From positions 62,001-126,000 of the forward strand of contig JABLWW010000001.1 in assembly GCA_013178295.1 (NCBI GenBank): DNA of 64,000 nt. Reading direction: 5' to 3'. The notes beneath the pieces were generated by a model. It was not told the origin of the DNA. It saw only the letters and a list, made by a program, of their open reading frames with translations, and did not search any database. The DNA comes from Anaerolineae bacterium. Its GTDB lineage: Bacteria > Chloroflexota > Anaerolineae > Anaerolineales > Anaerolineaceae. Positions 1-64,000 of the stretch are shown in pieces. Positions within the stretch are counted from its first letter, which is position 1, and every line of letters begins with the position of its first letter. The position numbers and the translations under genes were made by a program.

Positions 1-1
1 T

Positions 2-460
2 AAACGCAAATTTGACAGATTGGTGGATGCACATTTGTATTCTTCACTCCTGCAGCCGTATAACCGCTCGGCGGTATTTGCCATTCAGTCTCCCTCGGCG
101 CAGCGTTTTGAAGAAGACCTGGCGCTGCGTTTCTTTTATCTCAATCTTGCTGTGCCCACAATGGCACGTGCGCACCCCTACCTTGCGCGGGTGGAAATCC
201 CTAAATGGGTTGCAGACGAGCCATTTTTGATTGATTTATTACATGGCGCTCTGGTTGCCCAATGCCGTTTGATGGGAAATCAACCCTATCCTTACGTTTT
301 ACATCGGGCGCATGAGGTTGCTGTTATTAAGTTGGATGAAAAGAAGGTGATCTCCGAGATGTTTCTCACAGAACTGCGCAATAATGGCGTAGATGTGGGC
401 GGGATGTCTTACAAACAGCTTGCTAAAGATCATAGTGGAAATCGAACGAGGTGTAAATGA
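2..460 (+). CDS. nurA: NurA-type 5'-3' nuclease, C-terminal part (5' truncated by window edge)
   Basis: The frame is open to the left edge of the window, so only about the last 152 residues are present. The end of the protein carries the NurA-like pattern PYPYVLHRAHEVAVI, where a Pro/Tyr-Pro stretch leads into an Arg-Ala-His strand, followed by a helical tail. NurA nucleases work with the HerA ATPase to resect double-strand breaks, and a HerA homologue lies two genes downstream in the same operon, which makes the call firm despite truncation. The N-terminal catalytic Asp motifs are outside the window. The stop overlaps the next start (ATGA, 4 nt), so translation is probably coupled. The internal TTG at 20 is not the true start. 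Confidence 0.8.
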   Translation, partial: KRKFDRLVDAHLYSSLLQPYNRSAVFAIQSPSAQRFEEDLALRFFYLNLAVPTMARAHPYLARVEIPKWVADEPFLIDLLHGALVAQCRLMGNQPYPYVLHRAHEVAVIKLDEKKVISEMFLTELRNNGVDVGGMSYKQLAKDHSGNRTRCK

Positions 461-1113
461 GTGCAATCGAGATTGGAAAATTATTGCGTTCCAGCACCAA
501 TGGCTGTGTGATTGGCTGCCGCGTCTCCGAGCTTAATGCTCCAAGTTTGGGCGCGCTTGTGCGTGCGCCGCTTGATGAAAAAGAAACTGTGCAGGCAGTA
601 GGGCTGATTTATGATATTCACATTGATGATGATGGTTTGGTGCGCCAGCTGATCACTGCCCGCGAGGTTTCGCAGGAGGTTATTCTGGATAACCGCATGA
701 ACCGCAATGTGCCGGTAGAGATCAGTGTGTTGTTTGTCGGGCATTTGCTGGGAGGGGATGTGTATCATTTGCTGCCACCGCGCCCTCCGCTGACGCTGGA
801 TGCCATTTATCTGTGCACTGATGAGGAACTGCGTCAGTTTACTTCCAGCGGGCGTTTTGGCTACTTTCGCCATATTCTGCGTGCCAGTGATTTGCCCACC
901 GGGGAGTTGCTGGCAGCGCATATCCGCCAGGTGGCTGCGGCACAGAGCGCGGCTGGAAATGCGGGCTGGCTCAGCGCCGCGGTGCAGGAGTTGATTGTTC
1001 TGCTACGCGATGATTATCCTGCTTTGATGAGTGTGCTTGGCGCGTTGGGAGATACGGGTTTGCAATTTGATATTATCCATCAGGCTGGTCTGGGAAGAGG
1101 AGGTCAATCATGA
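457..1113 (+). CDS. Unknown protein between nurA and herA, HAS-barrel-like N-terminus
   Basis: This 218-residue protein is wedged between NurA and HerA with 4-nt overlaps on both sides, so it is almost certainly made with them. I do not recognise a named family. Residues 1-130 alternate short beta strands with Gly turns (GCVIGCRVSE, LGALVRAPL, AVGLIYDIHID) and end in a LLPPRPPLTLDAIYL segment, which resembles the HAS-barrel that precedes the ATPase domain of HerA. The C-terminal third looks helical. A stand-alone barrel could be an adaptor linking nuclease and translocase, but that is inference from position and fold impression. No catalytic motif is visible. Confidence 0.7.
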   Translation: MSAIEIGKLLRSSTNGCVIGCRVSELNAPSLGALVRAPLDEKETVQAVGLIYDIHIDDDGLVRQLITAREVSQEVILDNRMNRNVPVEISVLFVGHLLGGDVYHLLPPRPPLTLDAIYLCTDEELRQFTSSGRFGYFRHILRASDLPTGELLAAHIRQVAAAQSAAGNAGWLSAAVQELIVLLRDDYPALMSVLGALGDTGLQFDIIHQAGLGRGGQS

Positions 1114-2834
1114 TGCTGACGGCTGACCAGGATAGTGCCTCGATGTATATTGGCTATGTTGTAGGCGGAGGGTTGAAAGAAAACCTGCGTGTGCGGCTTA
1201 CGGTGCCCTCTCAGGAGGTGCAAGAGGGTGGTTTTGTGGTGATTGAGAGCGGTGATTGGCTGTATTACGGGCTGATTACCGATCTGTTGTTGGGCGCCAC
1301 CGACCCGCGTTTTGCCGATGAGCAGAGCGAAGTGCGCCTGCCGCCGGGGCTGGCGGGTCTGTTACACGGACAGACACTTTACACCAACCTGGAGGTATTG
1401 CCAGTGCTCATGTTGGAGCGAGGTCCGGAACTACACGACGTGCGCTATGATGCGTGGCGACAGACGCATGCGGGGGATCAAGAACCGCGCCCAATGCCCA
1501 TCAAGACCATTCCGCCGCATCACGCGCCGGTGCGGCTGGCGAATGCCGCTGATGTGGCGCAGATCTTTGGCGACCCGGAGGACAAGGAGAATTTTATCAT
1601 TGGCAGCACGCGCGAGCAAAATCATCCGGTGTGTATTGACCTGGAAAAATTTGTCAAGCGCTCTTCGGGCATCTTTGGCGCAACTGGCTCGGGGAAGTCT
1701 TTTCTAACGCGCATGATTCTGGCGGGGTTAATTCACTATAACCGCTGCTCGGTGCTGGTTTTTGACATGCATAATGAGTACGGTTTTGACGATACGGCAT
1801 CTGATACCAATGCGCTCATTGCTGGGCTGCGCAGCAAGTTTCCTGCCCGTGTGCGTGTTGTCAGTCTGGGCGGAAGCAGCAACATTCGCGGCCATAACGC
1901 CGATTTCAACCTGGTGCTGTGCGAGAAAGATATTCAACCTGAGGATATCGAGTTGCTGACGCGCGAACTGGATTTGAAGGATACCACCCCCACTACGCTC
2001 AATGCCTTGGTGCGCGATTTTGGCAGGGACAGATGGTTTCATGAATTCAAGCGCATGAAAAATGGGGCGAAGGTGGAAGATGAAGATGGCAAAAAGGTGG
2101 CTGCACCGGATAGTGTTGAATTCTGGGCAAATCAAGCGGGGATCAATGAGTCGGCGGCGGAGGGGCTGCATCGTAAGCTAGGGCGGGTCTTTGATAAACC
2201 CTACATCGTAGAAAGGTCGGATGCAGATAGTTTGCAGAGCATCATCAAAGCCCTCGAAAGTGGCCAGCATATTGTCCTATCGTTTGGGGATTATGAGAGC
2301 GATCTGGATTATTTGCTGGTTAGCAACCTGATCACGCGCCACATCCGCGCTGCCTGGGAAAAGCGCACCAATGACTTTCGCAGCAAAAAGGGCGCTGAGC
2401 CGCGTCCGCTAGTGATTGTGGTGGAAGAAGCGCATAAGCTCCTCAACCGCGAGATGGCGACCCAGACAACGTTTAGCACCATTGCCCGAGAGATGCGCAA
2501 ATACTATGTAACCCTGCTGATTGTTGATCAGAGACCCTCGCAGATTTACGATGAAGTCCTGTCGCAGCTTGGCACGCGCATTTGCGGCTGGCTGGGAGAT
2601 GAGGCCGACATTCACGCCGTTTTGTCCGGTCTGGCTGGCAGAGATACCCTGCGCGGGATGCTCTCGCGCTTGCAGCCGACAGAAGAGGCATTGCTACTCG
2701 GCTGGGGCGTCCCCATGCCTATTCCGGTGCGTTCCAGACGCTATGATCGGGAGTTCTGGGAGCAGCTACTAAAAGGGTCGCCTCAGACGGAAGATATTGA
2801 TACGATCATCGGTAAGTTGTATGGGGACGAATGA
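1110..2834 (+). CDS. herA: HerA-family hexameric DNA translocase ATPase
   Basis: A 574-residue FtsK/HerA-type P-loop ATPase. Residues about 1-110 form the N-terminal HAS-barrel (GYVVGGGL, DWLYYGLI). The Walker A motif GATGSGKS is at about residues 190-197, and the Walker B region VIVVEEAHKLL, with its catalytic Glu, is near 435-445. An arginine-finger-like REMRKYY follows soon after. HerA pumps DNA and stimulates NurA in end resection. The start overlaps the upstream stop, and two adjacent ATG codons (1110 and 1113) are possible. A long charged insert between the two Walker motifs (about residues 300-340) is within normal variation. The gene ends 25 nt before a convergent operon, with no clear terminator hairpin between. 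Confidence 0.92.
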   Translation: MMLTADQDSASMYIGYVVGGGLKENLRVRLTVPSQEVQEGGFVVIESGDWLYYGLITDLLLGATDPRFADEQSEVRLPPGLAGLLHGQTLYTNLEVLPVLMLERGPELHDVRYDAWRQTHAGDQEPRPMPIKTIPPHHAPVRLANAADVAQIFGDPEDKENFIIGSTREQNHPVCIDLEKFVKRSSGIFGATGSGKSFLTRMILAGLIHYNRCSVLVFDMHNEYGFDDTASDTNALIAGLRSKFPARVRVVSLGGSSNIRGHNADFNLVLCEKDIQPEDIELLTRELDLKDTTPTTLNALVRDFGRDRWFHEFKRMKNGAKVEDEDGKKVAAPDSVEFWANQAGINESAAEGLHRKLGRVFDKPYIVERSDADSLQSIIKALESGQHIVLSFGDYESDLDYLLVSNLITRHIRAAWEKRTNDFRSKKGAEPRPLVIVVEEAHKLLNREMATQTTFSTIAREMRKYYVTLLIVDQRPSQIYDEVLSQLGTRICGWLGDEADIHAVLSGLAGRDTLRGMLSRLQPTEEALLLGWGVPMPIPVRSRRYDREFWEQLLKGSPQTEDIDTIIGKLYGDE

Positions 2835-2858
2835 GCAATAAGGCGCGGCAGGCAGTGA

Positions 2859-3296
2859 TTAGTGCCATACCAGCCAGATAACAAACGCCAGCAGGAAGCC
2901 GAAAATGATGCCTACGGTAACCTCCAGGGGAGAGTGTCCGAGCACCTCTTTGAGCCGTTTTTCGGAGATTGGATGACCGCTGAGCAGCTCGTTGACCAGG
3001 GTGTTGATTTGCTGGGCGTGGAAACCTGCCTGGCGGCGTACCCCAACAGCGTCGTAGATGACCACCAGTGCCATGGCGAACGCTACCGCAAAGGCTGGTG
3101 TATCAAAGCCAGCGTACAGCCCCACCGATGTCGCTGTGGCAGTGACCAGGGCGGAGTGCGAGCTGGGCATGCCACCAGCAGCGAATAGCAACCGCCAGTT
3201 CCAGGTGCCCTTGAGCAGCCGCGCGATGGGGATTTTGAGACCCTGCGCCAGCCACCAGGCGAGGAAAATGGTGATCAGAATGCGATAGTCGTTCAC
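2859..3296 (-). CDS. DUF212 divergent PAP2-family membrane protein
   Basis: This 145-residue integral membrane protein has the marks of the DUF212/YuiD group, divergent relatives of PAP2 acid phosphatases. GGMPSSHSA (about 41-49) contains the SxxH-type phosphatase signature, and YDAVGVRRQAG (about 84-94) carries the second conserved His/Arg region. Hydrophobic segments lie at about 8-25, 50-80 and 122-142. The substrate is not known for this group; a lipid phosphate is a reasonable guess. It is the last gene of a five-gene minus-strand operon and overlaps xseB by 4 nt, an association that reflects co-expression rather than an obvious shared function. Confidence 0.85.
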   Translation of the reverse strand: MNDYRILITIFLAWWLAQGLKIPIARLLKGTWNWRLLFAAGGMPSSHSALVTATATSVGLYAGFDTPAFAVAFAMALVVIYDAVGVRRQAGFHAQQINTLVNELLSGHPISEKRLKEVLGHSPLEVTVGIIFGFLLAFVIWLVWH

Positions 3297-3544
3297 ATGG
3301 ATATGCTATCTTGCGAGGCTTTATCCTCTGATGTTGGATGATTACCACTCAGGATTTTTACTTTTAGCTCTGCCTGGTCAAGCAGATCAGCGCAACGTCT
3401 GGCAAGCATCTGTCCGCGCTCATACAAAGCAATTGCCTCGTCAAGGGTTGCCTGGTTCTCTTCCAGGGTACTGACGATTTTTACCAGTGCGGCATACGCC
3501 TGTTCGTACGAAAGTTGATCAACTGGGAGGGGTTCCTCTGTCAT
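3293..3544 (-). CDS. xseB: Exodeoxyribonuclease VII small subunit
   Basis: An 83-residue, highly charged helical protein with the XseB pattern: SYEQAYAALVKIVSTLEEN near the start, then a second helix with LDEAIALYERGQMLARRC. Several copies bind the large subunit to form the nuclease that degrades single-stranded DNA to short oligonucleotides. The start overlaps the stop of xseA by 4 nt (ATGA), the usual coupled arrangement for these subunits. The length is normal for the family. The last 15 residues or so are unconserved and polar. Confidence 0.93.
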   Translation of the reverse strand: MTEEPLPVDQLSYEQAYAALVKIVSTLEENQATLDEAIALYERGQMLARRCADLLDQAELKVKILSGNHPTSEDKASQDSISM

Positions 3545-4782
3545 GACGTCTCTTTTCCTCCTGCTTTTAGGATTTTTTCAACCCGTGTTACCAGAGCTCC
3601 ATCTGCAAGCCTGGCATGGATGCGATCATCTGTGCTGACCTGTGCCACACTGTGGACGATGCTGCCGTCAGCCCGGCTTAGAACCGCATAACCGCGCTGC
3701 AGGACAGATAGCGGGTTGAGCGCTTCGAGGCGCTGTGACATCCCCATCCAGTTGCTGCGGTGCAGACGCAGGCTGTAGCTCAGTGCCGTGTACATCTGAC
3801 GGTTAATATCATCGAGATGCTGCCGGTTGTTTTGAATGCGCCACAGGGGTGAAAGGCGAAGCAAACGGAGGTGGGCATCTTCCAATGCATTTCGGCGTTT
3901 CTCTAAAATCGTATTGAGATGGTGGTTGAGCCGGTATATGGCGGTGGAAATCTCGTCTTCAATTTCAGCTTTTTCTGGTGTTGCCATCACGGCAGCCCCT
4001 GTAGGAGTGGGGGCGCGCGCATCTGCGGCGAAATCTGCAAGGGTGAAATCTGTCTCGTGCCCAATGCCAGTGATAATGGGAACGCGTGAGCCGATAATGG
4101 CGCGCACCACACGTTCATCATTGAATGCCCACAAGTCTTCCAATGAGCCGCCACCGCGTGCCAGCAGAATCACATCCAGCTCCTCCAGACTGTTTAGTTG
4201 TTGAATGGCGTTGATAATTTCCGCAGGTGCTGTTTCCCCTTGTACAGATGTGGGAGCGAGGATCACCTGTGCCAGGGGGTAGCGGCTTCTGAGGGTGTTG
4301 AGCATGTCCTGAAGAGCTGCTCCCGTTGGGGAAGTAACAATCCCGATGGAAGTGGGTCTTTCGGGGAGCGGGCGCTTGCGTTCTGAATCAAATAGCCCTT
4401 CTGCCTCAAGCCGGGCTTTGAGGCGCAAAAATTGTTGATAGAGTTGTCCTTCTCCGGCAGGACGCAGGGTGTCTATGTATAGCTGATACACGCCATCGCG
4501 CTCGTAGATATTGATTGCGCCGTGTGCTTCAACAGCCAGCCCGTTCTGCAGTGGCAGCTGCAGACGTTGCGCAGCACTGCGCCAGATGACACAGCGGAGG
4601 GCGGCGGCGCTGTCTTTGAGGGTGAAGTAGAGATGTCCAGATGATGGTCTAGAAAGGTTTGATATTTCTCCCTGCACCCAAACATCGCGCAGGATGTCAT
4701 CACTCTCAAATAGTTCGTGCAGATAACGGGTGATTTCGGTAACGGTCAGTGCGGCGGGGGTAAAGAGGGAGTGCTGGAACAT
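3541..4782 (-). CDS. xseA: Exodeoxyribonuclease VII large subunit
   Basis: A 413-residue XseA. The N-terminal OB-fold (about 10-110) begins with the typical TVTEITRYLHELFE and includes the DVWVQGEISNLSRPSSGHLYFTLKD region. The catalytic domain follows, with RPTSIGIVTSPTGAALQDMLNTL, LLARGGGSLEDLWAFNDE and GIGHETDFTLADFAADARAPTPTGAA, all family hallmarks. A helical region and a short C-terminal segment for small-subunit binding (NPLSVLQRGYAVL) complete it. It is somewhat shorter than the E. coli protein. The start codon shares one base with the stop of the upstream fusion gene (TGATG), so it sits inside the operon. Confidence 0.95.
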   Translation of the reverse strand: MFQHSLFTPAALTVTEITRYLHELFESDDILRDVWVQGEISNLSRPSSGHLYFTLKDSAAALRCVIWRSAAQRLQLPLQNGLAVEAHGAINIYERDGVYQLYIDTLRPAGEGQLYQQFLRLKARLEAEGLFDSERKRPLPERPTSIGIVTSPTGAALQDMLNTLRSRYPLAQVILAPTSVQGETAPAEIINAIQQLNSLEELDVILLARGGGSLEDLWAFNDERVVRAIIGSRVPIITGIGHETDFTLADFAADARAPTPTGAAVMATPEKAEIEDEISTAIYRLNHHLNTILEKRRNALEDAHLRLLRLSPLWRIQNNRQHLDDINRQMYTALSYSLRLHRSNWMGMSQRLEALNPLSVLQRGYAVLSRADGSIVHSVAQVSTDDRIHARLADGALVTRVEKILKAGGKETS

Positions 4783-6254
4783 CAGATGAATTTGAGCCTA
4801 CGGGCGGCAAAAACCACCATTTTGAGCAGCAGCCATCCATGCGACCAGCGCTGGATGTTGGTGCTGCCGTATGTTCTTTCGCGGTAGCGGATGGGCACAT
4901 CCACAATCTTGCGGTTTAATCTGGCGGCGCCAAAGATGAGATCGTAATCGCCAAAGGGGTCAAAGTCTCCAAAGTAAGAACGGTTGGCGGCGATGGCTTG
5001 GTAATCCGATTTGTAGAGCACCTTTGTGCCACACAATGTGTCTTTGATAGCCTGCCCCAGCAGCCAGGAAAACACAATGCTAAAGAATTTGTTGCCCAGC
5101 AGGTTGAAGAAACGCATGGCTTCTTTTTCCATTGGGTATACCAGGCGCACTCCGTTGATCATTTCGCCTTTTCCGGAAACCAGCGCCTCGTAGAAACGCG
5201 GCAGGTCTTCGGGAGGGACGGTCAGGTCGGCGTCCAGTATCATCAACACCTCTCCGTTGGCTTTCTCAAATCCCAACCGCACCGCATCTCCCTTGCCGAC
5301 CCCCTGCTGACGATACAGGGCGGCTTTGCGTTTTGGGTATGCCTGCATCGTGCGTGCAATGGTTTCATAGGTGTCGTCTTTTGAATTGCCCTCGACAAAA
5401 ATAAGCTCGCTACCGGCGCCCATCTCTGGCACGCGTTCAAAAATAGAGCGGATATTGCCAGCCTCATTGCGTGCCGGGATGATGACCGAAACCAACGGTG
5501 CAGGTTTATGTGGCTCTGGCTGTGGTTGAGGGCGTGCCAGGATAAAATTAGTCAGCGCCAGGTAGCGGAAGGGAAACAATTTTACCAGATAGCGGTTGCA
5601 AAGCGGCGCCAGCAACGGGATGGGAAGCGGCAATAAAACCTCCTCCCAGTTTCGGATAGCCTCAAAGCCGGAGAGGTAGAGGAGGTTATTGATGTCATGG
5701 ACGGTCAGCCAGTTCTGGTAAAGGTTGGGCGCTGCTAGGTCAAGGGCGCGTGTCAGTGCGAGCGGTAGTTCCCAGAGCCGACTGTAGTTGTTAATCAGCA
5801 CGCGGGTGGAAGGCAAGGTTAGGGGGCGTATGCGTTCAAACACGGTTTGAACGTCCCAGAAATCGTTGAGCGCGTCTGAAAAGATGATAGTATCAAATTT
5901 TTCATCCAGCCTGAGCTCATGAGCGTCTGCCTGAACAAAATGCAGATGGGGATAACGCTGACGGGCACGTGCCAGCATCTTTGATGAAAAATCGACACCT
6001 ACACCATGGGAAGGCTGCAAGGATGCCAGCAGGTCGCCGCGCCCGCACCCTACTTCCAGCACTCGCTGACCAGCGGGCACCAGATGACGATAGATTTCCA
6101 CCAGGCGGCGTTGATAAAACCTGCCCCAGCTTTCCCAGTTGTCCAGTTTCTCTGCTACCATGTCCCAATGAGCCATGCGCTCCTGACGATAACGGAGGCA
6201 TGCATCATCCGTACGGGTATCTTCAGCGGGGGGATGGTGAGGAGAATGATTCAC
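4782..6254 (-). CDS. SAM-dependent methyltransferase fused to family 2 glycosyltransferase
   Basis: A 490-residue two-domain protein. Residues about 20-240 form a class I SAM methyltransferase, with motif I VLEVGCGRGDLL near 66 and an acidic motif GVGVDFSSKML after it. Residues about 250-490 form a GT-A glycosyltransferase of the dolichol-phosphate-mannose-synthase type: VSVIIPARNEAGNI, the nucleotide-binding ILDADLTVPPEDL near 336, and the late GDYDLIFGAARL. No membrane anchor is evident. The start is GTG, 8 nt after the upstream stop, without an obvious Shine-Dalgarno sequence, so coupling is likely. A role in decorating a polyprenyl-linked or surface glycan is inferred; donor and acceptor are unknown. 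The pairing with xseAB is probably only operonic. Confidence 0.88.
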   Translation of the reverse strand: MNHSPHHPPAEDTRTDDACLRYRQERMAHWDMVAEKLDNWESWGRFYQRRLVEIYRHLVPAGQRVLEVGCGRGDLLASLQPSHGVGVDFSSKMLARARQRYPHLHFVQADAHELRLDEKFDTIIFSDALNDFWDVQTVFERIRPLTLPSTRVLINNYSRLWELPLALTRALDLAAPNLYQNWLTVHDINNLLYLSGFEAIRNWEEVLLPLPIPLLAPLCNRYLVKLFPFRYLALTNFILARPQPQPEPHKPAPLVSVIIPARNEAGNIRSIFERVPEMGAGSELIFVEGNSKDDTYETIARTMQAYPKRKAALYRQQGVGKGDAVRLGFEKANGEVLMILDADLTVPPEDLPRFYEALVSGKGEMINGVRLVYPMEKEAMRFFNLLGNKFFSIVFSWLLGQAIKDTLCGTKVLYKSDYQAIAANRSYFGDFDPFGDYDLIFGAARLNRKIVDVPIRYRERTYGSTNIQRWSHGWLLLKMVVFAARRLKFI

Positions 6255-6262
6255 GGTATGGG

Positions 6263-6964
6263 TTAGACTATCCTTTTCACGATTTCGGCACCCTGCAGTG
6301 CCATGTGATATAAGAAGATGTCCTGGAGAAGGTCAGCGGGGTGTGGAAGCCCACCTTGCTGACGCGCCACGGAGACCGGGCGGTCATAGGTCTCCACACA
6401 ATTCTCTGGCACAATCACCCGCCGCTCCATCTGGTATGCGTCCGCCTCAGCGCGCAGAAAGGTGACCAGTTCATGCACGCAAATGTCTGTGCAGTCTCCA
6501 ACAACGATGAAAGTATCTACTTCAGGATGGGTAGCCATCCATGCTGAGAGGTCGGTGTTGATCTCGGAGGCTATCGAGTTTTTGGGTATCACAACCATCT
6601 TCTTGTAAAAGGGCAGATTCTTAAATTCATCTGGCGCCTCGGATTCTTCCGTGCCGCGCACACAATGTGGCGGAAAAGCGCCAAATTCGACCGCTTCGGG
6701 ATCATGTGTGTCCTGTATCAGCAGGATGTGATGTATTCCTGCTTCCCAAACGCTTTTGAAGAGATCGGTAATTGGCAGGATGATGGAGGCGATGCGGGGA
6801 CTGGAAAGCGGTCCGGTCGTGCAGAATCCCTTGATCATGTCCACGGATAGGATGGCAACCCGCGCAGGTTGCGCGGCAAGTTGGCTGATAGGGAGGTCTG
6901 GCAATTTGTCAAGCCATTCCTCAAGGAACTTAAAAAATGATTCGGGGGATTTTTCTTTTTCCAT
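6263..6964 (-). CDS. Isochorismatase-family cysteine hydrolase (nicotinamidase-like)
   Basis: The protein has the isochorismatase-hydrolase fold with a candidate catalytic triad: Asp in AILSVDMIKGF, Lys in FYKKMVVIPKNS, and Cys in VVGDCTDICVHE. HDPEAVEFGAFPPHCVRGT matches the metal- and substrate-binding loop of nicotinamidases, so deamidation of nicotinamide or a related amide is the best guess; isochorismate or ureidoacrylate cannot be excluded. An upstream ATG at 6991 exists, but the ATG at 6964 has AAGGTGA about 7 nt before it and gives a normal N-terminus, so I chose it (233 residues). It is first in the operon with the methyltransferase-glycosyltransferase, XseA, XseB and DUF212 genes. 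Confidence 0.85.
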   Translation of the reverse strand: MEKEKSPESFFKFLEEWLDKLPDLPISQLAAQPARVAILSVDMIKGFCTTGPLSSPRIASIILPITDLFKSVWEAGIHHILLIQDTHDPEAVEFGAFPPHCVRGTEESEAPDEFKNLPFYKKMVVIPKNSIASEINTDLSAWMATHPEVDTFIVVGDCTDICVHELVTFLRAEADAYQMERRVIVPENCVETYDRPVSVARQQGGLPHPADLLQDIFLYHMALQGAEIVKRIV

Positions 6965-7021
6965 AGAAATTTCACCTTGTGTCAAACACATAAACAGGTT
7001 TTAGCAGGCATCCTGGCAGTT

Positions 7022-8197
7022 TTACTTAACAATTTTGGCATCAACCCATAGTGCCCAATCCTGGGCAGAACTTCCGTTGGCATGTACCATGAGAACAAAC
7101 TGCACAGATTTGCCTGCCAGCGTATTCAAAGGCAAATCAAGGTTGACAACTGATCCGTCGTACACCTCATGCCAGCTTCCTAGTGTTTGCAGAATGGGGA
7201 TCCCATCGGCATAATAGTTCAGCGAGTAGTTGACATCACAGGCGGCGCCTCCCTGCAAGCAGCCTATGGTTGCTCTGAAACGCGAACCGGAAGCAATGAT
7301 GAGCGGCGGGTATTTGCCCTGTATCACGCCATTGTCCACCCACTTGGGGTGGGTTTGAATAGCCGGTTTGCCCGCGGCACTTCCGTTTTCCATAGTTGGG
7401 TTGCCAATCTGGACAACGAAGCCTTCTGGGTCATCATTGACCCCAGGACAGGGGATGGAAGCTGTGGGGGGAGAAGTTTCCCACTGGGCGGCGCAGAAAT
7501 TAGTGACGAAATCATATACCAATGTTGTCCCTGCTGTGGTTGCCGTTGGCGTTGCTGTGGCTGGCGGGGTACCGGTCACGGTTGGCGCAATGACCTTGAT
7601 ATCTACATAAAAGGCCGATCCGTTTGTCAGTCCAAAAACCACACCGGATGGGTTGCGCAGCCTCCAATAGCCGCGATGTGAGCCAGGGGTGGTGGGGGCG
7701 GTCATATTGATGGAGATATCCACTGTCTGGCCGGGTGCGACGGTGCCTGGCAGGCTGTAAGCGCTTTGCGCTCCCATCTGGTTTCCGGAGTCGAATACCA
7801 CTGCATAGGAGGAATTCCAGGTGCACGAACCTGCGTTTTGCAACCGCCAGGTCTTGGTAAATGCCTGCGCGGGAGCAAGGGCTGTGCCATCGGGGATAGT
7901 AATATCTGCCACAAAAGTTATTCGGTCGCAGGGTGGCGGGACAGAGGTGGGCGGCGGAGCGACAGTTGGTGGCGGGGGCAGTGTGCTGGCTGGCAATGTG
8001 ACGGTGGGTGGAATGGTCAGTGTGGTGGTCTCGGGCGGACTGAACGTCTTTGCATGCTCGGTGAGTTGCGCCTCGACCGTACTGGCTGAGGAGGTGAGCA
8101 CCTGATCGCTGCTGGGGGTCTTGGGGGCACGCGGCAGGTTACATGCGGCAAGCACCAGTAATAAGACCAGCGAAAGAACAACGCGCCAAGTTTTCAT
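7022..8197 (-). CDS. Secreted lipoprotein with NBR1-like Ig domain
   Basis: A 391-residue exported lipoprotein. The N-terminus has a hydrophobic signal peptide ending in the lipobox VLAAC (Cys at about 19). A Pro/Thr-rich linker follows (about 25-88). Residues about 89-205 match the NBR1-like central domain (Ig-like), with PDGTALAPAQAFTKTWRL, NAGSCTW and PGSHRGYWRL. In bacteria this domain is frequent in surface proteins of Chloroflexota. A second Thr/Ala-rich linker leads to a C-terminal beta-rich module (about 230-391) with four Cys residues that may form disulfides. The function is unknown; adhesion or carbohydrate contact is only a guess. It appears monocistronic, facing away from the plus-strand genes. 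Confidence 0.85.
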   Translation of the reverse strand: MKTWRVVLSLVLLLVLAACNLPRAPKTPSSDQVLTSSASTVEAQLTEHAKTFSPPETTTLTIPPTVTLPASTLPPPPTVAPPPTSVPPPCDRITFVADITIPDGTALAPAQAFTKTWRLQNAGSCTWNSSYAVVFDSGNQMGAQSAYSLPGTVAPGQTVDISINMTAPTTPGSHRGYWRLRNPSGVVFGLTNGSAFYVDIKVIAPTVTGTPPATATPTATTAGTTLVYDFVTNFCAAQWETSPPTASIPCPGVNDDPEGFVVQIGNPTMENGSAAGKPAIQTHPKWVDNGVIQGKYPPLIIASGSRFRATIGCLQGGAACDVNYSLNYYADGIPILQTLGSWHEVYDGSVVNLDLPLNTLAGKSVQFVLMVHANGSSAQDWALWVDAKIVK

Positions 8198-8312
8198 GGT
8201 AATCTCTCATTTCACTCGTATTAACGAGGTTGAAGGGGGGTGGATCCCAAAATCCATTCTATTTTACCGCAAAAGTGGCATGTTTCTGGATTGTTGCGGG
8301 GACGAGCATTTT

Positions 8313-9014
8313 TTATAGGCGCAACAGTCCGCTGTTTATCTCCAGCCATCTGATTCGGGTTTTGTAGTCTGGCAGGATGGCTTTGACTCTGTCCCAAAAT
8401 CCTTTGCGGTGGTTTCTCTCAATAGTATGCACCAGTTCATGCACGACAATGCAATCAATGATCTCGATGGGTGCCATTGCCAGCCGCCAGGTAAAACTGA
8501 GAACACCCTTTGTGCTACAAGACCCCCAGCGTGTCTGGGCTGAGGTGATTCTGATTTTTGTGTATGTAAATCCACAGCGTCGGGCATACCATTCGACACG
8601 TTGGTTGATAATCGTTAACGCTTGCTCGCGATACCAGGTTTTGAACAATTGCTGTGCGCGTGATTGGGCGATGGCAGAGAGGTAAAAACGCCCGTTGTAA
8701 AAGCGTAAGGCCTTTGCTTTGCCAGGCTGTTTCTCCTTTTTTGGCACAGAGGTAGTATCCACAATTTCGAGAGGGTATTTTTTCCCTAGATACCAAAATT
8801 CCTCGCCTGTCCGGTATTGTTTTGGAGTTGAGAGAGCGTAATTTGCTTTTAAAAAAGCCTGTTTTTTGCGTATCCAGTTTGATTTCTGATGGACAAATTC
8901 CAGGATGTGTTTTTGGCTGACATGCAAAGGCGCACGTATGATCAAGCTGCCGTCATGTTGAATGATCAGGGCAATGGTCTTACGTTTGCTGCGAATAATT
9001 TGACTGATGATCAT
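8313..9014 (-). CDS. YgjP-like zinc metallopeptidase (DUF45 / M48 relative)
   Basis: A 233-residue cytoplasmic protein of the YgjP/DUF45 family. The zinc motif VVHELVHTIERNHRKGFW near residues 185-205 has the HExxH core, a downstream Glu and the NHxxxFW stretch typical of the family. TRWGSCSTKGVLSFTWRLAMAP before it is the second hallmark. The N-terminal half (SKRKTIALII, GSLIIRAP) is the usual beta-rich lead-in. Some relatives sit with type I restriction genes, but no such genes are nearby here. The ATG at 9014 has AGAGG about 8 nt upstream. It lies just after the tRNA-Leu terminator on the same strand, so it either has its own weak promoter or depends on readthrough. Confidence 0.9.
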   Translation of the reverse strand: MIISQIIRSKRKTIALIIQHDGSLIIRAPLHVSQKHILEFVHQKSNWIRKKQAFLKANYALSTPKQYRTGEEFWYLGKKYPLEIVDTTSVPKKEKQPGKAKALRFYNGRFYLSAIAQSRAQQLFKTWYREQALTIINQRVEWYARRCGFTYTKIRITSAQTRWGSCSTKGVLSFTWRLAMAPIEIIDCIVVHELVHTIERNHRKGFWDRVKAILPDYKTRIRWLEINSGLLRL

Positions 9015-9035
9015 GCCGTTGCCTCTGGAACAATG

Positions 9036-9068
9036 TTTAAAACGAAAGCCAGCTTCACTAGCTGGCTT
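9036..9068 (-). terminator. Rho-independent terminator after tRNA-Leu
   Basis: A perfect 9-bp stem (AAGCCAGCT at 9046-9054 and AGCTGGCTT at 9060-9068) with a 5-nt loop lies downstream of tRNA-Leu on the minus strand. It is followed in that direction by a U-rich stretch (TTTCGTTTTAAA). It separates the tRNA from the YgjP-like gene. Confidence 0.7.
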
Positions 9069-9097
9069 GGGTCTTAAAGCGACCGCTTCTTGATTTG

Positions 9098-9181
9098 TGC
9101 CGAAGGAGGGACTTGAACCCTCATGAGGAAACCCTCACTAAGTCCTGAACCTAGCGCGTCTGCCAGTTCCGCCACTTCGGC
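9098..9181 (-). tRNA. tRNA-Leu (anticodon CAG)
   Basis: The 84-nt sequence on the minus strand folds as a class II tRNA. The acceptor stem is GCCGAAG/CTTCGGC with discriminator A. The anticodon stem CTAGG/CTTAG encloses loop TTCAGGA, giving anticodon CAG (leucine, CUG codon). A long variable arm (GTGAGGGTTTCCTCAT) and T arm GAGGG-TTCAAGT-CCCTC are present. CCA is not encoded. A TTGACA-N16-TAAAAT promoter lies upstream and a hairpin terminator downstream, so it is a single-gene unit. Confidence 0.95.
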
Positions 9182-9201
9182 ATTTCCTATCTGCGTTTTC
9201 T

Positions 9202-9229
9202 ATTTTATCCGGCTTTAGTGATTTGTCAA
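9202..9229 (-). promoter_or_regulatory. Sigma-70-type promoter of tRNA-Leu
   Basis: On the minus strand TTGACA (9224-9229) is followed after 16 nt by TAAAAT (9202-9207). Transcription would begin around 9195, about 14 nt before the mature tRNA 5' end. Confidence 0.7.
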
Positions 9230-9261
9230 CCTTTTTTGCTACGAAATGCTATCAAAAGGGG

Positions 9262-9302
9262 TGGCACAATACTTGCATACTCTATTATGGGCATTGTATG
9301 AT
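9262..9302 (+). promoter_or_regulatory. Promoter region of the 7TM histidine-kinase-like gene; sigma-54-like and sigma-70-like readings overlap
   Basis: TGGCAC-N5-TTGCAT (9262-9278) has the GG and GC doublets exactly 10 nt apart, as in a sigma-54 -24/-12 element. The same TTGCAT (9273-9278) can also serve as a -35 box with TATGAT (9297-9302) after 18 nt. Both readings point at the plus-strand gene starting at 9362. The sequence alone cannot decide between them, and I see no sigma-54 activator in this window. Confidence 0.4.
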
Positions 9303-9361
9303 TAGTATGGAAACCGGGCAGGCGTGGTAGTGTGAGAATAAACACAGGATGGTAATGTCGC

Positions 9362-11488
9362 ATGGGAAACATTTTTGACTTTTTTGCTGCTCCTCCAGGC
9401 AATGTGATCTATCACTTTGTTCTGATTTTTGCAATCGCTACTGGTGTTCAGGCAGTGTGGGTGCGTAAGCCGCGCCTTGAAGATATCCATGTGCGCCGTT
9501 TGTTGCTGGCATTGGCATTGCTGACCGCCGGGCAGCTATTGCTTTTTCTGTTTAGCCTGGTGGGGTGGCTGGGTGTGATCAGTCCGCGTTACATTCTCCC
9601 GCCATTAGATCGTCTGATCACGCTCTTGAGTCTGTTCTGTATCTTCTGGGTGTGGATGTTTTACAAACAGCCGCAAAGGATCATGGATGGGGGAGCGTTG
9701 TTGTTATCGCTGGTGTCTTTTATCTTTTTTGTCATTACAGTCATTTTTTGGAGGAACACGGCTCCGCTATATACATTCAACTTTATCCCGCTGGAAATCA
9801 CCTGGAGTTTACTGGGAATTGTTGCGGCAATCGCATGTGGCGCGCTGGTCGTGCTCAAGCAGTCGCAGGACTGGGGTATTGGGTTGGCAATTGCTGTGCT
9901 GTATCTGGCTGGCTTTGTCGTGCATCTCATTGGGGGTTCGCCAAATCTGGATTATGCCGGTGCTGTGCGAATGGCGCAGATGTGTGCATTTGCGTTGCTT
10001 CCAGTGCTTGCCGGGCGGTTGCAAACGGCTGAAGATGTTGATGTGGCTGTTCAGCGTGTGTCGGTGGCGCAGTCGCAGCAGGCTGACGTGCCCATCCGCT
10101 ATAGTGCCGAAGCGCGGACAATTTATACCTGGCTTCATGCCACGTTGCCGGATGATCCCTCCCGCGTTTACACTGCAATTGCACATGCCATTGCCCAAAC
10201 GATGATGGCGGATATCTGTTACCTGATACCGGTGTCTGCGGCGGAAGATCCGGTACATATCTCGTATGGATATGACCTGCATCACAGCCGGGACTTGTTG
10301 CCATTCAGTGTTGAAAGGGAGCGCGTTCCGAATATCGTGGAGGCTTTGAGCAAGGGCCAACCGTTTGAGATGGACGCAAATGTCCCCGATATGGCGTGTC
10401 TGCTTGAAGTGATAGGTGTTGATGCACGGAGCTCACTTCTGGTTCCCCTAAGTACTTCGCAGGAGATATGGGGCGGCGCATTGTTGCTCAGCCCTTATAC
10501 AGGGCGCGTATGGAATCAGACAGACCATAACTACCTTTCACTGATATCGGATATTATTGTCAAAATTTTACAGTACCCCAATGACCTGATGGGAAGAATG
10601 GCGCAGATTGCGCCAAATGGTAGTGAGATGGGGCGAAAGGTACTCCAGGCGGTTTCTTCTGAAGCGGACTCTCTTGACTTGGAGGGCTTGTTATCGGAAC
10701 AAAAAGCTCTGCGCGAAGAGAACAGCCTGCTTAAGGCTGAAATTGAAAAGCTTCGTGATGAAAAACAAATCCCCGTTGCCTTTTCATTGAGCGAGGAAGA
10801 AGCTGGTTTTGTGGGCAGCCTCGTGCAACATTTGCGTCATCCGCTTGCTTCGATGCGCGGGCATAGCGAACTTTTGCTTTCGGAGACGATCGGGGTCCTC
10901 AGTTCTCTGCAACGAAGTTCGCTGGAGCGTATACGCAGTCTCATCGAGCATATTACTATGCTGATTGAGAACACAAAATCCGGTTTGGGGATTCCGCCAG
11001 AGGAGGTTTTTAAATTCGAGATAGGGGATATGAATGCCGTTTTTGACGAAGTGATTGCGGATACAGCGACACAATTAAGACAAAAGAGTATCAATTTGCG
11101 CATTGATGTACCGCATGAGATTTCTTCCCCACAGATTGACCGGGAGGTTTTAAAGCAGATTCTTGTCCAACTTCTGCAAAATGCCAGTACTGTCACGCCG
11201 CCTAAGGGTAGTATTGGTATCCGCGCCCGCGAGGAGATGGAAGGAGAAAATCGCCAGCTTGTTATCCAGGTAACCGACACAGGGGGAGGCATTGACCCTA
11301 AGAACCACAAGCAGCTGTTTTTGCCCCCAACGACAGGCAAAGCTGTACGAATACCTGGGGTGGGTTCACACAACAGCCTGTATTTCGCCAGAACGCTGGT
11401 TGAAGCGTATGGAGGCAAAATTGAGGTCGAGAGTGCACGCGGGCAGCCAACGACCATTCGTGTTTTGCTCCCGTTGACCATTAAATAA
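9362..11488 (+). CDS. Seven-transmembrane histidine-kinase-like sensor with GAF-like region
   Basis: A 708-residue membrane sensor. Seven hydrophobic segments fill about residues 15-220, with no signal peptide. A GAF-like sensory region covers about 255-405. A predicted coiled coil (about 437-468, SEQKALREENSLLKAEIEKL) leads to a dimerisation region with the H-box HLRHPLASMRG; the His is at about 490, but the acidic residue normally after it is Leu. The ATPase domain keeps an N-box Asn (LLQNAS) and G1 (DTGGGI), while the second Gly-rich box is degenerate (PGVGSHNSL). Kinase activity is therefore uncertain. No response regulator is adjacent; the nearest is at 14.8 kb. The LysM protein gene follows after 22 nt and may be cotranscribed. 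Confidence 0.85.
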   Translation: MGNIFDFFAAPPGNVIYHFVLIFAIATGVQAVWVRKPRLEDIHVRRLLLALALLTAGQLLLFLFSLVGWLGVISPRYILPPLDRLITLLSLFCIFWVWMFYKQPQRIMDGGALLLSLVSFIFFVITVIFWRNTAPLYTFNFIPLEITWSLLGIVAAIACGALVVLKQSQDWGIGLAIAVLYLAGFVVHLIGGSPNLDYAGAVRMAQMCAFALLPVLAGRLQTAEDVDVAVQRVSVAQSQQADVPIRYSAEARTIYTWLHATLPDDPSRVYTAIAHAIAQTMMADICYLIPVSAAEDPVHISYGYDLHHSRDLLPFSVERERVPNIVEALSKGQPFEMDANVPDMACLLEVIGVDARSSLLVPLSTSQEIWGGALLLSPYTGRVWNQTDHNYLSLISDIIVKILQYPNDLMGRMAQIAPNGSEMGRKVLQAVSSEADSLDLEGLLSEQKALREENSLLKAEIEKLRDEKQIPVAFSLSEEEAGFVGSLVQHLRHPLASMRGHSELLLSETIGVLSSLQRSSLERIRSLIEHITMLIENTKSGLGIPPEEVFKFEIGDMNAVFDEVIADTATQLRQKSINLRIDVPHEISSPQIDREVLKQILVQLLQNASTVTPPKGSIGIRAREEMEGENRQLVIQVTDTGGGIDPKNHKQLFLPPTTGKAVRIPGVGSHNSLYFARTLVEAYGGKIEVESARGQPTTIRVLLPLTIK

Positions 11489-11510
11489 CCCAAGTGATGA
11501 TAAATTAGCT

Positions 11511-12260
11511 ATGGAAATGCGAAGAGAGCTTCTTAAGGGGTTGGCAGCCAGTGCATTGTCACTGTGTCTTGTCATGGGTGCACTGATGCTTTCCCTAGCG
11601 GAGGATTTGCATTTTGAGGGTTATCGTGGTGCTTCTTTCTCATATATTCAGCACACACCTACAGAAATTTCCGCTTTGGAGGAGACACCAGCCGTTACTG
11701 AGCAGCCTCAAGAGGCTGAATCTTTGTTAGATCAGGCGATGATGCTCACACTGATGGCAGAAACACCGGAATGCGTGATACGCAAGGACTGGAAGCCGTA
11801 CATTATCCAACCCGGCGATTCTTTGGTCAAGCTGGCGGAGGTGTATCTTTTATCTATCAAGGAGTTAAAGCAAGGCAATTGTTTGAGCGGCGATGAATTA
11901 ACGCCCGGCAACATCATTTTTCTTCCGGAAAGGAAGATCGTACTTAGCCCGTTTGTGGAGCTGCCAACCATCACCCCAAATGTGGAAGAAACTGTTGAGT
12001 TGACTCCTACGCCCCAGCCAGCCGAATGTATTCCCCCTGAGGGTTGGTCTCCTTATGTTGTAACTGAAAATGACTCGTTGCGTTCATTGAGTCAACAGCT
12101 AGGTGTCAGCCTCTTTGCTATCAAGGAGGCTAACTGCCTTTCTTATCCTTTGGTAGTGGAGGCGGGGGATGTCTTGTACCTGCCGCTTTTGGCTACACCG
12201 ACAACGGCGGCAGACAGCCCGGCATCTGGACCACCTGACGAAGCTACTCCTGCGCCATAG
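11511..12260 (+). CDS. Exported protein with two LysM domains
   Basis: A 249-residue protein with an N-terminal hydrophobic segment (about 10-30, ending SLAED) that may act as signal peptide or anchor. Two LysM-type peptidoglycan-binding modules follow: about 97-143 (WKPYIIQPGDSLVKLAEVYLL, then LTPGNIIFLPE) and about 182-230 (WSPYVVTENDSLRSLSQQLGVS, then VEAGDVLYLPL). Each is preceded by a Cys (CVIRKDW, CIPPEGW), and each has another Cys in its Asn-Cys turn, so disulfides are possible. Linkers are Thr/Pro-rich. There is no catalytic domain, so a cell-wall-binding or scaffold role is likely. It follows the 7TM sensor by 22 nt on the same strand. Confidence 0.85.
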   Translation: MEMRRELLKGLAASALSLCLVMGALMLSLAEDLHFEGYRGASFSYIQHTPTEISALEETPAVTEQPQEAESLLDQAMMLTLMAETPECVIRKDWKPYIIQPGDSLVKLAEVYLLSIKELKQGNCLSGDELTPGNIIFLPERKIVLSPFVELPTITPNVEETVELTPTPQPAECIPPEGWSPYVVTENDSLRSLSQQLGVSLFAIKEANCLSYPLVVEAGDVLYLPLLATPTTAADSPASGPPDEATPAP

Positions 12261-12286
12261 GATTGTTACGCGGCGTAACCGAGTGG

Positions 12287-12325
12287 AGCGAAGAAAATAC
12301 ACTTTTATTCTTCTCGTCGCTTTTT
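12287..12325 (+). terminator. Possible terminator after the LysM gene
   Basis: AGCGA (12287-12291) followed by AGAA can pair with TTCT and TCGCT further on (12310-12321, with a small bulge). A run of five T follows at 12321-12325. Stem quality is moderate. Confidence 0.4.
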
Positions 12326-12385
12326 GGGGCGGGATGTTATCTGGTGTTGGCGTAGTGGGGGTGTAAAACAGCTGTGCGTTTTCAT

Positions 12386-12414
12386 TTGACAACAAAAAAT
12401 TATTCATGTAAACT
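12386..12414 (+). promoter_or_regulatory. Sigma-70-type promoter of the recombinase-like gene
   Basis: TTGACA (12386-12391) and TAAACT (12409-12414) are separated by 17 nt. A GGAGGG ribosome-binding site at 12435-12440 precedes the ATG at 12444. Confidence 0.65.
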
Positions 12415-12443
12415 GACAATACTATACGAAGAGCGGAGGGATT

Positions 12444-13352
12444 ATGTCTGAAAACCTTTCTGCTATTGGTGCTCATATCACCGCCCAAACTTTGATGACG
12501 CCTGCCATACGGGCATGGGAAATTTTTTTGCGTGATCAGGGGCGCTCTATTTACACGATTAAAGCGTTTCGCGGGGATCTTGAACTTCTGGCATCTTATT
12601 TACCGCCCGATAAGGCCTTGGGGTTGATTACCACCGCTGACTTAAACAACTTTTTACATTGGTTGCAAAGCGGGCGCAATGTACCTTGTAGTCCCAAAAG
12701 CCTGGCGCGAAGGATCACCTCGATGAAAGCTTTCTTTCGCTGGCTGAGTCGCGGCGGTGTGCTGGCAGTTGATCCGGCTGAGACTGTTATTCAGAAGTCC
12801 GTTATCAGCCCATTGCCGCAGGTGCTGACGCCAGAAGAAGAGGGGCAGGTTATCGCCGTAGCGCTCAAATATCGGCAGGCAAAAAAGCCGGATGCCCGTC
12901 CGTATACATTGCTGACCCTGCTCTTGACTACTGGCATCAAAAAAGGCGAGTGTTTGGCAATTGATCTCAACCATGTTGATCTGGAAGCCCCCACAGGACC
13001 TTATCTGTTTGTGCGCTATGCCAGCCCGCAGAACCGGTATAAAGAACGCAAAATCCCACTTCCTGCTGACTGGGTTGAGAGCTATCAGGAATATCTGGCG
13101 CAGTATCAACCGAAGGACCGCGTGTTCCCCTGGTCGCCGCGCAGGTTGGAGTACCTCCTGGAGGACATAGGTAAAGAGGCAGGGCTGGAAAAGCATCTTT
13201 CGTTTGACATGTGTCGCTGGACGTGTGCTGTCAATGACTGGTTGTCTGGCATGGAGCATGACAGAATTCGCGCCAAATTAGGAATCTCAAAGATTCAGTG
13301 GCGCGAGGTTAGCCTAAAACTCCGCCAGCTATGCGGTGCGGATAAGACGTAG
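12444..13352 (+). CDS. Tyrosine-recombinase-fold protein lacking the catalytic tyrosine
   Basis: A 302-residue protein with the XerC/XerD layout. The N-terminal SAM-like core-binding domain (about 15-115) includes TIKAFRGDLELLASYL and SLARRITSMKAFFRWL. The C-terminal catalytic-fold domain starts at LTPEEEGQVI. Active-site residues are largely lost: the first Arg position is Lys166 (TTGIKKGE), the HxxR box reads DMCRW so only Arg258 survives, and no Tyr occurs in the last 60 residues, where the nucleophile should be. The beta-hairpin Lys (YKERKIPLP) is kept. It should bind DNA without cutting it. The frame is intact, with a good promoter and RBS, so it is not a decayed pseudogene. Its 3' end overlaps convergent tilS by 24 nt. 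Confidence 0.85.
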   Translation: MSENLSAIGAHITAQTLMTPAIRAWEIFLRDQGRSIYTIKAFRGDLELLASYLPPDKALGLITTADLNNFLHWLQSGRNVPCSPKSLARRITSMKAFFRWLSRGGVLAVDPAETVIQKSVISPLPQVLTPEEEGQVIAVALKYRQAKKPDARPYTLLTLLLTTGIKKGECLAIDLNHVDLEAPTGPYLFVRYASPQNRYKERKIPLPADWVESYQEYLAQYQPKDRVFPWSPRRLEYLLEDIGKEAGLEKHLSFDMCRWTCAVNDWLSGMEHDRIRAKLGISKIQWREVSLKLRQLCGADKT

Positions 13353-14756
13353 GCGAACCGCCGTTGTGGTTTGCGGGGTGATGCGAAAAAGGTGCGAAGG
13401 GGGATATCCTGGTATCCAGGCGACTTGACCAGCAGAGATTACCAGCGGGTAGCGGTGGCGGTAACCTTCAGGCAATTTGGCGTTGATAAAAAAATCGGAT
13501 ATTTTGAGAGTATGTCCCCCCATGCCCAGAGGGGCGATGCGGTCACCTGGCAGGCGTGGGCGCACGGTCAATGGGGATACCAGATGGTCTGCATCCAGAA
13601 GGGCTTCGTTGTTATCTGAAGGATATTGGGTATTGGCTGATGGGGTTACATTCAAAAGCTCAGCAGTAAGTTTCCACCCATTTGCCAGATCGAGGCTGCC
13701 GGGCACTTGCAAGAGTGCTTCGCCAGCATCCTGTGTTTGGGGGACTTCCTCATCAGCAGGTAGCACTCTGTGTGTTGAGATAATCAGCCGATTGCTTTGT
13801 AGAGAGAGCCACATTCCTGCGACCCAGTCCATTTTTTGGCTGCGCGGTGGAGAGGAGATAAATGCCACCCCACGCTCGATGGCTTCAAAATCTATGTTTC
13901 GTAAGCCGGGACGCAAAATTCTCAGCCCATGCCGCAATATTCTGCGCTGCATACCTTTTGATTGCCCAGACAGCCGGGGATAGGATAGCTCCACCCGTTC
14001 CTGCTCCTCGCACAAGCAGAGGCTTTTCCATGTCAAGACGGAAATTTGCTCCAGGTCGGCGTGGTCGGCGGTAAGGTTCTGTGACATGCGCCAGATGGCG
14101 GCTTTGATGCGCGGGTTAAACTGTGCCAGGTAGGGAATGAGTTCGTGACGCAAACGGTTGCGATGATAGGTAGTATCTGCATTGGTCAAATCGGTCAGCG
14201 GCTGAAGGGCGTTTTCATGGCAGTATTCCAGGATTTCATCACGCCATATGCCTAAAAGAGGGCGTACCAGCGGGATGGTTTGATCCCATTCGTGTGAGGG
14301 CTGAACATAGGGCATACCCCTTAGTCCGTCCAATCCTGTCCCCCGCAGGAAGTGCATTAAGACGGTTTCAACCTGGTCGTCGGCAGTATGTGCCACTGCC
14401 ACTGCCTGGGCTGCTGCGCGGCGTGCTTCAGCGAAGAGAAATCGGTAGCGTGCTGTTCTGGCTGCTTCCTCAATAGATTGTTTGCTTGCGCGTGCAAATT
14501 CAGCGACGTTCAGACGGCTTGATACGTATGGCAGTCGCCGTTCCTCAGCTATACGCTCCACTTTTTGGGCGTCTTCAGCCGATTCGGAGCGTAGCCCATG
14601 ATCGAAATGTGCTACCAGTAGACGATAGCCCAGACGACAGAGCACATCCAGAAGGCATAGGCTGTCGGGCCCTCCAGAGACACCCACCACGATCAGGCGT
14701 GTTTTGTCTAGAGAGCATGCTGATTGAACCTTTTCTATCAGTTGACCAACGGGCAT
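13329..14756 (-). CDS. tilS: tRNA(Ile)-lysidine synthase
   Basis: A 475-residue TilS, which converts C34 of tRNA-Ile(CAU) to lysidine so that it reads AUA. The N-type ATP pyrophosphatase P-loop VVGVSGGPDSLCLLDVL is at about 22-38. The family motifs HFDHGLR, AHTADDQVETVLMHFLRGTGLDGLRGM and the NxRNxxRHELIP-like stretch (YHRNRLRHELIPYL) follow. The C-terminal TilS domain includes VRPRLPGDRIAPLGMGGHTLKI and a KLPEGYRHRYPLV segment. The length is normal. The ATG at 14756 lies 6 nt after a TATAAT box, so the mRNA is probably leaderless. The 3' end overlaps the convergent recombinase-like gene. Confidence 0.95.
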   Translation of the reverse strand: MPVGQLIEKVQSACSLDKTRLIVVGVSGGPDSLCLLDVLCRLGYRLLVAHFDHGLRSESAEDAQKVERIAEERRLPYVSSRLNVAEFARASKQSIEEAARTARYRFLFAEARRAAAQAVAVAHTADDQVETVLMHFLRGTGLDGLRGMPYVQPSHEWDQTIPLVRPLLGIWRDEILEYCHENALQPLTDLTNADTTYHRNRLRHELIPYLAQFNPRIKAAIWRMSQNLTADHADLEQISVLTWKSLCLCEEQERVELSYPRLSGQSKGMQRRILRHGLRILRPGLRNIDFEAIERGVAFISSPPRSQKMDWVAGMWLSLQSNRLIISTHRVLPADEEVPQTQDAGEALLQVPGSLDLANGWKLTAELLNVTPSANTQYPSDNNEALLDADHLVSPLTVRPRLPGDRIAPLGMGGHTLKISDFFINAKLPEGYRHRYPLVISAGQVAWIPGYPPSHLFRITPQTTTAVRLRLIRTA

Positions 14757-14768
14757 AGATTTATTATA
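14757..14768 (-). promoter_or_regulatory. Predicted leaderless promoter of tilS (-10 box)
   Basis: On the minus strand TATAAT (14763-14768) is separated from the tilS ATG by 6 nt, placing +1 at or next to the start codon. TTGTGA, 18 nt upstream of the -10, is a plausible -35. No Shine-Dalgarno sequence can fit in the gap. Confidence 0.6.
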
Positions 14769-14782
14769 CTTTTTTCGTGCGC

Positions 14783-14811
14783 TTGCTCACAAATATAAAC
14801 TGTGCTAGACT
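14783..14811 (+). promoter_or_regulatory. Promoter of the receiver-CpaE / sirtuin / kinase operon
   Basis: TTGCTC (14783-14788) and TAGACT (14806-14811) are 17 nt apart on the plus strand, about 35 nt before the ATG at 14846. The region overlaps the divergent tilS promoter. Confidence 0.5.
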
Positions 14812-14845
14812 GGATAATGAGCATATAGTTCCCAGGGATTAGGAT

Positions 14846-15997
14846 ATGGCTGAGAAAATTCTCGTTGTTGATGATGACCTTGAGACCGTACGTCTGGTCA
14901 GTCTAGTTTTGCAGCGGCAGGGGTATGAAGTGGCAACTGCTTTCAATGGGGAAGAATGTATTGCCAAAGCAGGCGCGCAGGTTTTTGACCTGATTCTTTT
15001 GGATGTTATGATGCCCGATATGGACGGTTATCAGGTTACGCGCATTCTGCGCGGCAACCCGCAGACGGCTTCTGTTGCCATTCTGATGTTCACGGCAAAA
15101 AGCCAGGTGGAAGATAAGGTAGCTGGCTATGAGTGTGGCGTGGATGAATATCTTGCCAAGCCTGTGCACCCTGCTGAGTTGGTGGCACGGATCAAGGCAC
15201 TGCTGACGCGTCAGAAAAAGGCTGCTCCGGCGGTGGTTGAGAAAAGCGGTTATTCTATTGCGGTCATGGCGCCTAAGGGTGGGTTGGGCGCTTCAACGCT
15301 CACGCTGAATCTTGGCATTAACCTGGCTAGGCAGCTCAAGAAGGAGATCATTGCCGCCGAGTTTAGACCCGGGCATGGCACCTGGGCGTATGAGCTGAAC
15401 CTCAGCGGGCAGGAAAACTTGAGCAATCTGCTGCGCTATAAGCCGATTGCGATTACCAATGATGCAGTTGAACGGGCGCTGATCCTCACAACATACGGCT
15501 TAAGGCTTCTAATGGCTTCGCAGAACCTTGACGAGCTACGTTTGGTCAATGCGGTTGAACAGTTTGAGGTGGTCCACAAGAATTTGTTATTGCTTTCTCC
15601 TGTTGTTTTGCTGGATTTTGGTCACTGCACCCTTCCGGATTATCACAGGCTGCTGGAGCCTTGCAAAGAAATTATTGTGATTACCGAACCCTATCCCCTT
15701 TCTGTTAAACTGACTCAATTGTTGATAGAGGATTTAAATAAAAAGGCATTGTTTTCAAAACGCAGACTGACTGTGGTGTTGTTCAATCGGATGCGCTCAG
15801 ATGTGTCTTTGACGGTAACGCGGGTGCGTGAGCTGCTGGGGCTGGAAATTGCCCAGACCATCTTACCCTCTCCGGAACTGGCGTATCAGGCGGGGATGCA
15901 AAATGTTCCATTTATTCAGGTGCAGCCGCAAAGTTTGCCAGCCAAACAATATGAGCAGTTGGCGGCAACGGTCATTTCACACATTCCCGAGGGGTAG
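14846..15997 (+). CDS. Response-regulator receiver fused to CpaE/TadZ-like ATPase domain
   Basis: A 383-residue protein. Residues 1-122 form a receiver domain with acidic pocket VDDD, phospho-acceptor Asp in LILLDVMMPDMDGY (about 53), Thr in MFTAKS and Lys in YLAKPVHP. Residues about 138-380 are a MinD/ParA-like domain of the CpaE/TadZ kind. Its Walker A reads APKGGLGASTLTLNLG, keeping the signature Lys but with Ala in place of the P-loop Lys. LLDFGHCTLPDY and VVLFNRMRSD correspond to later motifs. CpaE-type proteins position type IV pilus/Tad machinery, but no tad genes are in this window. It heads an operon: the sirtuin gene starts 5 nt after its stop. Confidence 0.85.
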   Translation: MAEKILVVDDDLETVRLVSLVLQRQGYEVATAFNGEECIAKAGAQVFDLILLDVMMPDMDGYQVTRILRGNPQTASVAILMFTAKSQVEDKVAGYECGVDEYLAKPVHPAELVARIKALLTRQKKAAPAVVEKSGYSIAVMAPKGGLGASTLTLNLGINLARQLKKEIIAAEFRPGHGTWAYELNLSGQENLSNLLRYKPIAITNDAVERALILTTYGLRLLMASQNLDELRLVNAVEQFEVVHKNLLLLSPVVLLDFGHCTLPDYHRLLEPCKEIIVITEPYPLSVKLTQLLIEDLNKKALFSKRRLTVVLFNRMRSDVSLTVTRVRELLGLEIAQTILPSPELAYQAGMQNVPFIQVQPQSLPAKQYEQLAATVISHIPEG

Positions 15998-16002
15998 CAT
16001 TT

Positions 16003-16779
16003 ATGGGTGAATTGGAAACGGCTGTATCGCGTGCCAGTGACTTGCTTCGTCAAGCGAAACACGCCGTTGTTTTTACAGGGGCGGGGATTTCTACCCCATC
16101 TGGTATTCCCGATTTTCGCTCGGCGAATACCGGGTTGTGGAATAAAGACGACCCTATGCAGGTGGCATCGCTCAGTGCTTTTTTGTATCATCCAGAGCGC
16201 TTTTTCAACTGGTTGCGTCCGCTGGTAAAAAATTCCTGGCAAGCGCAACCCAATCCAGCCCACTATGCTCTGGCGGAGATGGAGCGTGCCGGCATCATCA
16301 AAGCGGTAATTACCCAAAACATTGATACGCTGCACCATCGTGCCGGGTCGGTCAATGTCTTTGAAGTGCATGGTTCTATGCGTACGCTAACCTGCCATCG
16401 CTGTAATGTCACCTACCCGACGGAGAATTTTATTGAGGCGTTTCTGGAGAGAAATGAGATGCCTTTTTGTCCGCAATGCCAAAAGCTGCTCAAGCCGGAT
16501 ATTGTGCTTTTTGAGGAGATGTTGCCTGCCGCGGTCTGGTCAAAGGCGGAGGAGCATTGCCGCAAGGCGGATGTGATATTCGTGGTTGGCTCGTCGCTGG
16601 AAGTATCACCCGCCAACTCCCTGCCTTATATGGCGGTATTGGGTGGTGCCAGATTGTTGATCAATAATCTGACTTCTACCCATTTAGATGAGTATGCTGA
16701 AGTATTGATGCCTTATAATGTGGTTGAAATTATCCCTCTGATAAAGCAGGTGCTATGTCTGAACACGATGCCCCATTGA
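16003..16779 (+). CDS. Sir2-family NAD-dependent protein deacylase
   Basis: A 258-residue sirtuin. The NAD-binding signature is FTGAGISTPSGIPDFRS (about 24-40). The NID motif is in TQNIDTLHHRAG, and the catalytic His is in FEVHGSMRTL. A zinc site is formed by CHRC and CPQC. VGSSLEVSPANSLPY and LLINN complete the Rossmann core. It should remove acetyl or other acyl groups from Lys using NAD. The start is 5 nt after the upstream stop with GAGGGG as RBS, and the 3' end overlaps the next gene by 25 nt. Being sandwiched between a receiver protein and a histidine kinase is unusual and suggests a joint regulatory function (inference). Confidence 0.93.
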   Translation: MGELETAVSRASDLLRQAKHAVVFTGAGISTPSGIPDFRSANTGLWNKDDPMQVASLSAFLYHPERFFNWLRPLVKNSWQAQPNPAHYALAEMERAGIIKAVITQNIDTLHHRAGSVNVFEVHGSMRTLTCHRCNVTYPTENFIEAFLERNEMPFCPQCQKLLKPDIVLFEEMLPAAVWSKAEEHCRKADVIFVVGSSLEVSPANSLPYMAVLGGARLLINNLTSTHLDEYAEVLMPYNVVEIIPLIKQVLCLNTMPH

Positions 16780-17951
16780 CATTGGCGCAATATCAACGTC
16801 TGATTGAGATTTCGCTTGATTTGGCTTCTATGCTGGATCTTGATGCATTGCTCAAGCGTATTATGCTGGTTGCCGAAGAGATCAGCGAATCGGAAGCGGC
16901 TTCGATACTGTTGTGGGATGAGCGTGAGAAGCAGCTTTACTTCCAGGGCGCTGATAACCCCAAAAAGAATGAGAATCTTTTTCTTGGTATTGTTGTGCCA
17001 GCCGAAAGCCTAGCGGGGTGGGTGGCGTTAAATCGTCAGCCGGTGATTGTAGAGGATGCACATACTGATACGCGGTGGTTCAAAAACGTGGAGAAAGAAG
17101 CCGAATATCCCACCCATTCGCTGATTGCAGTGCCCCTGATTGCTAAAGACAAGCTGGTAGGTGTATTGGAGGTGTTGAACAGGCGTCAGGGTGTCTATGA
17201 CCAGAGAGACCTGAGTGCGCTGACGGTGCTGGCTGCGCAGGCTGCGGTAGCGATCGAAAACACGCGCCTGTTTCAGCAGTCAGATTTGATCGCAGAGCTT
17301 ATTCATGAATTTCGTCAGCCGCTTTCTGCCATTATTACCATTGGCTATCTTTTACAGCGTCCGGAGCTGTCGGATCAGCAGCGCAAGGGTTTTTCGGAGA
17401 CCATTGTCAAAGAGGCAAGGCGGCTGGATGACTTGTCCACCAAGTTTCTCGATCTGGCGCGTCTGGAATCTGGGCGGGCAGTATTTCAGAATAGCCGTAT
17501 TCAGGTGGAGGAGCTCATTAAAGAATGTTATGAGCTGACGAAACCTCGCGCAGAAGAGAGCGGCATCCAGCTATGTGTCGAGATCAGCAGCAGTCTGCCG
17601 GTCATTCATGCGGATCGGGATAAGGTGAAACAGGTGTTGCTCAATCTTATCAGCAACGCGATCAAATATAACCGTTCGGGCGGGAAGGTAACCATCCAGG
17701 GTTGCGCGGAGGACAACGAGCTGGTACTTTCGGTCTCGGATACAGGACAGGGTATTGCCGCAGAGGATTTGCCTCACCTGTTTGGAAAGTTTTTCCGTGC
17801 AAAATCTGGCGAGGGGACTACGGTGGGCACAGGTTTGGGGTTATCAATTTGCAAGAAGATTGTTGAGAACATGGGTGGAAAGATTGAAGTACAAAGCGAG
17901 GTTGGAGTCGGCAGCACTTTCGCCGTTCATTTACCTGTTGAAGGGTCGTGA
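16755..17951 (+). CDS. Soluble GAF-domain sensor histidine kinase
   Basis: A 398-residue cytoplasmic kinase without membrane segments. A GAF domain covers about 20-175. HisKA follows with H-box LIHEFRQPLSAIITIG (His near 180). The ATPase domain has N-box LLNLISNAIKYN, G1 DTGQGIA, an F-box-like LFGKFFRAKSG and G2 GTGLGLSICKKIVENMGG. All catalytic boxes look intact, unlike the 7TM protein upstream. It overlaps the sirtuin gene by 25 nt, so the two are translationally linked. The receiver-CpaE protein two genes upstream is its most likely partner. The gene ends 24 nt before convergent mutL with no clear terminator. Confidence 0.92.
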   Translation: MSEHDAPLTLAQYQRLIEISLDLASMLDLDALLKRIMLVAEEISESEAASILLWDEREKQLYFQGADNPKKNENLFLGIVVPAESLAGWVALNRQPVIVEDAHTDTRWFKNVEKEAEYPTHSLIAVPLIAKDKLVGVLEVLNRRQGVYDQRDLSALTVLAAQAAVAIENTRLFQQSDLIAELIHEFRQPLSAIITIGYLLQRPELSDQQRKGFSETIVKEARRLDDLSTKFLDLARLESGRAVFQNSRIQVEELIKECYELTKPRAEESGIQLCVEISSSLPVIHADRDKVKQVLLNLISNAIKYNRSGGKVTIQGCAEDNELVLSVSDTGQGIAAEDLPHLFGKFFRAKSGEGTTVGTGLGLSICKKIVENMGGKIEVQSEVGVGSTFAVHLPVEGS

Positions 17952-17975
17952 GAAGCAGGGACTGACCTTTCTTTG

Positions 17976-19724
17976 TCATCGACTGCCACGCCGCCCAAAC
18001 TGGCGTTCGAGAAGACTCACTGACAGGTGGATCATGGTTGGCCGCCCATGTGGACAGGTGCGCGGCGACTGACATGCTTCTAACTCACGCAGCAGTGCAG
18101 TCTGCTCTTCGGTAGAAAGCGCCTGTCCCCCTTTGATTGCTACGCGTTTGCAGATGCGAGCAATCAGGCGATCTTCGAGCAATCCTTGAAGCGGGGTTTC
18201 GTCCTCCTCTATATCTTCAACCACAGCTCTCAATGCAGCCAAGGGATCGGCGCCGCTTAGAAAATCGGGGATGGCAGTTAGACGAAATGTATCTGGCCCA
18301 AAAGGTTCGACTAGGAATCCCAGCCGTTTGAGAGTCTCCATTTGCTCCTCGAGCAGCGCGGCGCTGTGCGCTGGGAGGTGCAATACAGCGGATTCCAGAA
18401 GCGTTTGAGAATGGATTGCTGCTGGGCTTCTCTTCTTGAAGCGTTCAAAGAGCACGCGTTCATGGGCAGCGTGCTGATCAACTAGATACAGCCCGTCTGG
18501 ACCTTCTGCCACCAGATAGGTGTTTCCCACCTGTCCAACCAGACGTAGCAGTGGAAGCTGCCCTGAGGGTAATTCTGTTTGCAGTGGAGGGGTTTCTATG
18601 GCGGGCAGTGATTCTAGCGGGGCGGCTTCATCTGTCTGTGCTGCCATTTCCCAAGCTGGATCAATTTGCTTTGGCGAGCCAAGCGGTAAGGTGGGAGATT
18701 GTGAGTGCCAGCCGGGTGGGTTGATTTGGGGAATGGGGGAGTACGCCAGCAAGGCGCGCCGGGCAGCGCGTTGTACATGGGCAAAATAGCGCTCCGGCTT
18801 ACGGAAGCGCACCTCGGCTTTGGCGGGGTGTACGTTGACGTCCACCTCTTCTGGGGGGAGATGTAGGAATAGGACAGCCAGCGGGTAGCGCGCAACCATC
18901 AGCATGGTCTGATATGCCTGAAGCAGGGCGCTGACCAGAGGGGCATCCTGTACCCAGCGACCGTTGACAAAAAAGGTGATTTCACGGCGGTTTGAGCGGG
19001 TGATGTTGATGGGGCTGATATATCCGGATAACTGCACCTCGTCTTCTGTAAAAGCAACTTCCAACATCTGCCGGGTAATCTCCACCCCGTAGAGGTTTGC
19101 CAGAATTTCGCGTTGATTGCCGTTGCCGCTGGTTTGTAAAGCTGAACGACCGTCATGAAAAAGCTGAAAACGTACGTGCGGATATGCGATGGCATAACGG
19201 GTAACCAACGTGTCAATCTGCTGCCGCTCGGTGATTTCTCTTTTTAGAAATTTCAAGCGCGCGGGAACGTTAAAAAATAGGTCTTCAACACGTACCTGGG
19301 TGCCAAACGGCGCGCCTACGCGCTCGACAGTGCCCGAACGCCCTCCTTCTGCAAGTAGCCGTGCTGCGGCTGTTGCTTCTCTGGTTCGCGAGGTGATGGT
19401 CAGCCGTGAGACAGAGGCAATCGAAGCCAATGCCTCGCCGCGAAATCCCAGTGTAGTTACTCGATACAGGTCGTCTGCGGAGCGCAGTTTGCTGGTGGCA
19501 TGGCGGGCTACTGCCAGTTGTAGTTCATTTTCGGCAATACCCGCACCGTCATCTGAAACTTCTATCAAACGTTGTCCTGCGGCTTCTACGCGGATAACGA
19601 TCTGCTGTGCGTGGGCATCCAGGGCGTTTTCAAGCAGTTCTTTAACCACTGAGGCGGGGCGCTCAATCACCTCCCCAGCGGCAATTTGTGAGGCAACTTC
19701 TTCTGGTAAAATCCGAATTGACAT
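17976..19724 (-). CDS. mutL: DNA mismatch repair protein MutL (endonuclease type)
   Basis: A 582-residue MutL. The GHKL ATPase domain shows ELLENALDAHAQQI, DDGAGI, HATSKLRS and GFRGEALASI, followed by the transducer domain. The C-terminal dimerisation domain contains DQHAAHERVLFERF near 414, matching the DQHAxxExxxxE endonuclease motif found in bacteria without MutH, together with a late CPHGRP motif. This predicts nicking activity in methyl-independent mismatch repair. MutS is not in the window. The ATG at 19724 is preceded by an extended -10 element (TGG-TATAAT at 19752-19760) that would give a leader of about 20 nt. Confidence 0.95.
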   Translation of the reverse strand: MSIRILPEEVASQIAAGEVIERPASVVKELLENALDAHAQQIVIRVEAAGQRLIEVSDDGAGIAENELQLAVARHATSKLRSADDLYRVTTLGFRGEALASIASVSRLTITSRTREATAAARLLAEGGRSGTVERVGAPFGTQVRVEDLFFNVPARLKFLKREITERQQIDTLVTRYAIAYPHVRFQLFHDGRSALQTSGNGNQREILANLYGVEITRQMLEVAFTEDEVQLSGYISPINITRSNRREITFFVNGRWVQDAPLVSALLQAYQTMLMVARYPLAVLFLHLPPEEVDVNVHPAKAEVRFRKPERYFAHVQRAARRALLAYSPIPQINPPGWHSQSPTLPLGSPKQIDPAWEMAAQTDEAAPLESLPAIETPPLQTELPSGQLPLLRLVGQVGNTYLVAEGPDGLYLVDQHAAHERVLFERFKKRSPAAIHSQTLLESAVLHLPAHSAALLEEQMETLKRLGFLVEPFGPDTFRLTAIPDFLSGADPLAALRAVVEDIEEDETPLQGLLEDRLIARICKRVAIKGGQALSTEEQTALLRELEACQSPRTCPHGRPTMIHLSVSLLERQFGRRGSR

Positions 19725-19855
19725 AAAAAGATTGCGCCTTTTATTTTTGGATTATACCAGAGTGCTCTTTTGCTAAGTTTGTCTGAGGGCGGAGCGTATT
19801 TGTTTTTGCCTGCGTTATAATTGGTTGCATACGGAATACAAGATGGAGAGAATGC

Positions 19856-20140
19856 GTGCAAGTTAATCTGTATGCTACCTTTCGCCTGCGAGCGGGTGTT
19901 AAGAGTCTGAATCTTGACTTGCCTGCCGGAACCACGGTTTACCAGGCAATTCTGGAAACAGCGCGTAGGGTTCCGGTGTTGAAGGATGATTGGTTTGATC
20001 GCAACAATGATCTACATGCGCATGTGCTTGTTTTTGTGAACAGCCACGATGTCAACACCTTGCCAGAAGGGCTGCAGACCCCCCTGCAACCGGATGACGT
20101 GCTGGACTTTTTTCCACCCGTTGCTGGGGGAATGGTTTGA
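19856..20140 (+). CDS. ThiS/MoaD-family ubiquitin-like protein with residues after the diglycine
   Basis: A 94-residue beta-grasp protein: MQVNLYATFRLRAG at the start, a middle helix, and LQPDDVLDFFPPVAGGMV at the end. MoaD/ThiS sulfur carriers normally end in Gly-Gly; here Met-Val follows, so activation would need trimming or the protein serves another role. The start is GTG at 19856 with GGAGAG upstream; the ATG at 19852 is out of frame. A TATAAT lies at 19816-19821. No adjacent MoeB/ThiF-like E1 or JAB protease gene is present, so a link to molybdopterin, tungstopterin or thiamine synthesis cannot be made from context. Confidence 0.8.
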   Translation: MQVNLYATFRLRAGVKSLNLDLPAGTTVYQAILETARRVPVLKDDWFDRNNDLHAHVLVFVNSHDVNTLPEGLQTPLQPDDVLDFFPPVAGGMV

Positions 20141-20222
20141 GAGGGCCTCCGCCAAGGACTTGACAATCCTGTGTGGCTGGCGTTATTTGTTTTTGCGTTG
20201 TACATAACCAGAAAAGCCTGGC

Positions 20223-21200
20223 TTAGAGCTTGAGCTGCGCTCGCCGTTGTATTTGCCAGACAATGGTGCGTTGCAGCCCGCTTTCCAGGTCAACCTGCGG
20301 TTCATATCCTAGCAATTGTCTTGCCAGGCTGATATCCGGAACGCGCCGCCGCACATCCTCGTAGTTGCCAAATGCTGTGTAGGGGATGAATTTCAGCTTT
20401 GGCGGATCGTCGCCGCGCACCAGACGCCAGATCAATCTGCCCAGCCCTTCGATGGTAATTTCCTCCACCGCGCCGAGGTTAAATACGCGATTAACGGCTG
20501 CCGGGTTTTCGATGCAGCGCATAATACCATCAACGTGGTCGGATACGTAAGTAAAAGAGCGTGTCTGCTGTCCATCGCCGTGAATTTCGATTTCCCGCTC
20601 TTCGAGGGCAGCATTGATAAACACCGATTGCGGTCCGCCCCACCAGGTCAGGTTCTGGTTAGGCCCATAGCCGCCAAAGAAACGCAGAATGACAAATTCC
20701 AAGCCATGGCGGTCATGATAGGCAAAATGGAGTTGTTCATCAAAAACCTTTGAGATGGCGTACGCCCATCTTTTGATGGTGGGATTGCCAATGACCAGGT
20801 CAGAGTCTTCACGGAAGGGAACGTTGGGGTTTTTGCCATACACATCAGATGTAGATGCGGAAAGCACGCGGCATTTGTGTTTGATAGCAGCTTCAAGGAC
20901 ATTGTGTGAACCAATGGAATTAATGAGCAAGGTATCCAGTGCATCGCTGTAACGTGGGATTTTGTAGGCTGCCAGATGGACAACTGCGTTGCAGCCTTCC
21001 ATTGCACGGTTTACTGCTGTGGCGTCGCGCACATCCTCGCGCAGCATGGTAAAACGTGGGTGGTGGATAAAATCTGCCATGTTGAGTTCGTGTCCCTGAG
21101 ACATATTATCCATTCCCACAACAGTGTAACCGCGCTCCAGAAGTGCCAAAGCCAGGTTTGAGCCGATGAAACCAGCCACGCCAGTAATCAGTATTTTCAT
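20223..21200 (-). CDS. Extended SDR NAD-dependent epimerase/dehydratase
   Basis: A 325-residue sugar-nucleotide epimerase/dehydratase. The Rossmann motif ITGVAGFIGSNLALALLE is at the N-terminus. The Ser/Thr of ASTSDVYG and the YAISK pair (about 145-149) make the catalytic triad. GGYGPNQN and the C-terminal substrate region follow. The closest kind is UDP-glucose 4-epimerase or a UDP-sugar epimerase; the exact substrate is unclear. It overlaps the upstream methyltransferase by 4 nt and is the last of three minus-strand genes likely involved in surface sugar or lipid modification. Confidence 0.88.
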   Translation of the reverse strand: MKILITGVAGFIGSNLALALLERGYTVVGMDNMSQGHELNMADFIHHPRFTMLREDVRDATAVNRAMEGCNAVVHLAAYKIPRYSDALDTLLINSIGSHNVLEAAIKHKCRVLSASTSDVYGKNPNVPFREDSDLVIGNPTIKRWAYAISKVFDEQLHFAYHDRHGLEFVILRFFGGYGPNQNLTWWGGPQSVFINAALEEREIEIHGDGQQTRSFTYVSDHVDGIMRCIENPAAVNRVFNLGAVEEITIEGLGRLIWRLVRGDDPPKLKFIPYTAFGNYEDVRRRVPDISLARQLLGYEPQVDLESGLQRTIVWQIQRRAQLKL

Positions 21201-21925
21201 TTTCCGTCCTTATTTTTCTTGTCTGCCCAGATCACATAGCGCCAACACAGGATATGTCCCAGCCCCAGCGCGTTGATCAAGGCGCTTAACTGTGTATTGA
21301 GTGCGGCTACCAGCCAGTTTAGTGGTTCCCAATTGGGTATCAGCTGCAAGCCCACATAGCCGCCACTTGCTGGCAGTCCAATGACTTCAAAGAAATCTGT
21401 CCCACGTACCCTGAAACCGTTCTCTTCTAACAAACAAATGGATTTTTGCAGGGCGGCTTCCGGGTCTTGGTGGGCAATCAGCTTACGTGCCAGGCGCACA
21501 ATCCAGGTAGGGTTTGGGTCGAGGATGACTAGTTTTCCCGTAGGGTGGAGTACCTGATGAACATGAGAGAGGATCATTTGGATATCGCCTTCATTTGCCA
21601 AATGATGAAAGCAGTCCTTGAGTGTGATGGCTGAAATGGAAGCGTGCGGGTAGGCGCTGTTCAGATGCTCGACGTCCAGAACCTTGATCTGTGCTTGCGG
21701 GAACATCTGTTGCCCGATTTCAATGACAGCAGGGTCGTTGTCGATTCCTTCTGCTTGCCAGCCATGTGATGTCAGATAGTTTACCAACGAGCCGTAGCCG
21801 CAACCAATGTCCAGCACTAGCCCTTGGGCAGGTTCTGGAAGCCGGGCAGCAATGCAGGCGTTATGCTGGCGGTCAATCCACCCCCACAGGGCAAACAGGC
21901 GTTTCTCTGGTTGGCTGATTTTCAT
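21197..21925 (-). CDS. Class I SAM-dependent methyltransferase
   Basis: About 242 residues. Motif I LVLDIGCGYGSLVNYL is at about 40-55, the acidic loop is EGIDNDPAVI, and ISAITLKDCFHHL precedes a strand with LVILDPNPTWIV. The C-terminal region has hydrophobic stretches that could contact a membrane lipid. I chose the ATG at 21925, which has AGAGAGA about 7 nt upstream, over the TTG at 21943. It follows another methyltransferase gene by about 34 nt and overlaps the epimerase gene by 4 nt. The substrate is unknown. Confidence 0.82.
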   Translation of the reverse strand: MKISQPEKRLFALWGWIDRQHNACIAARLPEPAQGLVLDIGCGYGSLVNYLTSHGWQAEGIDNDPAVIEIGQQMFPQAQIKVLDVEHLNSAYPHASISAITLKDCFHHLANEGDIQMILSHVHQVLHPTGKLVILDPNPTWIVRLARKLIAHQDPEAALQKSICLLEENGFRVRGTDFFEVIGLPASGGYVGLQLIPNWEPLNWLVAALNTQLSALINALGLGHILCWRYVIWADKKNKDGK

Positions 21926-21959
21926 GATGGTCTCTCTTTGCAACTCTTGCGGGTGTCAG

Positions 21960-22730
21960 CTAGTCACGCTGGAGAACAATCAGGGCAAACATTGCCAGGT
22001 ATTTCATCAAAGGTGAGAGCATCTTCTCGAACCCGCGCCATAAGCCAAAGCTCCAGCCGGGCATTAGGGTTCGCAGTGAAATACCGCCGCAGACCAGATA
22101 GCGAAAGGGCATAAACGGGTGGAGATGAGTGATCTTGAGTGAGGGAAATTCCAGTTCGTAAGCAGCCCGGTCACGGCTCAGAATTATCCATGGTAAAGCA
22201 TCGTTTGCCCCAGAAAGCGGTCCCGAAGAGGGAAAATCCCAATGTGGGGAGCGGGGGTCAAATGGTTCGTGATGAAGGATGTCGTAAACAAAGCGCGACC
22301 AGCTGGTTACCCAGGGCTCGATCATGATAACCCTTCCTCCAGGACGCAAACAGCGCTGCGCCTCAGCAAGAAAAAGCCGCGCGTTGGGAATGTGATGTAG
22401 CACATCCGTCATTACAATCGCGCGCAGCGATGCCTGAGTGAGGGGAAGCTGCTGTCCATCACAGACCATGTCAATCTTGGGGCATATAAAAACATCTGAA
22501 GCCAGCAACTCAGGGATGTGCTGACGCATAAAACCAGCGCCAGAGCCTAACTCAAGTATTGATCCACCACCGCCTGGAATCCACGCTGCAATCATCTGAT
22601 ACCATTCCTGGTATATTCTTGTAAGAAAGGGCTTTTCTTGGATAACCAGGTTGCGGAGATGGGTGGTGCGCGGATCATCGAGGTTGATGCCGCGCGTGAA
22701 CGGGTGCGCCAGCAGGTTTTTTAGCATCAT
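21960..22730 (-). CDS. Class I SAM-dependent methyltransferase (Methyltransf_11 type)
   Basis: A 256-residue methyltransferase with motif I SILELGSGAGFMRQHI (about 59-74), post-motif DVLHHIPNARLFLAEAQRCLRPGGRVIMIEPW, and a long C-terminal part rich in aromatic residues, ending in a hydrophobic segment (YLAMFALIVL) that may touch the membrane. It begins a three-gene minus-strand set with a second methyltransferase and an epimerase. A TATAAT at 22760-22765 lies about 30 nt before the start. A role in lipid or glycan methylation is inferred from its neighbours only. Confidence 0.82.
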   Translation of the reverse strand: MMLKNLLAHPFTRGINLDDPRTTHLRNLVIQEKPFLTRIYQEWYQMIAAWIPGGGGSILELGSGAGFMRQHIPELLASDVFICPKIDMVCDGQQLPLTQASLRAIVMTDVLHHIPNARLFLAEAQRCLRPGGRVIMIEPWVTSWSRFVYDILHHEPFDPRSPHWDFPSSGPLSGANDALPWIILSRDRAAYELEFPSLKITHLHPFMPFRYLVCGGISLRTLMPGWSFGLWRGFEKMLSPLMKYLAMFALIVLQRD

Positions 22731-22778
22731 TTTGGCAGGTTCTGACAGCGAATTATAACACCCCTCAAGTCTTTGCCG

Positions 22779-23315
22779 TCAGGGCTTGCGCATACGCCAG
22801 AAACCTCGCCGAATGGGGCGCACGTCTTCGGCAGTGATAAACGCATTGGGGTCAGCTTCGAGTACGCTTTTTTCCAGGTTGTCCATGTCCCGTCTCAGGA
22901 CATCACAATGCAGCACCGTTACGGTACCATCTTTGCCTCTGCCGTTGAATTCGGTAACGGCGAAACCTCTCTCACGCAGGATTTGGACAGTGGCAGCCCC
23001 GCGAGCGGGTGACATGATGGTAACGTGTACATGCCCAATTGCCAGCTTCTCTTCGATAATCATTCCAACTACATTGCCTGTTGCAAACCCAGCCGCGTAG
23101 CCAAGAATGTTCAATGGATTATCCAGACGGGAGATGACGGAGGTGATTGCGATGACAAATATGGCTGAGGTCATAAAACCCAGTATCCATGCCAGCTTTT
23201 TGCGCCCGCGCATGACGAACAGCACTCGGATAGTATCCAGTGACATGTCGCAAATGCGCAGGGCAAATATTCCCAAAGCCGAAAGCCAGGCTTGTGGCGA
23301 AAGAAGAAAGTCCAT
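22779..23315 (-). CDS. UPF0316 / DUF2179 membrane protein
   Basis: About 178 residues. Three hydrophobic segments occupy the N-terminal two-thirds (SALGIFALRICDMSLDTIRV, ILGFMTSAIFVIAITSVI, ILGYAAGFATGNVVGMII) as in UPF0316/YebE-like proteins. The C-terminal soluble DUF2179 domain reads from HVHVTIMSP to RDMDNLEKSVLEADPNAFIT, a ferredoxin-like fold also seen in YitT proteins, where it may bind a nucleotide ligand. I selected the ATG at 23315 (AGGGG upstream) rather than 23351, which would run into the end of the upstream glgP gene. The function is unknown. Confidence 0.85.
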   Translation of the reverse strand: MDFLLSPQAWLSALGIFALRICDMSLDTIRVLFVMRGRKKLAWILGFMTSAIFVIAITSVISRLDNPLNILGYAAGFATGNVVGMIIEEKLAIGHVHVTIMSPARGAATVQILRERGFAVTEFNGRGKDGTVTVLHCDVLRRDMDNLEKSVLEADPNAFITAEDVRPIRRGFWRMRKP

Positions 23316-23334
23316 ATCGAACCCCTGATGGCGT

Positions 23335-25500
23335 TTAATGATGGGAATCAATAGCGACTGCTGCGGGAAGATACAGCTCGCGCATATACTCTTTGACCAT
23401 GCGCTGCATACTGAATTGCGGCAGCAGGGTGCGAATAGATTCCTTCATGCGCGCTACCCAGCCAAGTGGTACGTGGTTCTGGGTGCGGTTTGTATAAAAT
23501 AGCGGCACGATCTCGTTTTCCAGAATGTCATAGAGGCTTTCGGCATCTACGCGGTCTTGCTCGTTGGGGTCGCTGTAATCGAGATCCTCGCCAATTGCCC
23601 AGCCATTATTGCCATTGTAGGCTTCGCGCCACCAGCCATCTAACACAGAGAAGTTTAGTGCACCGTTGATGGCTGCTTTCATCCCTGATGTTCCCGAAGC
23701 CTCATTGGGGCGGCGTGGTGTATTGAGCCATACATCCACACCCTGCACCAGTGCGCGGGAGATATTCATGTCATAGTCTTCAACAAATGCCATGCGCCCG
23801 CCGGTGCGAGAATCTTTGACTGCCCGATATACCTGCTGGATAATCAGCTTGCCAGGTTCATCGGCAGGGTGCGCTTTACCAGCAAACACAATCTGGACTG
23901 GCATTTCGGGGTTATTTAAAATACGTAGCAGGCGCTCATAATCACTCAAAATAAGATAACCGCGCTTGTAGGTGGCAAAGCGGCGCGCAAAACCAATGGT
24001 GAGCACATGTGGGTCTAGTAACACTCCACCGGCAAGGGTCTGTACCGGATGTGCATTGCCACTCAGCCATTGCTGGCGCGCCCGGTCGGTAACAAAGCGT
24101 ATCAATTTGCGCTTGAGATGAGCCCTGACTGCCCAAATTTCTTCATTGGGGATATCCAGCAGGCGTTCCCACAAGTCGAGGTCATCAATGCGATCCATCC
24201 AGTTCTCGCCAAGATACTTGTCGTAAAGTACCCTCATGCGCCGCGCCAGCCACGTTCCGGTATGCACACCGTTGGTGATGTGAATGATGGGCACATCCTC
24301 CTCTTTTTTACATTCTGGGAAAAGAAACTTCCACATGCGGCGCGACACTTCGCCATGCAGTTCGGATACAGCATTGGTGCGGGCAGAAAGATGGATGGCA
24401 AGCACAGCCATGCTCAGGGAGTCTCCCCACGATTGCGGTTGCCGTCCCAGGTCAACAAACTCATCGCGGGTTAAGCCCAGTTCCTGCCAAAAGGTTGGGA
24501 AATATTTATCTACCAGCCACAAAGGGAACTGATCAATGCCTGCAGGGACAGGCGTATGTGTGGTAAAAACATTGCTGGCGCGTACTTGTTCCAGTGCCGT
24601 GCTGAGTTCAACGCCCTTTGACACCATCTCGCGAATACGCTCAAGTGCCAAAAATGCCGAATGGCCCTCATTCATGTGCCAGACGGTCGGCTCATACCCC
24701 AACGCCCGCAGGGCACGCACTCCTCCTATCCCTAACAACATTTCCTGCGAGACGCGGATTTCAAGGTCGCTGCTATATAATCTGGAGGTTAGTTCGCGGT
24801 CGGGGGGAGAATTCTCCTCCACGTTTGAATCCAGCAAGTAGAGCGCCACCCTGCCCACTTCCACTTTCCAGAGGCGGGCATAGACCTTGCGCCCTGGCAA
24901 GTCAATCGAGATCATCAATGGATCGCCGTCCAGTTCGTAGAGCGGGTAGATGGGCATCTCAAAGAAGTTGAGATGATAGTTGCCGGTTTCCTGCCAGCCA
25001 TCCTCGGTGATGTGTTGAACAAAGTAACCCTGATTGTAGATGAAACCAATGCCGACCAACGGAATCCCCAGATCGCTTGCCTCTTTGAGATGATCCCCTG
25101 CCAGAATCCCCAAACCACCCGCGTAAACGGGGAGCGACTCGTGTAGTCCGAATTCAAACGAGAAATAGGCAATCATCTGGTTGCTTAACTTGCCATATTC
25201 TTGCTGAAACCAGGTGTTCTCTGCTTGTAGGTATGCATCGAACTGCGCCATCAAGCGGTCGTATCGTTCCAGGTATATCCGGTCGCTGATAACGGCATTC
25301 AGACGCGGGCGTTCAACCTTGCTCAAAAATGCAACGGGGTTGTGGCGGCAGCATTCCCAGAGGTAGGAATCAATATGACTAAAAAGGTACTGTGCGTCTG
25401 GTGTCCAAACCCACCACAGGTTATAAGCCAACTCCGGAAGCCGGTGAATGCGCTGCGGCAGGTTGAAGTGTTTGGGGATTTCCTGCTTGAATAAGTCCAT
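23335..25500 (-). CDS. glgP: Alpha-glucan (glycogen/maltodextrin) phosphorylase, short type
   Basis: A 721-residue GT35 phosphorylase of the shorter bacterial/archaeal type with an N-terminal DUF3417 region (IHRLPELAYNLWWVWTPDA). The PLP-binding Lys lies in EASGTSGMKAAINGALNFS near 606, followed by the conserved NNGWAIGE. FGLHESLPVYAGGLGILAGDHLKEASDLGIPLVGIG marks the glycosyl-binding core (written here only in part as landmarks). It releases glucose-1-phosphate from storage glucans. A strong RBS (AGGAGG) precedes the ATG, and a TGA-TATAAT extended -10 sits about 90 nt upstream. A small hairpin (GTGGC-N5-GCCAC) is in the leader. The downstream UPF0316 gene may be cotranscribed. Confidence 0.94.
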   Translation of the reverse strand: MDLFKQEIPKHFNLPQRIHRLPELAYNLWWVWTPDAQYLFSHIDSYLWECCRHNPVAFLSKVERPRLNAVISDRIYLERYDRLMAQFDAYLQAENTWFQQEYGKLSNQMIAYFSFEFGLHESLPVYAGGLGILAGDHLKEASDLGIPLVGIGFIYNQGYFVQHITEDGWQETGNYHLNFFEMPIYPLYELDGDPLMISIDLPGRKVYARLWKVEVGRVALYLLDSNVEENSPPDRELTSRLYSSDLEIRVSQEMLLGIGGVRALRALGYEPTVWHMNEGHSAFLALERIREMVSKGVELSTALEQVRASNVFTTHTPVPAGIDQFPLWLVDKYFPTFWQELGLTRDEFVDLGRQPQSWGDSLSMAVLAIHLSARTNAVSELHGEVSRRMWKFLFPECKKEEDVPIIHITNGVHTGTWLARRMRVLYDKYLGENWMDRIDDLDLWERLLDIPNEEIWAVRAHLKRKLIRFVTDRARQQWLSGNAHPVQTLAGGVLLDPHVLTIGFARRFATYKRGYLILSDYERLLRILNNPEMPVQIVFAGKAHPADEPGKLIIQQVYRAVKDSRTGGRMAFVEDYDMNISRALVQGVDVWLNTPRRPNEASGTSGMKAAINGALNFSVLDGWWREAYNGNNGWAIGEDLDYSDPNEQDRVDAESLYDILENEIVPLFYTNRTQNHVPLGWVARMKESIRTLLPQFSMQRMVKEYMRELYLPAAVAIDSHH

Positions 25501-25590
25501 TGGGGCACCTCCTGGAGAAAGAGGTGGCGAATAGCCACTTTAAAACAACAATCAGGAAACTGGTGTTTCAGGCGCAGATTCCTATTGGTA

Positions 25591-25599
25591 ATTATATCA
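25591..25599 (-). promoter_or_regulatory. Extended -10 promoter of glgP
   Basis: On the minus strand TGA-TATAAT matches an extended -10 element (25591-25599). There is no good -35. It lies about 90 nt before the glgP start. Confidence 0.5.
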
Positions 25600-25615
25600 T
25601 ACCCAGGGAAAGCGC

Positions 25616-25644
25616 TTGACAGCCATTCGATAAGCCGTTATCTT
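25616..25644 (+). promoter_or_regulatory. Promoter of the polytopic membrane protein gene
   Basis: TTGACA (25616-25621) and TATCTT (25639-25644) are 17 nt apart on the plus strand. Transcription from about 25651 rules out the in-frame TTG at 25585 as a start for the downstream gene. Confidence 0.6.
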
Positions 25645-25707
25645 AAGAGGGCTGGGAGATGTCCATTTTCTCAGCCATATTCTTTGCCAGCCCGGTTATG
25701 GTGGAAT

Positions 25708-27708
25708 TTGGATATTCGCATTTCGGAGAATAAGAAAACGTTTTTGCCGCTTTCTGCAGTCTTGCTGGGGGTGTCTTTTCTTTCTTTTGGCATGCTTGTG
25801 CCCTGGATGGGACTATATGCGGATGATTGGCCGTTTTTCTATGTATATCGTCTGGCTGGCTTTGAAGGGGTGATTCAACTTATTGCCTGGGTGCGCCCGT
25901 TTGCTGGCTGGATGTGGGCGCTGATTACGGCGATTACCGGGGAGGCATTTTACCGGGCGCATGTTGTTGTACTTTTGCTGCGCTGTGCAGATGCGCTTCT
26001 CTTCTGGTATTTGTTGCGTTTGTTGTGGCCTAGACAACCTATCCAGGCGGTGTGGGGGGCGTTGATTTTTGCGGTTTTCCCGGCTTTTAAACAGCAGCCC
26101 TTAGCGTTGGAATATTTTGCTCATTTTTTGCAGCTGGGCTTTTATATGGGATCGTGTCTTTTGATGCTCCTTGCGGCAGAGAGTCCCCGCCGAAGGTGGT
26201 TTTTTTACCCATTGGGCTGGGTCTTTGCGCTGAGTATGTTTGCGCTGGAGTATTTTTTTGGGCAGGAGTTTTTGCGGCCAGTTTTTTTGTGGATGATGCT
26301 GCGCCGGGAGGAGCCACATCGAGGAAAGTTGATCAGGCGGGTGTTGCTCAACTGGCTGCCATACTTGCTTATTTCGATGGCGTTTCTATACTGGCGTGTT
26401 TTCATTCACAAGTTTCCCTCGTACCAGCCGGAGCTTATTGAGAGCTTGAGAACGGACGCGCTGTCCGCAATTGCTGATCTGGTGCAGCGCATATTGACGG
26501 ATTTGTGGACGGTTGGGGTTGGCACGTGGCTACAGATATTGCGTTTGCCTTCCGGGTTGAAAACTTTGATAATTGCGGGCGCAGCGGGGCTGGCAGCATT
26601 TGCTGTTGTGTTGTTTCTTTTATCAAAAAAAGCTAACCTTGACGTTTCTCAACCGGCAAAGGGGGAACTAAAGACGGCTGCTGGTTGGATGAGTGTTGGT
26701 TTGCTATCAATGTTTCTGGCAGGTTGGCCGTTCTGGATCATCCATTTCCCGATTCGTCTGGAATTTGCCTGGGATAGACCAACGCTTTCTTTTATTGTGG
26801 GTTGTAGTATTTGGACAGCAGGGTTGCTTCAATTGCTGCGTTACCGCCCATTGCAACGCTTGCTGGTTGCCCTTCTTGTTGGGCTTTCCGTCAGCTTGCA
26901 TGTGCAAAATGCCAATCAGTTTCGCAAGGAGTGGGATAATTTTCGGAACTTTTACTGGCAGCTTACCTGGCGGGTGCCCGGTTTGATGCCCGGCACCACA
27001 CTGGTGTTAGGCTATTCGCCATTTTATTTTCATAATGATAAGTTTCTGGTGCCAGTGCTAAATGAAACCTATGCGCCGGAGAATACTTCCCTCCGGCTTC
27101 CCTATTCGATACACGATTTTCATAAGTTATGGGGAAGCATTGTTCCGCCCAAGGGGAAGCAGGATACTGTAGGTTGGCGGGTTGGCACGCTTGCTTTTGA
27201 AAGTAATGTCTCCGGTTTGCTCATGATAGCTTATGAACCACCCGGATGTGTGCGCCTGTTGAGTCAGGAAGATGGCAATCAGATGTTGTTTTCGGCTGAG
27301 TATCGTGAGGGGCTTCAATTCTCTCATCTGGATCGGGTGATTCTAGAAACAGAGAGAGTTGCCCAGCCGCCAGGCTATCTGGGGCAGGAACCGCAACATG
27401 GGTGGTGCTATTATTTTGAAAAAGCTGAGCTGGCGCGGCAGCAGGGCAATTGGGAGGAGGTGAACCGACTGGGGGATTGGGTCAGGGGTGAGGGTTTGTA
27501 CGCTGGATACCCTTCGGAATGGCTGGTTTTTGTGGATGGGTACTTGCATGCGGGGCGCGTGGAGGAAGCGGGTGAGGTCAGCAAAATGGTGATCTCCGAT
27601 GACTTTTTCCGGTCGGCTACCTGTCAGGTGTGGGAGAGGAACGCCATATTAAACAACAGCGTTCCAGCGTTTGGTTATTGGATTGAAACGCTTGGCTGTG
27701 TGCCTTGA
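25708..27708 (+). CDS. Polytopic membrane protein, possible GT-C-type glycosyltransferase
   Basis: About 666 residues with roughly ten hydrophobic segments up to residue 400, then a soluble extracytoplasmic C-terminal part with Cys and aromatic residues. The acidic pair in YADDWPFF after the first membrane segment resembles the first-loop Asp/Glu motif of GT-C glycosyltransferases, but the match is weak and I do not recognise the family. The frame is open from 25585, yet the promoter at 25616-25644 puts the mRNA start after that. TTG at 25708, preceded by GGTGG, is my best start; no in-frame ATG precedes the first membrane segment. No neighbouring gene reveals its substrate. Confidence 0.65.
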   Translation: MDIRISENKKTFLPLSAVLLGVSFLSFGMLVPWMGLYADDWPFFYVYRLAGFEGVIQLIAWVRPFAGWMWALITAITGEAFYRAHVVVLLLRCADALLFWYLLRLLWPRQPIQAVWGALIFAVFPAFKQQPLALEYFAHFLQLGFYMGSCLLMLLAAESPRRRWFFYPLGWVFALSMFALEYFFGQEFLRPVFLWMMLRREEPHRGKLIRRVLLNWLPYLLISMAFLYWRVFIHKFPSYQPELIESLRTDALSAIADLVQRILTDLWTVGVGTWLQILRLPSGLKTLIIAGAAGLAAFAVVLFLLSKKANLDVSQPAKGELKTAAGWMSVGLLSMFLAGWPFWIIHFPIRLEFAWDRPTLSFIVGCSIWTAGLLQLLRYRPLQRLLVALLVGLSVSLHVQNANQFRKEWDNFRNFYWQLTWRVPGLMPGTTLVLGYSPFYFHNDKFLVPVLNETYAPENTSLRLPYSIHDFHKLWGSIVPPKGKQDTVGWRVGTLAFESNVSGLLMIAYEPPGCVRLLSQEDGNQMLFSAEYREGLQFSHLDRVILETERVAQPPGYLGQEPQHGWCYYFEKAELARQQGNWEEVNRLGDWVRGEGLYAGYPSEWLVFVDGYLHAGRVEEAGEVSKMVISDDFFRSATCQVWERNAILNNSVPAFGYWIETLGCVP

Positions 27709-27796
27709 CCTGTGGGTAGCGCTTGTGCAGGATACACAATTTTTAGCCATATTTCAAAAGAAAGGCAGGTTGTTGCGATTATAATTAAAAAAACAG

Positions 27797-27883
27797 CGGA
27801 GAGGGCGGGATTCGAACCCGCGTACCCTTGCGGGTAACACGCTCTCCAGGCGTGCGCGTTAGGCCAGACTACGCTACCTCTCC
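27797..27883 (-). tRNA. tRNA-Ser (anticodon GGA)
   Basis: An 87-nt class II tRNA on the minus strand. The acceptor stem is GGAGAGG/CCTCTCC with discriminator G. The anticodon stem CACGC/GCGTG encloses CTGGAGA, giving anticodon GGA. The long variable arm contains TACCCGCAAGGGTA, and the T arm is GCGGG-TTCGAAT-CCCGC. CCA is not encoded. Confidence 0.95.
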
Positions 27884-27921
27884 ATAACTTTCAGCCCGTC
27901 ATTTTGCGGTGGGCGTGTTGC

Positions 27922-27930
27922 ATTATACCA
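27922..27930 (-). promoter_or_regulatory. Extended -10 promoter of tRNA-Ser
   Basis: TGG-TATAAT on the minus strand about 39 nt upstream of the tRNA 5' end fits an extended -10 promoter. No clear -35 is visible. It is divergent from the YbaK-like gene. Confidence 0.5.
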
Positions 27931-27946
27931 TACTTGGAGTCCAACG

Positions 27947-28429
27947 ATGATAAAATCCCTCAGTCCCAACGCCCAGAAGGTTCAGGATATCCTGGCAGAG
28001 CTTGGTTTTTCGGCGAAGGTTATTGAGATGCCCGACTCAACACGGACCGCGGTGGATGCTGCCCGCGCGTGTGGCTGTACAGTGGGACAGATTGTAAAAT
28101 CCCTGATCTTTAAGACATCCGTCAGTGCAAAGCCGGTGTTGGTAGAAACCAGTGGGGCTAACCGCGTGGATGAAGAAAAGGTGGCTGAAATACTTGGCGA
28201 GTCGGTGCTTAAAGCTGATGCAGAGTATGTCCGTCAGGTGAGCGGCTATGTGATTGGCGGCGTGGCGCCTGTGGGGCATCACAAGCCCATGATTGTTCTG
28301 ATTGATGAAGACCTGATGCAGTATGAGGAAATCTGGGCGGCAGCCGGTACGCCCCGTGCGGTGTTCAAACTTACTCCCCAGGAGCTAAAAGCCATGACTG
28401 GCGGGAGGGTGGCAAAAGTCAAACTTTGA
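27947..28429 (+). CDS. YbaK/ProX-family aminoacyl-tRNA deacylase
   Basis: A 160-residue YbaK-domain protein. TAVDAARACGCTVGQIVKSLIFK contains the family's conserved Lys, and GANRVDEEKVAEIL, GYVIGGVAPVGH and the C-terminal TPQELKAMTGGRVAKV are typical. Such proteins hydrolyse mischarged tRNAs, for example Cys- or Ala-tRNA(Pro), in trans. The start has GGAG about 10 nt upstream. A very clear Rho-independent terminator follows the stop, so it is a single-gene unit. Confidence 0.9.
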   Translation: MIKSLSPNAQKVQDILAELGFSAKVIEMPDSTRTAVDAARACGCTVGQIVKSLIFKTSVSAKPVLVETSGANRVDEEKVAEILGESVLKADAEYVRQVSGYVIGGVAPVGHHKPMIVLIDEDLMQYEEIWAAAGTPRAVFKLTPQELKAMTGGRVAKVKL

Positions 28430-28443
28430 TTTCTTGAAAACAT

Positions 28444-28500
28444 GCTGTTTCTGCACGGGGCGGGGCCAGAAAACTACCCCAGGAGAAAACAGCTTTTTTT
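28444..28500 (+). terminator. Rho-independent terminator of the YbaK-like gene
   Basis: GCTGTTT (28444-28450) pairs with AAACAGC (28487-28493), closing an inner GGGG/CCCC stem. Seven T (28494-28500) follow directly. Confidence 0.8.
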
Positions 28501-28514
28501 GCTTCCTCCTGGGG
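28470..28514 (-). terminator. Terminator of the minus-strand lipoprotein gene, overlapping the plus-strand one
   Basis: CCCCAGGAG (28477-28485) and CTCCTGGGG (28506-28514) form a perfect 9-bp stem. In the minus direction it is followed by a U-rich TAGTTTTCT. Its left arm lies inside the plus-strand terminator, so the two folds are mutually exclusive. Confidence 0.65.
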
Positions 28515-28552
28515 CTACAGATGAAAAATATGCTGGGGCTAAAAAACGCTTG

Positions 28553-29374
28553 CTATTTCTCGAGTGTTTCGAACCAGAGGAAATGTATTTCAACTTCCCG
28601 TGTCGCTTCGCGATATGCCATGGCGCCAAGACCAACTCCACCTTCGGTATAACGTTTGAACTCATCCCGCAAAGTCTGAGGAATAGGCGGCTTGGGTTTG
28701 TGCTGTGTTCCGTTGATGTATAACCCAAATTCTGTGCCAGAGCAGTCAAAGGCGAAGGTGTTTTTCTTGTTACCTGGATTAATCAGGGTGGTGGCACCGT
28801 CGTTGATAAACACGTAAGGGTTCTTCCCTTCCTTCTTTAGTTTTGTGTCATAGCGATATACCCAGTATTTGCCTCCCGCAGAGATACGGAATTCGTAGAA
28901 ACCTCTCTCGGTAACACGGCACAGCAAAGACATGCCATTCTGAGGGTGACCAAAGTTTTCCACCTCTGCCTGGACGATGACGTCGCCGTAAGAATACTGG
29001 TTGTTATAGACTTTCACGGCACTTTCCTCGCGTCCAGGAATTTTGAAAATCAACGCGCCATCTTCATTGATGATCTCAGCGTTGTTTTGTGTGTTTCCTG
29101 TTACCCATTCGTAGGTCCAGGCGTCGCTGATTTCGTCAAACTCATCACGGTAGTAAGGTGATGAGGAAGGCATAGACTCCTCGGTTGCTTGCTCGACAGG
29201 CTCAACGGGTGGTGGGGGTGGTTCGGTGGGAAGAGGGGGGGGTTCGGTGGTGGGCGGGAGTGGGGTGGGGATGACTGGCACCGGGGTGGGAGTAGGCGTT
29301 TCCCCGCCTTTTAAACAGGCTAGAGAAACAAAGATCAACACAACAAACACAAGATATACATTTTTTGTTTTCAT
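28553..29374 (-). CDS. Lipoprotein with LamG/concanavalin-like C-terminal module
   Basis: About 273 residues. The N-terminal signal peptide ends in lipobox FVSLAC. A Pro/Thr/Glu-rich linker spans about 25-70, then a beta-sandwich module (about 75-270) begins YYRDEFDEISDAW and includes SLLCRVTERGFYEFRI, FAFDCSGTEFGLYINGTQ and VEIHFLWFETLEK. This resembles LamG/DUF1080-type concanavalin folds used for glycan binding. A very similar module closes the 1000-residue fusion at 38.8 kb. I chose ATG 29374 because GAGAGG precedes it and it yields a clean signal peptide; the longer reading from 29434 does not. The ligand is unknown. Confidence 0.82.
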   Translation of the reverse strand: MKTKNVYLVFVVLIFVSLACLKGGETPTPTPVPVIPTPLPPTTEPPPLPTEPPPPPVEPVEQATEESMPSSSPYYRDEFDEISDAWTYEWVTGNTQNNAEIINEDGALIFKIPGREESAVKVYNNQYSYGDVIVQAEVENFGHPQNGMSLLCRVTERGFYEFRISAGGKYWVYRYDTKLKKEGKNPYVFINDGATTLINPGNKKNTFAFDCSGTEFGLYINGTQHKPKPPIPQTLRDEFKRYTEGGVGLGAMAYREATREVEIHFLWFETLEK

Positions 29375-29454
29375 AGAATTCCTCTCATTTATGGAGAACA
29401 GAATGTTCTCGTAATTTGTGGTTGATGATGACACAGTGAGGCAAATATTTCAAG

Positions 29455-29673
29455 TTAAAAAGGGTCAATATTTGGGTTGGTGCCAGCCCAGATGCAGGCG
29501 GGTTTGTTTTCCTGATTGCATTCCAGCCCTCGTGAGCAGCGGTGTGCTCGCAGACGCGGCGGCTGGTCGGGCAAATGTTCAGATGGGTACACCGCTTCAG
29601 CCTCCAGGTATACCTCAGTATGTACATGTTGACAGTACTGTTTCTTGATTCTTTCCCAGTATTTTTGAACCAT
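29455..29673 (-). CDS. Small Cys-containing protein of unknown function
   Basis: A 72-residue protein starting MVQKYWERIKKQYC, with four Cys (about positions 14, 46, 52 and 60) and a polar, ordered-looking C-terminus RPAHRCSRGLEC-like region ending CIWAGTNPNIDPF. A ribosome-binding site (GGAGAG) lies 6-9 nt before the ATG at 29673. The Cys spacing could form a small zinc site or disulfides. I do not recognise the family. Upstream in-frame ATG codons (29688, 29724) lack a better RBS. The competing overlapping frame at 29385-29774 has no such ordered features. Confidence 0.6.
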   Translation of the reverse strand: MVQKYWERIKKQYCQHVHTEVYLEAEAVYPSEHLPDQPPRLRAHRCSRGLECNQENKPACIWAGTNPNIDPF

Positions 29674-29791
29674 AATGTCTCTCTCCATGATACAGGCACA
29701 CCAGTAGTTTGCATTACACCACAATCATTATAGTGCATTTGCCCCAAAAATAAAAGCGGATATTTGTAATCCAATATATAAAAATTGGCTT

Positions 29792-30154
29792 TTATTGGTC
29801 TTTTTCACTGTGCACATCATGGAATTCAGCCTCGATGACCTGATTCTCATCATTGACATCTCGGTAAGTGCCTGGAATGATACTTTCCAATTGTTTCTTG
29901 TGTTGTTCTACAATCTCCGGTGGGCAAAGTTCGACAAACAGATATAGTGCAATAAGAGCGACGGGAATATCGTCAATTGGCCCGGGGATATCCAATGGAA
30001 AGAGTAAATACAACAGACTGCCAAATGGCAGCAGCTTGAGCAGTGGATTGATCCTGCGATCGGCAATCAGGCGCAGGATAAGCCGGGCTTTTAAGGAGAC
30101 ATCGTAAAAAAAGCCTCCGCCGGGAATAATTTCACGGTTATCTCTTGTGGGCAT
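29792..30154 (-). CDS. DUF1232 (YkvA-like) small membrane protein
   Basis: A 120-residue protein with the DUF1232 core LYLLFPLDIPGPIDDIPVALIALYLF (seen in two parts, about 47-72), where a Pro-Asp turn is followed by a second Asp pair and a hydrophobic helix. One or two membrane-associated helices are likely. The C-terminus is acidic. The function is unknown for the family. The start at 30154 precedes a low-GC spacer of about 110 nt shared with the divergent secreted repeat protein. Confidence 0.8.
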   Translation of the reverse strand: MPTRDNREIIPGGGFFYDVSLKARLILRLIADRRINPLLKLLPFGSLLYLLFPLDIPGPIDDIPVALIALYLFVELCPPEIVEQHKKQLESIIPGTYRDVNDENQVIEAEFHDVHSEKDQ

Positions 30155-30231
30155 ATTACACGTTCCTGTCAGGTTGGCAATGCGTGGTAGAGGTGAATAA
30201 AATTTGATATAAATATAATAATAATAAGATA

Positions 30232-30260
30232 TTGATTATTTTTTATTATTTATATATAAT
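30232..30260 (+). promoter_or_regulatory. Promoter for a predicted leaderless mRNA
   Basis: TTGATT (30232-30237), 17 nt, TATAAT (30255-30260), 6 nt, ATG (30267). Transcription should begin at or within a base or two of the start codon, and no Shine-Dalgarno sequence is present. The region 30195-30262 is almost entirely A and T. Confidence 0.7.
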
Positions 30261-30266
30261 CTTGCT

Positions 30267-31238
30267 ATGCGTGTACTCAAAAGCACTGCTGGGCTAGGGG
30301 TCATTATACTGGTTGTTCTTGCGGTTCTTAAAGGGCGCGGGATAGCTCAAACGAAGCCCCCCGATGCGGTGTATGTCTCACAGACAGGGCATTGGATACG
30401 GGGTGATTTTTATCAATTTTACCAGAATATGCCTGAGCCAACATTGTTGCTGGGCTACCCAATCACAGATGAATTGGTTGATCCTGTGAATGGCAGAAAG
30501 GTTCAATATTTTGAACGTGCTCGTCTGGATATAAGCCAGGATGGAGCGGGCGGGCAGGTTGAAATTGCTCCGCTGGGGAAATTGCTTTATGTCAAAGGGA
30601 GTCCGCTTGCATCTGTTTCTCAAAACGGCTTGGGCTGCCGCTTCTTCCCTGCTACCGGGCACAGGGTTTGTTATGCATTTCGGCAGTTCTATGAACAGCA
30701 TCACGGGGAGGAGTTTTTTGGTAATCCGCTTTCCGATCTGGAAATGCATCAAGGTTTGGTGGTACAGTATTTTGAGCGGGCGCGCTTGGAATGGCATGCG
30801 GAGCGTATGCCTGGACAGCGGGTGACGCTTTCTGATCTGGGACGGGTGTATTTTGAGACGCGTATGGGAGACTGGACATTGTCGCAGCCTTCCGCGGTTG
30901 AGGGGTTTCCTACACCACAGCGGGCGTTCCATCTGCACGCTTTTGTTGATAAGCTTTTGGTGTCTTCCAACAGCTTGGGAACGCTGTTTGTGATTGCGCA
31001 TGACCCGTTTTCTTTTCCGGCGCGCGGTGCAACGGTGCGAGCGGGCTTTGTCTTTCCAGACGGCCGTCAGAATACATATCAGCTTCCACCGATTGGCGAG
31101 GATGGCATCAGCCAGATGGATTTTGTCATTGGAGAAATGCCCCCAAATCAAATGGTAGAGATCAAAGTTGATGTACATTATGAAGGGCAAACGCTGTTGG
31201 CGTCCACCTGGTTTCGTACCCCCAACATTTCTCCATAA
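30267..31238 (+). CDS. Secreted protein with two LGFP-like repeats
   Basis: A 323-residue exported protein. A signal peptide or anchor covers about 7-28 (GVIILVVLAVL). Two related repeats follow, about 45-95 and 130-185. Each has a FYQF/FRQFYE stretch, a Gly-Tyr-Pro or Gly-Asn-Pro turn (LLGYPITDEL, FFGNPLSDLE) and a shared VQYFERARL, resembling LGFP-type surface repeats. The C-terminal third (about 225-320) is beta-rich, perhaps an Ig-like fold. Function unknown; cell-surface location likely. Its promoter predicts a leaderless transcript. Confidence 0.8.
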   Translation: MRVLKSTAGLGVIILVVLAVLKGRGIAQTKPPDAVYVSQTGHWIRGDFYQFYQNMPEPTLLLGYPITDELVDPVNGRKVQYFERARLDISQDGAGGQVEIAPLGKLLYVKGSPLASVSQNGLGCRFFPATGHRVCYAFRQFYEQHHGEEFFGNPLSDLEMHQGLVVQYFERARLEWHAERMPGQRVTLSDLGRVYFETRMGDWTLSQPSAVEGFPTPQRAFHLHAFVDKLLVSSNSLGTLFVIAHDPFSFPARGATVRAGFVFPDGRQNTYQLPPIGEDGISQMDFVIGEMPPNQMVEIKVDVHYEGQTLLASTWFRTPNISP

Positions 31239-31261
31239 GGTGATGTGACGGATTGCCCGTT

Positions 31262-32458
31262 TTACAAGAACTGCTTGTAGAAGGCATCTATCTGAGAGCG
31301 CACCAAGGAGACTTCTGCCCGTTGGCGTACCAGCAGATCGTTGTAGCGTGCGGCGCTTTGGCGCAAATTGGTGTCTTCCAGTGCTGAGATAACGGCTTGC
31401 GCCAGAGATTCGGGCTGAGAGGGGTTTACCAAATTACCATTGATACCTGGAGTAATCCATTCGCGCAGCGATTCAATATCGCCAGCAATGGGAAAACAAC
31501 CGCAAGCCATTGCTTCGAGCAGGCTGTTGGGTGTTCCGTCATGAACACTGATGGAGACCGAGATCGCCGCACGGTGGAATATTTGCCATAACATTTGCTG
31601 TTCTAGGAATGGGAGCAATCGGGTGTTTGCTTCAATCTGCAACCTTTTGACCCATGCAATTGCCTCTGTCTGCCCTTGCATGGCTGCACAGGCAAAGATG
31701 GTCTGTGGCAGTCTGGCAGTTATGAGAGGGATGGCTTTGAAAAAAGTGTCATTGCGCACGCTGCCAGGTCTGAAACCGCGTGGGTTGATTACCAGATGGG
31801 TATCTGCTGGCAATTCCAGGGGAAAGCCAGCGCTTTGCATACGCGATGCCTGGATTTCTTTTATATCAATTCCGCCATTTCCAGGCACAACAAGTGTGGG
31901 GCAGGGTGCACCCAAACCCCATTTTTGCGCCAGGCGGATATCTCTGTGTGTGTCTGCCATCAGGGCTGTGCAGTGTTGGAGGGTTTGCCTGGTGAGTTTC
32001 TGCATCAGCGGCGATCCTGTGGCATGAAGCGTCAGGTCATTTCCCCAGATGGAAATTAGCAGGGGAGCGGGGAGCGTTGCGTTGGCGGCTACCATCCCCT
32101 CAAAGGGGATGCGCAGAGCGTGGATTATATCGGGGTGAGAGGCGGCTACAATCTGACGTAACTTTTGCGCAGCAATAGGTATCGTGAGCGGTCCGAGATA
32201 ATAGCGCCCTTTCATAAAAAGCCAGCGTGCTGAAGAGATCAGTGGTGATGTGATGCTGCGCACCCGCGCGGGTGTTGCTGTCTGGCTGCCTCCTAGCTTG
32301 CCAAAGGCTACCGGAAGGGTATATACATTTTCCAGACCGGCTGGCGGTGTGCAAGGGTAACTTGAAACCAGCGTTACCCGGTGGTTTAATGCTGTCAGCC
32401 CCCTGATCCAGCTTTTGGCAATTGGGCTGCGTCCGTCAGCGATCAGCAGGATGTGCAT
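31262..32458 (-). CDS. Family 4-type (GT-B) glycosyltransferase
   Basis: About 398 residues. It starts MHILLIADGRSPIAKSWIRG, a typical GT-B N-terminal strand with Gly turn. The donor-binding C-terminal domain has LVINPRGFRPGSVRNDTF and the late NSLLEAMACGCFPIAGDIESL motif, whose Glu is characteristic of GT4. The start at 32458 gives a normal N-terminus and overlaps the upstream gene by 23 nt; the longer frame from 32536 adds an unrelated stretch. It is last in the sbcDC block. It probably takes part in surface glycan assembly. Confidence 0.85.
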   Translation of the reverse strand: MHILLIADGRSPIAKSWIRGLTALNHRVTLVSSYPCTPPAGLENVYTLPVAFGKLGGSQTATPARVRSITSPLISSARWLFMKGRYYLGPLTIPIAAQKLRQIVAASHPDIIHALRIPFEGMVAANATLPAPLLISIWGNDLTLHATGSPLMQKLTRQTLQHCTALMADTHRDIRLAQKWGLGAPCPTLVVPGNGGIDIKEIQASRMQSAGFPLELPADTHLVINPRGFRPGSVRNDTFFKAIPLITARLPQTIFACAAMQGQTEAIAWVKRLQIEANTRLLPFLEQQMLWQIFHRAAISVSISVHDGTPNSLLEAMACGCFPIAGDIESLREWITPGINGNLVNPSQPESLAQAVISALEDTNLRQSAARYNDLLVRQRAEVSLVRSQIDAFYKQFL

Positions 32459-33566
32459 TTGATTCCTTCCAGACACTGTGCACGGCGCTGGCAAACACTT
32501 CCACCATCTTTTCCAGATTGATTTCTTCGCTAACAATCCGATAAGATTCGCTTCCCATACTGCGCAGGCGGGCGGGGTCGCTGAGGGCTATTTTCAGGGT
32601 GCTAACCAACGCTTCGAGATTTCCTGGCGGAATCTGCCATCCATTCGCTTGCCGCACCAGGTCCGCCTGTGTTCCATCTGCCTCAGCAGCAATGACGGGA
32701 AGCGCAAAGGACATTGCCTGCTGTATTGCCAGCCCCCCTGTGCCGGGTAAAATAAAGAGGTCTGCCTGGCGGAAAAAGGGTTGCAGCTCCTCCGCGCGCC
32801 GCGCGCCAAAAAACTCGGTTTTTGGGTAGATTTGTCTGGCAAGCGTTTCCAGGCTGTTTTTTGCTGGACCGTCGCCGACAATCCACAAGCGCGGATAGTG
32901 TTGAGGAGCAAGTGCAGCACAGGCGGAGATGAGCAGATCAACGCGTTTGCGTTCTTGCAGCCGCCCCACAAAGAGCAGTGTTGGCGCATCGAGAAAGGCA
33001 TTGGGGCGAGGTGTTGGCGGTTCGGTGGGCTTTGACGCTACGGCGTTAGGGGCGACGAAGATACGCTCGGGGGGAAACCCAGCGTCTCGATATTGGTTTG
33101 CGCCTGTCTGGCTGTAGGTAATCAGGGCTTCAAACTGGCGGATGAACCTGCGCCGGGTGCTCTGGCGTAGCGTGGCAAACAATCCTTTTCCGGCTGGCGG
33201 AGCGCCTAACCCCCAGCCAATCACCGGTAGCCCACGGTTGTGCATCCAACGGACAGCCATTGGGAGATGCAAATAGCGGGGGTTTGCCTCAACAATGAGC
33301 ACTTCTGGTTGCCAGTGTTCCAGCCACGTCACCAATCCCCTTTGCCAGCATAGATATCGTTTGCCGTGCAGGAAATGCAGATTGTTTGCTGGGAAGAGGT
33401 GTGCTGTGTGCAATTTGCCCTGTGCGATGTTCTCTTCCGGGCGGGCTTGTCCGGCAAAGACGCTCAGCCCGTTGAGACAGACGGCAGCCAGGGCATCAAA
33501 AAAAGTGCTTCTGTAGTCGGGCAGAACGCGTTGGAGGATACCCAAACGAGCTTCGACCTGTATCAT
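32436..33566 (-). CDS. GT-B glycosyltransferase (GT4/GT1 type)
   Basis: A 376-residue protein with both Rossmann domains: an N-terminal region with VEANPRYLHLPMAV and a C-terminal one with TLLFVGRLQERKRVDLLISA, LWIVGDGPAKNSLE and a late FILPGTGGLAIQQAMSFALPVIAAE donor site. The acceptor is unknown. The ATG overlaps the sbcC stop by 4 nt, an unexpected coupling of a glycan gene with a DNA repair gene. It overlaps the downstream glycosyltransferase by 23 nt. Confidence 0.85.
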   Translation of the reverse strand: MIQVEARLGILQRVLPDYRSTFFDALAAVCLNGLSVFAGQARPEENIAQGKLHTAHLFPANNLHFLHGKRYLCWQRGLVTWLEHWQPEVLIVEANPRYLHLPMAVRWMHNRGLPVIGWGLGAPPAGKGLFATLRQSTRRRFIRQFEALITYSQTGANQYRDAGFPPERIFVAPNAVASKPTEPPTPRPNAFLDAPTLLFVGRLQERKRVDLLISACAALAPQHYPRLWIVGDGPAKNSLETLARQIYPKTEFFGARRAEELQPFFRQADLFILPGTGGLAIQQAMSFALPVIAAEADGTQADLVRQANGWQIPPGNLEALVSTLKIALSDPARLRSMGSESYRIVSEEINLEKMVEVFASAVHSVWKESNAHPADR

Positions 33567-36124
33567 AGAACGAGCCTGGCGGTAGAACCCCGAATACCTT
33601 TTTCGACTTCGATCCGGGCTGGGAAGTGGTCTTTCAGTTCTTCAAGATGTGTGATAACCAGGATTTTTGCGAAGTCCTGCTGCACCAGATTGATAGCTTC
33701 TACCAGACGTTGCCGTCCCTCGGCATCTTGACTGCCAAAGCCCTCGTCAATTACTAGGGTTTGCAGGCGCGCGCCAGCGCGTTGTGCCAGGACGCGCGAG
33801 AGCGCCAGGCGAATGGCAAAGTTGATGCGAAACGCTTCTCCGCCCGAATACATCTCATATTCACGAGCGCCAGCCGGATCGTGAATGATGATATCCAGTG
33901 TTTCTTTTTTGTCATCGCGGTTTTTGTCTTTGAATTCGCGCTGGGTTGAAAAAGAGACAGACATTCCTTGAGGGGATAGGCGGTCAAGGATGGCATTGGC
34001 ATGAGCCTCAATTTCGGGTAACGCTTGTTCGATAAGCAGGGCTGGGATGCCGTCTTTGCTGAAGGCGCGCTCCAGAGACTTGAGCTGTCCGATCAGACGG
34101 TTTTTCTCTTCTTTTTGAGCGGTGAGTGTCTTCAACCGCTTGTGGAGATTTTTGAGCACCTCGACCGATTGTCTGGCAGCGCCGACTTCGAGGTGTAAGT
34201 GGTTTTCGCGCTCTTTGACCGCCAGCAGTTCGGCTTCTGCCTGATTGAGATCGGGTAATGAGGCTGCCTCGCAAGCGTATCCCGCTTCGGCTTCTTCGTA
34301 AGCGCGTTGCTGGGCGAGAATTTCCTCATCGCCGCTGCGGATTTGTTGCTGGAGCGCAGCGATTTCGCGTTCCAAGGGTGCTAAGGCGGAGCGGGCATTT
34401 TCCAGCAGACGATATTGCTCTTCGCTGGAGCGGTGTTCCTGTTCTGCGATGCGTACAGCCTCGTGCGCTGCGGGGTCGTATCCCATTTCTTTCATCGAAG
34501 CATCAATTTGCGCCAGTTCGGTGCGCGCCTTGTGCGCGTAATCGCCTTCTTCTAGAACGCGGTTTATCTCGATCAGTTTGGGTTGATTTTCCGTTTGCCA
34601 TTTTGCTATCAGCGTTTCGATTTGCATTTTTCGGTCGGTGAGCTGGTCAAGCAGACGTTGTTGTTGGCGCAGCTTTTCTTCGAGGGTAGAAATCTGTTGC
34701 AGGGCGGCTTCGATTTCCTTGCACTGGGCGCTGGCTTGTTGGATGGCTTCAATATTTGTACGGTAGGCGTCTCCCTGAGCTTTTCCCTGTGCGGTTAGAT
34801 CATCAATCAGTTTTTGCCGGTCTTCGGGGGTGAGCGGTTGCCCACACAGGGGGCACTGTGCTCCGCTGGTAACGTTGAGCCGCTCGATGCGCTCTTTGAG
34901 CTCGTTCATCAGGTCTTTGAGCCGTTTATTTTCCGCCTGGCAGTTGGATTGGGTTTCCTGTGCCTGTCTGAGCTGGTTCTCAAGTTCGTTTTTCTTCTCA
35001 ACCTGTGTTTGCAGCTGTGCAATCTCCGTTTGCGTTTGTTGCAGGTTTTGGTTCAATTGACTTAACAACAGGCTATTTTGTTCAATCGCTGCTTGCTCCT
35101 CCTGCAGAAAGCGTTGCTCTTGCTCAAGACGGGTGCGTTCGGTTTCGATTTTTAGCACGACAGCGGAGCGTTGCATTTCAAATTGATGAAAGTCAGCAGC
35201 CAGCGCTTGCCAATGTTGTAATTCTTCACGCAACTGTTGCCAGCGCTGGTAAGCGGCTTCGATTTCGTTTGCTGCTTCGATCCGCTGTTGAAAAGTCTGA
35301 TGTTCGCTCATCCGGTTTTGCAAGTCTTCCTGACGCTGTTGCTGCCGCTGGCGCATTGTCTCAAGCTGTGCGGCGAGCATATCTACCAAACGGCGTTTTT
35401 CGGCAAGTGCAGCCGCCAGCGCACGTTGTGCTTGAAAACTTTTCTCCTTTTCTTCCCGCAGAGCGGTTATCTGCTCAAGCTCTTTTTCGAGGACAGCCAG
35501 CCTTTCGCGGCGTTGGCTTTCCTCTGCCAGTTCGCTGTTGATTTCTTGAATGTTGCTGCTGAGGATATATAGTTCTGCTTCCTGTGTCTTGCGTCTTGCC
35601 GCGGCGCGTTCGCGGTAAGTTTCCCAAATATCTAGCCCAAGGATGTTGCTCAGAATACGCTTACGGTCGCCTGGGCGCTGCTGAGCAAACTGATCGGCTT
35701 TTCCCTGCAGAAAGAAAGATGCATTGGTGAAGGTTTCATAGTCCAGACGCAAAGTGCTTTGGATGCGCTCATCGGTGCTTCTCACCGCGCGCTCGCTCAA
35801 CGGACGCCAGCCTCGCGTATTATCGTAGATGAAGAGTTCAACCAGCATGGGTTTATTGCGGGTTTTTGCCCTTTGAACGCGATACACATTGCCCTCGTAT
35901 TCAAAGTCGAAGATGACTTCGGCGGTGTTGGCATGGCTGTTGATGACGGAGTCGTCCCTGCGGCGCGCCTGACCGAACAATACCCATGTCATCGAATCCA
36001 GTATCGAGGATTTACCTGCGCCGTTTGCACCAGAGATACATGCCAGATCAAAACTTGTAAAGTCAAGTTCGACCAGGTCTTGATATGAGAGAAAGCCAGC
36101 AATTTGCAATCTTATAGGAATCAT
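33563..36124 (-). CDS. sbcC: SbcC/Rad50-type SMC ATPase
   Basis: About 853 residues. The N-terminal ATPase lobe starts MIPIRLQIAGFLSYQDLVEL and has Walker A GANGAGKSSILD. A long coiled coil (about 175-670) is interrupted by the zinc hook CPLC near 423-426. The C-terminal lobe carries the ABC signature YSGGEAFRINFAIRLALSR, Walker B TLVIDEGFGSQD and a D-loop. It forms the SbcCD complex that cleaves hairpins and processes DNA ends. The ATG at 36124 matches the normal family start; the longer frame from 36193 would overlap sbcD. It follows sbcD by 37 nt. Confidence 0.94.
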   Translation of the reverse strand: MIPIRLQIAGFLSYQDLVELDFTSFDLACISGANGAGKSSILDSMTWVLFGQARRRDDSVINSHANTAEVIFDFEYEGNVYRVQRAKTRNKPMLVELFIYDNTRGWRPLSERAVRSTDERIQSTLRLDYETFTNASFFLQGKADQFAQQRPGDRKRILSNILGLDIWETYRERAAARRKTQEAELYILSSNIQEINSELAEESQRRERLAVLEKELEQITALREEKEKSFQAQRALAAALAEKRRLVDMLAAQLETMRQRQQQRQEDLQNRMSEHQTFQQRIEAANEIEAAYQRWQQLREELQHWQALAADFHQFEMQRSAVVLKIETERTRLEQEQRFLQEEQAAIEQNSLLLSQLNQNLQQTQTEIAQLQTQVEKKNELENQLRQAQETQSNCQAENKRLKDLMNELKERIERLNVTSGAQCPLCGQPLTPEDRQKLIDDLTAQGKAQGDAYRTNIEAIQQASAQCKEIEAALQQISTLEEKLRQQQRLLDQLTDRKMQIETLIAKWQTENQPKLIEINRVLEEGDYAHKARTELAQIDASMKEMGYDPAAHEAVRIAEQEHRSSEEQYRLLENARSALAPLEREIAALQQQIRSGDEEILAQQRAYEEAEAGYACEAASLPDLNQAEAELLAVKERENHLHLEVGAARQSVEVLKNLHKRLKTLTAQKEEKNRLIGQLKSLERAFSKDGIPALLIEQALPEIEAHANAILDRLSPQGMSVSFSTQREFKDKNRDDKKETLDIIIHDPAGAREYEMYSGGEAFRINFAIRLALSRVLAQRAGARLQTLVIDEGFGSQDAEGRQRLVEAINLVQQDFAKILVITHLEELKDHFPARIEVEKGIRGSTARLVL

Positions 36125-36161
36125 ATCTTTTTTTGATGTGTATCCAGACGCTACCCTGTGC

Positions 36162-37388
36162 TCAGGAAGTTTCGTTGAATATTTCCTGAGCAAGTTTGCT
36201 CAGCGCCGTTGCGTCCTCGGGAGAGGTTTTTGTGGCTTGCAGGTAGAGATTCAGAAGCTGAGCTGGTTCCATTTGGCTGATGGCTTGATCTTCTGGAAGG
36301 CGAAAGCGGTTTTCAACTTTTGGGCGGCGGATGAAATGAAATTCAAAGGCATCCTGTGTATATTGTCTTATGGCCTGTTCGTCAATCATCGATTCGAGAT
36401 GACGGGGATATTCGATTACGAGACGCACAATTGAATCTGCCATTTCCTGTTGATTGGGCAGGGCAGCCATGATGCTTTGCAACACTTGCTGGTCTGATGT
36501 GATCTCGGCTCTGCAGTCAATAAAACGTCTGCCTTGCAGTTGGCGCCATTCGATGCGGGTTTTTTGCCCTTTTTCGAGATGCACAATGACGAAGGATTTA
36601 TCGTCCCGGGCTTCGCCCCAGTCAACGCGCTCGATGGAGCCGGAATAGATGATTGGGTGATGACCATCTGGGCTGAGGTTCTGCGCTTTGTGAATGTGCC
36701 CCAGCGCTACGTAGTCCAATCTTTTGTCTTGCATCAGTGAAATTGGTAAGACGAGGTCGCCACCCAGCATGACACTGCGTTCTGCTCCGTATGTGGCTCC
36801 TTCCACAGAAGCGTGGGCGGTGAGAACGAGCGGAAGGTCGGGGTCGGTCTGATCCAGCAGAGAAGGGATCAGGGCTTGGACGTATGTCTCTATGGCTTCG
36901 TTAATCGCTACATGGCTCGCAGCGCTCAACTCCTGGGCGGCCATGAGCGCAGAGCGTGTAATCCAGGGCAGCCCGATCACCTGTAGGGCTAACCCATCCA
37001 GGTCTTGGGGCTTTAGCAGACAGGCGCGGCTGATGACCGAGACATGCGGTATTTTCAGTGTGTCGAATTCCTGTAAAGCGTGTGCTCGTCCGAAGGCAGG
37101 AGACAGGTCGTGGTTCCCAATGACGAGGATGGTGCGGATACCTGCCTGTGAAAGACGCATGATACGCCGTTCCCACTCTCGCTGGAATGTTGGCGATGGG
37201 GTACGGTCTTTGTATGCATCTCCGGCAAAGAGGACGACATCCACCTGTTCGCTGATTGCGGTGTCCACAATTGTATCGAGAGCAGCGAGAAAATCGAGGA
37301 CACGTATGGGCAAGCCGCTTTGCGCATCGCGGCGTCCCTGGCTTGCCATATCAATGTGAGCGTCTGCGAAGTGCAGTAACTTGATCAT
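36162..37388 (-). CDS. sbcD: SbcD/Mre11-type nuclease
   Basis: A 408-residue calcineurin-like phosphoesterase nuclease. The metal motifs are HFADAHID (about 6-13), FAGDAYKDR, VIGNHDLSPAFGRA, and later ALGHIHKAQ. The C-terminal half is the capping and SbcC-binding region. With SbcC it forms the ATP-dependent double-strand-break and hairpin nuclease. The start overlaps the stop of the upstream C39-like gene by 4 nt, so it is coupled to it. Confidence 0.94.
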   Translation of the reverse strand: MIKLLHFADAHIDMASQGRRDAQSGLPIRVLDFLAALDTIVDTAISEQVDVVLFAGDAYKDRTPSPTFQREWERRIMRLSQAGIRTILVIGNHDLSPAFGRAHALQEFDTLKIPHVSVISRACLLKPQDLDGLALQVIGLPWITRSALMAAQELSAASHVAINEAIETYVQALIPSLLDQTDPDLPLVLTAHASVEGATYGAERSVMLGGDLVLPISLMQDKRLDYVALGHIHKAQNLSPDGHHPIIYSGSIERVDWGEARDDKSFVIVHLEKGQKTRIEWRQLQGRRFIDCRAEITSDQQVLQSIMAALPNQQEMADSIVRLVIEYPRHLESMIDEQAIRQYTQDAFEFHFIRRPKVENRFRLPEDQAISQMEPAQLLNLYLQATKTSPEDATALSKLAQEIFNETS

Positions 37389-38707
37389 GGACAGTTGCTA
37401 ATCCCCAGTTGACCGAGTCTGTCAGTGGAAGGGATAAAATTCGGGTGATATTTGAGACTTTGACAGAGGTCTTCTATGGCCCCCTGCTGATCACCCAATG
37501 CAATACGTGCTGAAGCACGCCAGTAAAAGCTTTCTTCGAGATAAGGTTCATACGTGGCTTCCAGGACAGTAGTTGCAAGGTTGATCACGTCCTGGTAGCG
37601 CCCGGTGTAATAATATGCAAAGTAGGGTCCGGTCTGATACCAAACAATGCGGAATGGACGGGTGCTCTCAGGCAGGGTTTCATAGAGTAGAAAAGCCTGG
37701 TCGTAAGCCGCGGCAGCGCTGTAATAGTCTTGCAGGCGCACCAAGCTGGTGCCGCGGTTGAACCAGGCAAAGAACTGGTCATTGCCGCTTTGGGTGTAGA
37801 TTTCTTGAGAAGCCCGTTGCGCGGCAATCTCTTCGCTTTTGCGTTCGTCGGCATAATCGCCGAGCAGAGTCAAGAGATGTCTTTCCCTGTCTTGGGAATA
37901 GACAACGAGGAAAACGTAGTTGAAAGACCGCCATTCTTGTAGCAGGGTGTCGTAGCTTACCGGATAATCGGGAGAGTAAAAGGAATCCTGGGTGTTGAAT
38001 TCCCCCTTTGTATCGTCATAACCGGTAAGTACGGAGTAATGTCCCATCCAGCTGATCTTGCCGGTGGTTGTTTCGCGAATATAGGTACCCTTTTCCACCA
38101 GAACCGGATAACCGCCCGCCAGGAGGGCTTTGAGCAGTTCAATCGTGCCGCCAGAACGCACAATCACACCGAGTGAGGTTTCTTCACGCACGTAGTCTGC
38201 CATTTCATAGGGCATTACATTTTTATCTTTTTCGAAAGGCTTGAGCCATCTGCCAGTGTCCATGCGGTCACCTTCCCAGCCCCAGTAGGAGAGCAGCATT
38301 GCCAGGTTGGCAGGGGCACAGTAATTCCATACGCCGTGCTGATCCATATAGCGCACGCCGCTAAGCCTCACGCTGCCTGGCAGTGGAGTGGGGGTTAATG
38401 TGGGTGTGGCAGAGGGCATGCCGGTTGGTATGGGGGTGGCTGGCGCGCTGGTAGGCGTTATCATCGCAATGGCAGTTAGTGTGCCCGCAACGGCGGTCTG
38501 CTGTTGATCTTCTGGCTTGAAGACAGCCTTCTCAGGAGGGAAGAAGATGTAAAAAATGCGTGTGCTGATTTGTTCAAAGCGGTAACTGAGGCGTTCCCGG
38601 ATGGGTTTAACAGCCAGGATGATAAAAACCAGCAGGACTGCGATACCCGCCAGGGTAAGCGCAGCGGGGATGAGTATATGTTTTTTTTGCCGCAGAGTTT
38701 TTAGCAT
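37385..38707 (-). CDS. Membrane-anchored C39-like cysteine peptidase with TPR-like tail
   Basis: A 440-residue protein. One N-terminal membrane segment (about 11-33) is followed by a Thr/Pro linker (about 80-110) and a C39-like peptidase domain (about 112-275). Cys is in NYCAPANLAMLLSYWG, His in GHYSVLTGYDD, and Asp in NTQDSFYS. Residues about 290-440 carry helical TPR-like units (AWFNRGTSLVRLQDYYSAAAAYDQAF, seen in part, and ALGDQQGAIEDLCQSL). It may process exported peptides; no bacteriocin or ABC exporter gene is nearby. TATAAT lies 6 nt before the ATG, predicting a leaderless mRNA and a promoter separate from the upstream kinase genes. Confidence 0.85.
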   Translation of the reverse strand: MLKTLRQKKHILIPAALTLAGIAVLLVFIILAVKPIRERLSYRFEQISTRIFYIFFPPEKAVFKPEDQQQTAVAGTLTAIAMITPTSAPATPIPTGMPSATPTLTPTPLPGSVRLSGVRYMDQHGVWNYCAPANLAMLLSYWGWEGDRMDTGRWLKPFEKDKNVMPYEMADYVREETSLGVIVRSGGTIELLKALLAGGYPVLVEKGTYIRETTTGKISWMGHYSVLTGYDDTKGEFNTQDSFYSPDYPVSYDTLLQEWRSFNYVFLVVYSQDRERHLLTLLGDYADERKSEEIAAQRASQEIYTQSGNDQFFAWFNRGTSLVRLQDYYSAAAAYDQAFLLYETLPESTRPFRIVWYQTGPYFAYYYTGRYQDVINLATTVLEATYEPYLEESFYWRASARIALGDQQGAIEDLCQSLKYHPNFIPSTDRLGQLGISNCP

Positions 38708-38719
38708 GATGGAATTATA
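38708..38719 (-). promoter_or_regulatory. Predicted leaderless promoter of the C39-like gene (-10 box)
   Basis: TATAAT (38714-38719) lies 6 nt before the ATG at 38707 on the minus strand. No convincing -35 box is visible. Confidence 0.5.
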
Positions 38720-38791
38720 ACATCTTCAAAGTATCGCCCCGTGAGAAGGTTTTTCTTGTGATGCGCTTGTTTGCTGCCCTGTAGATGTGGT

Positions 38792-41700
38792 TTACTGGAC
38801 ATGCCGATAGGCGGTGAAGTTGTCGAACATCACTCTAAATCCCTGCGGGTCAGCTTTATCCTGGTTACCTGTCATAATTGCCACACCGCCATCAGCAGGC
38901 AGGGTTGTATCATCGAGCGAGTCAATGAGCTTGTCATTGATGAGAAGAGTGATGTTGGTGCCGGTGCAGTCCAGTGCCATGTGATTGGTACCCCAGGTTT
39001 CCAGATTGGTCAGAGTTTTCCAGGCGATGAGGGGTTTAAATTTGTTGTCTTTGAGTAGCTCGATTTGGTATGCCTGGGCGAAAGGATCAATCTCTACGAC
39101 ATAGAAGTTGCTGTTGTCTTGTATGCGGCACATTGCCCCGTAATAACCCAGAAACTGATTATTTTTGGACTTGTCTGAAATGCGCACGTCAAATTCGATC
39201 ACCTGAGGGCTAAAATCAACAGGGGGAGTTACCCAGCGGAAAAACCCGCGCTCAAAGACGTGGATAAAGTATTCTTCGCCTTCATACCCCCAACTTTCGC
39301 GGTTATCTGTGCCTTCTTTCCACTTCTTTGTGGAGAAATCGTCACTGAAGAAGTAAGGACTCTGTACAGCGGGGGAGGTTGGGGTGGGGGCATTTTCGCT
39401 GGCGTCTAACAAGTGGGCGTAGAGCGGGATAATGGCTGCCTGCTCCTCTGTGAGTATCTTCTCAGCCTCAATGTACAGTCTTTGACGTTCCAACGGATCA
39501 TTCATGCCAGCCGCTTGCTGCACCAGCTGATCAAAGCGGGCGTCGGCAAAGAATCCCGGATTGGATTCTGAGGTTGATAAAAAGAGGGTGTTTAAGAAAT
39601 TATCGGGGTCGTTATAATCAGCAGCCCAGCCGTATGAGAAAAACTGAAAAGCGCCCGCCTGGCGTTTTTCGGAAAATTTCTGCGCGTCAGTGTAACAGTC
39701 TATGCTGACATCGACACCCAGCTGAGACCACATGCTCACCAAATATCTTGCCAGCTGTATGGCAGGTGTTGCCGGGTCGTCGCAGGCTCCCGAGGCGGAT
39801 CGCAGGGAGAAGGCAACAGGCGGTAGCCCTTCGCCTTTGGGATAGCCAGCCTGAGCGAGATAAAAGCGTGCCTGTTCGAGGTCGTAGCGAATCCCAACCT
39901 CGCGGTAAAGGTCGCGCCCCAAAACCTGCGGTGGGGTCAGCGTGGTCAGAGGGGCTGTATCGTAGCCATACAAATTTTTGGCAAAATCCGCAACACCCTG
40001 GCGGTGTATAGCCGCTGAGAATGCTTTGCGCACCAGCACATTATCAAAGGGGGGCATACGCGTGTTGAAGACGATAAAACGGCTGGTTGGTGTTTGGGCA
40101 AGCTCTAGTTCCAACCAGGGGATGGAGCGCGCCATGTTTTCTATGGGTATGATAACTTTACCAGGCAGAGGGGGGGGATTGGTTGGAGTTGGGGATGCGA
40201 ACAACTGAGTCTGGATCAGCGGATTAGTGGTGGGTATCGCCGGGTTGGTTTGCGGCTCGGCGACGTTGATGCTAGACCAATCGGTCTGTGGCAGGATGAC
40301 TAGAACGCCCACCACGCAGAGAATGACTGCTAGAAGCCCTGCGCCAAGCAGTGCCCAGAGCACCCAGTTTCGCTTTTTGGTGGGCGTTGGCGCAGAAGGG
40401 GAGAGAGAGGGAGGGGAAGTGGGAGCAGGGGTGTAAACCGCTTCGAAAGGGGTTGTAGGGGGAGCGGCTGTTGTTACGACGGCAGCGCCTTGAGCCAGTT
40501 GAATTTTGTTGCTGACTTCGGCGACAATAGTATGTAGCTCATCGCGCATTCCCCCGGGCGGGGCGACAGCCAGGGCACGCTGGTAGTCAATCAGTGCGCC
40601 CTGCAAGTCGCCAGTGCGCTCTTTACCCTCTGCTACTTGCAGCAGAACTCTTGCCAGTTCTCGTCCGCCGATGGCTGGCGCGAGGCGGTAGGCTTCCTCC
40701 AGCTCGTGCAGCGCTTTATCTGTTTGCCCCACACCAAGATAAATCTGTGCGCGCTCGACCGCTGACCTGACCAGCCGTTCCTGTGGGGTTTCCGCCTTTG
40801 GCGGAGGGGGGGGCGGGGCTTCGATGGTCATAGTTGATTCTTTACTTGTGGATGGCTGCGGAGCTGCTTCGTAGGGTGCTTCCAGTGCCTGTTGCCATTC
40901 GGCAAACGTTGGGCAATCTTTCAGAGAGGAACTTTCCCATGCGCGGGTAAACAGGTCTGAAATTTGCGCGCCGTGGTTTTGATAGAGTGACCCAACCAGG
41001 ATTTCATATCGTTTGTTGATGCATTGTGTTTCTTCCAGGTCGAAATACTGCTCACCATAAGCTGCCTGACGGACTTCCTTATCGCACCAACCAAGCATTT
41101 CTGCCAGAAGGACTGCCCCGGCAAAGCGATCACCCTCTGCTGACCAGTTTCCTTCTTTGGTGGTGCGGTGTGCATACCCTGAGGAAGCACTTGGAGGTAC
41201 CTGCGGACGGGGAAAGCCGGGTGCGTACATGTCTTCAACATCTACCAGCGCTACCAAACTGCTTTTGCCTTCTGTGGGCATGGATGAAGTTTGCAGACCG
41301 GGTAAAAGGACATTTGGGGCGGAAAGATCGCAGTGTGCCAGACCCTCTGCTTCCATACGCGCCAGGATAGCTGCAAGCGACTTTGCCAGCAGACGACTCT
41401 GGTTGACCGTCAGCGGCTTTCCGCTGAGTATAAACTCTTGCCAGTTCTCCCCATACACCCATGGCATGACCACCGCGTACAACAGGTTCTCGTACTTTTC
41501 TAAGAGGTCGCCATGCTGTTGCGGTGTCAACACCAAGCGGCGACAGACCTGCAGACCGGGGAGACTGGCGAACGGTGCCATGCGCTCGACACCTTCCGCA
41601 ATACGGGCTTCGCGAAAGCTGAGGTTGAAGATTTTGATCGCATGACGCCCGCCGTCTGGGGTGCTGAGCTGATATACTGTGGCACGCCGCCCACTTTGAC

Positions 41701-41794
41701 CATAGGGCATTCCTTTTGCAGCGGGATGCTCGGTAAATGTATATGTTTGATCGTTGATGGTTAATGTGGTGTTGACGCTTGGGCGCAATTCCAT
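38792..41794 (-). CDS. Kinase-like / TPR / transmembrane / peptide-binding / LamG-like fusion protein
   Basis: A 1000-residue five-part protein. Residues about 1-310 form a divergent protein-kinase fold: Gly-rich YGQSGRRATVY, Lys54 in HAIKIF, HCDLSAPN (Asp156, Asn161) for HRD, and LVDVED (Asp185) for DFG, so key catalytic residues are kept. TPR helices span about 340-435 and a single membrane helix about 474-499. Outside, about 555-795 matches the C-terminal half of oligopeptide-binding proteins (NTRMPPFDNVLVRKAFSAAI, GWAADYNDPDNFL); the first lobe is missing. Residues about 813-1000 form a LamG-like module. Likely a sensor that couples an external ligand to an internal kinase (inference). 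It follows the kinase-vWA gene by 50 nt. Confidence 0.85.
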   Translation of the reverse strand: MELRPSVNTTLTINDQTYTFTEHPAAKGMPYGQSGRRATVYQLSTPDGGRHAIKIFNLSFREARIAEGVERMAPFASLPGLQVCRRLVLTPQQHGDLLEKYENLLYAVVMPWVYGENWQEFILSGKPLTVNQSRLLAKSLAAILARMEAEGLAHCDLSAPNVLLPGLQTSSMPTEGKSSLVALVDVEDMYAPGFPRPQVPPSASSGYAHRTTKEGNWSAEGDRFAGAVLLAEMLGWCDKEVRQAAYGEQYFDLEETQCINKRYEILVGSLYQNHGAQISDLFTRAWESSSLKDCPTFAEWQQALEAPYEAAPQPSTSKESTMTIEAPPPPPPKAETPQERLVRSAVERAQIYLGVGQTDKALHELEEAYRLAPAIGGRELARVLLQVAEGKERTGDLQGALIDYQRALAVAPPGGMRDELHTIVAEVSNKIQLAQGAAVVTTAAPPTTPFEAVYTPAPTSPPSLSPSAPTPTKKRNWVLWALLGAGLLAVILCVVGVLVILPQTDWSSINVAEPQTNPAIPTTNPLIQTQLFASPTPTNPPPLPGKVIIPIENMARSIPWLELELAQTPTSRFIVFNTRMPPFDNVLVRKAFSAAIHRQGVADFAKNLYGYDTAPLTTLTPPQVLGRDLYREVGIRYDLEQARFYLAQAGYPKGEGLPPVAFSLRSASGACDDPATPAIQLARYLVSMWSQLGVDVSIDCYTDAQKFSEKRQAGAFQFFSYGWAADYNDPDNFLNTLFLSTSESNPGFFADARFDQLVQQAAGMNDPLERQRLYIEAEKILTEEQAAIIPLYAHLLDASENAPTPTSPAVQSPYFFSDDFSTKKWKEGTDNRESWGYEGEEYFIHVFERGFFRWVTPPVDFSPQVIEFDVRISDKSKNNQFLGYYGAMCRIQDNSNFYVVEIDPFAQAYQIELLKDNKFKPLIAWKTLTNLETWGTNHMALDCTGTNITLLINDKLIDSLDDTTLPADGGVAIMTGNQDKADPQGFRVMFDNFTAYRHVQ

Positions 41795-41844
41795 CTTACT
41801 TCTCTTTCGGTTTTTCGCTTATGGTAACTAAATTTTAATCTGTT

Positions 41845-43578
41845 TCATTTGCTGCGCGAAACGGGGGTTGCGCTGGACATAACGAATCCCATTTCAACCA
41901 GCTCCTTGGTCATGCCAGGCAGCATCATGTAACTGCCTGGTTCGATGCGGTATCCTGACTCCAACATCATGATACGGTAACTTTCTGGTAGGATGGAAGA
42001 CATGTTGCGCAGTTTTATTGCATATTCATTGGTCAGGGGTGATTTTGCGCTGATCCCTTGCCATTGGCGGGGGTTAGGAATGTTTTCGTTAATGATTTTA
42101 TCGGATATAAAGATGTTTTCCACCAGTACTGCCCCATCTGGGTTTCTCATCCTTTTGATGCGCTCGACGATTTCTTCAGGGTCATCCCCAGTAAATTCTC
42201 CATCTGTCATGTGGCAGACCAGTGGTGCAGGACAGTCTGCCATGTTGGGTAATTCGTGTTGTAGCAGCTTTTCAACGTGGAGAAAGGCTTTTGCCGTATC
42301 TGTGCTGCGCATGGTGACCAGCTCTGGGATGCCCAGACTGGCGACGTAGTCAACGGTCTTGATGCCGTTGAGCAAGTCGTAAACGTGATCGCTATAGGCA
42401 TATATTGCCAGACGGTAACGGGGCGCCACTCTTACACCTTTTGTTGAACGGAAAACCATCTGTTGAATGGCAGCATAAAGTGCTTCGGTAACCACGTCAA
42501 TGCGCCGGCGGTTTCCCATCATATGAGTCATGGAAGAACTCACGTCCAGGATATAAATGATGAGAGCGGGTGTTTTGCTGGTGGCGAGCACCTCATATTT
42601 GTCCTCGGTGGTGGATAATGCCGGTTGGACATAGGGGGCCTGCCGCTGTTGTGCCTGTAAGGCAATTTCGGCAGGTGTATCCGTGTGTTTTATATAGACG
42701 AGGGTGCCTTTTTCCGTAATCACTGTGTCGGGGCGTTTTTGTGCACTGGGCATGCTGCCGCTCAGACTTTCGATCTCGCCAATCATCTGGTCAATATCCT
42801 GGTAGCGGTCTGAGGGCTTCTTTTGTAGGGCTTTGCAGATCACGCGTTCCACCTCTGATGGCAGATCAGGTGCAAACTGCCGTGGCGGGGGGAGCGGCTC
42901 TGAGATGTGTTTGAGCATTACTGCCATGGGAGTATCGGCGCGGAAAGGCTTTTGACCGGTTACTAGCTCATAGAAGACGACTCCCAGGGCATAGATGTCG
43001 GCGCGGTGATCCACCGTTTCTCCCATTCCCTGTTCTGGTGCCATATAATCGGGGGTGCCCATGCCAACCCCGGTGCTGGTCAGATGACTGGCAAGTTCGC
43101 CTGCCACGATTTTGGCGATGCCAAAATCGGTTAATATCGGTGAGTCGGTCTCCGAAAAGAGAATGTTGGCTGGTTTGATATCACGATGAACAATATTGCG
43201 CCGATGGGCATAGGAGAGGGCGCGTGCAATGGGCAGGATGACATCGACCGCTTCTTGATAGGAAAGACGCCGTCGGCTTCTTTCCTTCAGTGAACCCCCG
43301 CTGAGGTATTCCATGACCAGGTAGGGCTTGCCACCGCTTTCGCCGTAATCGAAAATTTTGACGATATTAGGATGGTTTAATTGAGCGAGCGCCTTTGCCT
43401 CGCGCTCAAAGCGCTTGATGAAATCGCTGCTGGTCAGACTTTCTGGACGAAGCACCTTGACGGCAACATACCGTTCGAGACGCTGGTCGTATCCCTTATA
43501 TACCGCAGCCATCCCGCCCATCCCCAGCATACCGACCAGTTGGAAAGGACCAAGATTCTGACCTATAAGTTCACTCAT
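41845..43578 (-). CDS. Ser/Thr protein kinase fused to von Willebrand A domain
   Basis: A 577-residue cytoplasmic protein. Residues about 10-275 are a canonical PknB-type kinase: Gly loop GMLGMGGMAAVYKG, Lys41, HRDIKPAN (Asp133), DFG at 151, GTPDYMAPEQ activation segment. After a linker, a vWA domain runs from about 338 to 577, with MIDAS residues in LDVSSSM, a Thr in RSTDT and Asp in MTDGEF. No membrane helix or PASTA repeats are present. Kinase, vWA and PP2C are separate genes in E. coli YegI/YegL/YegK and in TerY-associated loci; here kinase and vWA share one chain. The gene follows the PP2C gene by 5 nt. Confidence 0.92.
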   Translation of the reverse strand: MSELIGQNLGPFQLVGMLGMGGMAAVYKGYDQRLERYVAVKVLRPESLTSSDFIKRFEREAKALAQLNHPNIVKIFDYGESGGKPYLVMEYLSGGSLKERSRRRLSYQEAVDVILPIARALSYAHRRNIVHRDIKPANILFSETDSPILTDFGIAKIVAGELASHLTSTGVGMGTPDYMAPEQGMGETVDHRADIYALGVVFYELVTGQKPFRADTPMAVMLKHISEPLPPPRQFAPDLPSEVERVICKALQKKPSDRYQDIDQMIGEIESLSGSMPSAQKRPDTVITEKGTLVYIKHTDTPAEIALQAQQRQAPYVQPALSTTEDKYEVLATSKTPALIIYILDVSSSMTHMMGNRRRIDVVTEALYAAIQQMVFRSTKGVRVAPRYRLAIYAYSDHVYDLLNGIKTVDYVASLGIPELVTMRSTDTAKAFLHVEKLLQHELPNMADCPAPLVCHMTDGEFTGDDPEEIVERIKRMRNPDGAVLVENIFISDKIINENIPNPRQWQGISAKSPLTNEYAIKLRNMSSILPESYRIMMLESGYRIEPGSYMMLPGMTKELVEMGFVMSSATPVSRSK

Positions 43579-43583
43579 GGCGC

Positions 43584-44564
43584 TTAACTCTTCTTCTCTT
43601 CCACGTCGTCTGGATTTTTCGCGGGCGGTTGAGGGATGAACGTCCCCAGCACTGTTTTCGCAGTTTCGATATCGGCTGGGCTGGTGTTAAGAAACACGGT
43701 GGGGCTTTCCAGTGAAACCGGGTTGCTACTGGCAAGGACATTCTCGGGTGTTTTCCCCAGCCATATCTCAAGATAAGAAATGTCGTCGCTCTGGGGGGTG
43801 TGTGCCGACTGGATCATTAGCTCCTGGATGTGATTGTTGGAAAGAACAACCTGAATGTTATCCAGTGATGAAAACCCGTCTGAGTATATCTGCCAGCGTG
43901 AGATGATGGGTGTGTTATCCTCGTTGAACAGCGGAGAAAAATATACATAGGGCTTACCGTTGATGATGCCATGTTTGCTTGACCACCGCTGGGTGGTAAG
44001 GAATTCTCCGCCAAGCTGCTGGCTGATTTCTTGGTTCTGTCGCCAAATGCGCAGCCGTGAGTCACCCATCCAGGCGGTTAGGAAACGCCCTCTAGGCAAA
44101 TTCTTTGACGGCAGGTCAATGCGGCCGCCTATGAAGGTAGATTCGCTGCCTTTGTCTCGTTTTTCTTCCAGCACCTCGCGCAGCAAAGGCGGAATACTGG
44201 CAGGGAGGGCGTAATTCTTCACGGCTTCGTTTGCTTCCAAAGACAATCTGCGCAGGTGCTGTTCGAGATCATCCTGTATCTGGGCTTTGTCTTGTGTTGG
44301 CGGCAGTGAACTCAACCATTGTATTAGCGCGTTTCCCAACATTCTAGCTGCCAGGTCGCCAAAAAAAGACTGGCTGACACCGTCACATAATACGAAGAGG
44401 AAAGATGTTTCACACACCTGAAAACCCAGATAATCTTGTGCCGGATCATTATATGTGCGTGAATCTGCCGAGCGTGCATAGGCGTAACGGTAAGAAAAGA
44501 GACCAGTTATGCCAACAGTCGGAAGAAAATCGTCATTTTGTGGAAGAAAAAATGGGCTGTCCAT
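43584..44564 (-). CDS. PP2C-family Ser/Thr phosphatase
   Basis: A 326-residue divergent PP2C/SpoIIE-fold phosphatase. Metal-binding Asp motifs appear as LCDGVSQSFFGDLAARML (about 60), TAWMGDSRLRIW (about 165) and SDDISYLEIWL (about 263). SDGFSSLD supplies the usual SDGL-like turn. The C-terminus is Pro/Glu-rich and unconserved. It should reverse phosphorylation by the two kinase proteins downstream. It is first in the operon, with a consensus promoter about 58 nt upstream. Confidence 0.87.
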   Translation of the reverse strand: MDSPFFLPQNDDFLPTVGITGLFSYRYAYARSADSRTYNDPAQDYLGFQVCETSFLFVLCDGVSQSFFGDLAARMLGNALIQWLSSLPPTQDKAQIQDDLEQHLRRLSLEANEAVKNYALPASIPPLLREVLEEKRDKGSESTFIGGRIDLPSKNLPRGRFLTAWMGDSRLRIWRQNQEISQQLGGEFLTTQRWSSKHGIINGKPYVYFSPLFNEDNTPIISRWQIYSDGFSSLDNIQVVLSNNHIQELMIQSAHTPQSDDISYLEIWLGKTPENVLASSNPVSLESPTVFLNTSPADIETAKTVLGTFIPQPPAKNPDDVEEKKS

Positions 44565-44621
44565 CTTGACAAGAACGTTTTGCGGTTTTTGAGTAGGGCA
44601 ATTGTCCTATGGGCTATTCTC

Positions 44622-44649
44622 ATTATAGCTAGGTATATAAAAATGTCAA
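44622..44649 (-). promoter_or_regulatory. Strong sigma-70-type promoter of the PP2C/kinase operon
   Basis: TTGACA (44644-44649) and TATAAT (44622-44627) on the minus strand are both exact consensus hexamers, 16 nt apart. The predicted leader is about 50 nt. This suggests constitutive, high expression of the signalling operon. Confidence 0.75.
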
Positions 44650-44718
44650 ACCACTTGCCAATTGGGAGGTAATATCGTGGTGTGCTAAATTGCTGGATTT
44701 GGGAAAGTTGTTAATGTG

Positions 44719-45969
44719 TCAGAGAGTTTGTAAAGCTTTTTCCAAACGGGTTATTTCTTCGATTGTATTGTAGTGGACTGCCCCAACACGGATGACACCG
44801 CCTTTCTCTTCGAGACCGAGTCGCTGTGTAATTGCCAGAGCGTAGAAGTTACCGTTCCAGACAAAGATACCCTGTTGTGCCAGTTTCCTTGCAGCTTCTT
44901 CGGGTGTTATACCGTTTTTGGTGAAGCTGAAAGTTGGCACGCGTTGTTCCAATTCCCTGGTATCTGTTACCCCATATATTTTGACTCCGGGGGTGTTCTG
45001 GATGGTTTTGAGCAGGGCGCGGTTGAGTTCAAGATCGTAGGCGCGGATGGCTGCCATGGCAATTTTGAAGGTGAGTTTGCGACCGCTGTACTGCCCGGCG
45101 TATAATTCGTGCTGTTCTTCGCCGTATGTATGCCCCAACCATTGGATATATTCGAGCGCGCCAAGTAATCCGGCAATGTTTTCAAACAGCCCGGTGCCGG
45201 TTTCAAATTTTTCCGGCGGATTAGCTGGTGCGGGGCGGACTTTGTAAGCGGTCAGGCGTTCCAAAAGATCATAACGTCCGTAAAGTATTCCCAAGTGGGG
45301 TCCGTAGAATTTGTATGCGGAGCATACCAGGAAATCCACACCAAGTTTTTGGACATCCACAGGCGCGTGGGGAACGTATTGCACTGCATCTACATATACC
45401 AGAGCGCCCGCTTCATGAGCCATCTGGGTGATCTTTGCCACCGGGTTCACGGTGCCCAACAGATTGGAGGCATAGCCAAAAGCGACCAAACGCGGTTTTT
45501 CTTCAAGGGCAGCCTGCAGGTCTTCCAGATTTAAGGTGCCGTTTTCGGGATGAAAACCAACCCAGCGCACGCGCAGATTGTAGTCTTCAGCCAGCATTAG
45601 CCAGGGAGATATGTTGCCGTCATGATCCATGTGGGTTACAACGATGGTATCGCCAGGTTTGAATATGCGCCCCAACGAGCGGCTGATGTGAAAGGTGAGG
45701 GTAGTCATGTTGGGACCGAAAATGATTTCCTCTTTGCGGGCAGCGTTGATAAAATCCGCCATTGCCTGGCGTGTGTCTTCAATCAGTGCATCGGATTTCC
45801 GGCTGGTAATAAACACCCCGCCGTGATTGGCATTGCACTCTTTGTAATAGCTGATCATGCGGTCAATGCAGGAACTGGCCACCTGTGTTCCGCCAGGGTT
45901 GTCCAGAAAGATCTCGGGGCGCTTCAGGGCAGGAAAATGGGTGCGTATGGTGTGCAGATCAAGCGGCAT
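44719..45969 (-). CDS. Class V aminotransferase, cysteine-desulfurase-like (VC1184 type)
   Basis: A 416-residue fold-type I PLP enzyme. FLDNPGGTQVASSCIDRM at the N-terminus, ITSRKSDALIEDTRQAMADF, VTHMDHDGNISPWL (PLP His/Asp region) and the Schiff-base Lys in CSAYKFYGPHLGILYGR (about 219) fit the cysteine-desulfurase-like family that includes VC1184. The usual desulfurase active-site Cys loop is not evident, so another beta-elimination or transamination reaction is possible. No scaffold (SufU/IscU) gene is adjacent. It follows the small conserved gene by 6 nt on the same strand. Confidence 0.88.
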   Translation of the reverse strand: MPLDLHTIRTHFPALKRPEIFLDNPGGTQVASSCIDRMISYYKECNANHGGVFITSRKSDALIEDTRQAMADFINAARKEEIIFGPNMTTLTFHISRSLGRIFKPGDTIVVTHMDHDGNISPWLMLAEDYNLRVRWVGFHPENGTLNLEDLQAALEEKPRLVAFGYASNLLGTVNPVAKITQMAHEAGALVYVDAVQYVPHAPVDVQKLGVDFLVCSAYKFYGPHLGILYGRYDLLERLTAYKVRPAPANPPEKFETGTGLFENIAGLLGALEYIQWLGHTYGEEQHELYAGQYSGRKLTFKIAMAAIRAYDLELNRALLKTIQNTPGVKIYGVTDTRELEQRVPTFSFTKNGITPEEAARKLAQQGIFVWNGNFYALAITQRLGLEEKGGVIRVGAVHYNTIEEITRLEKALQTL

Positions 45970-45975
45970 GAGAGG

Positions 45976-46344
45976 TTAAATCTCCCCGTTGTAATCAGCG
46001 TTGTTATCCTCTCCGCCCTCAATATCTTCAACCTCTTCGGAGGAGGGCTTGAGCCTTACCCATAGGAGCAGCACCTGCCCATCGCTGGTTTCTACTGACC
46101 GCGCTGCCATGATTGGGGCGCGTTCTTCCAGTCCCATGGGGTCGCGGTAGTGCAGGTACATGGCTGCATGTTGATGCCATGTGCGGTGACAGCGCTCCAC
46201 CAGTGCAGGACCGTTGAAGGTGCGCAGGCGTGTCAGCACCACGTCATACAATGCTGGGCTTTCGTTGATGCCCATTGCCCAGCCATCGTTAACAGCCTCA
46301 AAGGTAGGGGGAGGACCTTCGATAATCGTGATCTTGTTGTCCAT
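45976..46344 (-). CDS. Small conserved-looking protein of unknown function
   Basis: About 122 residues: MDNKITIIEGPPPTFEAVND at the start, a middle with ERCHRTWHQHAAMYLHYRDPMG, and an acidic tail. No signal peptide or membrane helix. I do not recognise the family. The ATG at 46344 has GGAG about 9 nt upstream, making it preferable to the alternative at 46377. It is 6 nt from the aminotransferase gene, so the two are probably cotranscribed. Confidence 0.7.
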   Translation of the reverse strand: MDNKITIIEGPPPTFEAVNDGWAMGINESPALYDVVLTRLRTFNGPALVERCHRTWHQHAAMYLHYRDPMGLEERAPIMAARSVETSDGQVLLLWVRLKPSSEEVEDIEGGEDNNADYNGEI

Positions 46345-46391
46345 GGTTTCACTCCAATTGGCAAAATCATACCACAAAAAAGTAGAGGATT

Positions 46392-46413
46392 AATAAAAGA
46401 TTTATCTTTTATT
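46392..46413. promoter_or_regulatory. Perfect AT-rich palindrome upstream of hsp20
   Basis: AATAAAAGAT (46392-46401), 2 nt, ATCTTTTATT (46404-46413): 10-bp arms with a 2-nt centre. The centre is too short for a hairpin loop, so a dimeric-protein operator is more likely. It overlaps the start of the candidate hsp20 -35 box. Confidence 0.45.
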
Positions 46414-46440
46414 GTTAAATTTCAGATAAGGCATTGTTAT
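46412..46440 (+). promoter_or_regulatory. Candidate hsp20 promoter
   Basis: TTGTTA (46412-46417) and TGTTAT (46435-46440) are 17 nt apart. The matches to consensus are moderate. Confidence 0.35.
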
Positions 46441-46484
46441 GATGTTACAAAATGTATTATCGGATATTCAAAAAGGAGACTAAA

Positions 46485-46910
46485 ATGACTTTTTATTTTA
46501 CCCCTCGATTTCGTGAAGCATGGCGCAGACGCATGCGTGAGATGATGGAACATGATCTCCCTGAATGGGAACAGGATACCTGTGAGGTGTTTATTCCTCT
46601 GGATGTGGTTGCCGAAAACGATGCTTATGTCATCAGCGCATGGTTGCCTGGTGTAACGGCAGAGGAACTGGATATTCAAGTCATTAACGAAACGGTTACC
46701 CTTCAAGGCGAACTGAAGAAAGACTATGCTGATAATGTGTCTTTTCTGATGCAAGAGCGTCCTTGTGGACGTTTTCAGAGGACTGTCCGGCTTCCCACGT
46801 TGCTCAACCCGGCAAAGGCAGAAGCCCAGCTCAAGGATGGCGTCCTGACGCTACGGGTGCCGAAAGCTGAAGAAGCAAAACCAAAAACAGTGAAGGTAAA
46901 GGCGGGATAA
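46485..46910 (+). CDS. Hsp20/alpha-crystallin small heat-shock protein
   Basis: About 141 residues. The alpha-crystallin domain starts at VFIPLDVVAENDAYVISAWLPGV and includes the conserved ELDIQVINETVTLQGEL and the end FQRTVRLPTLLNP-KAEAQLKDGVLTLRVPKAE (here split). The C-terminal extension is short and Lys-rich, without an obvious IxI motif. It acts as an ATP-independent holdase for unfolding proteins. The ATG at 46485 has AAGGAG upstream. A strong terminator follows, so it is monocistronic. A palindrome lies upstream, but no CIRCE element is visible. Confidence 0.93.
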   Translation: MTFYFTPRFREAWRRRMREMMEHDLPEWEQDTCEVFIPLDVVAENDAYVISAWLPGVTAEELDIQVINETVTLQGELKKDYADNVSFLMQERPCGRFQRTVRLPTLLNPAKAEAQLKDGVLTLRVPKAEEAKPKTVKVKAG

Positions 46911-46931
46911 CAGAGGTTTTAGATGACACAC

Positions 46932-46973
46932 AGAGCGCGGCATGAGTGGGGAAATCCGCGCTCTTTGCTTTTT
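46932..46973 (+). terminator. Rho-independent terminator of hsp20
   Basis: AGAGCGCGG (46932-46940) pairs perfectly with CCGCGCTCT (46956-46964), followed by TTGCTTTTT. An ATG in the loop (46942) opens the birA frame but is not its real start. Confidence 0.85.
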
Positions 46974-47013
46974 GCTCAAAGATATACGTGTCAAATCGAG
47001 TAAAATATTTGGT

Positions 47014-47805
47014 ATGGATGCTGATATGCTCCGAGTGAGGCTGCAACATTTGCCAATTGCTGCCCTGCGTTATTATGATGTGACGGGGTCAACCAACCAG
47101 GACGCTCTGGAATGGATAGAGGATGGCGCAGACGAATATTCACTTGTTGTGGCTGACAGCCAAACGGCCGGGCGGGGACGGATGGGCAGGCGCTGGGAAA
47201 CGCGCCCGGCAGCCGCGCTGGCGTTTAGTCTGATACTCAAACCGCGCGAGGAGGAAAAACCTTACCTTTCTCTGTTTTCTCCACTGTGTGCGGTAGCGGT
47301 AGCGCAGGTTTTGATCAATGTCTATCGGCTAAAGGGGGTGCAGGTCAAGTGGCCCAACGACGTTCTTATTCAACGCCGTAAAGTGTGTGGTATATTGGTG
47401 GAAAGTGCCTGGGAGGGTGATTCCCTGCTGGGGATTGCAGCTGGGGTGGGTATCAACGTTTTGCCTGAGGCGCTACCGCCGGATGAGCAATTGCTCTTCC
47501 CTGCCACCTGTGTTGCAACGCAGTTGGGGAAATCTGTTGATCGTTTTGATCTGCTTGCTGCTGTGCTGAGTGAGATGATGGCGTGGCGTCCTCATCTGGC
47601 GACCGGACAATTGATACAAGCCTGGGATCGCTTGCTTGCGTTTAAGGGTGAGGCGGTACGTTTAGAGCATCAGGAGCATGTTGTTTCAGGCAAGTTGTTG
47701 GGGGTTGTGCAGGATGGCAGTCTGTGTATTCAGACTGAAACAGAAGGCATACAGACATTTTATTTTGGTGATGTTCATTTGCGTCCAGAACCATTTTGTG
47801 ATTAA
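47014..47805 (+). CDS. birA: Biotin-[acetyl-CoA-carboxylase] ligase, monofunctional
   Basis: About 263 residues. The catalytic domain shows YDVTGSTNQDAL, the biotinyl-AMP loop QTAGRGRMGRRW, VKWPNDVLIQRRKVCGILVE and GVGINV. The C-terminal SH3-like domain is present. There is no N-terminal HTH, so it attaches biotin to carrier proteins without being a repressor. The open frame extends to 46942, but that ATG is in the hsp20 terminator loop, so the ATG at 47014 is used. TAAAAT lies 7 nt before it, again close to a leaderless arrangement. Confidence 0.92.
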   Translation: MDADMLRVRLQHLPIAALRYYDVTGSTNQDALEWIEDGADEYSLVVADSQTAGRGRMGRRWETRPAAALAFSLILKPREEEKPYLSLFSPLCAVAVAQVLINVYRLKGVQVKWPNDVLIQRRKVCGILVESAWEGDSLLGIAAGVGINVLPEALPPDEQLLFPATCVATQLGKSVDRFDLLAAVLSEMMAWRPHLATGQLIQAWDRLLAFKGEAVRLEHQEHVVSGKLLGVVQDGSLCIQTETEGIQTFYFGDVHLRPEPFCD

Positions 47806-47834
47806 ATAGATACATATCATTCGGAGGGATTGCT

Positions 47835-48068
47835 GTGTTTGAGGATCTACGAGAATCGGCTGCTTCCGCTCCATTTTTAGAAGAGGAAACGCCGCCACCA
47901 GCAAAGAAGAGAAAAGAGCGCCCGAAACGGTCTTCGAGCAGTCACGAGTTTTTGGGTATGAGCCCCGTTCAACGCTTTGTCATCGCGCTGATGTTGTTGA
48001 TGATGGTATGCGCGCTGGGGGCGTTTTGCCTGATCATATCCGGAAAAATGGTTCCGCCTTTTCTGTAA
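47835..48068 (+). CDS. Small single-pass membrane protein
   Basis: A 77-residue protein starting at GTG with GGAGGG upstream. The N-terminal half is acidic then strongly basic (KKRKERPKRSSSS), and residues about 47-72 form one membrane helix (RFVIALMLLMMVCALGAFCLII). A topology with the N-terminus inside is likely. No known family is recognised. It is 29 nt downstream of birA and ends 11 nt before convergent gyrA. Confidence 0.65.
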   Translation: MFEDLRESAASAPFLEEETPPPAKKRKERPKRSSSSHEFLGMSPVQRFVIALMLLMMVCALGAFCLIISGKMVPPFL

Positions 48069-48079
48069 TTCTTTTCTTG

Positions 48080-50650
48080 TTATCTTTCACTGGTGTAGCC
48101 GTTTTTGTTCGCTGTTTCCGTTTCGCTTGAAGCGAAAATACGCGCCAGTGAAGCTACTTTATCCCCTTCACTGACATCCATCAAATGCATTCCACGGGTT
48201 GATCTACCCAGGGAGGGGACAGTTTTTACCTTAAGCCGCAGCACCATTCCACCACTGGTGATGAGAGTGACTTCATCATTTTCTTGCACAACCCGGCTGG
48301 CGGCAATTTTTCCGGTCGATTGGATGTATTTGGAGTGTAGGGTAACCACGCCCCCCGTTGCCCGCCTTTTGAGTGGGTATTCAGAGAGTGGGGTGCGTTT
48401 GCCATAGCCATTTTCGGTAATTATCATCAGATAACCGCCTGGCTCGACGACCTCCATTGAGGTAATGGTGTCTCCCTTTTGTAATCTAATGCCAGCGACG
48501 CCACCTGCCTGTCTTCCCATTGGGCGCAATTCTTTTTCGGAAATGCGCAGTGCCTGCCCCAGCGCAGTGACAATAATGATCTCGTCCTGTCCGCTGGTGA
48601 GGCGCGCCCACCCCAGCTCGTCTCCTTCCTCTAGATGGGTGATGATGAGACCTGAGGAACGGACGCTGGAGAAATCTGAAAGCCCCATGCGTTTCAGGCG
48701 ACCATGCACTGTTGCCAGCGTGATGTACTTTGCCTGCTGGAAGTCCGGCACGGCAACGGCAGCGGTGATACGCTCATCCGAGTTGAGCGAAAGGATATTT
48801 GCAATTGAAGTGCCGTGGTCGCCGCGGGTGGTTTCTGGTATTTGATACGCTTTTTCTGAGTACACCTTGCCGCGATCAGAGAAAAAGAGGATGGTATCCA
48901 GTGTGCGCGCGGGGATCATCATCAGGATTTCATCCTCTTCACGAATATCCTGTCCGCTTTTGCCGCGCCTTCCCCGCGTGATTGCGCGGATGGAGCTTTC
49001 CGGCACGCGCTTGACATACCCTTTTTCGGTGATATTGATCAGGATGGGTTCGTCGGCAACCAGGTCTTCTACGTCAAACTCTTCTACCGCCTGTCGCAGG
49101 ATGCGTGTGCGCCGCTTATCGCCGTATTTTTCTGCCAGCTCGTTTGTTTCGTTTTTCACCGTTTCCAGAATCTTTTTCGGGTGTGCCAGCAAGTCTTCGA
49201 GATAGGCAATCTGTTGTTTGACTTCACGGTATTCTGCTTCGATTTTTTCGCGTTCCAGTGCTGCCAGACGGCGCAGTTGCAAATCGAGAATCGCTTGTGC
49301 CTGCACTTCTGTCAAATTAAAACGTTTGATTAAACGTTGGCGCGCCTGTTCAGCGTCTGGCGATTGCCGTATGGTTTGGATGACCTCATCCAGATTTGCC
49401 AGCGCAATCAGAAGTCCTTCGAGAATGTGCATGCGGCGGCGGGCTTTTTCTAGATCAAACTCGGAACGGCGTTTAATGATCTGACAACGGTGGTCAATGA
49501 AAATCTGCAAGGCGCGTTTGAGCGAAATGGTCTTGGGCTCGCCGTCTACCAATGCCAACAGGTGCATGCCATAGGTGGTTTGCAGAGGGGTATATTTGTA
49601 TAGCTTATTGAGCACTTGTTTGGGCTGCACACCGCGCCTCAACTCAATGACAATGCTCATACCGTTGCGGTCGGATTCGTCGCGCAAGTCAGCAATCTCC
49701 TCGAGCCGTCCCTCGCGCACCAGTTCAGCGATACGCTCAATAAGCCCCGATTTGTTTACCTGATATGGAATTTCTGAGATGATGATGGCATATCTTCCGC
49801 CGCCTTTTTTCCCTGTCTGGTCTTCGCTTTCTTCTTCGTTGCTTTCTTCGGTTTGCTCAACCTTACGGTTGGATTTTTTCTTGCCGCTCAGTTGCTCAAT
49901 ATGGGCGACACCGCGCACGGTTAATCGCCCGTGCCCGTTGCTGTATGCCTGATATAAATCTTCTTCCAGACCGATTAACACCCCTCGCGTTGGGAAGTCG
50001 GGACCTTTGATGAATTGCATCAAATCCTTGACGGCAATGTCATCAGTATTGTCATAGTTGTCAATCAAGTAGGCGATGGCATCTGCCAGTTCCTTGAGGT
50101 TGTGCGGTGGGATGTTGGTTGCCATGCCCACAGCAATACCAGAGGCGCCGTTGAGCAGCAGGTTGGGCAGACGTGAGGGCAGTACAGTAGGCTCCTGCAG
50201 GGTGGCATCAAAGTTGTCCACAAAATCAACAGTGTTTTTGTCAATATCTACCAGCATTTCTTCTGCCAGAGCGCTCATGCGGGCTTCGGTGTAACGCATG
50301 GCGGCTGGCGCGTCGCCGTCAATGGAGCCAAAGTTGCCCTGACCATCTACCAGCGGGTAGCGCATAGAGAAGTCCTGCGCCATGCGCGCCATTGCATCGT
50401 ATACAGCCATGTCACCGTGGGGATGATACTTCCCTAGCACTTCGCCTACGATACGGGCGGATTTTTTGTACCCTGCGTTGGCGTGGACACCCATGTCGTG
50501 CATGGCGTACAGGATGCGCCGATGCACTGGTTTGAGACCGTCGCGTGCATCTGGCAGGGCGCGGGCAACGATGACGCTCATGGCATAGTCAATATAGGAT
50601 GCGCGCATCTGCTCATCGATGTCAACGGGTTGGATGATGCCTATCTCCAT
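48080..50650 (-). CDS. gyrA: DNA gyrase subunit A
   Basis: An 856-residue type IIA topoisomerase A subunit. The breakage-reunion domain includes [42 protein letters not shown] and catalytic Tyr120 in [10 protein letters not shown]. Met81 occupies the position of E. coli Ser83, while the following Asp is retained. A charged insert rich in Lys/Glu sits at about 254-284. The C-terminal beta-pinwheel has a GyrA-box-like [11 protein letters not shown], supporting gyrase over ParC. No gyrB in the window. A TATAAT lies about 130 nt upstream. Confidence 0.95.
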
Positions 50651-50759
50651 AGCTTTAGTATCCTTATAGACAAAATAAATTCACCACAATAAGCGTAAAA
50701 GCACACAGACGCTTTGCCTCCTCACAGGATTGAAGCGCTGTGATGGGCATGTGGTGAGG

Positions 50760-50775
50760 GCGGTTGGGAAACCGC
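50760..50775 (-). promoter_or_regulatory. Stem-loop at the predicted 5' end of gyrA mRNA
   Basis: GCGGTT-TCCC-AACCGC on the minus strand starts at or next to the predicted transcription start (about 50774). A 5'-terminal hairpin can stabilise mRNA; the role is inferred. Confidence 0.4.
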
Positions 50776-50780
50776 GCCTT

Positions 50781-50811
50781 ATTATACCCTAATCTGAATT
50801 TTCCTTGCCAA
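50781..50811 (-). promoter_or_regulatory. Candidate gyrA promoter
   Basis: TATAAT (50781-50786) on the minus strand, with TTGGCA (50806-50811) 19 nt upstream, would give a leader of about 124 nt. The -35 overlaps that of the divergent tRNA-Val promoter, so the two may compete. Confidence 0.5.
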
Positions 50812-50833
50812 AGCCAGCAGGTTTTGCTATAAT
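50805..50833 (+). promoter_or_regulatory. Promoter of tRNA-Val
   Basis: TTGCCA (50805-50810) and TATAAT (50828-50833) are 17 nt apart, 11 nt before the tRNA. Confidence 0.8.
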
Positions 50834-50844
50834 CAAAACGCTTA

Positions 50845-50918
50845 GGGCGATTAGCTCAGTTGGTTAGAGCGCTACTATCACAAAGTAGAGGTCACCGGTT
50901 CGAGTCCAGTATCGCCCA
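50845..50918 (+). tRNA. tRNA-Val (anticodon CAC)
   Basis: A 74-nt tRNA: acceptor GGGCGAT/ATCGCCC with discriminator A, D arm GCTCAGTTGGTTAGAGC, anticodon stem CTACT/AGTAG around ATCACAA (anticodon CAC), T arm ACCGG-TTCGAGT-CCAGT. The third T-stem pair is C opposite A, where family members normally have T-A. CCA is not encoded. Confidence 0.92.
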
Positions 50919-50927
50919 CAAATTGTC

Positions 50928-50953
50928 CTCCGTCGTCAGCGGGGGAGTTTTTT
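50928..50953 (+). terminator. Terminator of tRNA-Val
   Basis: CTCCG (50928-50932) pairs with CGG...AG (50940-50947, GG bulge), followed by six T (50948-50953). The stop codon of the convergent permease gene lies in the T run. Confidence 0.55.
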
Positions 50954-51788
50954 ATCCCTTGATAGCACCGCGTGAGAGACCACGCACCAGATAACGCTGT
51001 GCCAGAAGGGCAAAGATCAAAACCGGCACCAGCACTAGCGATCCTGAGGCAGCGATGCGTCCCCACAGGATGGCTTTGTTGGTCATAAAGCTGGTGATAG
51101 TTACCGGCAGTGTGCGTGCGTCGCGCCCAGTGAGTATGACGGCATACAGAAACTCATTCCAGGCATAGATGAAACCCAGAATTGCTGTGGCAGCTAAACC
51201 GGGGGTAACAATAGGCAAGCTGATACGAAACAGTGCCCCCAGCCTTGTGCAGCCATCAATCATTGCCGATTCTTCCAATTCTTCTGGGACATCCATGAAG
51301 AAGCCAGTCATCATCCAAATAGATAGAGGGATGATGAATGTGAGATATGAAATCAGCAGCGCCCAACGGGTATCTATCAGGTTGAGTGAATTGAAAAGCA
51401 CATACAGGGGGACAATGATCGTGATCGGGGGAAGCATTTGTGGTACCAGGGCGGCAAGCCGCAGGGTTTGCACCCCGCGGAAGCGGAAGCGTGCAAAACC
51501 ATATCCGGCAAAGATGCCGAGCAGCAGAGCAACAAGGGTGGTGCCGAGTGCAACGATCAGGCTGTTGAGGAAGTACTTGACGAATTTTCCTCCGGCAAAG
51601 ACCTCATAGTAGTTTTTCAGCGTTGGTTCAAAAAACCAGACAGGCGGGATGGCAAAGGTCAGCTCTGGCGGTTTGAATGAGGTGATGAGCAGGTAAACGA
51701 TGGGAAACAGCGAGAGAATCACAGCCAGAATAACAAAAACATAAATCAGAACCTGGTTGATAACTTTTGTGACCCGATAGATGTTCAT
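50952..51788 (-). CDS. ABC sugar transporter permease (MalG type)
   Basis: A 278-residue inner-membrane permease of the carbohydrate uptake (CUT1) kind, with six predicted membrane helices and the EAA loop EESAMIDGCTRLGALFRISLPIVTPG near 190-215 that docks the ATPase. It is the last gene of the ROK-led unit, 13 nt after its partner permease. No ATPase gene is nearby, so a shared MsmK/UgpC-type ATPase elsewhere would be needed. Confidence 0.92.
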   Translation of the reverse strand: MNIYRVTKVINQVLIYVFVILAVILSLFPIVYLLITSFKPPELTFAIPPVWFFEPTLKNYYEVFAGGKFVKYFLNSLIVALGTTLVALLLGIFAGYGFARFRFRGVQTLRLAALVPQMLPPITIIVPLYVLFNSLNLIDTRWALLISYLTFIIPLSIWMMTGFFMDVPEELEESAMIDGCTRLGALFRISLPIVTPGLAATAILGFIYAWNEFLYAVILTGRDARTLPVTITSFMTNKAILWGRIAASGSLVLVPVLIFALLAQRYLVRGLSRGAIKG

Positions 51789-51801
51789 AGCTTTGCCTGT
51801 C

Positions 51802-52707
51802 TCAATCTTGTCTGCCGATCAGCCGCGCAAGGACTGCGGCAATGACCAGCATAATCAAAATCATAATGTAAGAAGCTGCGGATGCAAAACTGAGGTTGAA
51901 TGACTGAAACCCGTAGCGATAGACATAGATGCTGACCGTCTCGGTTGCTCGAGCAGGCCCGCCTGCGGTGAGCAGGTAAACCACATCAAAAATGCGAAAA
52001 GTATCAATGAAACGCCACAGCAGGGCAACCAGTATGGTCTGTCTTAACAGGGGGAGGGTGAGATAACGAAACTGCTGCCACCATGATGCCCCGTCAATGC
52101 GTGCAGCCTCATATGGCTCATCCGGCAATGCCTGAAGACCTGCCAGCAGGAGCAGGGCAACAAAAGAAGTGGTATTCCACACGTCAACCATGATCACAGC
52201 TGGCATTGCCAACGCTGGCTTGCTCAGCCACTCCAGGCGAGGAAGCCCCACCACACTCAATAGATAATTGACCAGACCGTAGTCATAATTGAGCAATAAC
52301 CGCCACGTTAATCCCACCACGACATTGGTACACATCATAGGGAGCAGGATGAAGGAACGGATAATCCCTTTGCCTTTCAGATCGTGATTGAGCAACAGAG
52401 CCAGTGCCATTCCCAGAATAAATTCAAGCACAATGGCCGCAATGACAAAAATAAAAGTGATGCGGATGGCATTGAGGAATTCGGGGTTGGAAAACAGGTT
52501 GATATATTGCTTCAGCCCGACGAAAGGCACCCCCTGCCTGAAATCGCGCAGTGTCCAGTTGTGAAAACTGAGATAGAGGGAATATCCCAGTGGGTAAAAC
52601 AGAATAATTGCCAGAACGATAAACGCCGGGGCGATGTAAAATACAGGCTCGTAGCGCCGCATCAACCGCCGCCTGGTTAAGGTGGAAGTAAAATGAGGAG
52701 ATTTCAC
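51802..52707 (-). CDS. ABC sugar transporter permease (MalF type)
   Basis: A 301-residue permease with six predicted membrane helices and the EAA loop YEAARIDGASWWQQFRYLTLPLLR near 203-226. It pairs with the MalG-type gene 13 nt downstream. It is separated from the substrate-binding protein gene by 76 nt containing a strong hairpin, which probably sets lower expression of the permeases. Confidence 0.92.
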   Translation of the reverse strand: MKSPHFTSTLTRRRLMRRYEPVFYIAPAFIVLAIILFYPLGYSLYLSFHNWTLRDFRQGVPFVGLKQYINLFSNPEFLNAIRITFIFVIAAIVLEFILGMALALLLNHDLKGKGIIRSFILLPMMCTNVVVGLTWRLLLNYDYGLVNYLLSVVGLPRLEWLSKPALAMPAVIMVDVWNTTSFVALLLLAGLQALPDEPYEAARIDGASWWQQFRYLTLPLLRQTILVALLWRFIDTFRIFDVVYLLTAGGPARATETVSIYVYRYGFQSFNLSFASAASYIMILIMLVIAAVLARLIGRQD

Positions 52708-52728
52708 TGTTTGGTAATGTATCGTGGA

Positions 52729-52767
52729 GGGGGGATTCTGATGGGAGATTTCCCGCCAGAACCCCCC
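52729..52767 (-). promoter_or_regulatory. Stable hairpin between binding-protein and permease genes
   Basis: GGGGGGTTCTG and CAGAATCCCCCC on the minus strand pair with a single bulge; a small GGGA/TCCC stem sits inside. No T run follows, so it is not a standard terminator. It probably protects the 3' end of the binding-protein mRNA or limits readthrough. Confidence 0.6.
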
Positions 52768-52783
52768 GGAATTCTATGTAAGG

Positions 52784-54196
52784 TTAGTAACCGGCGCTCT
52801 TGAGCAGCTCGGTCATCTTTGCTGCTGCATCGTCAAGAGCCTGTTTGGGTTGCTTGACGCCAGTTACGGCAGCGACAATGCCTTCGTTAAAGGCGGTTAC
52901 CAGTTCGGAGGTTACTGTGGTTGGCGGGAAGATGTGGCGGTTGGGCATCGCCTCAGCCAGCATCTTGAATTGAGGGATTTTTTCGACCACTTCTGGGTCG
53001 GCGAGTGCTTCGTTGTTGCCCGGGATACCGCCGTTGAACGCCCACATCTTGGCGCCTTCTTTGCTGGTTAACCATTCGATAAACTTATAGGCGGCTTCCT
53101 GGTTCTTTGAGCCGCTGGGAATAGCCCAGCCCCACTGACTACCACCAGTGGCATCAACTTCTTTGCCGTCTTTGCCAACATAGTTGGGGATGTGGGCATA
53201 GCCAAGCAGGGGCTGACCGTCTTTGCATACCTTCGGGCTTTGGGTGCAGTCCGTGAGGGTCATTGTGGCTGCCATCCACTGCACACCCATGGCTGCTTTG
53301 CCTTCCTGTAATGTGGTTAGCACTTCGTTGTAGCCGTAGGTGGCAACATCGGGAGGGGTAAGACCTTCTTTTAGCAGATTGACGTAGAACTCCAGCGCGG
53401 CAACACCTGCTTCGCTGTTGATGGTTACATTGTTGTTTTCGTCCAGAATTTGACCGCCGAAGCTGAAGAAGTAGTACATGAAGTCCCAGAAAGCCTCATC
53501 GGGTTTGGCAGCAATCAGTGCGCCGTATACGCCGTTGGCAGGGTCGTTCAGCTTGCGGGCAGCTTCAAGATACTCATCCCAGGTTTTGGGCACCTGTAAC
53601 CCCTTTGCTTCCAGCAGGTCTTTGCGGTACCAGAGCCAGGCGGTATCGCCTTCTGAGGGGAAAGCATACACTTTGCCATCAAACTTGAAGTAATCTATCG
53701 AAGGTTCAAAGACTTCCATTTTGAAGTCTGGGCTGACGACTTTGGGGTCGTTGATAAAAGTATCCAGGTCTTTGAGGGCACCTGCTTTGACCCAGGCGGG
53801 TGGCCAGTCTGACATGATATAGGCAGCATCGTAGTCGTCGCTGCCAGCAATAAAGGTGGTGGTCAGCTTGTCATAGTAAGCCTCGCGGGCGATTTCTTCG
53901 ACAACAACTGGGTTGCCAGTCTTTTGGGTATATGCTTCGGCGAGCTTGACCAGGTTGTCGTGCTCAGGGCCGCTCCAGCAAGCCACCACAATTTCGGGGT
54001 ACGTTGTCGCTGCGGGTGCAGCAGCGGGCTGCTCGGGGGCGGCAGGTTGTGCTGGCGCGGTAGGTTGTGCTGGCGCGGCAGGCTGTTCAGGAGCCGCGGG
54101 CTGTGCTGGCGCGGCGGGGGTGGCCGCAGGGGCACAGGCTGCCAGCTGTATCAAGATAAACAGTGCAACAACAATTGTAATCAGACGCTTCTCCAT
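52784..54196 (-). CDS. ABC transporter sugar-binding lipoprotein
   Basis: A 470-residue family 1 extracellular solute-binding protein. The signal peptide ends in lipobox QLAAC (Cys about 21), followed by a 45-residue Ala/Pro/Gln/Glu tether made of near-repeats of PAQPAAPEQPA. The binding fold starts at PEIVVACWSG and includes TTFIAGSDDYDAAYIMSDWPP, VYAFPSEGDTAWLWYRKDLLEAKG (in part) and GGSQWGWAIPSGSKNQEAAYKFIEWL (in part), typical of oligosaccharide binders. The substrate is unknown. It has its own RBS (AGGAG) and follows the UroD-like gene by 80 nt. Confidence 0.93.
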   Translation of the reverse strand: MEKRLITIVVALFILIQLAACAPAATPAAPAQPAAPEQPAAPAQPTAPAQPAAPEQPAAAPAATTYPEIVVACWSGPEHDNLVKLAEAYTQKTGNPVVVEEIAREAYYDKLTTTFIAGSDDYDAAYIMSDWPPAWVKAGALKDLDTFINDPKVVSPDFKMEVFEPSIDYFKFDGKVYAFPSEGDTAWLWYRKDLLEAKGLQVPKTWDEYLEAARKLNDPANGVYGALIAAKPDEAFWDFMYYFFSFGGQILDENNNVTINSEAGVAALEFYVNLLKEGLTPPDVATYGYNEVLTTLQEGKAAMGVQWMAATMTLTDCTQSPKVCKDGQPLLGYAHIPNYVGKDGKEVDATGGSQWGWAIPSGSKNQEAAYKFIEWLTSKEGAKMWAFNGGIPGNNEALADPEVVEKIPQFKMLAEAMPNRHIFPPTTVTSELVTAFNEGIVAAVTGVKQPKQALDDAAAKMTELLKSAGY

Positions 54197-54276
54197 TTTC
54201 TTTTTTCTCCTGTTTGTCTAAATTAAATTGGTGGGTTTGATTCGATGCGGTTATGTAAAATCTTTTTGCGTTCTTT

Positions 54277-55452
54277 TTATCTTATTATATTGATTTTTTC
54301 GCGCCACAAATCAATGAAAAACTGTACCTTTTCCCAGGGTTGATTATTGAACACAGCATCTACCGGGAAAAGGATGAAACCGCCGCCGGGAGCAAGAGCT
54401 GTGATGGCTTCGTCCAGTGCTTGGCGGATGTGTGTCTCGTCCCACTGGGTGAACATCACCGATGAATTGACTCCACCCATCAGGCATACCTGACTGCCAA
54501 TTTCCCGTTTCACCTCGTATAAATCAATACGGTCTTGCACTGGATCGAGACCTGTGATGCAATCCACGCCGATTTCTACCAGGTCTTGGCGAATGGGCTT
54601 CCAGCCTTTGGTGATAATGTAGCGATACTTCTTGCCGTGCTGGTGAGTTTTTTCGACCATTTGCTTGATGCGCGGCTTGAGCATCGCACGCCACTTTTTG
54701 GGCGTCCAGAAGTCGGAACCCTCATACCATGCCATTTGCACAACGACGTCCACATTCTCTTTTAGCAGATAGTCAATGCGCAACATTTCCCACTCAAAGA
54801 CAACCTCGATAAGGGCTTCCAGGAAATCCATCTCATCCATTTGCGCGTAGAGAATGCGTTCCATGCCGCACAGCCACATCAGCGCATCGCCAAGCGCAAT
54901 CCACCCGCCATCCAGCAGTACCCCCAATCGGAGAGCTTCCTCTCTCAGATGGGCAGCCTGCTGGCGGAAAAGGGCTTCCTGCTTGGCGATGGGCTTGCAT
55001 AGCAGATAGCGTAGACGTTGGATATCCTCTTGGGTTTTGATTAGAGGTTGCTTCATGCGCGGAATGTTGAAATCGTCAAAGAGATGAATGTTATCCCCGT
55101 GAATCCAGTCCTCGCTTTTCTGTATTGTGGTTTGCAGAGGTCCTTCGGGGGTGTGGTATATCTTTACCAGCAGGGGAAACGCTTCTCCTGCTGGTGGGGG
55201 CAGCAGGGTGGTTGTGCTTTTTATGCCGTTTTGCTCGGGGGCATAGTTCTCGACGTACCCCGACGGCGGTTCGAGTAGGAGGGTATCGTCCAGCCCAAGC
55301 GCGGTGGTATTTTCAACCCGTCGAATCTGATCACGCCATTCGAAGGGGATGTTATCCACCCCTTCCTCCAATTGCCAGAAACGCAACAGAAGGGGAATAT
55401 GATCAACTTGCTGATGGTTGAGAGCTGCCAGTAATCGTTCTTTGGAGTTCAT
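54277..55452 (-). CDS. Uroporphyrinogen decarboxylase-family (UroD-like) protein
   Basis: A 391-residue TIM-barrel protein starting SKERLLAALNHQQVDHIPLLL, the common opening of UroD/MtaA/CmuA relatives. WYEGSDFWTPKKWRAML and the C-terminal GGVNSSVMF and GGGFILFPVDAVFNN match the family. Paralogues of this type serve in methyl transfer or in catabolic clusters and are not haem enzymes; the sugar-uptake context argues against haem synthesis. It overlaps the upstream fucose-isomerase-like gene by 4 nt. The reaction is unknown. Confidence 0.85.
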   Translation of the reverse strand: MNSKERLLAALNHQQVDHIPLLLRFWQLEEGVDNIPFEWRDQIRRVENTTALGLDDTLLLEPPSGYVENYAPEQNGIKSTTTLLPPPAGEAFPLLVKIYHTPEGPLQTTIQKSEDWIHGDNIHLFDDFNIPRMKQPLIKTQEDIQRLRYLLCKPIAKQEALFRQQAAHLREEALRLGVLLDGGWIALGDALMWLCGMERILYAQMDEMDFLEALIEVVFEWEMLRIDYLLKENVDVVVQMAWYEGSDFWTPKKWRAMLKPRIKQMVEKTHQHGKKYRYIITKGWKPIRQDLVEIGVDCITGLDPVQDRIDLYEVKREIGSQVCLMGGVNSSVMFTQWDETHIRQALDEAITALAPGGGFILFPVDAVFNNQPWEKVQFFIDLWREKINIIR

Positions 55453-56768
55453 GGGTCTATATCCGGAAAGATGCCTTTGATGCCTGTCAGATGGCAGAAG
55501 ACTGACAGCTCGTTGGCGACGTGGGCGTAGCCCGCCATCCAGTGATGCCCAAAGCCGTACTGAGAAACCGCTTGCCAGAGGTTGCGAAGAGGCGTTTTGA
55601 GTACAATACGCATGGGGTTGCCCTCAAATACCATTTCGGTGTGCACGGCATTTCCCTCTATGGCGCACATACGGTAGTTGGAGCGTCTTCCGACCAGGTT
55701 GACGTAAGTGATCGGACCTGGGCGGGCTTTGTAACGGATACAGACACCGCTGTGTGCCAGCCGCACAGGGCAGAGGATGTATCCGTCCTGATCTGCCAGC
55801 GAGGGTGCTCCTGCTCCGCAATGCGAGGTGACGATGCTATTGGCGCTTTCATCGATTTCCAGCATTTCACCAAAATGCCCTGGTGCATCACTAAGCTGCA
55901 TGAGGAGGTACTTGGCAATGGCTGAGTTGACATCCCCCTCGCCGCACCCGGTGGCAATTCCTTCGTCGTCCAGCAGCGCCAGCGGAAGACATGCCACACC
56001 CTGACAGGCAGGGTAACTGCCTATGGTAATGCTCTGGAATTGATACTGTGCGATCAGCTGTTTCAATGCGACGTAGTGTTTCATCGAAGCGATGGCTTGT
56101 TGCGGGTTGCAGCTGACCTCAGCGGCTCTGGTAGATACTTTTTGCCACTCGGCTTCTGCTTGTGCGGGGGAGACTTTTTCGACCACAAGGTTAAACTCGT
56201 CCATTCCCATTGTTGTCAACACAATTCCTAACAGACGCAGAATCTCCAGTTCATCAATGGCGATATTGCTCATCCCGGGGGTACGTCTGCCAATGAGGAG
56301 AAAACGTGCGCCGCGCAGTTTTTGGCGCAGAGCGCACGCGCGGGCGTAGATGGCCGTCTCTCTGGCTGTCTCCTGGCTGCCCAATGCGCCATACAACAGG
56401 CGGTGTTCCACCTCGATGTCTGTCAGGACGTTTCCCAGTTGCTGCCCGCCTACGATAGAGCCGGTGCGTATTCCGGGAATGGTGCGGATAGCAACTGGCA
56501 GGGGGGCGGATTGATGGATGAGCACTGTATAGTGGTCAAATGACCAGGTGATGATCAAGGGATGCAGCAAGTCCACCTGCTGGCTGGCAAACCAGGCAGC
56601 CACCCGACGGCAAGAATCTTCGTCACGGACTGCTTCAGGGGCTGAGATGATTTCTAATCCCTGATCTGCCAGATCGCTGTTGATCTGTTGTAGCTGTTGC
56701 GACCAGGACTCCCAGCCTTCTTCTGTCGGTTCGTAAACAGCGTAGGTGCCGATTTTTGGTCTGATCAT
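55449..56768 (-). CDS. L-fucose/L-arabinose isomerase-like protein
   Basis: A 439-residue protein with the fold pattern of FucI/AraA-like isomerases: an N-terminal Rossmann-like part (VDLLHPLIITWSFDHYTVL), a central region with LLIGRRTPGMSNIAIDELEI, and a C-terminal part with TGCGEGDVNSAIAKYLLM and SHCGAGAPSLAD that could supply metal and substrate ligands. True catalytic Glu/Asp assignments cannot be made by eye. Such relatives often act on rare sugars in ABC-linked clusters. Start ATG 27 nt after the cupin gene. Confidence 0.75.
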   Translation of the reverse strand: MIRPKIGTYAVYEPTEEGWESWSQQLQQINSDLADQGLEIISAPEAVRDEDSCRRVAAWFASQQVDLLHPLIITWSFDHYTVLIHQSAPLPVAIRTIPGIRTGSIVGGQQLGNVLTDIEVEHRLLYGALGSQETARETAIYARACALRQKLRGARFLLIGRRTPGMSNIAIDELEILRLLGIVLTTMGMDEFNLVVEKVSPAQAEAEWQKVSTRAAEVSCNPQQAIASMKHYVALKQLIAQYQFQSITIGSYPACQGVACLPLALLDDEGIATGCGEGDVNSAIAKYLLMQLSDAPGHFGEMLEIDESANSIVTSHCGAGAPSLADQDGYILCPVRLAHSGVCIRYKARPGPITYVNLVGRRSNYRMCAIEGNAVHTEMVFEGNPMRIVLKTPLRNLWQAVSQYGFGHHWMAGYAHVANELSVFCHLTGIKGIFPDIDP

Positions 56769-56795
56769 TACACAAATCTCCTGCTGTTCGTGTTG

Positions 56796-57209
56796 CTAAA
56801 CCTGCTTTGCCCAGTCGGGTGCGTTGGCTTTGAGGACGCGCTTTTCCTCCTCTGTCAGCGGGCGGATGGCACTGTTCTGTTCGCTGACGTCGCGGTTTTC
56901 GACAATCAGCCATGAGGCATCGCGGGTGTTGATGACCCCGTGCCAGGTTGCGCGGCAAACGTTGTAAATTCGTCCGGGTTGCACCTCGATGACTTCAAAG
57001 CCCTTTTCGGTAATGAGATAAAGGGCTGCTCTACCGCAGAGGAGGACAAATACCTCATCAGATTCAAAATGGGCTTCAATCTCACAGGCTTTCTCTAAAT
57101 CGGCATTGGGTTCCCAGTTGAGCAAGGCAACCAGCCAGCCATTGCTGGCAACCAGGGGTTTATAGCCGTTTCCCTGCCAGTCATACACTTCAAGTTTGGG
57201 AGCGGTCAT
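56796..57209 (-). CDS. Cupin-fold protein
   Basis: A 137-residue single-domain cupin. Motif 1 covers EAHFESDEVFVLLCGRAALYL and motif 2 VQPGRIYNVCRATWHGV; one His and Glu of the usual metal set are visible in each region. It could be a sugar isomerase/epimerase or a binding protein. It sits 27 nt from neighbours on both sides in the ROK operon, supporting a role in the same sugar pathway. Confidence 0.8.
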   Translation of the reverse strand: MTAPKLEVYDWQGNGYKPLVASNGWLVALLNWEPNADLEKACEIEAHFESDEVFVLLCGRAALYLITEKGFEVIEVQPGRIYNVCRATWHGVINTRDASWLIVENRDVSEQNSAIRPLTEEEKRVLKANAPDWAKQV

Positions 57210-57236
57210 TTTGGAGGTCTCCTAAAAAATTACACG

Positions 57237-58463
57237 TTACAGCAATTCTTTGGCGTGGCGCTGAATCTTACGGATAGCCTCGACGACCAATGCCATGTCC
57301 TCCTCACTGCCCAGCAGCACGGGGTTGGGCAGCCAGACGGTCTCCCAGGCGGCGCGCAGCGTGTTGGTGAAGGGCGCGCTGAGGAAGGCGTGGTTCTCGT
57401 TTGCCATTTGTGGGGGTAGCCGTTTTCGGTATGCGCCGCTTTTGAAAACTGCCAGATCGTGGAGTGGTGGGTAACTGGCTTGTGTGGGGATACCTTCCCT
57501 ATTAAATGCCTGGATAAATTTCTCGGTGGGCAAACCGGCAAAGGCTTTGCGGTCATAGGTGAAAATATAGGCATAATGACCATTACGGGTCACACGCGCA
57601 TCTTGTGCCTGGGGGGTGATCCCTTCAATGCTGGGGAGCGTTTTATCCAGATAGGCAGCGTTGCGTGTGCGAATAGCAGCCTGGCTGTCCAGCCGCTTGA
57701 GTTGTTGACTGAGCACGGCGCCCTGCCATTCGCTGAGACGATAATTGGAGCCGTAGTTGAAGTGGGCATAGAACCACTCGCCTGGCAGCCGCCCGCAGTC
57801 ATGCGCCGAGCGGGCAGCGCGTTCAAGGTCGTCGTTGTTGGTGATAATCATGCCGCCTTCACCGGCAGTCATCAGTTTGCTTGCCTGGAAGCTGAATGTG
57901 CCCATATCGCCAATGGCGCCAATTTTGTGACCTTTCCATTCGCTGCCATGGGCGTGGGCGCTGTCTTCGACCAGATACAAGTTGTGTTTTTTGGCAATTT
58001 TCTGTAGCGCGTCCAGGTCCGCAGGGTGACCTGCCATGTGAACACCTATAATTGCCTTTGTGCGGGGTGTGATGGCGGCTTCAACTAGCTGGGGGTCAAT
58101 GCAGTAGGTGGTTGGCAGCACGTCCACTAGAACAGGCAGTGCCCCTGCAAAGAGCACCGCGCTGGCTGTGGCAACAAAAGTGAAGTCGGGCACAATCACC
58201 TCGTCGCCGGGGTAAATTCCCAATGCAGCCATGACGACTTCCAACGCGGCTGTCCCGTTGGTAACGGCAATGCCGTGTTTTGCTTGATGATAGGCGGCAA
58301 ATTCCCTTTCAAATTGCAGCGTTTTTGTGCCGGGTGTGCGCCACCAGATGCGACTTTCAAGGACTTCCATAAGCGCCTGGCGTTCGCTTTCATCGTACTG
58401 AGGCCAGGCTGGGAAGGGGGTCTTCTTTACTGGCTCACCACCGAGTAGAGCTAGTTTTTCCAT
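57237..58463 (-). CDS. DegT/DnrJ/EryC1/StrS-family PLP aminotransferase
   Basis: A 408-residue fold-type I enzyme. EFAAYHQAKHGIAVTNGTAALEVVMAALGI (in part), PDFTFVATASAVLFAGALPVLVDV, VEDSAHAHGSEWKG and the PLP Lys in FSFQASKLMTAGEGG (about 195) identify the family. These enzymes aminate keto-sugars, or act as dehydratases when the Lys is lost; here it is present. Within a catabolic operon it may handle an amino or keto sugar. It follows the ROK gene by 23 nt. Confidence 0.92.
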   Translation of the reverse strand: MEKLALLGGEPVKKTPFPAWPQYDESERQALMEVLESRIWWRTPGTKTLQFEREFAAYHQAKHGIAVTNGTAALEVVMAALGIYPGDEVIVPDFTFVATASAVLFAGALPVLVDVLPTTYCIDPQLVEAAITPRTKAIIGVHMAGHPADLDALQKIAKKHNLYLVEDSAHAHGSEWKGHKIGAIGDMGTFSFQASKLMTAGEGGMIITNNDDLERAARSAHDCGRLPGEWFYAHFNYGSNYRLSEWQGAVLSQQLKRLDSQAAIRTRNAAYLDKTLPSIEGITPQAQDARVTRNGHYAYIFTYDRKAFAGLPTEKFIQAFNREGIPTQASYPPLHDLAVFKSGAYRKRLPPQMANENHAFLSAPFTNTLRAAWETVWLPNPVLLGSEEDMALVVEAIRKIQRHAKELL

Positions 58464-58486
58464 AAGGTTTCTCCTTTTTGTCGGTA

Positions 58487-59674
58487 CTAATGTCTTTCAA
58501 CAACCAGTGTTTCCATGGTGCCGTTCAATACCAGCATGATGGCGCCCATGATGGTTGCGCGCGTTCCAAGACTTGAAACAATCAAATTGGGCTGGGTGGG
58601 AATAGCGCCGTTGAGGCGTTGCAGAATGGATGGTATCAGCAAGTCGGCATGCTCTGAGATGCTCCCTCCCAGCACAATCATCTCCGGGTCAATCAGGGTG
58701 GTTGCTGCGGCAACAGCCAGGCTGAGGTAATCAACCATCCTGGCAATGAGCGGCTGATACCGCTTTTCTCCGTTTCGAACAGCGATGAAGATGTCTTCTG
58801 CCCGCAGGCTGTCTTCTGCGGACGTCCCACATAGTTGATTAGCCTGTTGCGCAATGGCTGTGCTGGAAGCCAGAGACTCCAATGCGCCAAAAGTCTGATA
58901 CGACTTTCCCAGAAATTCCACTCCTGGTAAAAGATAGCCTACCTCACCGGCGGCATAGTGATAGCCTCTGTGCAGGGAGCCGCCGATTACAATACCTGCG
59001 CCAATGCCGCTACCGACGGAAATACAAACCATACTTTGGGCACTGCGTCCAGCGCCAAAGCCAAACTCTCCCAGCGCTGCCAGGTTGACATCATTTTCAA
59101 CCAGGACAGGCAGCTGGAAGCGCTCATTTAGAAGTTGTTTCAATGGGAGGTCTCGCCAGCCGAGGCTGGGTGCCCAATGGACAATCCCCTCTTGGTGATT
59201 GGTGATGCCAGGTGCTCCAATACCAATGCCGCGAATGGTCTGATGAGGTGGTCTGGGCGTTTTTATTAACTCTTCAATGAGCTGATATAACCTCTCCAGG
59301 TTTGTTTGTGGGTCAGGACTGATTTCTGAGACATGTATCTCGTGTTGAATATTGCCAGAGAGGTCGGCTACCATGCCAAACATTTTTGTCCCTGAGAGAT
59401 CAACTGCCAGTACGGAGAAGGCACTGCCGTTAAACTCAAGCAGTGGGCGCGGTCTGCCGCCGCTGGCTTCTTTTGTCCCGCTGTGGCGAACCAGCCCTTC
59501 CTCTATCAGAATATCCACCACACGCATAACGGTTGGCAGGCTTACGTTCAGCACATTGGCGATATAAGAGCGCGAAATGGGGGAGTTTTCGCGGATGATA
59601 TCCAGGATAGCTGAGCGGTTAATGCTGCGCATCACGCTGGCTTTGACCGTTTGGCGGGGGACAATTTTTTTCAT
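58487..59674 (-). CDS. ROK-family transcriptional regulator
   Basis: A 395-residue repressor-type ROK protein. A winged HTH occupies about 15-80 (ISRSYIANVLNVSLPTVMRVVDILIEEGLV, in part). The ROK domain follows with AVDLSGTKMFGMVADLSG, GIGIGAPGI, LVENDVNLAALGE and GSGIGAGIVIGGSLHRG. The usual zinc-binding Cys cluster and the GEIGH His are replaced (GEVGYLLPG), so it is a Cys-less variant. It probably binds the palindrome just upstream of its own gene and releases it on sugar binding. First gene of the eight-gene unit. Confidence 0.92.
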   Translation of the reverse strand: MKKIVPRQTVKASVMRSINRSAILDIIRENSPISRSYIANVLNVSLPTVMRVVDILIEEGLVRHSGTKEASGGRPRPLLEFNGSAFSVLAVDLSGTKMFGMVADLSGNIQHEIHVSEISPDPQTNLERLYQLIEELIKTPRPPHQTIRGIGIGAPGITNHQEGIVHWAPSLGWRDLPLKQLLNERFQLPVLVENDVNLAALGEFGFGAGRSAQSMVCISVGSGIGAGIVIGGSLHRGYHYAAGEVGYLLPGVEFLGKSYQTFGALESLASSTAIAQQANQLCGTSAEDSLRAEDIFIAVRNGEKRYQPLIARMVDYLSLAVAAATTLIDPEMIVLGGSISEHADLLIPSILQRLNGAIPTQPNLIVSSLGTRATIMGAIMLVLNGTMETLVVERH

Positions 59675-59740
59675 GAATGTTACATCGTAAGTATGGTTAA
59701 ATGTGCAAGTAGTTGTTGGTGGGGGGGGCTGATTGAATAA

Positions 59741-59757
59741 TTACTTACTGTAAGTAA
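59741..59757. promoter_or_regulatory. Palindromic operator of the ROK regulator
   Basis: TTACTTAC-T-GTAAGTAA is a perfect inverted repeat (8-bp arms, 1-nt centre). It abuts the -10 box of the ROK promoter, so bound repressor would block RNA polymerase. It is the only such repeat I noticed near the operon. Confidence 0.75.
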
Positions 59758-59785
59758 GTATATAACGTTTTCCCCTATTTGTCAA
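59757..59785 (-). promoter_or_regulatory. Promoter of the ROK-led sugar operon
   Basis: TTGACA (59780-59785) and TATACT (59757-59762) on the minus strand are 17 nt apart. The start site falls inside the operator. Confidence 0.75.
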
Positions 59786-59792
59786 TATTTTT

Positions 59793-60086
59793 TTAAACGT
59801 GCATATGGTGGGCAATCACGTTGAAAGTACGGCGCGTTGGAGTTACCCCCACATTTTTGTAAATCTCAACGCAGGTTGAGTAGGTCTGGCTGTTCTTGAT
59901 GTTCTCATAAGATTTTCGGTCGCGCCAGACAGTAATGATGCGCCACAGAGTGCGCTCTTGTTCGTCCTGTATTAGAAATGTTTCGCGTAGTTCCAGCGGG
60001 GCGTGTTTGATCGCTTCGCGGTACGCATTTTCAAAGTCATCCCATTTGTTGGTTGGTACGGTGCCTTCGAGAATTGTGATAATCAT
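59793..60086 (-). CDS. Antibiotic-biosynthesis-monooxygenase-like (ABM) small protein
   Basis: A 97-residue ferredoxin-like dimeric alpha-beta barrel candidate: MIITILEGTVP strand, WDDFENAYREAIKH helix, ETFLIQDEQERTLWRIITVWRDRKSYENI (in part) as in ABM proteins. It could be a small monooxygenase or a non-catalytic relative. RBS GGGAG precedes the ATG. It has its own promoter (60134-60162) and ends 8 nt before the ROK promoter region. Confidence 0.65.
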   Translation of the reverse strand: MIITILEGTVPTNKWDDFENAYREAIKHAPLELRETFLIQDEQERTLWRIITVWRDRKSYENIKNSQTYSTCVEIYKNVGVTPTRRTFNVIAHHMHV

Positions 60087-60101
60087 TGATACGTTCTCCC
60101 T

Positions 60102-60116
60102 TCCACATCCTGTGGA
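60102..60116. repeat. Short palindrome in the leader of the ABM-like gene
   Basis: TCCACA-TCC-TGTGGA, 6-bp arms with a 3-nt centre, lies between the promoter and the RBS. It could be an operator or a small RNA hairpin. Confidence 0.35.
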
Positions 60117-60133
60117 TATACTTCTTAAGTCCC

Positions 60134-60162
60134 ATTCTACATGATTGTTTTTGTCATTTCAA
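60134..60162 (-). promoter_or_regulatory. Promoter of the ABM-like gene
   Basis: TTGAAA (60157-60162) and TAGAAT (60134-60139) on the minus strand, 17 nt apart. Confidence 0.5.
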
Positions 60163-60219
60163 CAGAGTTTCTATCTCATAACCTGTTGTAATCATCCTCA
60201 GCGGATTACAATTGGGGGA

Positions 60220-61059
60220 ATGGCTGCTGAATATCCGCCAGTAGGCATCTTCGACTCGGGCGTGGGCGGTTTATCCGTGCTGCGCGCCATCCGCCGCTTG
60301 ATTCCCGCTCAACCGTTGGTTTATGTTGCTGATCAAGCACATGTTCCCTATGGCACTCGAGAGCCTGAGGAAGTACGCATATTTTCGGAAGCGATCACCC
60401 GCTATTTGCTGGGAGAAGGTGCCCGCATCATTGTGGTGGCGTGTAACACCGCTTCGGCTGCGGCATTGGCGTATCTGCGGCAAACATTTCCACAGGTGCC
60501 TTTTGTTGGCATGGAGCCTGCTGTAAAACCGGCTGCCATACAAACGCGTTCTGGGAAGGTGGGAGTGTTAGCAACACCTTCCACATTGCAAGGCGCGTTA
60601 TATGCTTCGGTTGTACGGCGCTTTGCCCGCGGAGTGTTGATTTATCAGGATACGTGTCCTGGCTTGGTACAGCAGATTGAAAATGGCAATTTGGGTGGGG
60701 CTGAGACGCGCTCTATTCTTGAGAATGCACTGTGCCCTATGCTCAAAAAAGGGGTAGATGTGATTGTGCTTGGCTGTACACATTACCCTTTTGTGATCCC
60801 GCTCATTGCTGAAATTGTCGGAGAAGATGTGGCGATAATTGACCCGGCTCCGGCGGTGGCGCGCCAGACACAGCGTTTGCTGGAGGAACGCGGCTGGCTT
60901 GCAGATGGGCGGCCTTTGGGCAGCGTGCGCATTCTCACGACTGGTGACAGTCTGGCATTACAGGGATTATTACCGCGCCTGGTAGGGTTCTCTGGCAAAG
61001 TAGAAGCGCTGATTTGGGATGCGAAGAGCCGACAGCTTAAATCAGGGGAGATTCTCTGA
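60220..61059 (+). CDS. murI: Glutamate racemase
   Basis: A 279-residue MurI that supplies D-glutamate for peptidoglycan. VGIFDSGVGGLSVLRAI at the N-terminus, the first catalytic Cys in VVACNTASAAAL and the second in VLGCTHYPFVIPLI are intact, as are DQAHVPYGTR and GVLATPSTL. The open frame reaches back to a TTG at 60145, but the ATG at 60220 with GGGGG before it fits the family start. It ends 16 nt before the convergent polyferredoxin gene. Confidence 0.95.
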   Translation: MAAEYPPVGIFDSGVGGLSVLRAIRRLIPAQPLVYVADQAHVPYGTREPEEVRIFSEAITRYLLGEGARIIVVACNTASAAALAYLRQTFPQVPFVGMEPAVKPAAIQTRSGKVGVLATPSTLQGALYASVVRRFARGVLIYQDTCPGLVQQIENGNLGGAETRSILENALCPMLKKGVDVIVLGCTHYPFVIPLIAEIVGEDVAIIDPAPAVARQTQRLLEERGWLADGRPLGSVRILTTGDSLALQGLLPRLVGFSGKVEALIWDAKSRQLKSGEIL

Positions 61060-61075
61060 GCGGCAGAAAGATATC

Positions 61076-62623
61076 TTAGAATGGCTGGTTGGCAATATAT
61101 ACCCGGATGGCAGCTTCGCCATTGACCGGACAGCGGTGCTCGCAGATGCCGCACCCGATGCAGCGTTCGCGTATCACACGAGGGCGCTGCAAAATCGTTG
61201 TCTGTCCGTCTGGCTTGTCGAGCGCAACTTCTTCCAGGATGATAGCTTTTTGTGGCACCGGGCACATCTCTTCACACACAATGCAGGGAGTGTGGTCTGA
61301 CCAGGGAATGCAACGGTTCTCGTCAATATATGCTTTGCCAATTATCTGCCGGTTCTTTTCTTCCAGCGGGAGCGGTGGGATGGCTTCGACCGGGCAAGCC
61401 AAACCGCAGGTGTTACAGGAATAATCGCAAAAACCCAACGCGGGGATGAGAATGGGCGTCCATAACCCCTCAAGCCCGGATTCGGTGATGGCGGGATGCA
61501 AAGCTCCTGTTGGGCAGGCACGTATACACACACCACAGCGTATACATCTGGACAGGATGCGCTGGTTATCTGCGCCGGGTGGACGCAGCAGATGCGGGTG
61601 AGGGTGGGTTGTGCGGGCGTCTGCGTTGAGAATCCCGACAGCGCCAACAGCTGCCAGCCCGTACGTCAGCAGGTCTCTTCGGCTGGGGTCATAACACTGC
61701 CACGCGGCTGGCTTCAAGCTGAATTGCAATCGCGTTTCGCCACTTGGGCAAGCCTGAAAGCATTCCAGGCAGAGGGTACACTCGCTGGGGTCGCTGGCAT
61801 ATTCTTTTTGTGGGTTGATTGTTCCAGTTGGGCAGGCTCGATTGCAAAGCCCACAGCTGGCACATCCGGGCTTTACCTGACGGCGGAAGATAGCCAGTTT
61901 GCTTACCAGACCCAGCAAACCGCCCAGAGGGCAAATATAGCGGCACCAAAAGCGGGGAGCAAAGGCATTGAGAAAGACAATGCCAGCAAGGATAACCGCA
62001 TATAATACTGCCTGACGGTAATATAGCGGTTCAACAGGCAGGATGATGGGGCGTAGCAGGGTATCGAGGGCTGAGATGGGCGCCGCAAACAGCGGGATGG
62101 GATAGAGCAGGCGCTCGATGGCAGAAATGATCTGGTCAATTGCTGGGTAAATGCTAAGGGTGATTGTACGGTAGAGAATGGTTAATGGATCAAAGACCAG
62201 CAGCGTCAGATTGCCCAACAATGCTGCAAACAGGGTTATCAGCAACAAACCATATTTTGCCTTGCGCAATGTTTCGGGTGGGGAAGGCTGGTCTTTGTGC
62301 TGTTTGCGCAGGGGAAACAGATCAAGCAATGTGCCAAGTGGACATAGCCAGCCACACCATGCCCTGCCCAGCAGCAGTGTGAGCAAGATGATCACAATTG
62401 CCAGAGTCGATCCCAGCAGGAATATGCGGTTTGATAAAAATTGTGCAAGCATGACCAGCGGGTCAATGTGCATGGGGATGTGAGAGGCGATAGCTCCCCC
62501 GCGGTTGGCACGTGTCACGACCAGCAGGGTGATGAACCCTGCCAGGGCGGTGTATTGAATCACCTTGCGAGCGAATATCCAGTAGCGAAATGGTCGGGAA
62601 GTTTTTGTTTGGTGTTTTGCCAT
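61076..62623 (-). CDS. Membrane polyferredoxin, NapH/NosR-like fused to 4Fe-4S domains
   Basis: About 515 residues. The N-terminal half has several membrane helices and two C-W/Y-x-C-P-L-G motifs (AWCGWLCPLG and FWCRYICPLG) as in NapH and NosR. The rest carries at least five ferredoxin-type cysteine clusters (CASCGLCNRACP, CTLCLECFQACP, CIRCGVCIRACP, CIVCEEMCP, CIGCGICEHRCP), plus one irregular cluster with CNTCGLACP. It should pass electrons from a membrane quinol donor or to an unknown partner. No reductase gene is next to it. The ATG at 62623 is used because the longer frame to 62788 overlaps the upstream gene. Confidence 0.88.
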   Translation of the reverse strand: MAKHQTKTSRPFRYWIFARKVIQYTALAGFITLLVVTRANRGGAIASHIPMHIDPLVMLAQFLSNRIFLLGSTLAIVIILLTLLLGRAWCGWLCPLGTLLDLFPLRKQHKDQPSPPETLRKAKYGLLLITLFAALLGNLTLLVFDPLTILYRTITLSIYPAIDQIISAIERLLYPIPLFAAPISALDTLLRPIILPVEPLYYRQAVLYAVILAGIVFLNAFAPRFWCRYICPLGGLLGLVSKLAIFRRQVKPGCASCGLCNRACPTGTINPQKEYASDPSECTLCLECFQACPSGETRLQFSLKPAAWQCYDPSRRDLLTYGLAAVGAVGILNADARTTHPHPHLLRPPGADNQRILSRCIRCGVCIRACPTGALHPAITESGLEGLWTPILIPALGFCDYSCNTCGLACPVEAIPPLPLEEKNRQIIGKAYIDENRCIPWSDHTPCIVCEEMCPVPQKAIILEEVALDKPDGQTTILQRPRVIRERCIGCGICEHRCPVNGEAAIRVYIANQPF

Positions 62624-62688
62624 TGATTTTCTCGCGAGCTTGCTCAAATCACTAATCAGGAGAATTTCTACCAGTATTATAAAGCTTC

Positions 62689-63999
62689 TTAGCCCGATAG
62701 GGGCTGTTCGCCAAATTTCTTGTTCTTGGATGAACTCGAAAGAGCAGTTTGTGTTACTCTTGTGACAAGCTCGAAGGCAGCGTACCATACCCCGGCGGAG
62801 ACAAGGGGTAATGTTCCCAGATGATAGCTCGCAATGGGTGTTCCCAAACGAGGCATCGAAAAGAAGAGGTTAAAAATCAGGAGGGTGCTCAGGTTGAAGA
62901 GCGCGGGTAAAAGAGCTGGGAGAGTTGCCAGGAGCGAAGAGAGAACCTTTGCAATCCATGCTGTGTGAGAAAGGTGGAGATAGGTGGCACTGCCCGTCAG
63001 CAGAAAAATCGCCGCGAGCCATATTGGGCTGATGTAAACTGGTTTATGAAGAATGCTGATCTGATCAAGACGAGTGACTTGATAGATGGTAGCAGAGATG
63101 AGGAATACCCCCGCAACAGCGCAAGATAGCAAAAAGATGCTCTTTTGCTCCCCGGCTATTTTTTGTCTGTGTTGTCTGCTTTTCAGGATACCAGCCAGTG
63201 TTATCAGACTGCAAAGCAACAAAATGATATCCCCACCGTTTTGTGGCATGATGAAGTGGACGAGATCAAAGGCGTTACGTATGGTGTTAGAGAATTGCCA
63301 TAAAAAGGGAGCACGGCGGCGAAGGTGAACAGTAAACTCGCCGCCGTTATGGGCAAAGAGGAGATATTTATCTCCTTTGAGGTTCATGGTTTGAAGGCGT
63401 ATGTGATTTATAGGATCGGTTTCCGCTATAGCGCCCACCCCATCGATGTGGATAAATTGATATTCTGCTCCGCCCACAATCACGACCGGTATGATACCTG
63501 GCGGAGCATTACTATACGAGAGCGTTCTCTCTTCGCCTGATTGTATGTCTGCAACAAGGGTGTATGGTGGGAGGATGCGGAAAGCAATACGTGGGTCTCC
63601 AAGCAGAAAATAGTAAGGTATCCTGGCAAACAATTTCAGCGTGGCGCGGTTTTGCAAACTGATCACCATGCCAATGGGAAAACCTTGCCAGGTGTGCTCA
63701 AAGGGTAGCGCATAGATGTTGCCAATTGTAGCGCCTGCCAATGGGCTGAATACAAAACCTGCATACGCGGCAGCGCCATTCTTTGCGAACGTCATGGCAA
63801 TCGAATCTTTGACCCAGAGACGAAAGGACTGGCAGCTTCCTGATGCTATGACCAGTGGTGGAAGACTGGGTATATCTTCTGCTCTGAAGGATGTTGTGGT
63901 ATCCAGATACCAGCTGGTTGCACTTCCATGCCCTGTGAAAACCAAGTAGTCTGCATGCTGCAACGCATTAACGAGGGAGGATTTGGTCATTGGGGTGGG
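62689..63999 (-). CDS. Clan-CD peptidase-like membrane protein, C-terminal part (truncated by window edge)
   Basis: The frame is open to the right edge, so the true N-terminus is missing. The visible part begins with a caspase/gingipain-like arrangement: His-Gly in VFTGHGSATSW and Cys in VIASGSCQSF, the expected dyad of clan CD peptidases such as C25. A beta-rich region follows and then six or so hydrophobic helices (about 245-410 of the visible part). It may be a surface protease or a non-catalytic relative. It lies 65 nt from the polyferredoxin start and probably shares a transcript. Confidence 0.7.
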   Translation of the reverse strand, partial: PTPMTKSSLVNALQHADYLVFTGHGSATSWYLDTTTSFRAEDIPSLPPLVIASGSCQSFRLWVKDSIAMTFAKNGAAAYAGFVFSPLAGATIGNIYALPFEHTWQGFPIGMVISLQNRATLKLFARIPYYFLLGDPRIAFRILPPYTLVADIQSGEERTLSYSNAPPGIIPVVIVGGAEYQFIHIDGVGAIAETDPINHIRLQTMNLKGDKYLLFAHNGGEFTVHLRRRAPFLWQFSNTIRNAFDLVHFIMPQNGGDIILLLCSLITLAGILKSRQHRQKIAGEQKSIFLLSCAVAGVFLISATIYQVTRLDQISILHKPVYISPIWLAAIFLLTGSATYLHLSHTAWIAKVLSSLLATLPALLPALFNLSTLLIFNLFFSMPRLGTPIASYHLGTLPLVSAGVWYAAFELVTRVTQTALSSSSKNKKFGEQPLSG

Positions 64000-64000
64000 T

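Follow-up and report, generated by a model that had tools for sequence, protein, structure and literature searches.

The window, the whole stretch of 64,000 nucleotides that was analysed, carries on its minus strand an ORF at 38792..41794 that starts with ATG, encodes 1000 aa and contains no internal stop codon. The product resembles a receptor-like kinase with a single-lobe ectodomain of the solute-binding protein (SBP) type. An earlier note on this DNA had placed a kinase fold, TPR repeats, one membrane helix, a part of SBP_bac_5 and a LamG-like module in one chain. The intact ORF bears this out, with the TPR repeats and the C-terminal module graded as probable.

The N-terminal region (aa 1–310; 40865..41794) was assigned to an atypical protein kinase by family alignment and a profile search of the PDB. 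None of the Pfam kinase models exceeded its cut-off (APH, 19.4 versus 23.2 bits; PK_Tyr_Ser-Thr, 11 versus 23.1 bits). The profile of six kinase-family members, including the query, retrieved protein kinases from the PDB with a best E value of 4.9e-5. K54, D156, N161, and D185 were invariant in 6/6 aligned members, and from kinase motifs we take these to be the catalytic Lys, the HxD Asp, the Asn, and the DFG-site Asp, respectively. At the DFG site the query reads D-V-E, and its scores against the Pfam kinase models stay below the cut-offs, so kinase activity is not assured. The query keeps the catalytic residues of an atypical kinase and may catalyze phosphotransfer.

A pair of probable TPR repeats follows at aa 344–411 (40562..40765). 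Several TPR models agreed on this region in Pfam, and all scored below their cut-offs (best, TPR_12, 25.9 versus 30.1), for which reason the repeats are graded as probable only. Hydropathy analysis gave one strong hydrophobic stretch in the ORF, a single membrane helix at aa 482–500 (40295..40351) with the positively charged residues KKR on its N-terminal side. The C-terminal region (aa 813–1000; 38795..39358) gave no Pfam match, including LamG, and its structure predicted in isolation was not a confident fold (mean pLDDT 34.5). A profile of four sequences retrieved weak PDB matches to the putative glycosyl hydrolase 4jqt (E 0.0014) and the levanase chains 4b1l, 4azz, and 4b1m (E 0.016–0.023), which suggests that the region is likely a concanavalin-like sandwich. 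A paralogue in the same genome has the same plan as the query, including the probable sandwich, without the SBP lobe.

The segment at aa 541–795 (39410..40174) comprises a complete lobe II (OppA domain III) and a short preceding stretch. SBP_bac_5 (PF00496) matched aa 565–743 above its curated cut-off (E 1.8e-30) at profile positions 195–366 of 368 only, and the same model gave no match to the first lobe. Residues 572–794 were aligned by phmmer with OppA 273–485. The lobe predicted with AlphaFold2 had pLDDT values mostly >90, and VIA-align superposed it on 5u4o 279–494 with a Z score of 27.4 and an rmsd of 1.9 Å over 213 residues. The match to 3o6p, a solved chain of 227 residues, had a Z score of 25.5 and lay at residues 300–526, i.e. 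on lobe II alone. The SBP-like fold expected by the earlier note at residues 555–795 is present in the predicted structure. All matches in the structure search lie on lobe II and are therefore silent on the other parts of the query. In the closed single-lobe proteins (6/6), 6–8 aa follow lobe II, versus at least 29 aa in 136/136 full SBPs counted; these 136 were selected from 172 segments for being closed and no longer than 650 aa, with ≥200 aa ahead of the lobe and a complete lobe end. Both segments that cross to lobe I, including the C-terminal return segment, are absent from the query. By the alignments, the model, the tail lengths, and the tree described below, the SBP-derived segment corresponds precisely to lobe II. 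The earlier note was right that the first lobe is missing, and its description of a C-terminal half needs correction because the C-terminal return segment to lobe I is also gone. Since lobe I is absent, a two-lobe cleft cannot form inside the query chain.

In regards to residues, P569, D628, L629, Y630, and I775 mark the single-lobe family, being present in 7–8 of 8 single-lobe proteins versus 0–5% of 73 full SBPs. The SBP-signature residues W723 (8/8) and D726 (7/8; missing in G544, the most divergent member) are retained, and the lobe may therefore still bind a ligand, where the earlier note had leaned towards a partner in place of a peptide. In two other closed ORFs, L077 and L130, the N-terminal part is short and the lobe is followed by 31 aa, which sets them apart from the single-lobe proteins.

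The single-lobe form was found in eight genomes spanning four family groups (f1, f12, f21, and f64), in five cases as a lipoprotein-like protein and in three as a membrane kinase. The kinase domain is PknB-type in two of these three: G245 has the order kinase-TM-lobe II and G133 has kinase-TM-sandwich-SBP_bac_3-lobe II. The identity to the query lobe was 33–43%, and that among the free copies was up to 74%. In a tree of 81 of the 172 segments (Chloroflexota and a few others), the eight single-lobe rows formed one side of a branch with 100/100 support, present in 100% of 200 bootstrap trees. The structure alignment covered 53 of 80 loci. Single-lobe proteins occurred in 3/147 genomes of the family draw, 6/400 of the order draw, 4/396 of the class draw, and 2/400 of the phylum draw, and these draws overlap. 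Two of the searches used strict cut-offs (1e-45 and 1e-58), and part of the first-look candidates were scored in the large draws, so that more divergent single-lobe proteins would escape them. For 30 of the 65 places in one search the lobe positions were computed; for the remainder, the length of the open frame was the sole criterion. The recurrence in eight genomes on one branch, both lipoprotein-like and kinase-bound, argues against misassembly and decay. The single lobe probably represents a genuine module that can be reused for sensing or docking rather than an assembly error, and the fusion in the query is very probably real.

Upstream of the query on the same strand are a gene whose product combines a PknB-type Ser/Thr kinase with a VWA domain (41845..43578) and a gene for a PP2C-like phosphatase (43584..44564); the three genes lie side by side. 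VWA_2 and PP2C_2 (23 bits; cut-off 24) scored below their cut-offs, and both assignments are backed by relatives, the VWA part matching their free VWA proteins. VWA and PP2C genes were both seen near the kinase in 6/11 other genomes with examined loci (G049, G015, G001, G342, G204, and G325) and not both in 5/11, some on short contigs. The trio resembles a TerY-P-like triad in having these three gene types side by side, in the window and in the six genomes; the VWA protein of L043 matched the PADLOC TerY model (3e-24). The window differs from the triad in that its VWA domain shares a chain with a second kinase, of the PknB type, and the query kinase has a membrane helix and an ectodomain. A defence-system reading was set aside, because the kinases match the kinase models of several different systems in PADLOC, which indicates a kinase and nothing further.

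Downstream on the same strand lies a gene for a C39-like peptidase domain with TPR (37385..38707), whose relative in G741 adjoins a lobe-II lipoprotein. This gene was rejected as a partner, since the C39 and SbcD-like pair also occurs in G014, G544, G060, and G782 without a lobe-II gene there; a lobe-II gene beside the pair was seen only in G741 and the window (the labels SbcD and SbcC were given by eye). In G001 and G049, genes of the query kinase family adjoin WXG100 and FtsK/SpoIIIE genes (the WXG100 match in G049 is below its cut-off), with YukD also present in G001. A type VII secretion link was dropped for the window, as 14 of its proteins were scanned with Pfam and 0 were of this kind. 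Among the neighbours scanned with Pfam at 37385–44564, no permease was found. Elsewhere in the window, two BPD_transp_1 genes at 50952–52707 adjoin an SBP_bac_1 gene.

Binding proteins are generally held to act by closure of their two lobes around a ligand. We favour, with modest confidence, the reading of the query as a receptor-like kinase whose one-lobe ectodomain recognises a ligand or a protein without flytrap closure. The atypical kinase and the probable TPR repeats would lie in the cytoplasm, one helix would cross the membrane, and a proline/threonine-rich linker would carry lobe II and the probable sandwich outside. Lobe II would serve as a one-sided recognition surface without clamping within its own chain; it may bind a peptide-like ligand on its retained face, possibly shared by two receptor chains, or may dock a protein. 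The sandwich could anchor the receptor to a polysaccharide. On binding, the pairing of receptor chains would change and with it the state of the kinase; the adjacent PP2C phosphatase may reverse the effect, and the VWA kinase may be a partner or substrate. Isolated binding-protein lobes are described as folding, and one lobe alone of LAO, HisJ, and ArgBP binds ligand with lower affinity (PMC10601554). A shared fold by itself shows no function.

Pure docking, in which the lobe never takes up a small ligand and its target is an envelope protein, whether ABC permease, complete SBP or cell-wall protein, would give the same sequence picture and is a sub-case of the receptor reading, so the likelihoods of the two overlap. 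We consider it a possible but minority explanation. SBP lobes are surfaces that meet permeases, and the linker and probable sandwich point to an arrangement bound to the envelope; inspection by eye of the genes beside the five free copies and the G245 copy recognised no permease, which also fits docking, whereas the retained SBP-signature residues speak against it. The lobe is very unlikely to be a functionless relic left by SBP decay and a chance fusion: the lobe-less paralogue and the small number of genomes fit such an origin, but a single branch across four family groups, in free form as well as on three kinases, that conserves the family marks and has the identities given above, does not. 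An assembly artefact joining two genes is less likely still. The GC3 of the short helix-linker piece (0.657) exceeds that of the other parts, but the kinase, TPR part, lobe, and sandwich (0.54–0.58) resemble five other window genes (0.541–0.582), the frame is open throughout on a contig of 317,515 bases, and kinase-TM-lobe II recurs in G245 and G133.

A lobe-I-only family raises the question of whether a lobe-II kinase or lipoprotein completes its cleft in trans. This family was found in 11/80 genomes as closed ORFs of 251–275 aa with a lipobox-like motif in 11/11, and no lobe II was found in its fetched loci. Two genomes (G741 and G060) carry both kinds of protein, and halves of the ribose-binding protein are described as reassembling and then binding ribose (PMC10601554), both of which favour a split receptor. 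However, the two genes are on different contigs in G741 and G060, and a lobe-I-only protein occurs in just 2/8 lobe-II-only genomes. Within group f12, 2/3 genomes with lobe II-only versus 8/14 others carry lobe I-only, which indicates no association. Moreover, lobe-I-only matches end at profile positions 142–145 and lobe-II-only matches start at 187–194, leaving 40–50 positions in neither, and the genome of the window gave no lobe-I-only match at E 1e-28; a full SBP would have to lend lobe I there. Because the distribution of the lobe-I family does not follow that of lobe II and the genome of the window yielded no member, an obligate split receptor is not supported, and we consider completion in trans unlikely. 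More tentatively, family-5 SBP lobes in Anaerolineae may have separated into stable modules, with lobe II serving both as a swappable ectodomain of kinases and as a lipoprotein, lobe I forming a separate lipoprotein, and one-lobe receptors signalling without flytrap closure, for example by two chains sharing one ligand.

The query resembles OppA-DppA and other SBP_bac_5 binding proteins in the sequence and predicted fold of lobe II. It differs in having SBP_bac_5 homology without two lobes around a cleft, in lacking lobe I and the C-terminal return segment, in being tied to a kinase, and in the lack of a permease gene in the scanned neighbourhood. Kinases fused to SBPs are already known, and the single-lobe module is the new part. 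The examples given in a 2005 survey of Ser/Thr kinases include a Streptomyces coelicolor kinase with a Glu/Gln-type solute-binding domain and a Nostoc kinase with an ANF-receptor-like domain (PMC1262709). These also join a kinase and a binding-protein-derived part in one chain, but the parts described there are of other SBP families, whereas the query has one family-5 lobe, an atypical kinase, probable TPR repeats, and a probable sandwich. In the GlnH-GlnX-PknG system, an outside binding protein is reported to control an inside Ser/Thr kinase (PMC9769921); this division between an extracellular binding part and an intracellular kinase is similar, but the system uses three separate proteins and the query one chain with one lobe.

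The earlier note knew of no described protein with the order of the query. The exact order kinase-TPR-TM-lobe II-sandwich was indeed seen only in the query among the proteins examined, but other chains also combine a kinase with SBP_bac_5, namely those of G245 and G133, two proteins of G040, and one of G288. The G288 (kinase-FHA-TM-SBP_bac_5) and G040 (kinase-AAA-SBP_bac_5) proteins match the complete SBP_bac_5 profile, unlike the query, and the two G040 proteins also differ in having no clear membrane helix before the SBP. A natural conserved family in which precisely one lobe is kept, with both hinge crossings severed, and is borne on two kinds of membrane kinase allows a direct test of whether sensing is possible with one lobe. 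It also offers a counterpart in nature to laboratory split-lobe experiments on binding-protein evolution. The single-lobe kinases also show the exchange of sensor parts among bacterial kinases; within the query kinase family, the exchanged C-terminal parts were FGE-like, WD40, Roc-COR, SH3-like, sandwich, and lobe II.

The ORF at 38792-41794 (-) encodes a single chain of 1000 amino acids. Residues 565-743 match SBP_bac_5 at profile positions 195-366 of 368 (Pfam, E 1.8e-30), and no Pfam match to the first lobe was obtained anywhere in the chain, which agrees with the absence of that lobe described in the earlier note. OppA residues 273-485 aligned with residues 572-794 in the comparison with PDB sequences, and, with OppA domain III spanning approximately residues 271-486, the aligned region is the entire lobe II. 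Only one hydrophobic helix was found (residues 482-500, preceded by KKR). The TPR models at residues 344-411 and the kinase models APH and PK_Tyr_Ser-Thr in the N-terminal part were all below the Pfam cut-off. In the 136 full-length SBPs counted, lobe II is followed by at least 29 residues (median 33), which form the segment returning to lobe I; only 6–8 residues follow it in all six closed single-lobe proteins. In the window protein, lobe II is followed by a linker at this position. Lobe II is excised precisely at its borders in the single-lobe proteins.

An AlphaFold2 model of the window protein was built with 54 aligned sequences, and 205 residues, located in the lobe according to the block values, had a pLDDT of at least 90. 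The top Foldseek matches were OppA-type proteins. VIA-align of the predicted model gave a Z of 27.4 against 5u4o residues 279-494 (rmsd 1.9 Å, 213 aligned), and the SBP-like fold at residues 555-795, on which the earlier reading of this chain depended, is therefore present in the prediction. The 227-residue chain of 3o6p gave a Z of 25.5 (matched residues 300-526). The fold comparison speaks for the lobe and barely covers the remaining parts of the model.

A search of the whole window protein against 61 genomes gave the first two free single-lobe copies (genomes G060 and G014). Profile searches with A1 (class draw, 396 genomes) and A2 (family, 147; order, 400; phylum, 400) detected single-lobe proteins in 4, 3, 6, and 2 genomes, respectively, in draws that overlap. 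The form occurs in eight genomes overall, including that of the window. Five copies are free proteins of 300–363 amino acids (G060, G014, G782, G741, and G544) whose Pfam matches start at profile positions 187–194; all five carry a lipobox-like motif, and the start codons of the G060 and G014 copies are uncertain. In regards to the other kinases, the G245 protein (629 amino acids) comprises a PknB-type kinase, a helix at 309-327, and lobe II. The G133 protein (956 amino acids, truncated by the contig end) has a PknB-type kinase and a helix at 327-345, followed by a sub-threshold match of 3-keto-disaccharide-hydrolase-like type (19.2 bits against a cut-off of 26.8), SBP_bac_3, and lobe II. The window's lobe II is matched twice within a 5224-residue ORF of another genome (L048:3171-18845 (+), G004).

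A tree was built from 81 lobe segments. Its eight single-lobe rows formed one side of a branch with 100/100 support and were grouped in 100% of 200 bootstrap trees; the nearest rows were three full SBPs (93/69). The tree was rooted by midpoint only, and the G544 branch is long. The tree indicates that the single-lobe proteins share one origin. The kinases differ in kind, being atypical in the window protein and PknB-type in G245 and G133, and therefore at least two fusions or one change of kinase are needed. P569, D628, L629, Y630, and I775 are found in 7–8 of the 8 single-lobe proteins versus 0–5% of 73 full SBPs. The general SBP signature is retained at W723 (8/8) and D726 (7/8); D726 aligned with the Asp of the OppA W-C-A-D stretch, which holds the amino end of the peptide.

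A misassembly joining separate genes into the window ORF is very unlikely, because the reading frame is unbroken, the kinase-helix-lobe order is repeated in two further genomes, G245 and G133, and GC3 is 0.54–0.58 across all domains, similar to the neighbours; the 70-residue helix-linker piece has a GC3 of 0.657. PMC10601554 reports that lobes of binding proteins fold in isolation and that a lone lobe of LAO, HisJ, or ArgBP binds ligand with lower affinity, and that the halves of ribose-binding protein bind only once reassembled. Since lone lobes fold and some bind ligand, we favour the interpretation that the window protein is a receptor kinase with a one-sided recognition surface for a ligand or a protein; docking without a small ligand is placed second. 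Such a one-sided receptor would signal through the pairing of receptor chains.

The existence of single lobes was also examined from the side of lobe I. A PF00496 search of the genomes with single-lobe proteins revealed, in G060 and G741, frames of 281 residues that contain lobe I alone. The two proteins matched each other at E 2.4e-59 (phmmer); the closest full SBP among the loci compared gave E 3.8e-29. The lobe-I-only query matched in 13 of 80 genomes, 11 of them in short frames. These SBP_bac_5 lipoprotein-like proteins (L241:3944-4720 (+), L242:3862-4689 (+), and loci L249-L257) are closed ORFs of 251–275 amino acids, all 11 with a lipobox-like motif, and no lobe II was found at the 11 loci. 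Ten of the 11 genomes belong to one family-level group, f12. Lobe-I-only proteins occur in two of the eight single-lobe-II genomes, with no match in the window's genome, and within f12 in 2/3 single-lobe-II genomes versus 8/14 others. Lobe I thus does not track lobe II, and an obligate pair is unsupported. Single lobes of either kind exist alone.

The kinase part was aligned in six members from four genomes, including the window protein and a paralogue in its own genome. K54, H154, D156, N161, and D185 are invariant (6/6), the DFG site is D-V-E, and a profile of the six members retrieved PDB protein kinases (best E 4.9e-5). Though atypical, the kinase of the window chain is probably active. 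The family was present in 13 of 396 genomes of the class draw at E 1e-40. Pfam scans of 14 relatives gave an FGE-sulfatase domain in five (three of them in G294 and one each in G049 and G373), and WD40 repeats (G431), Roc-COR (G270), and an SH3-like match under the cut-off (G049) were found once each; the own paralogue carries the probable concanavalin-like sandwich, and the rest showed no clear C-terminal domain. The Roc-COR fusion (L239:6316-9105 (+)) adjoins a VWA gene. The paralogue (G000:C4, 770 amino acids) shows 57% identity over residues 1-434 and contains the kinase, TPR matches, helix, and sandwich without an SBP lobe; the lobe was either gained in the window protein or lost in the paralogue.

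The joining of a kinase to an SBP is not new as such. The earlier note knew of no described protein with the window protein's domain order; kinase and SBP_bac_5 are combined in G245 and G133, in two kinase-AAA-SBP_bac_5 proteins of G040, and in a kinase-FHA-TM-SBP_bac_5 protein of G288, the SBP profile being matched almost entirely in the G040 and G288 proteins (Pfam). Ser/Thr kinases with Glu/Gln-type and ANF-type binding domains appear in a 2005 survey (PMC1262709). Among the search hits examined in the open-licence literature, none described sensing by a single-lobe SBP.

The minus-strand gene order in the window is PP2C, kinase-VWA, window kinase, C39-peptidase protein, SbcD-like, and SbcC-like. 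Since these genes are separated by short gaps or overlap, a single transcript is plausible. Among the kinase loci of 11 other genomes, a TerY-like VWA and PP2C were both near the kinase in six (G049, G015, G001, G342, G204, and G325), PP2C without VWA in G294 and G321, and VWA without PP2C in G270; BLAST found neither at the loci of G431 and G373. The kinase-VWA gene (41845-43578 (-)) joins a PknB-type kinase to the VWA, which several relatives encode as a gene of its own. At L206 (G001:C384) and L040 (G049:C22), the kinase family lies beside WXG100 (under the cut-off in G049), FtsK/SpoIIIE, TerY-like VWA, and PP2C, with YukD additionally at L206, so that a phosphorylation triad is combined with genes of type VII secretion-like character. 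In G741 (L179:5079-7412), approximately 25 bases separate a lobe-II lipoprotein gene from a gene for a C39 peptidase, behind which lies an SbcD-like gene; this pair also follows the window kinase, in a different orientation. The kinase-lobe II gene of G245 (L163, G245:C93) lies in a cluster that, by eye, contains PP2C and FHA-protein genes, additional Ser/Thr kinases, and a gene for a periplasmic-binding-type protein.

Other apparently rearranged SBPs were observed. An SBP_bac_5 protein of the window's genome (L004:1252-3048 (+)) is apparently circularly permuted, with the profile 61-363 part preceding the 1-54 part in the same ORF; BLAST gave the order swap relative to ordinary SBPs in L004, L037, and L051, and profile matches alone gave similar hit pairs in G060, G133, G245, G782, G741, and G014. 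At L243:2322-4316 (+) (G741:C69), lobe II (profile 177-364) precedes lobe I (profile 1-202) in a single frame that is truncated by the contig end and adjoins two ABC ATPase-like genes (by eye). In a 760-residue SBP_bac_5 protein on contig C5 of the window's genome (L052:5221-7503 (-)), the SBP match is confined to profile 2-270 and TPR matches lie beyond it; this protein may be a remodelled SBP.
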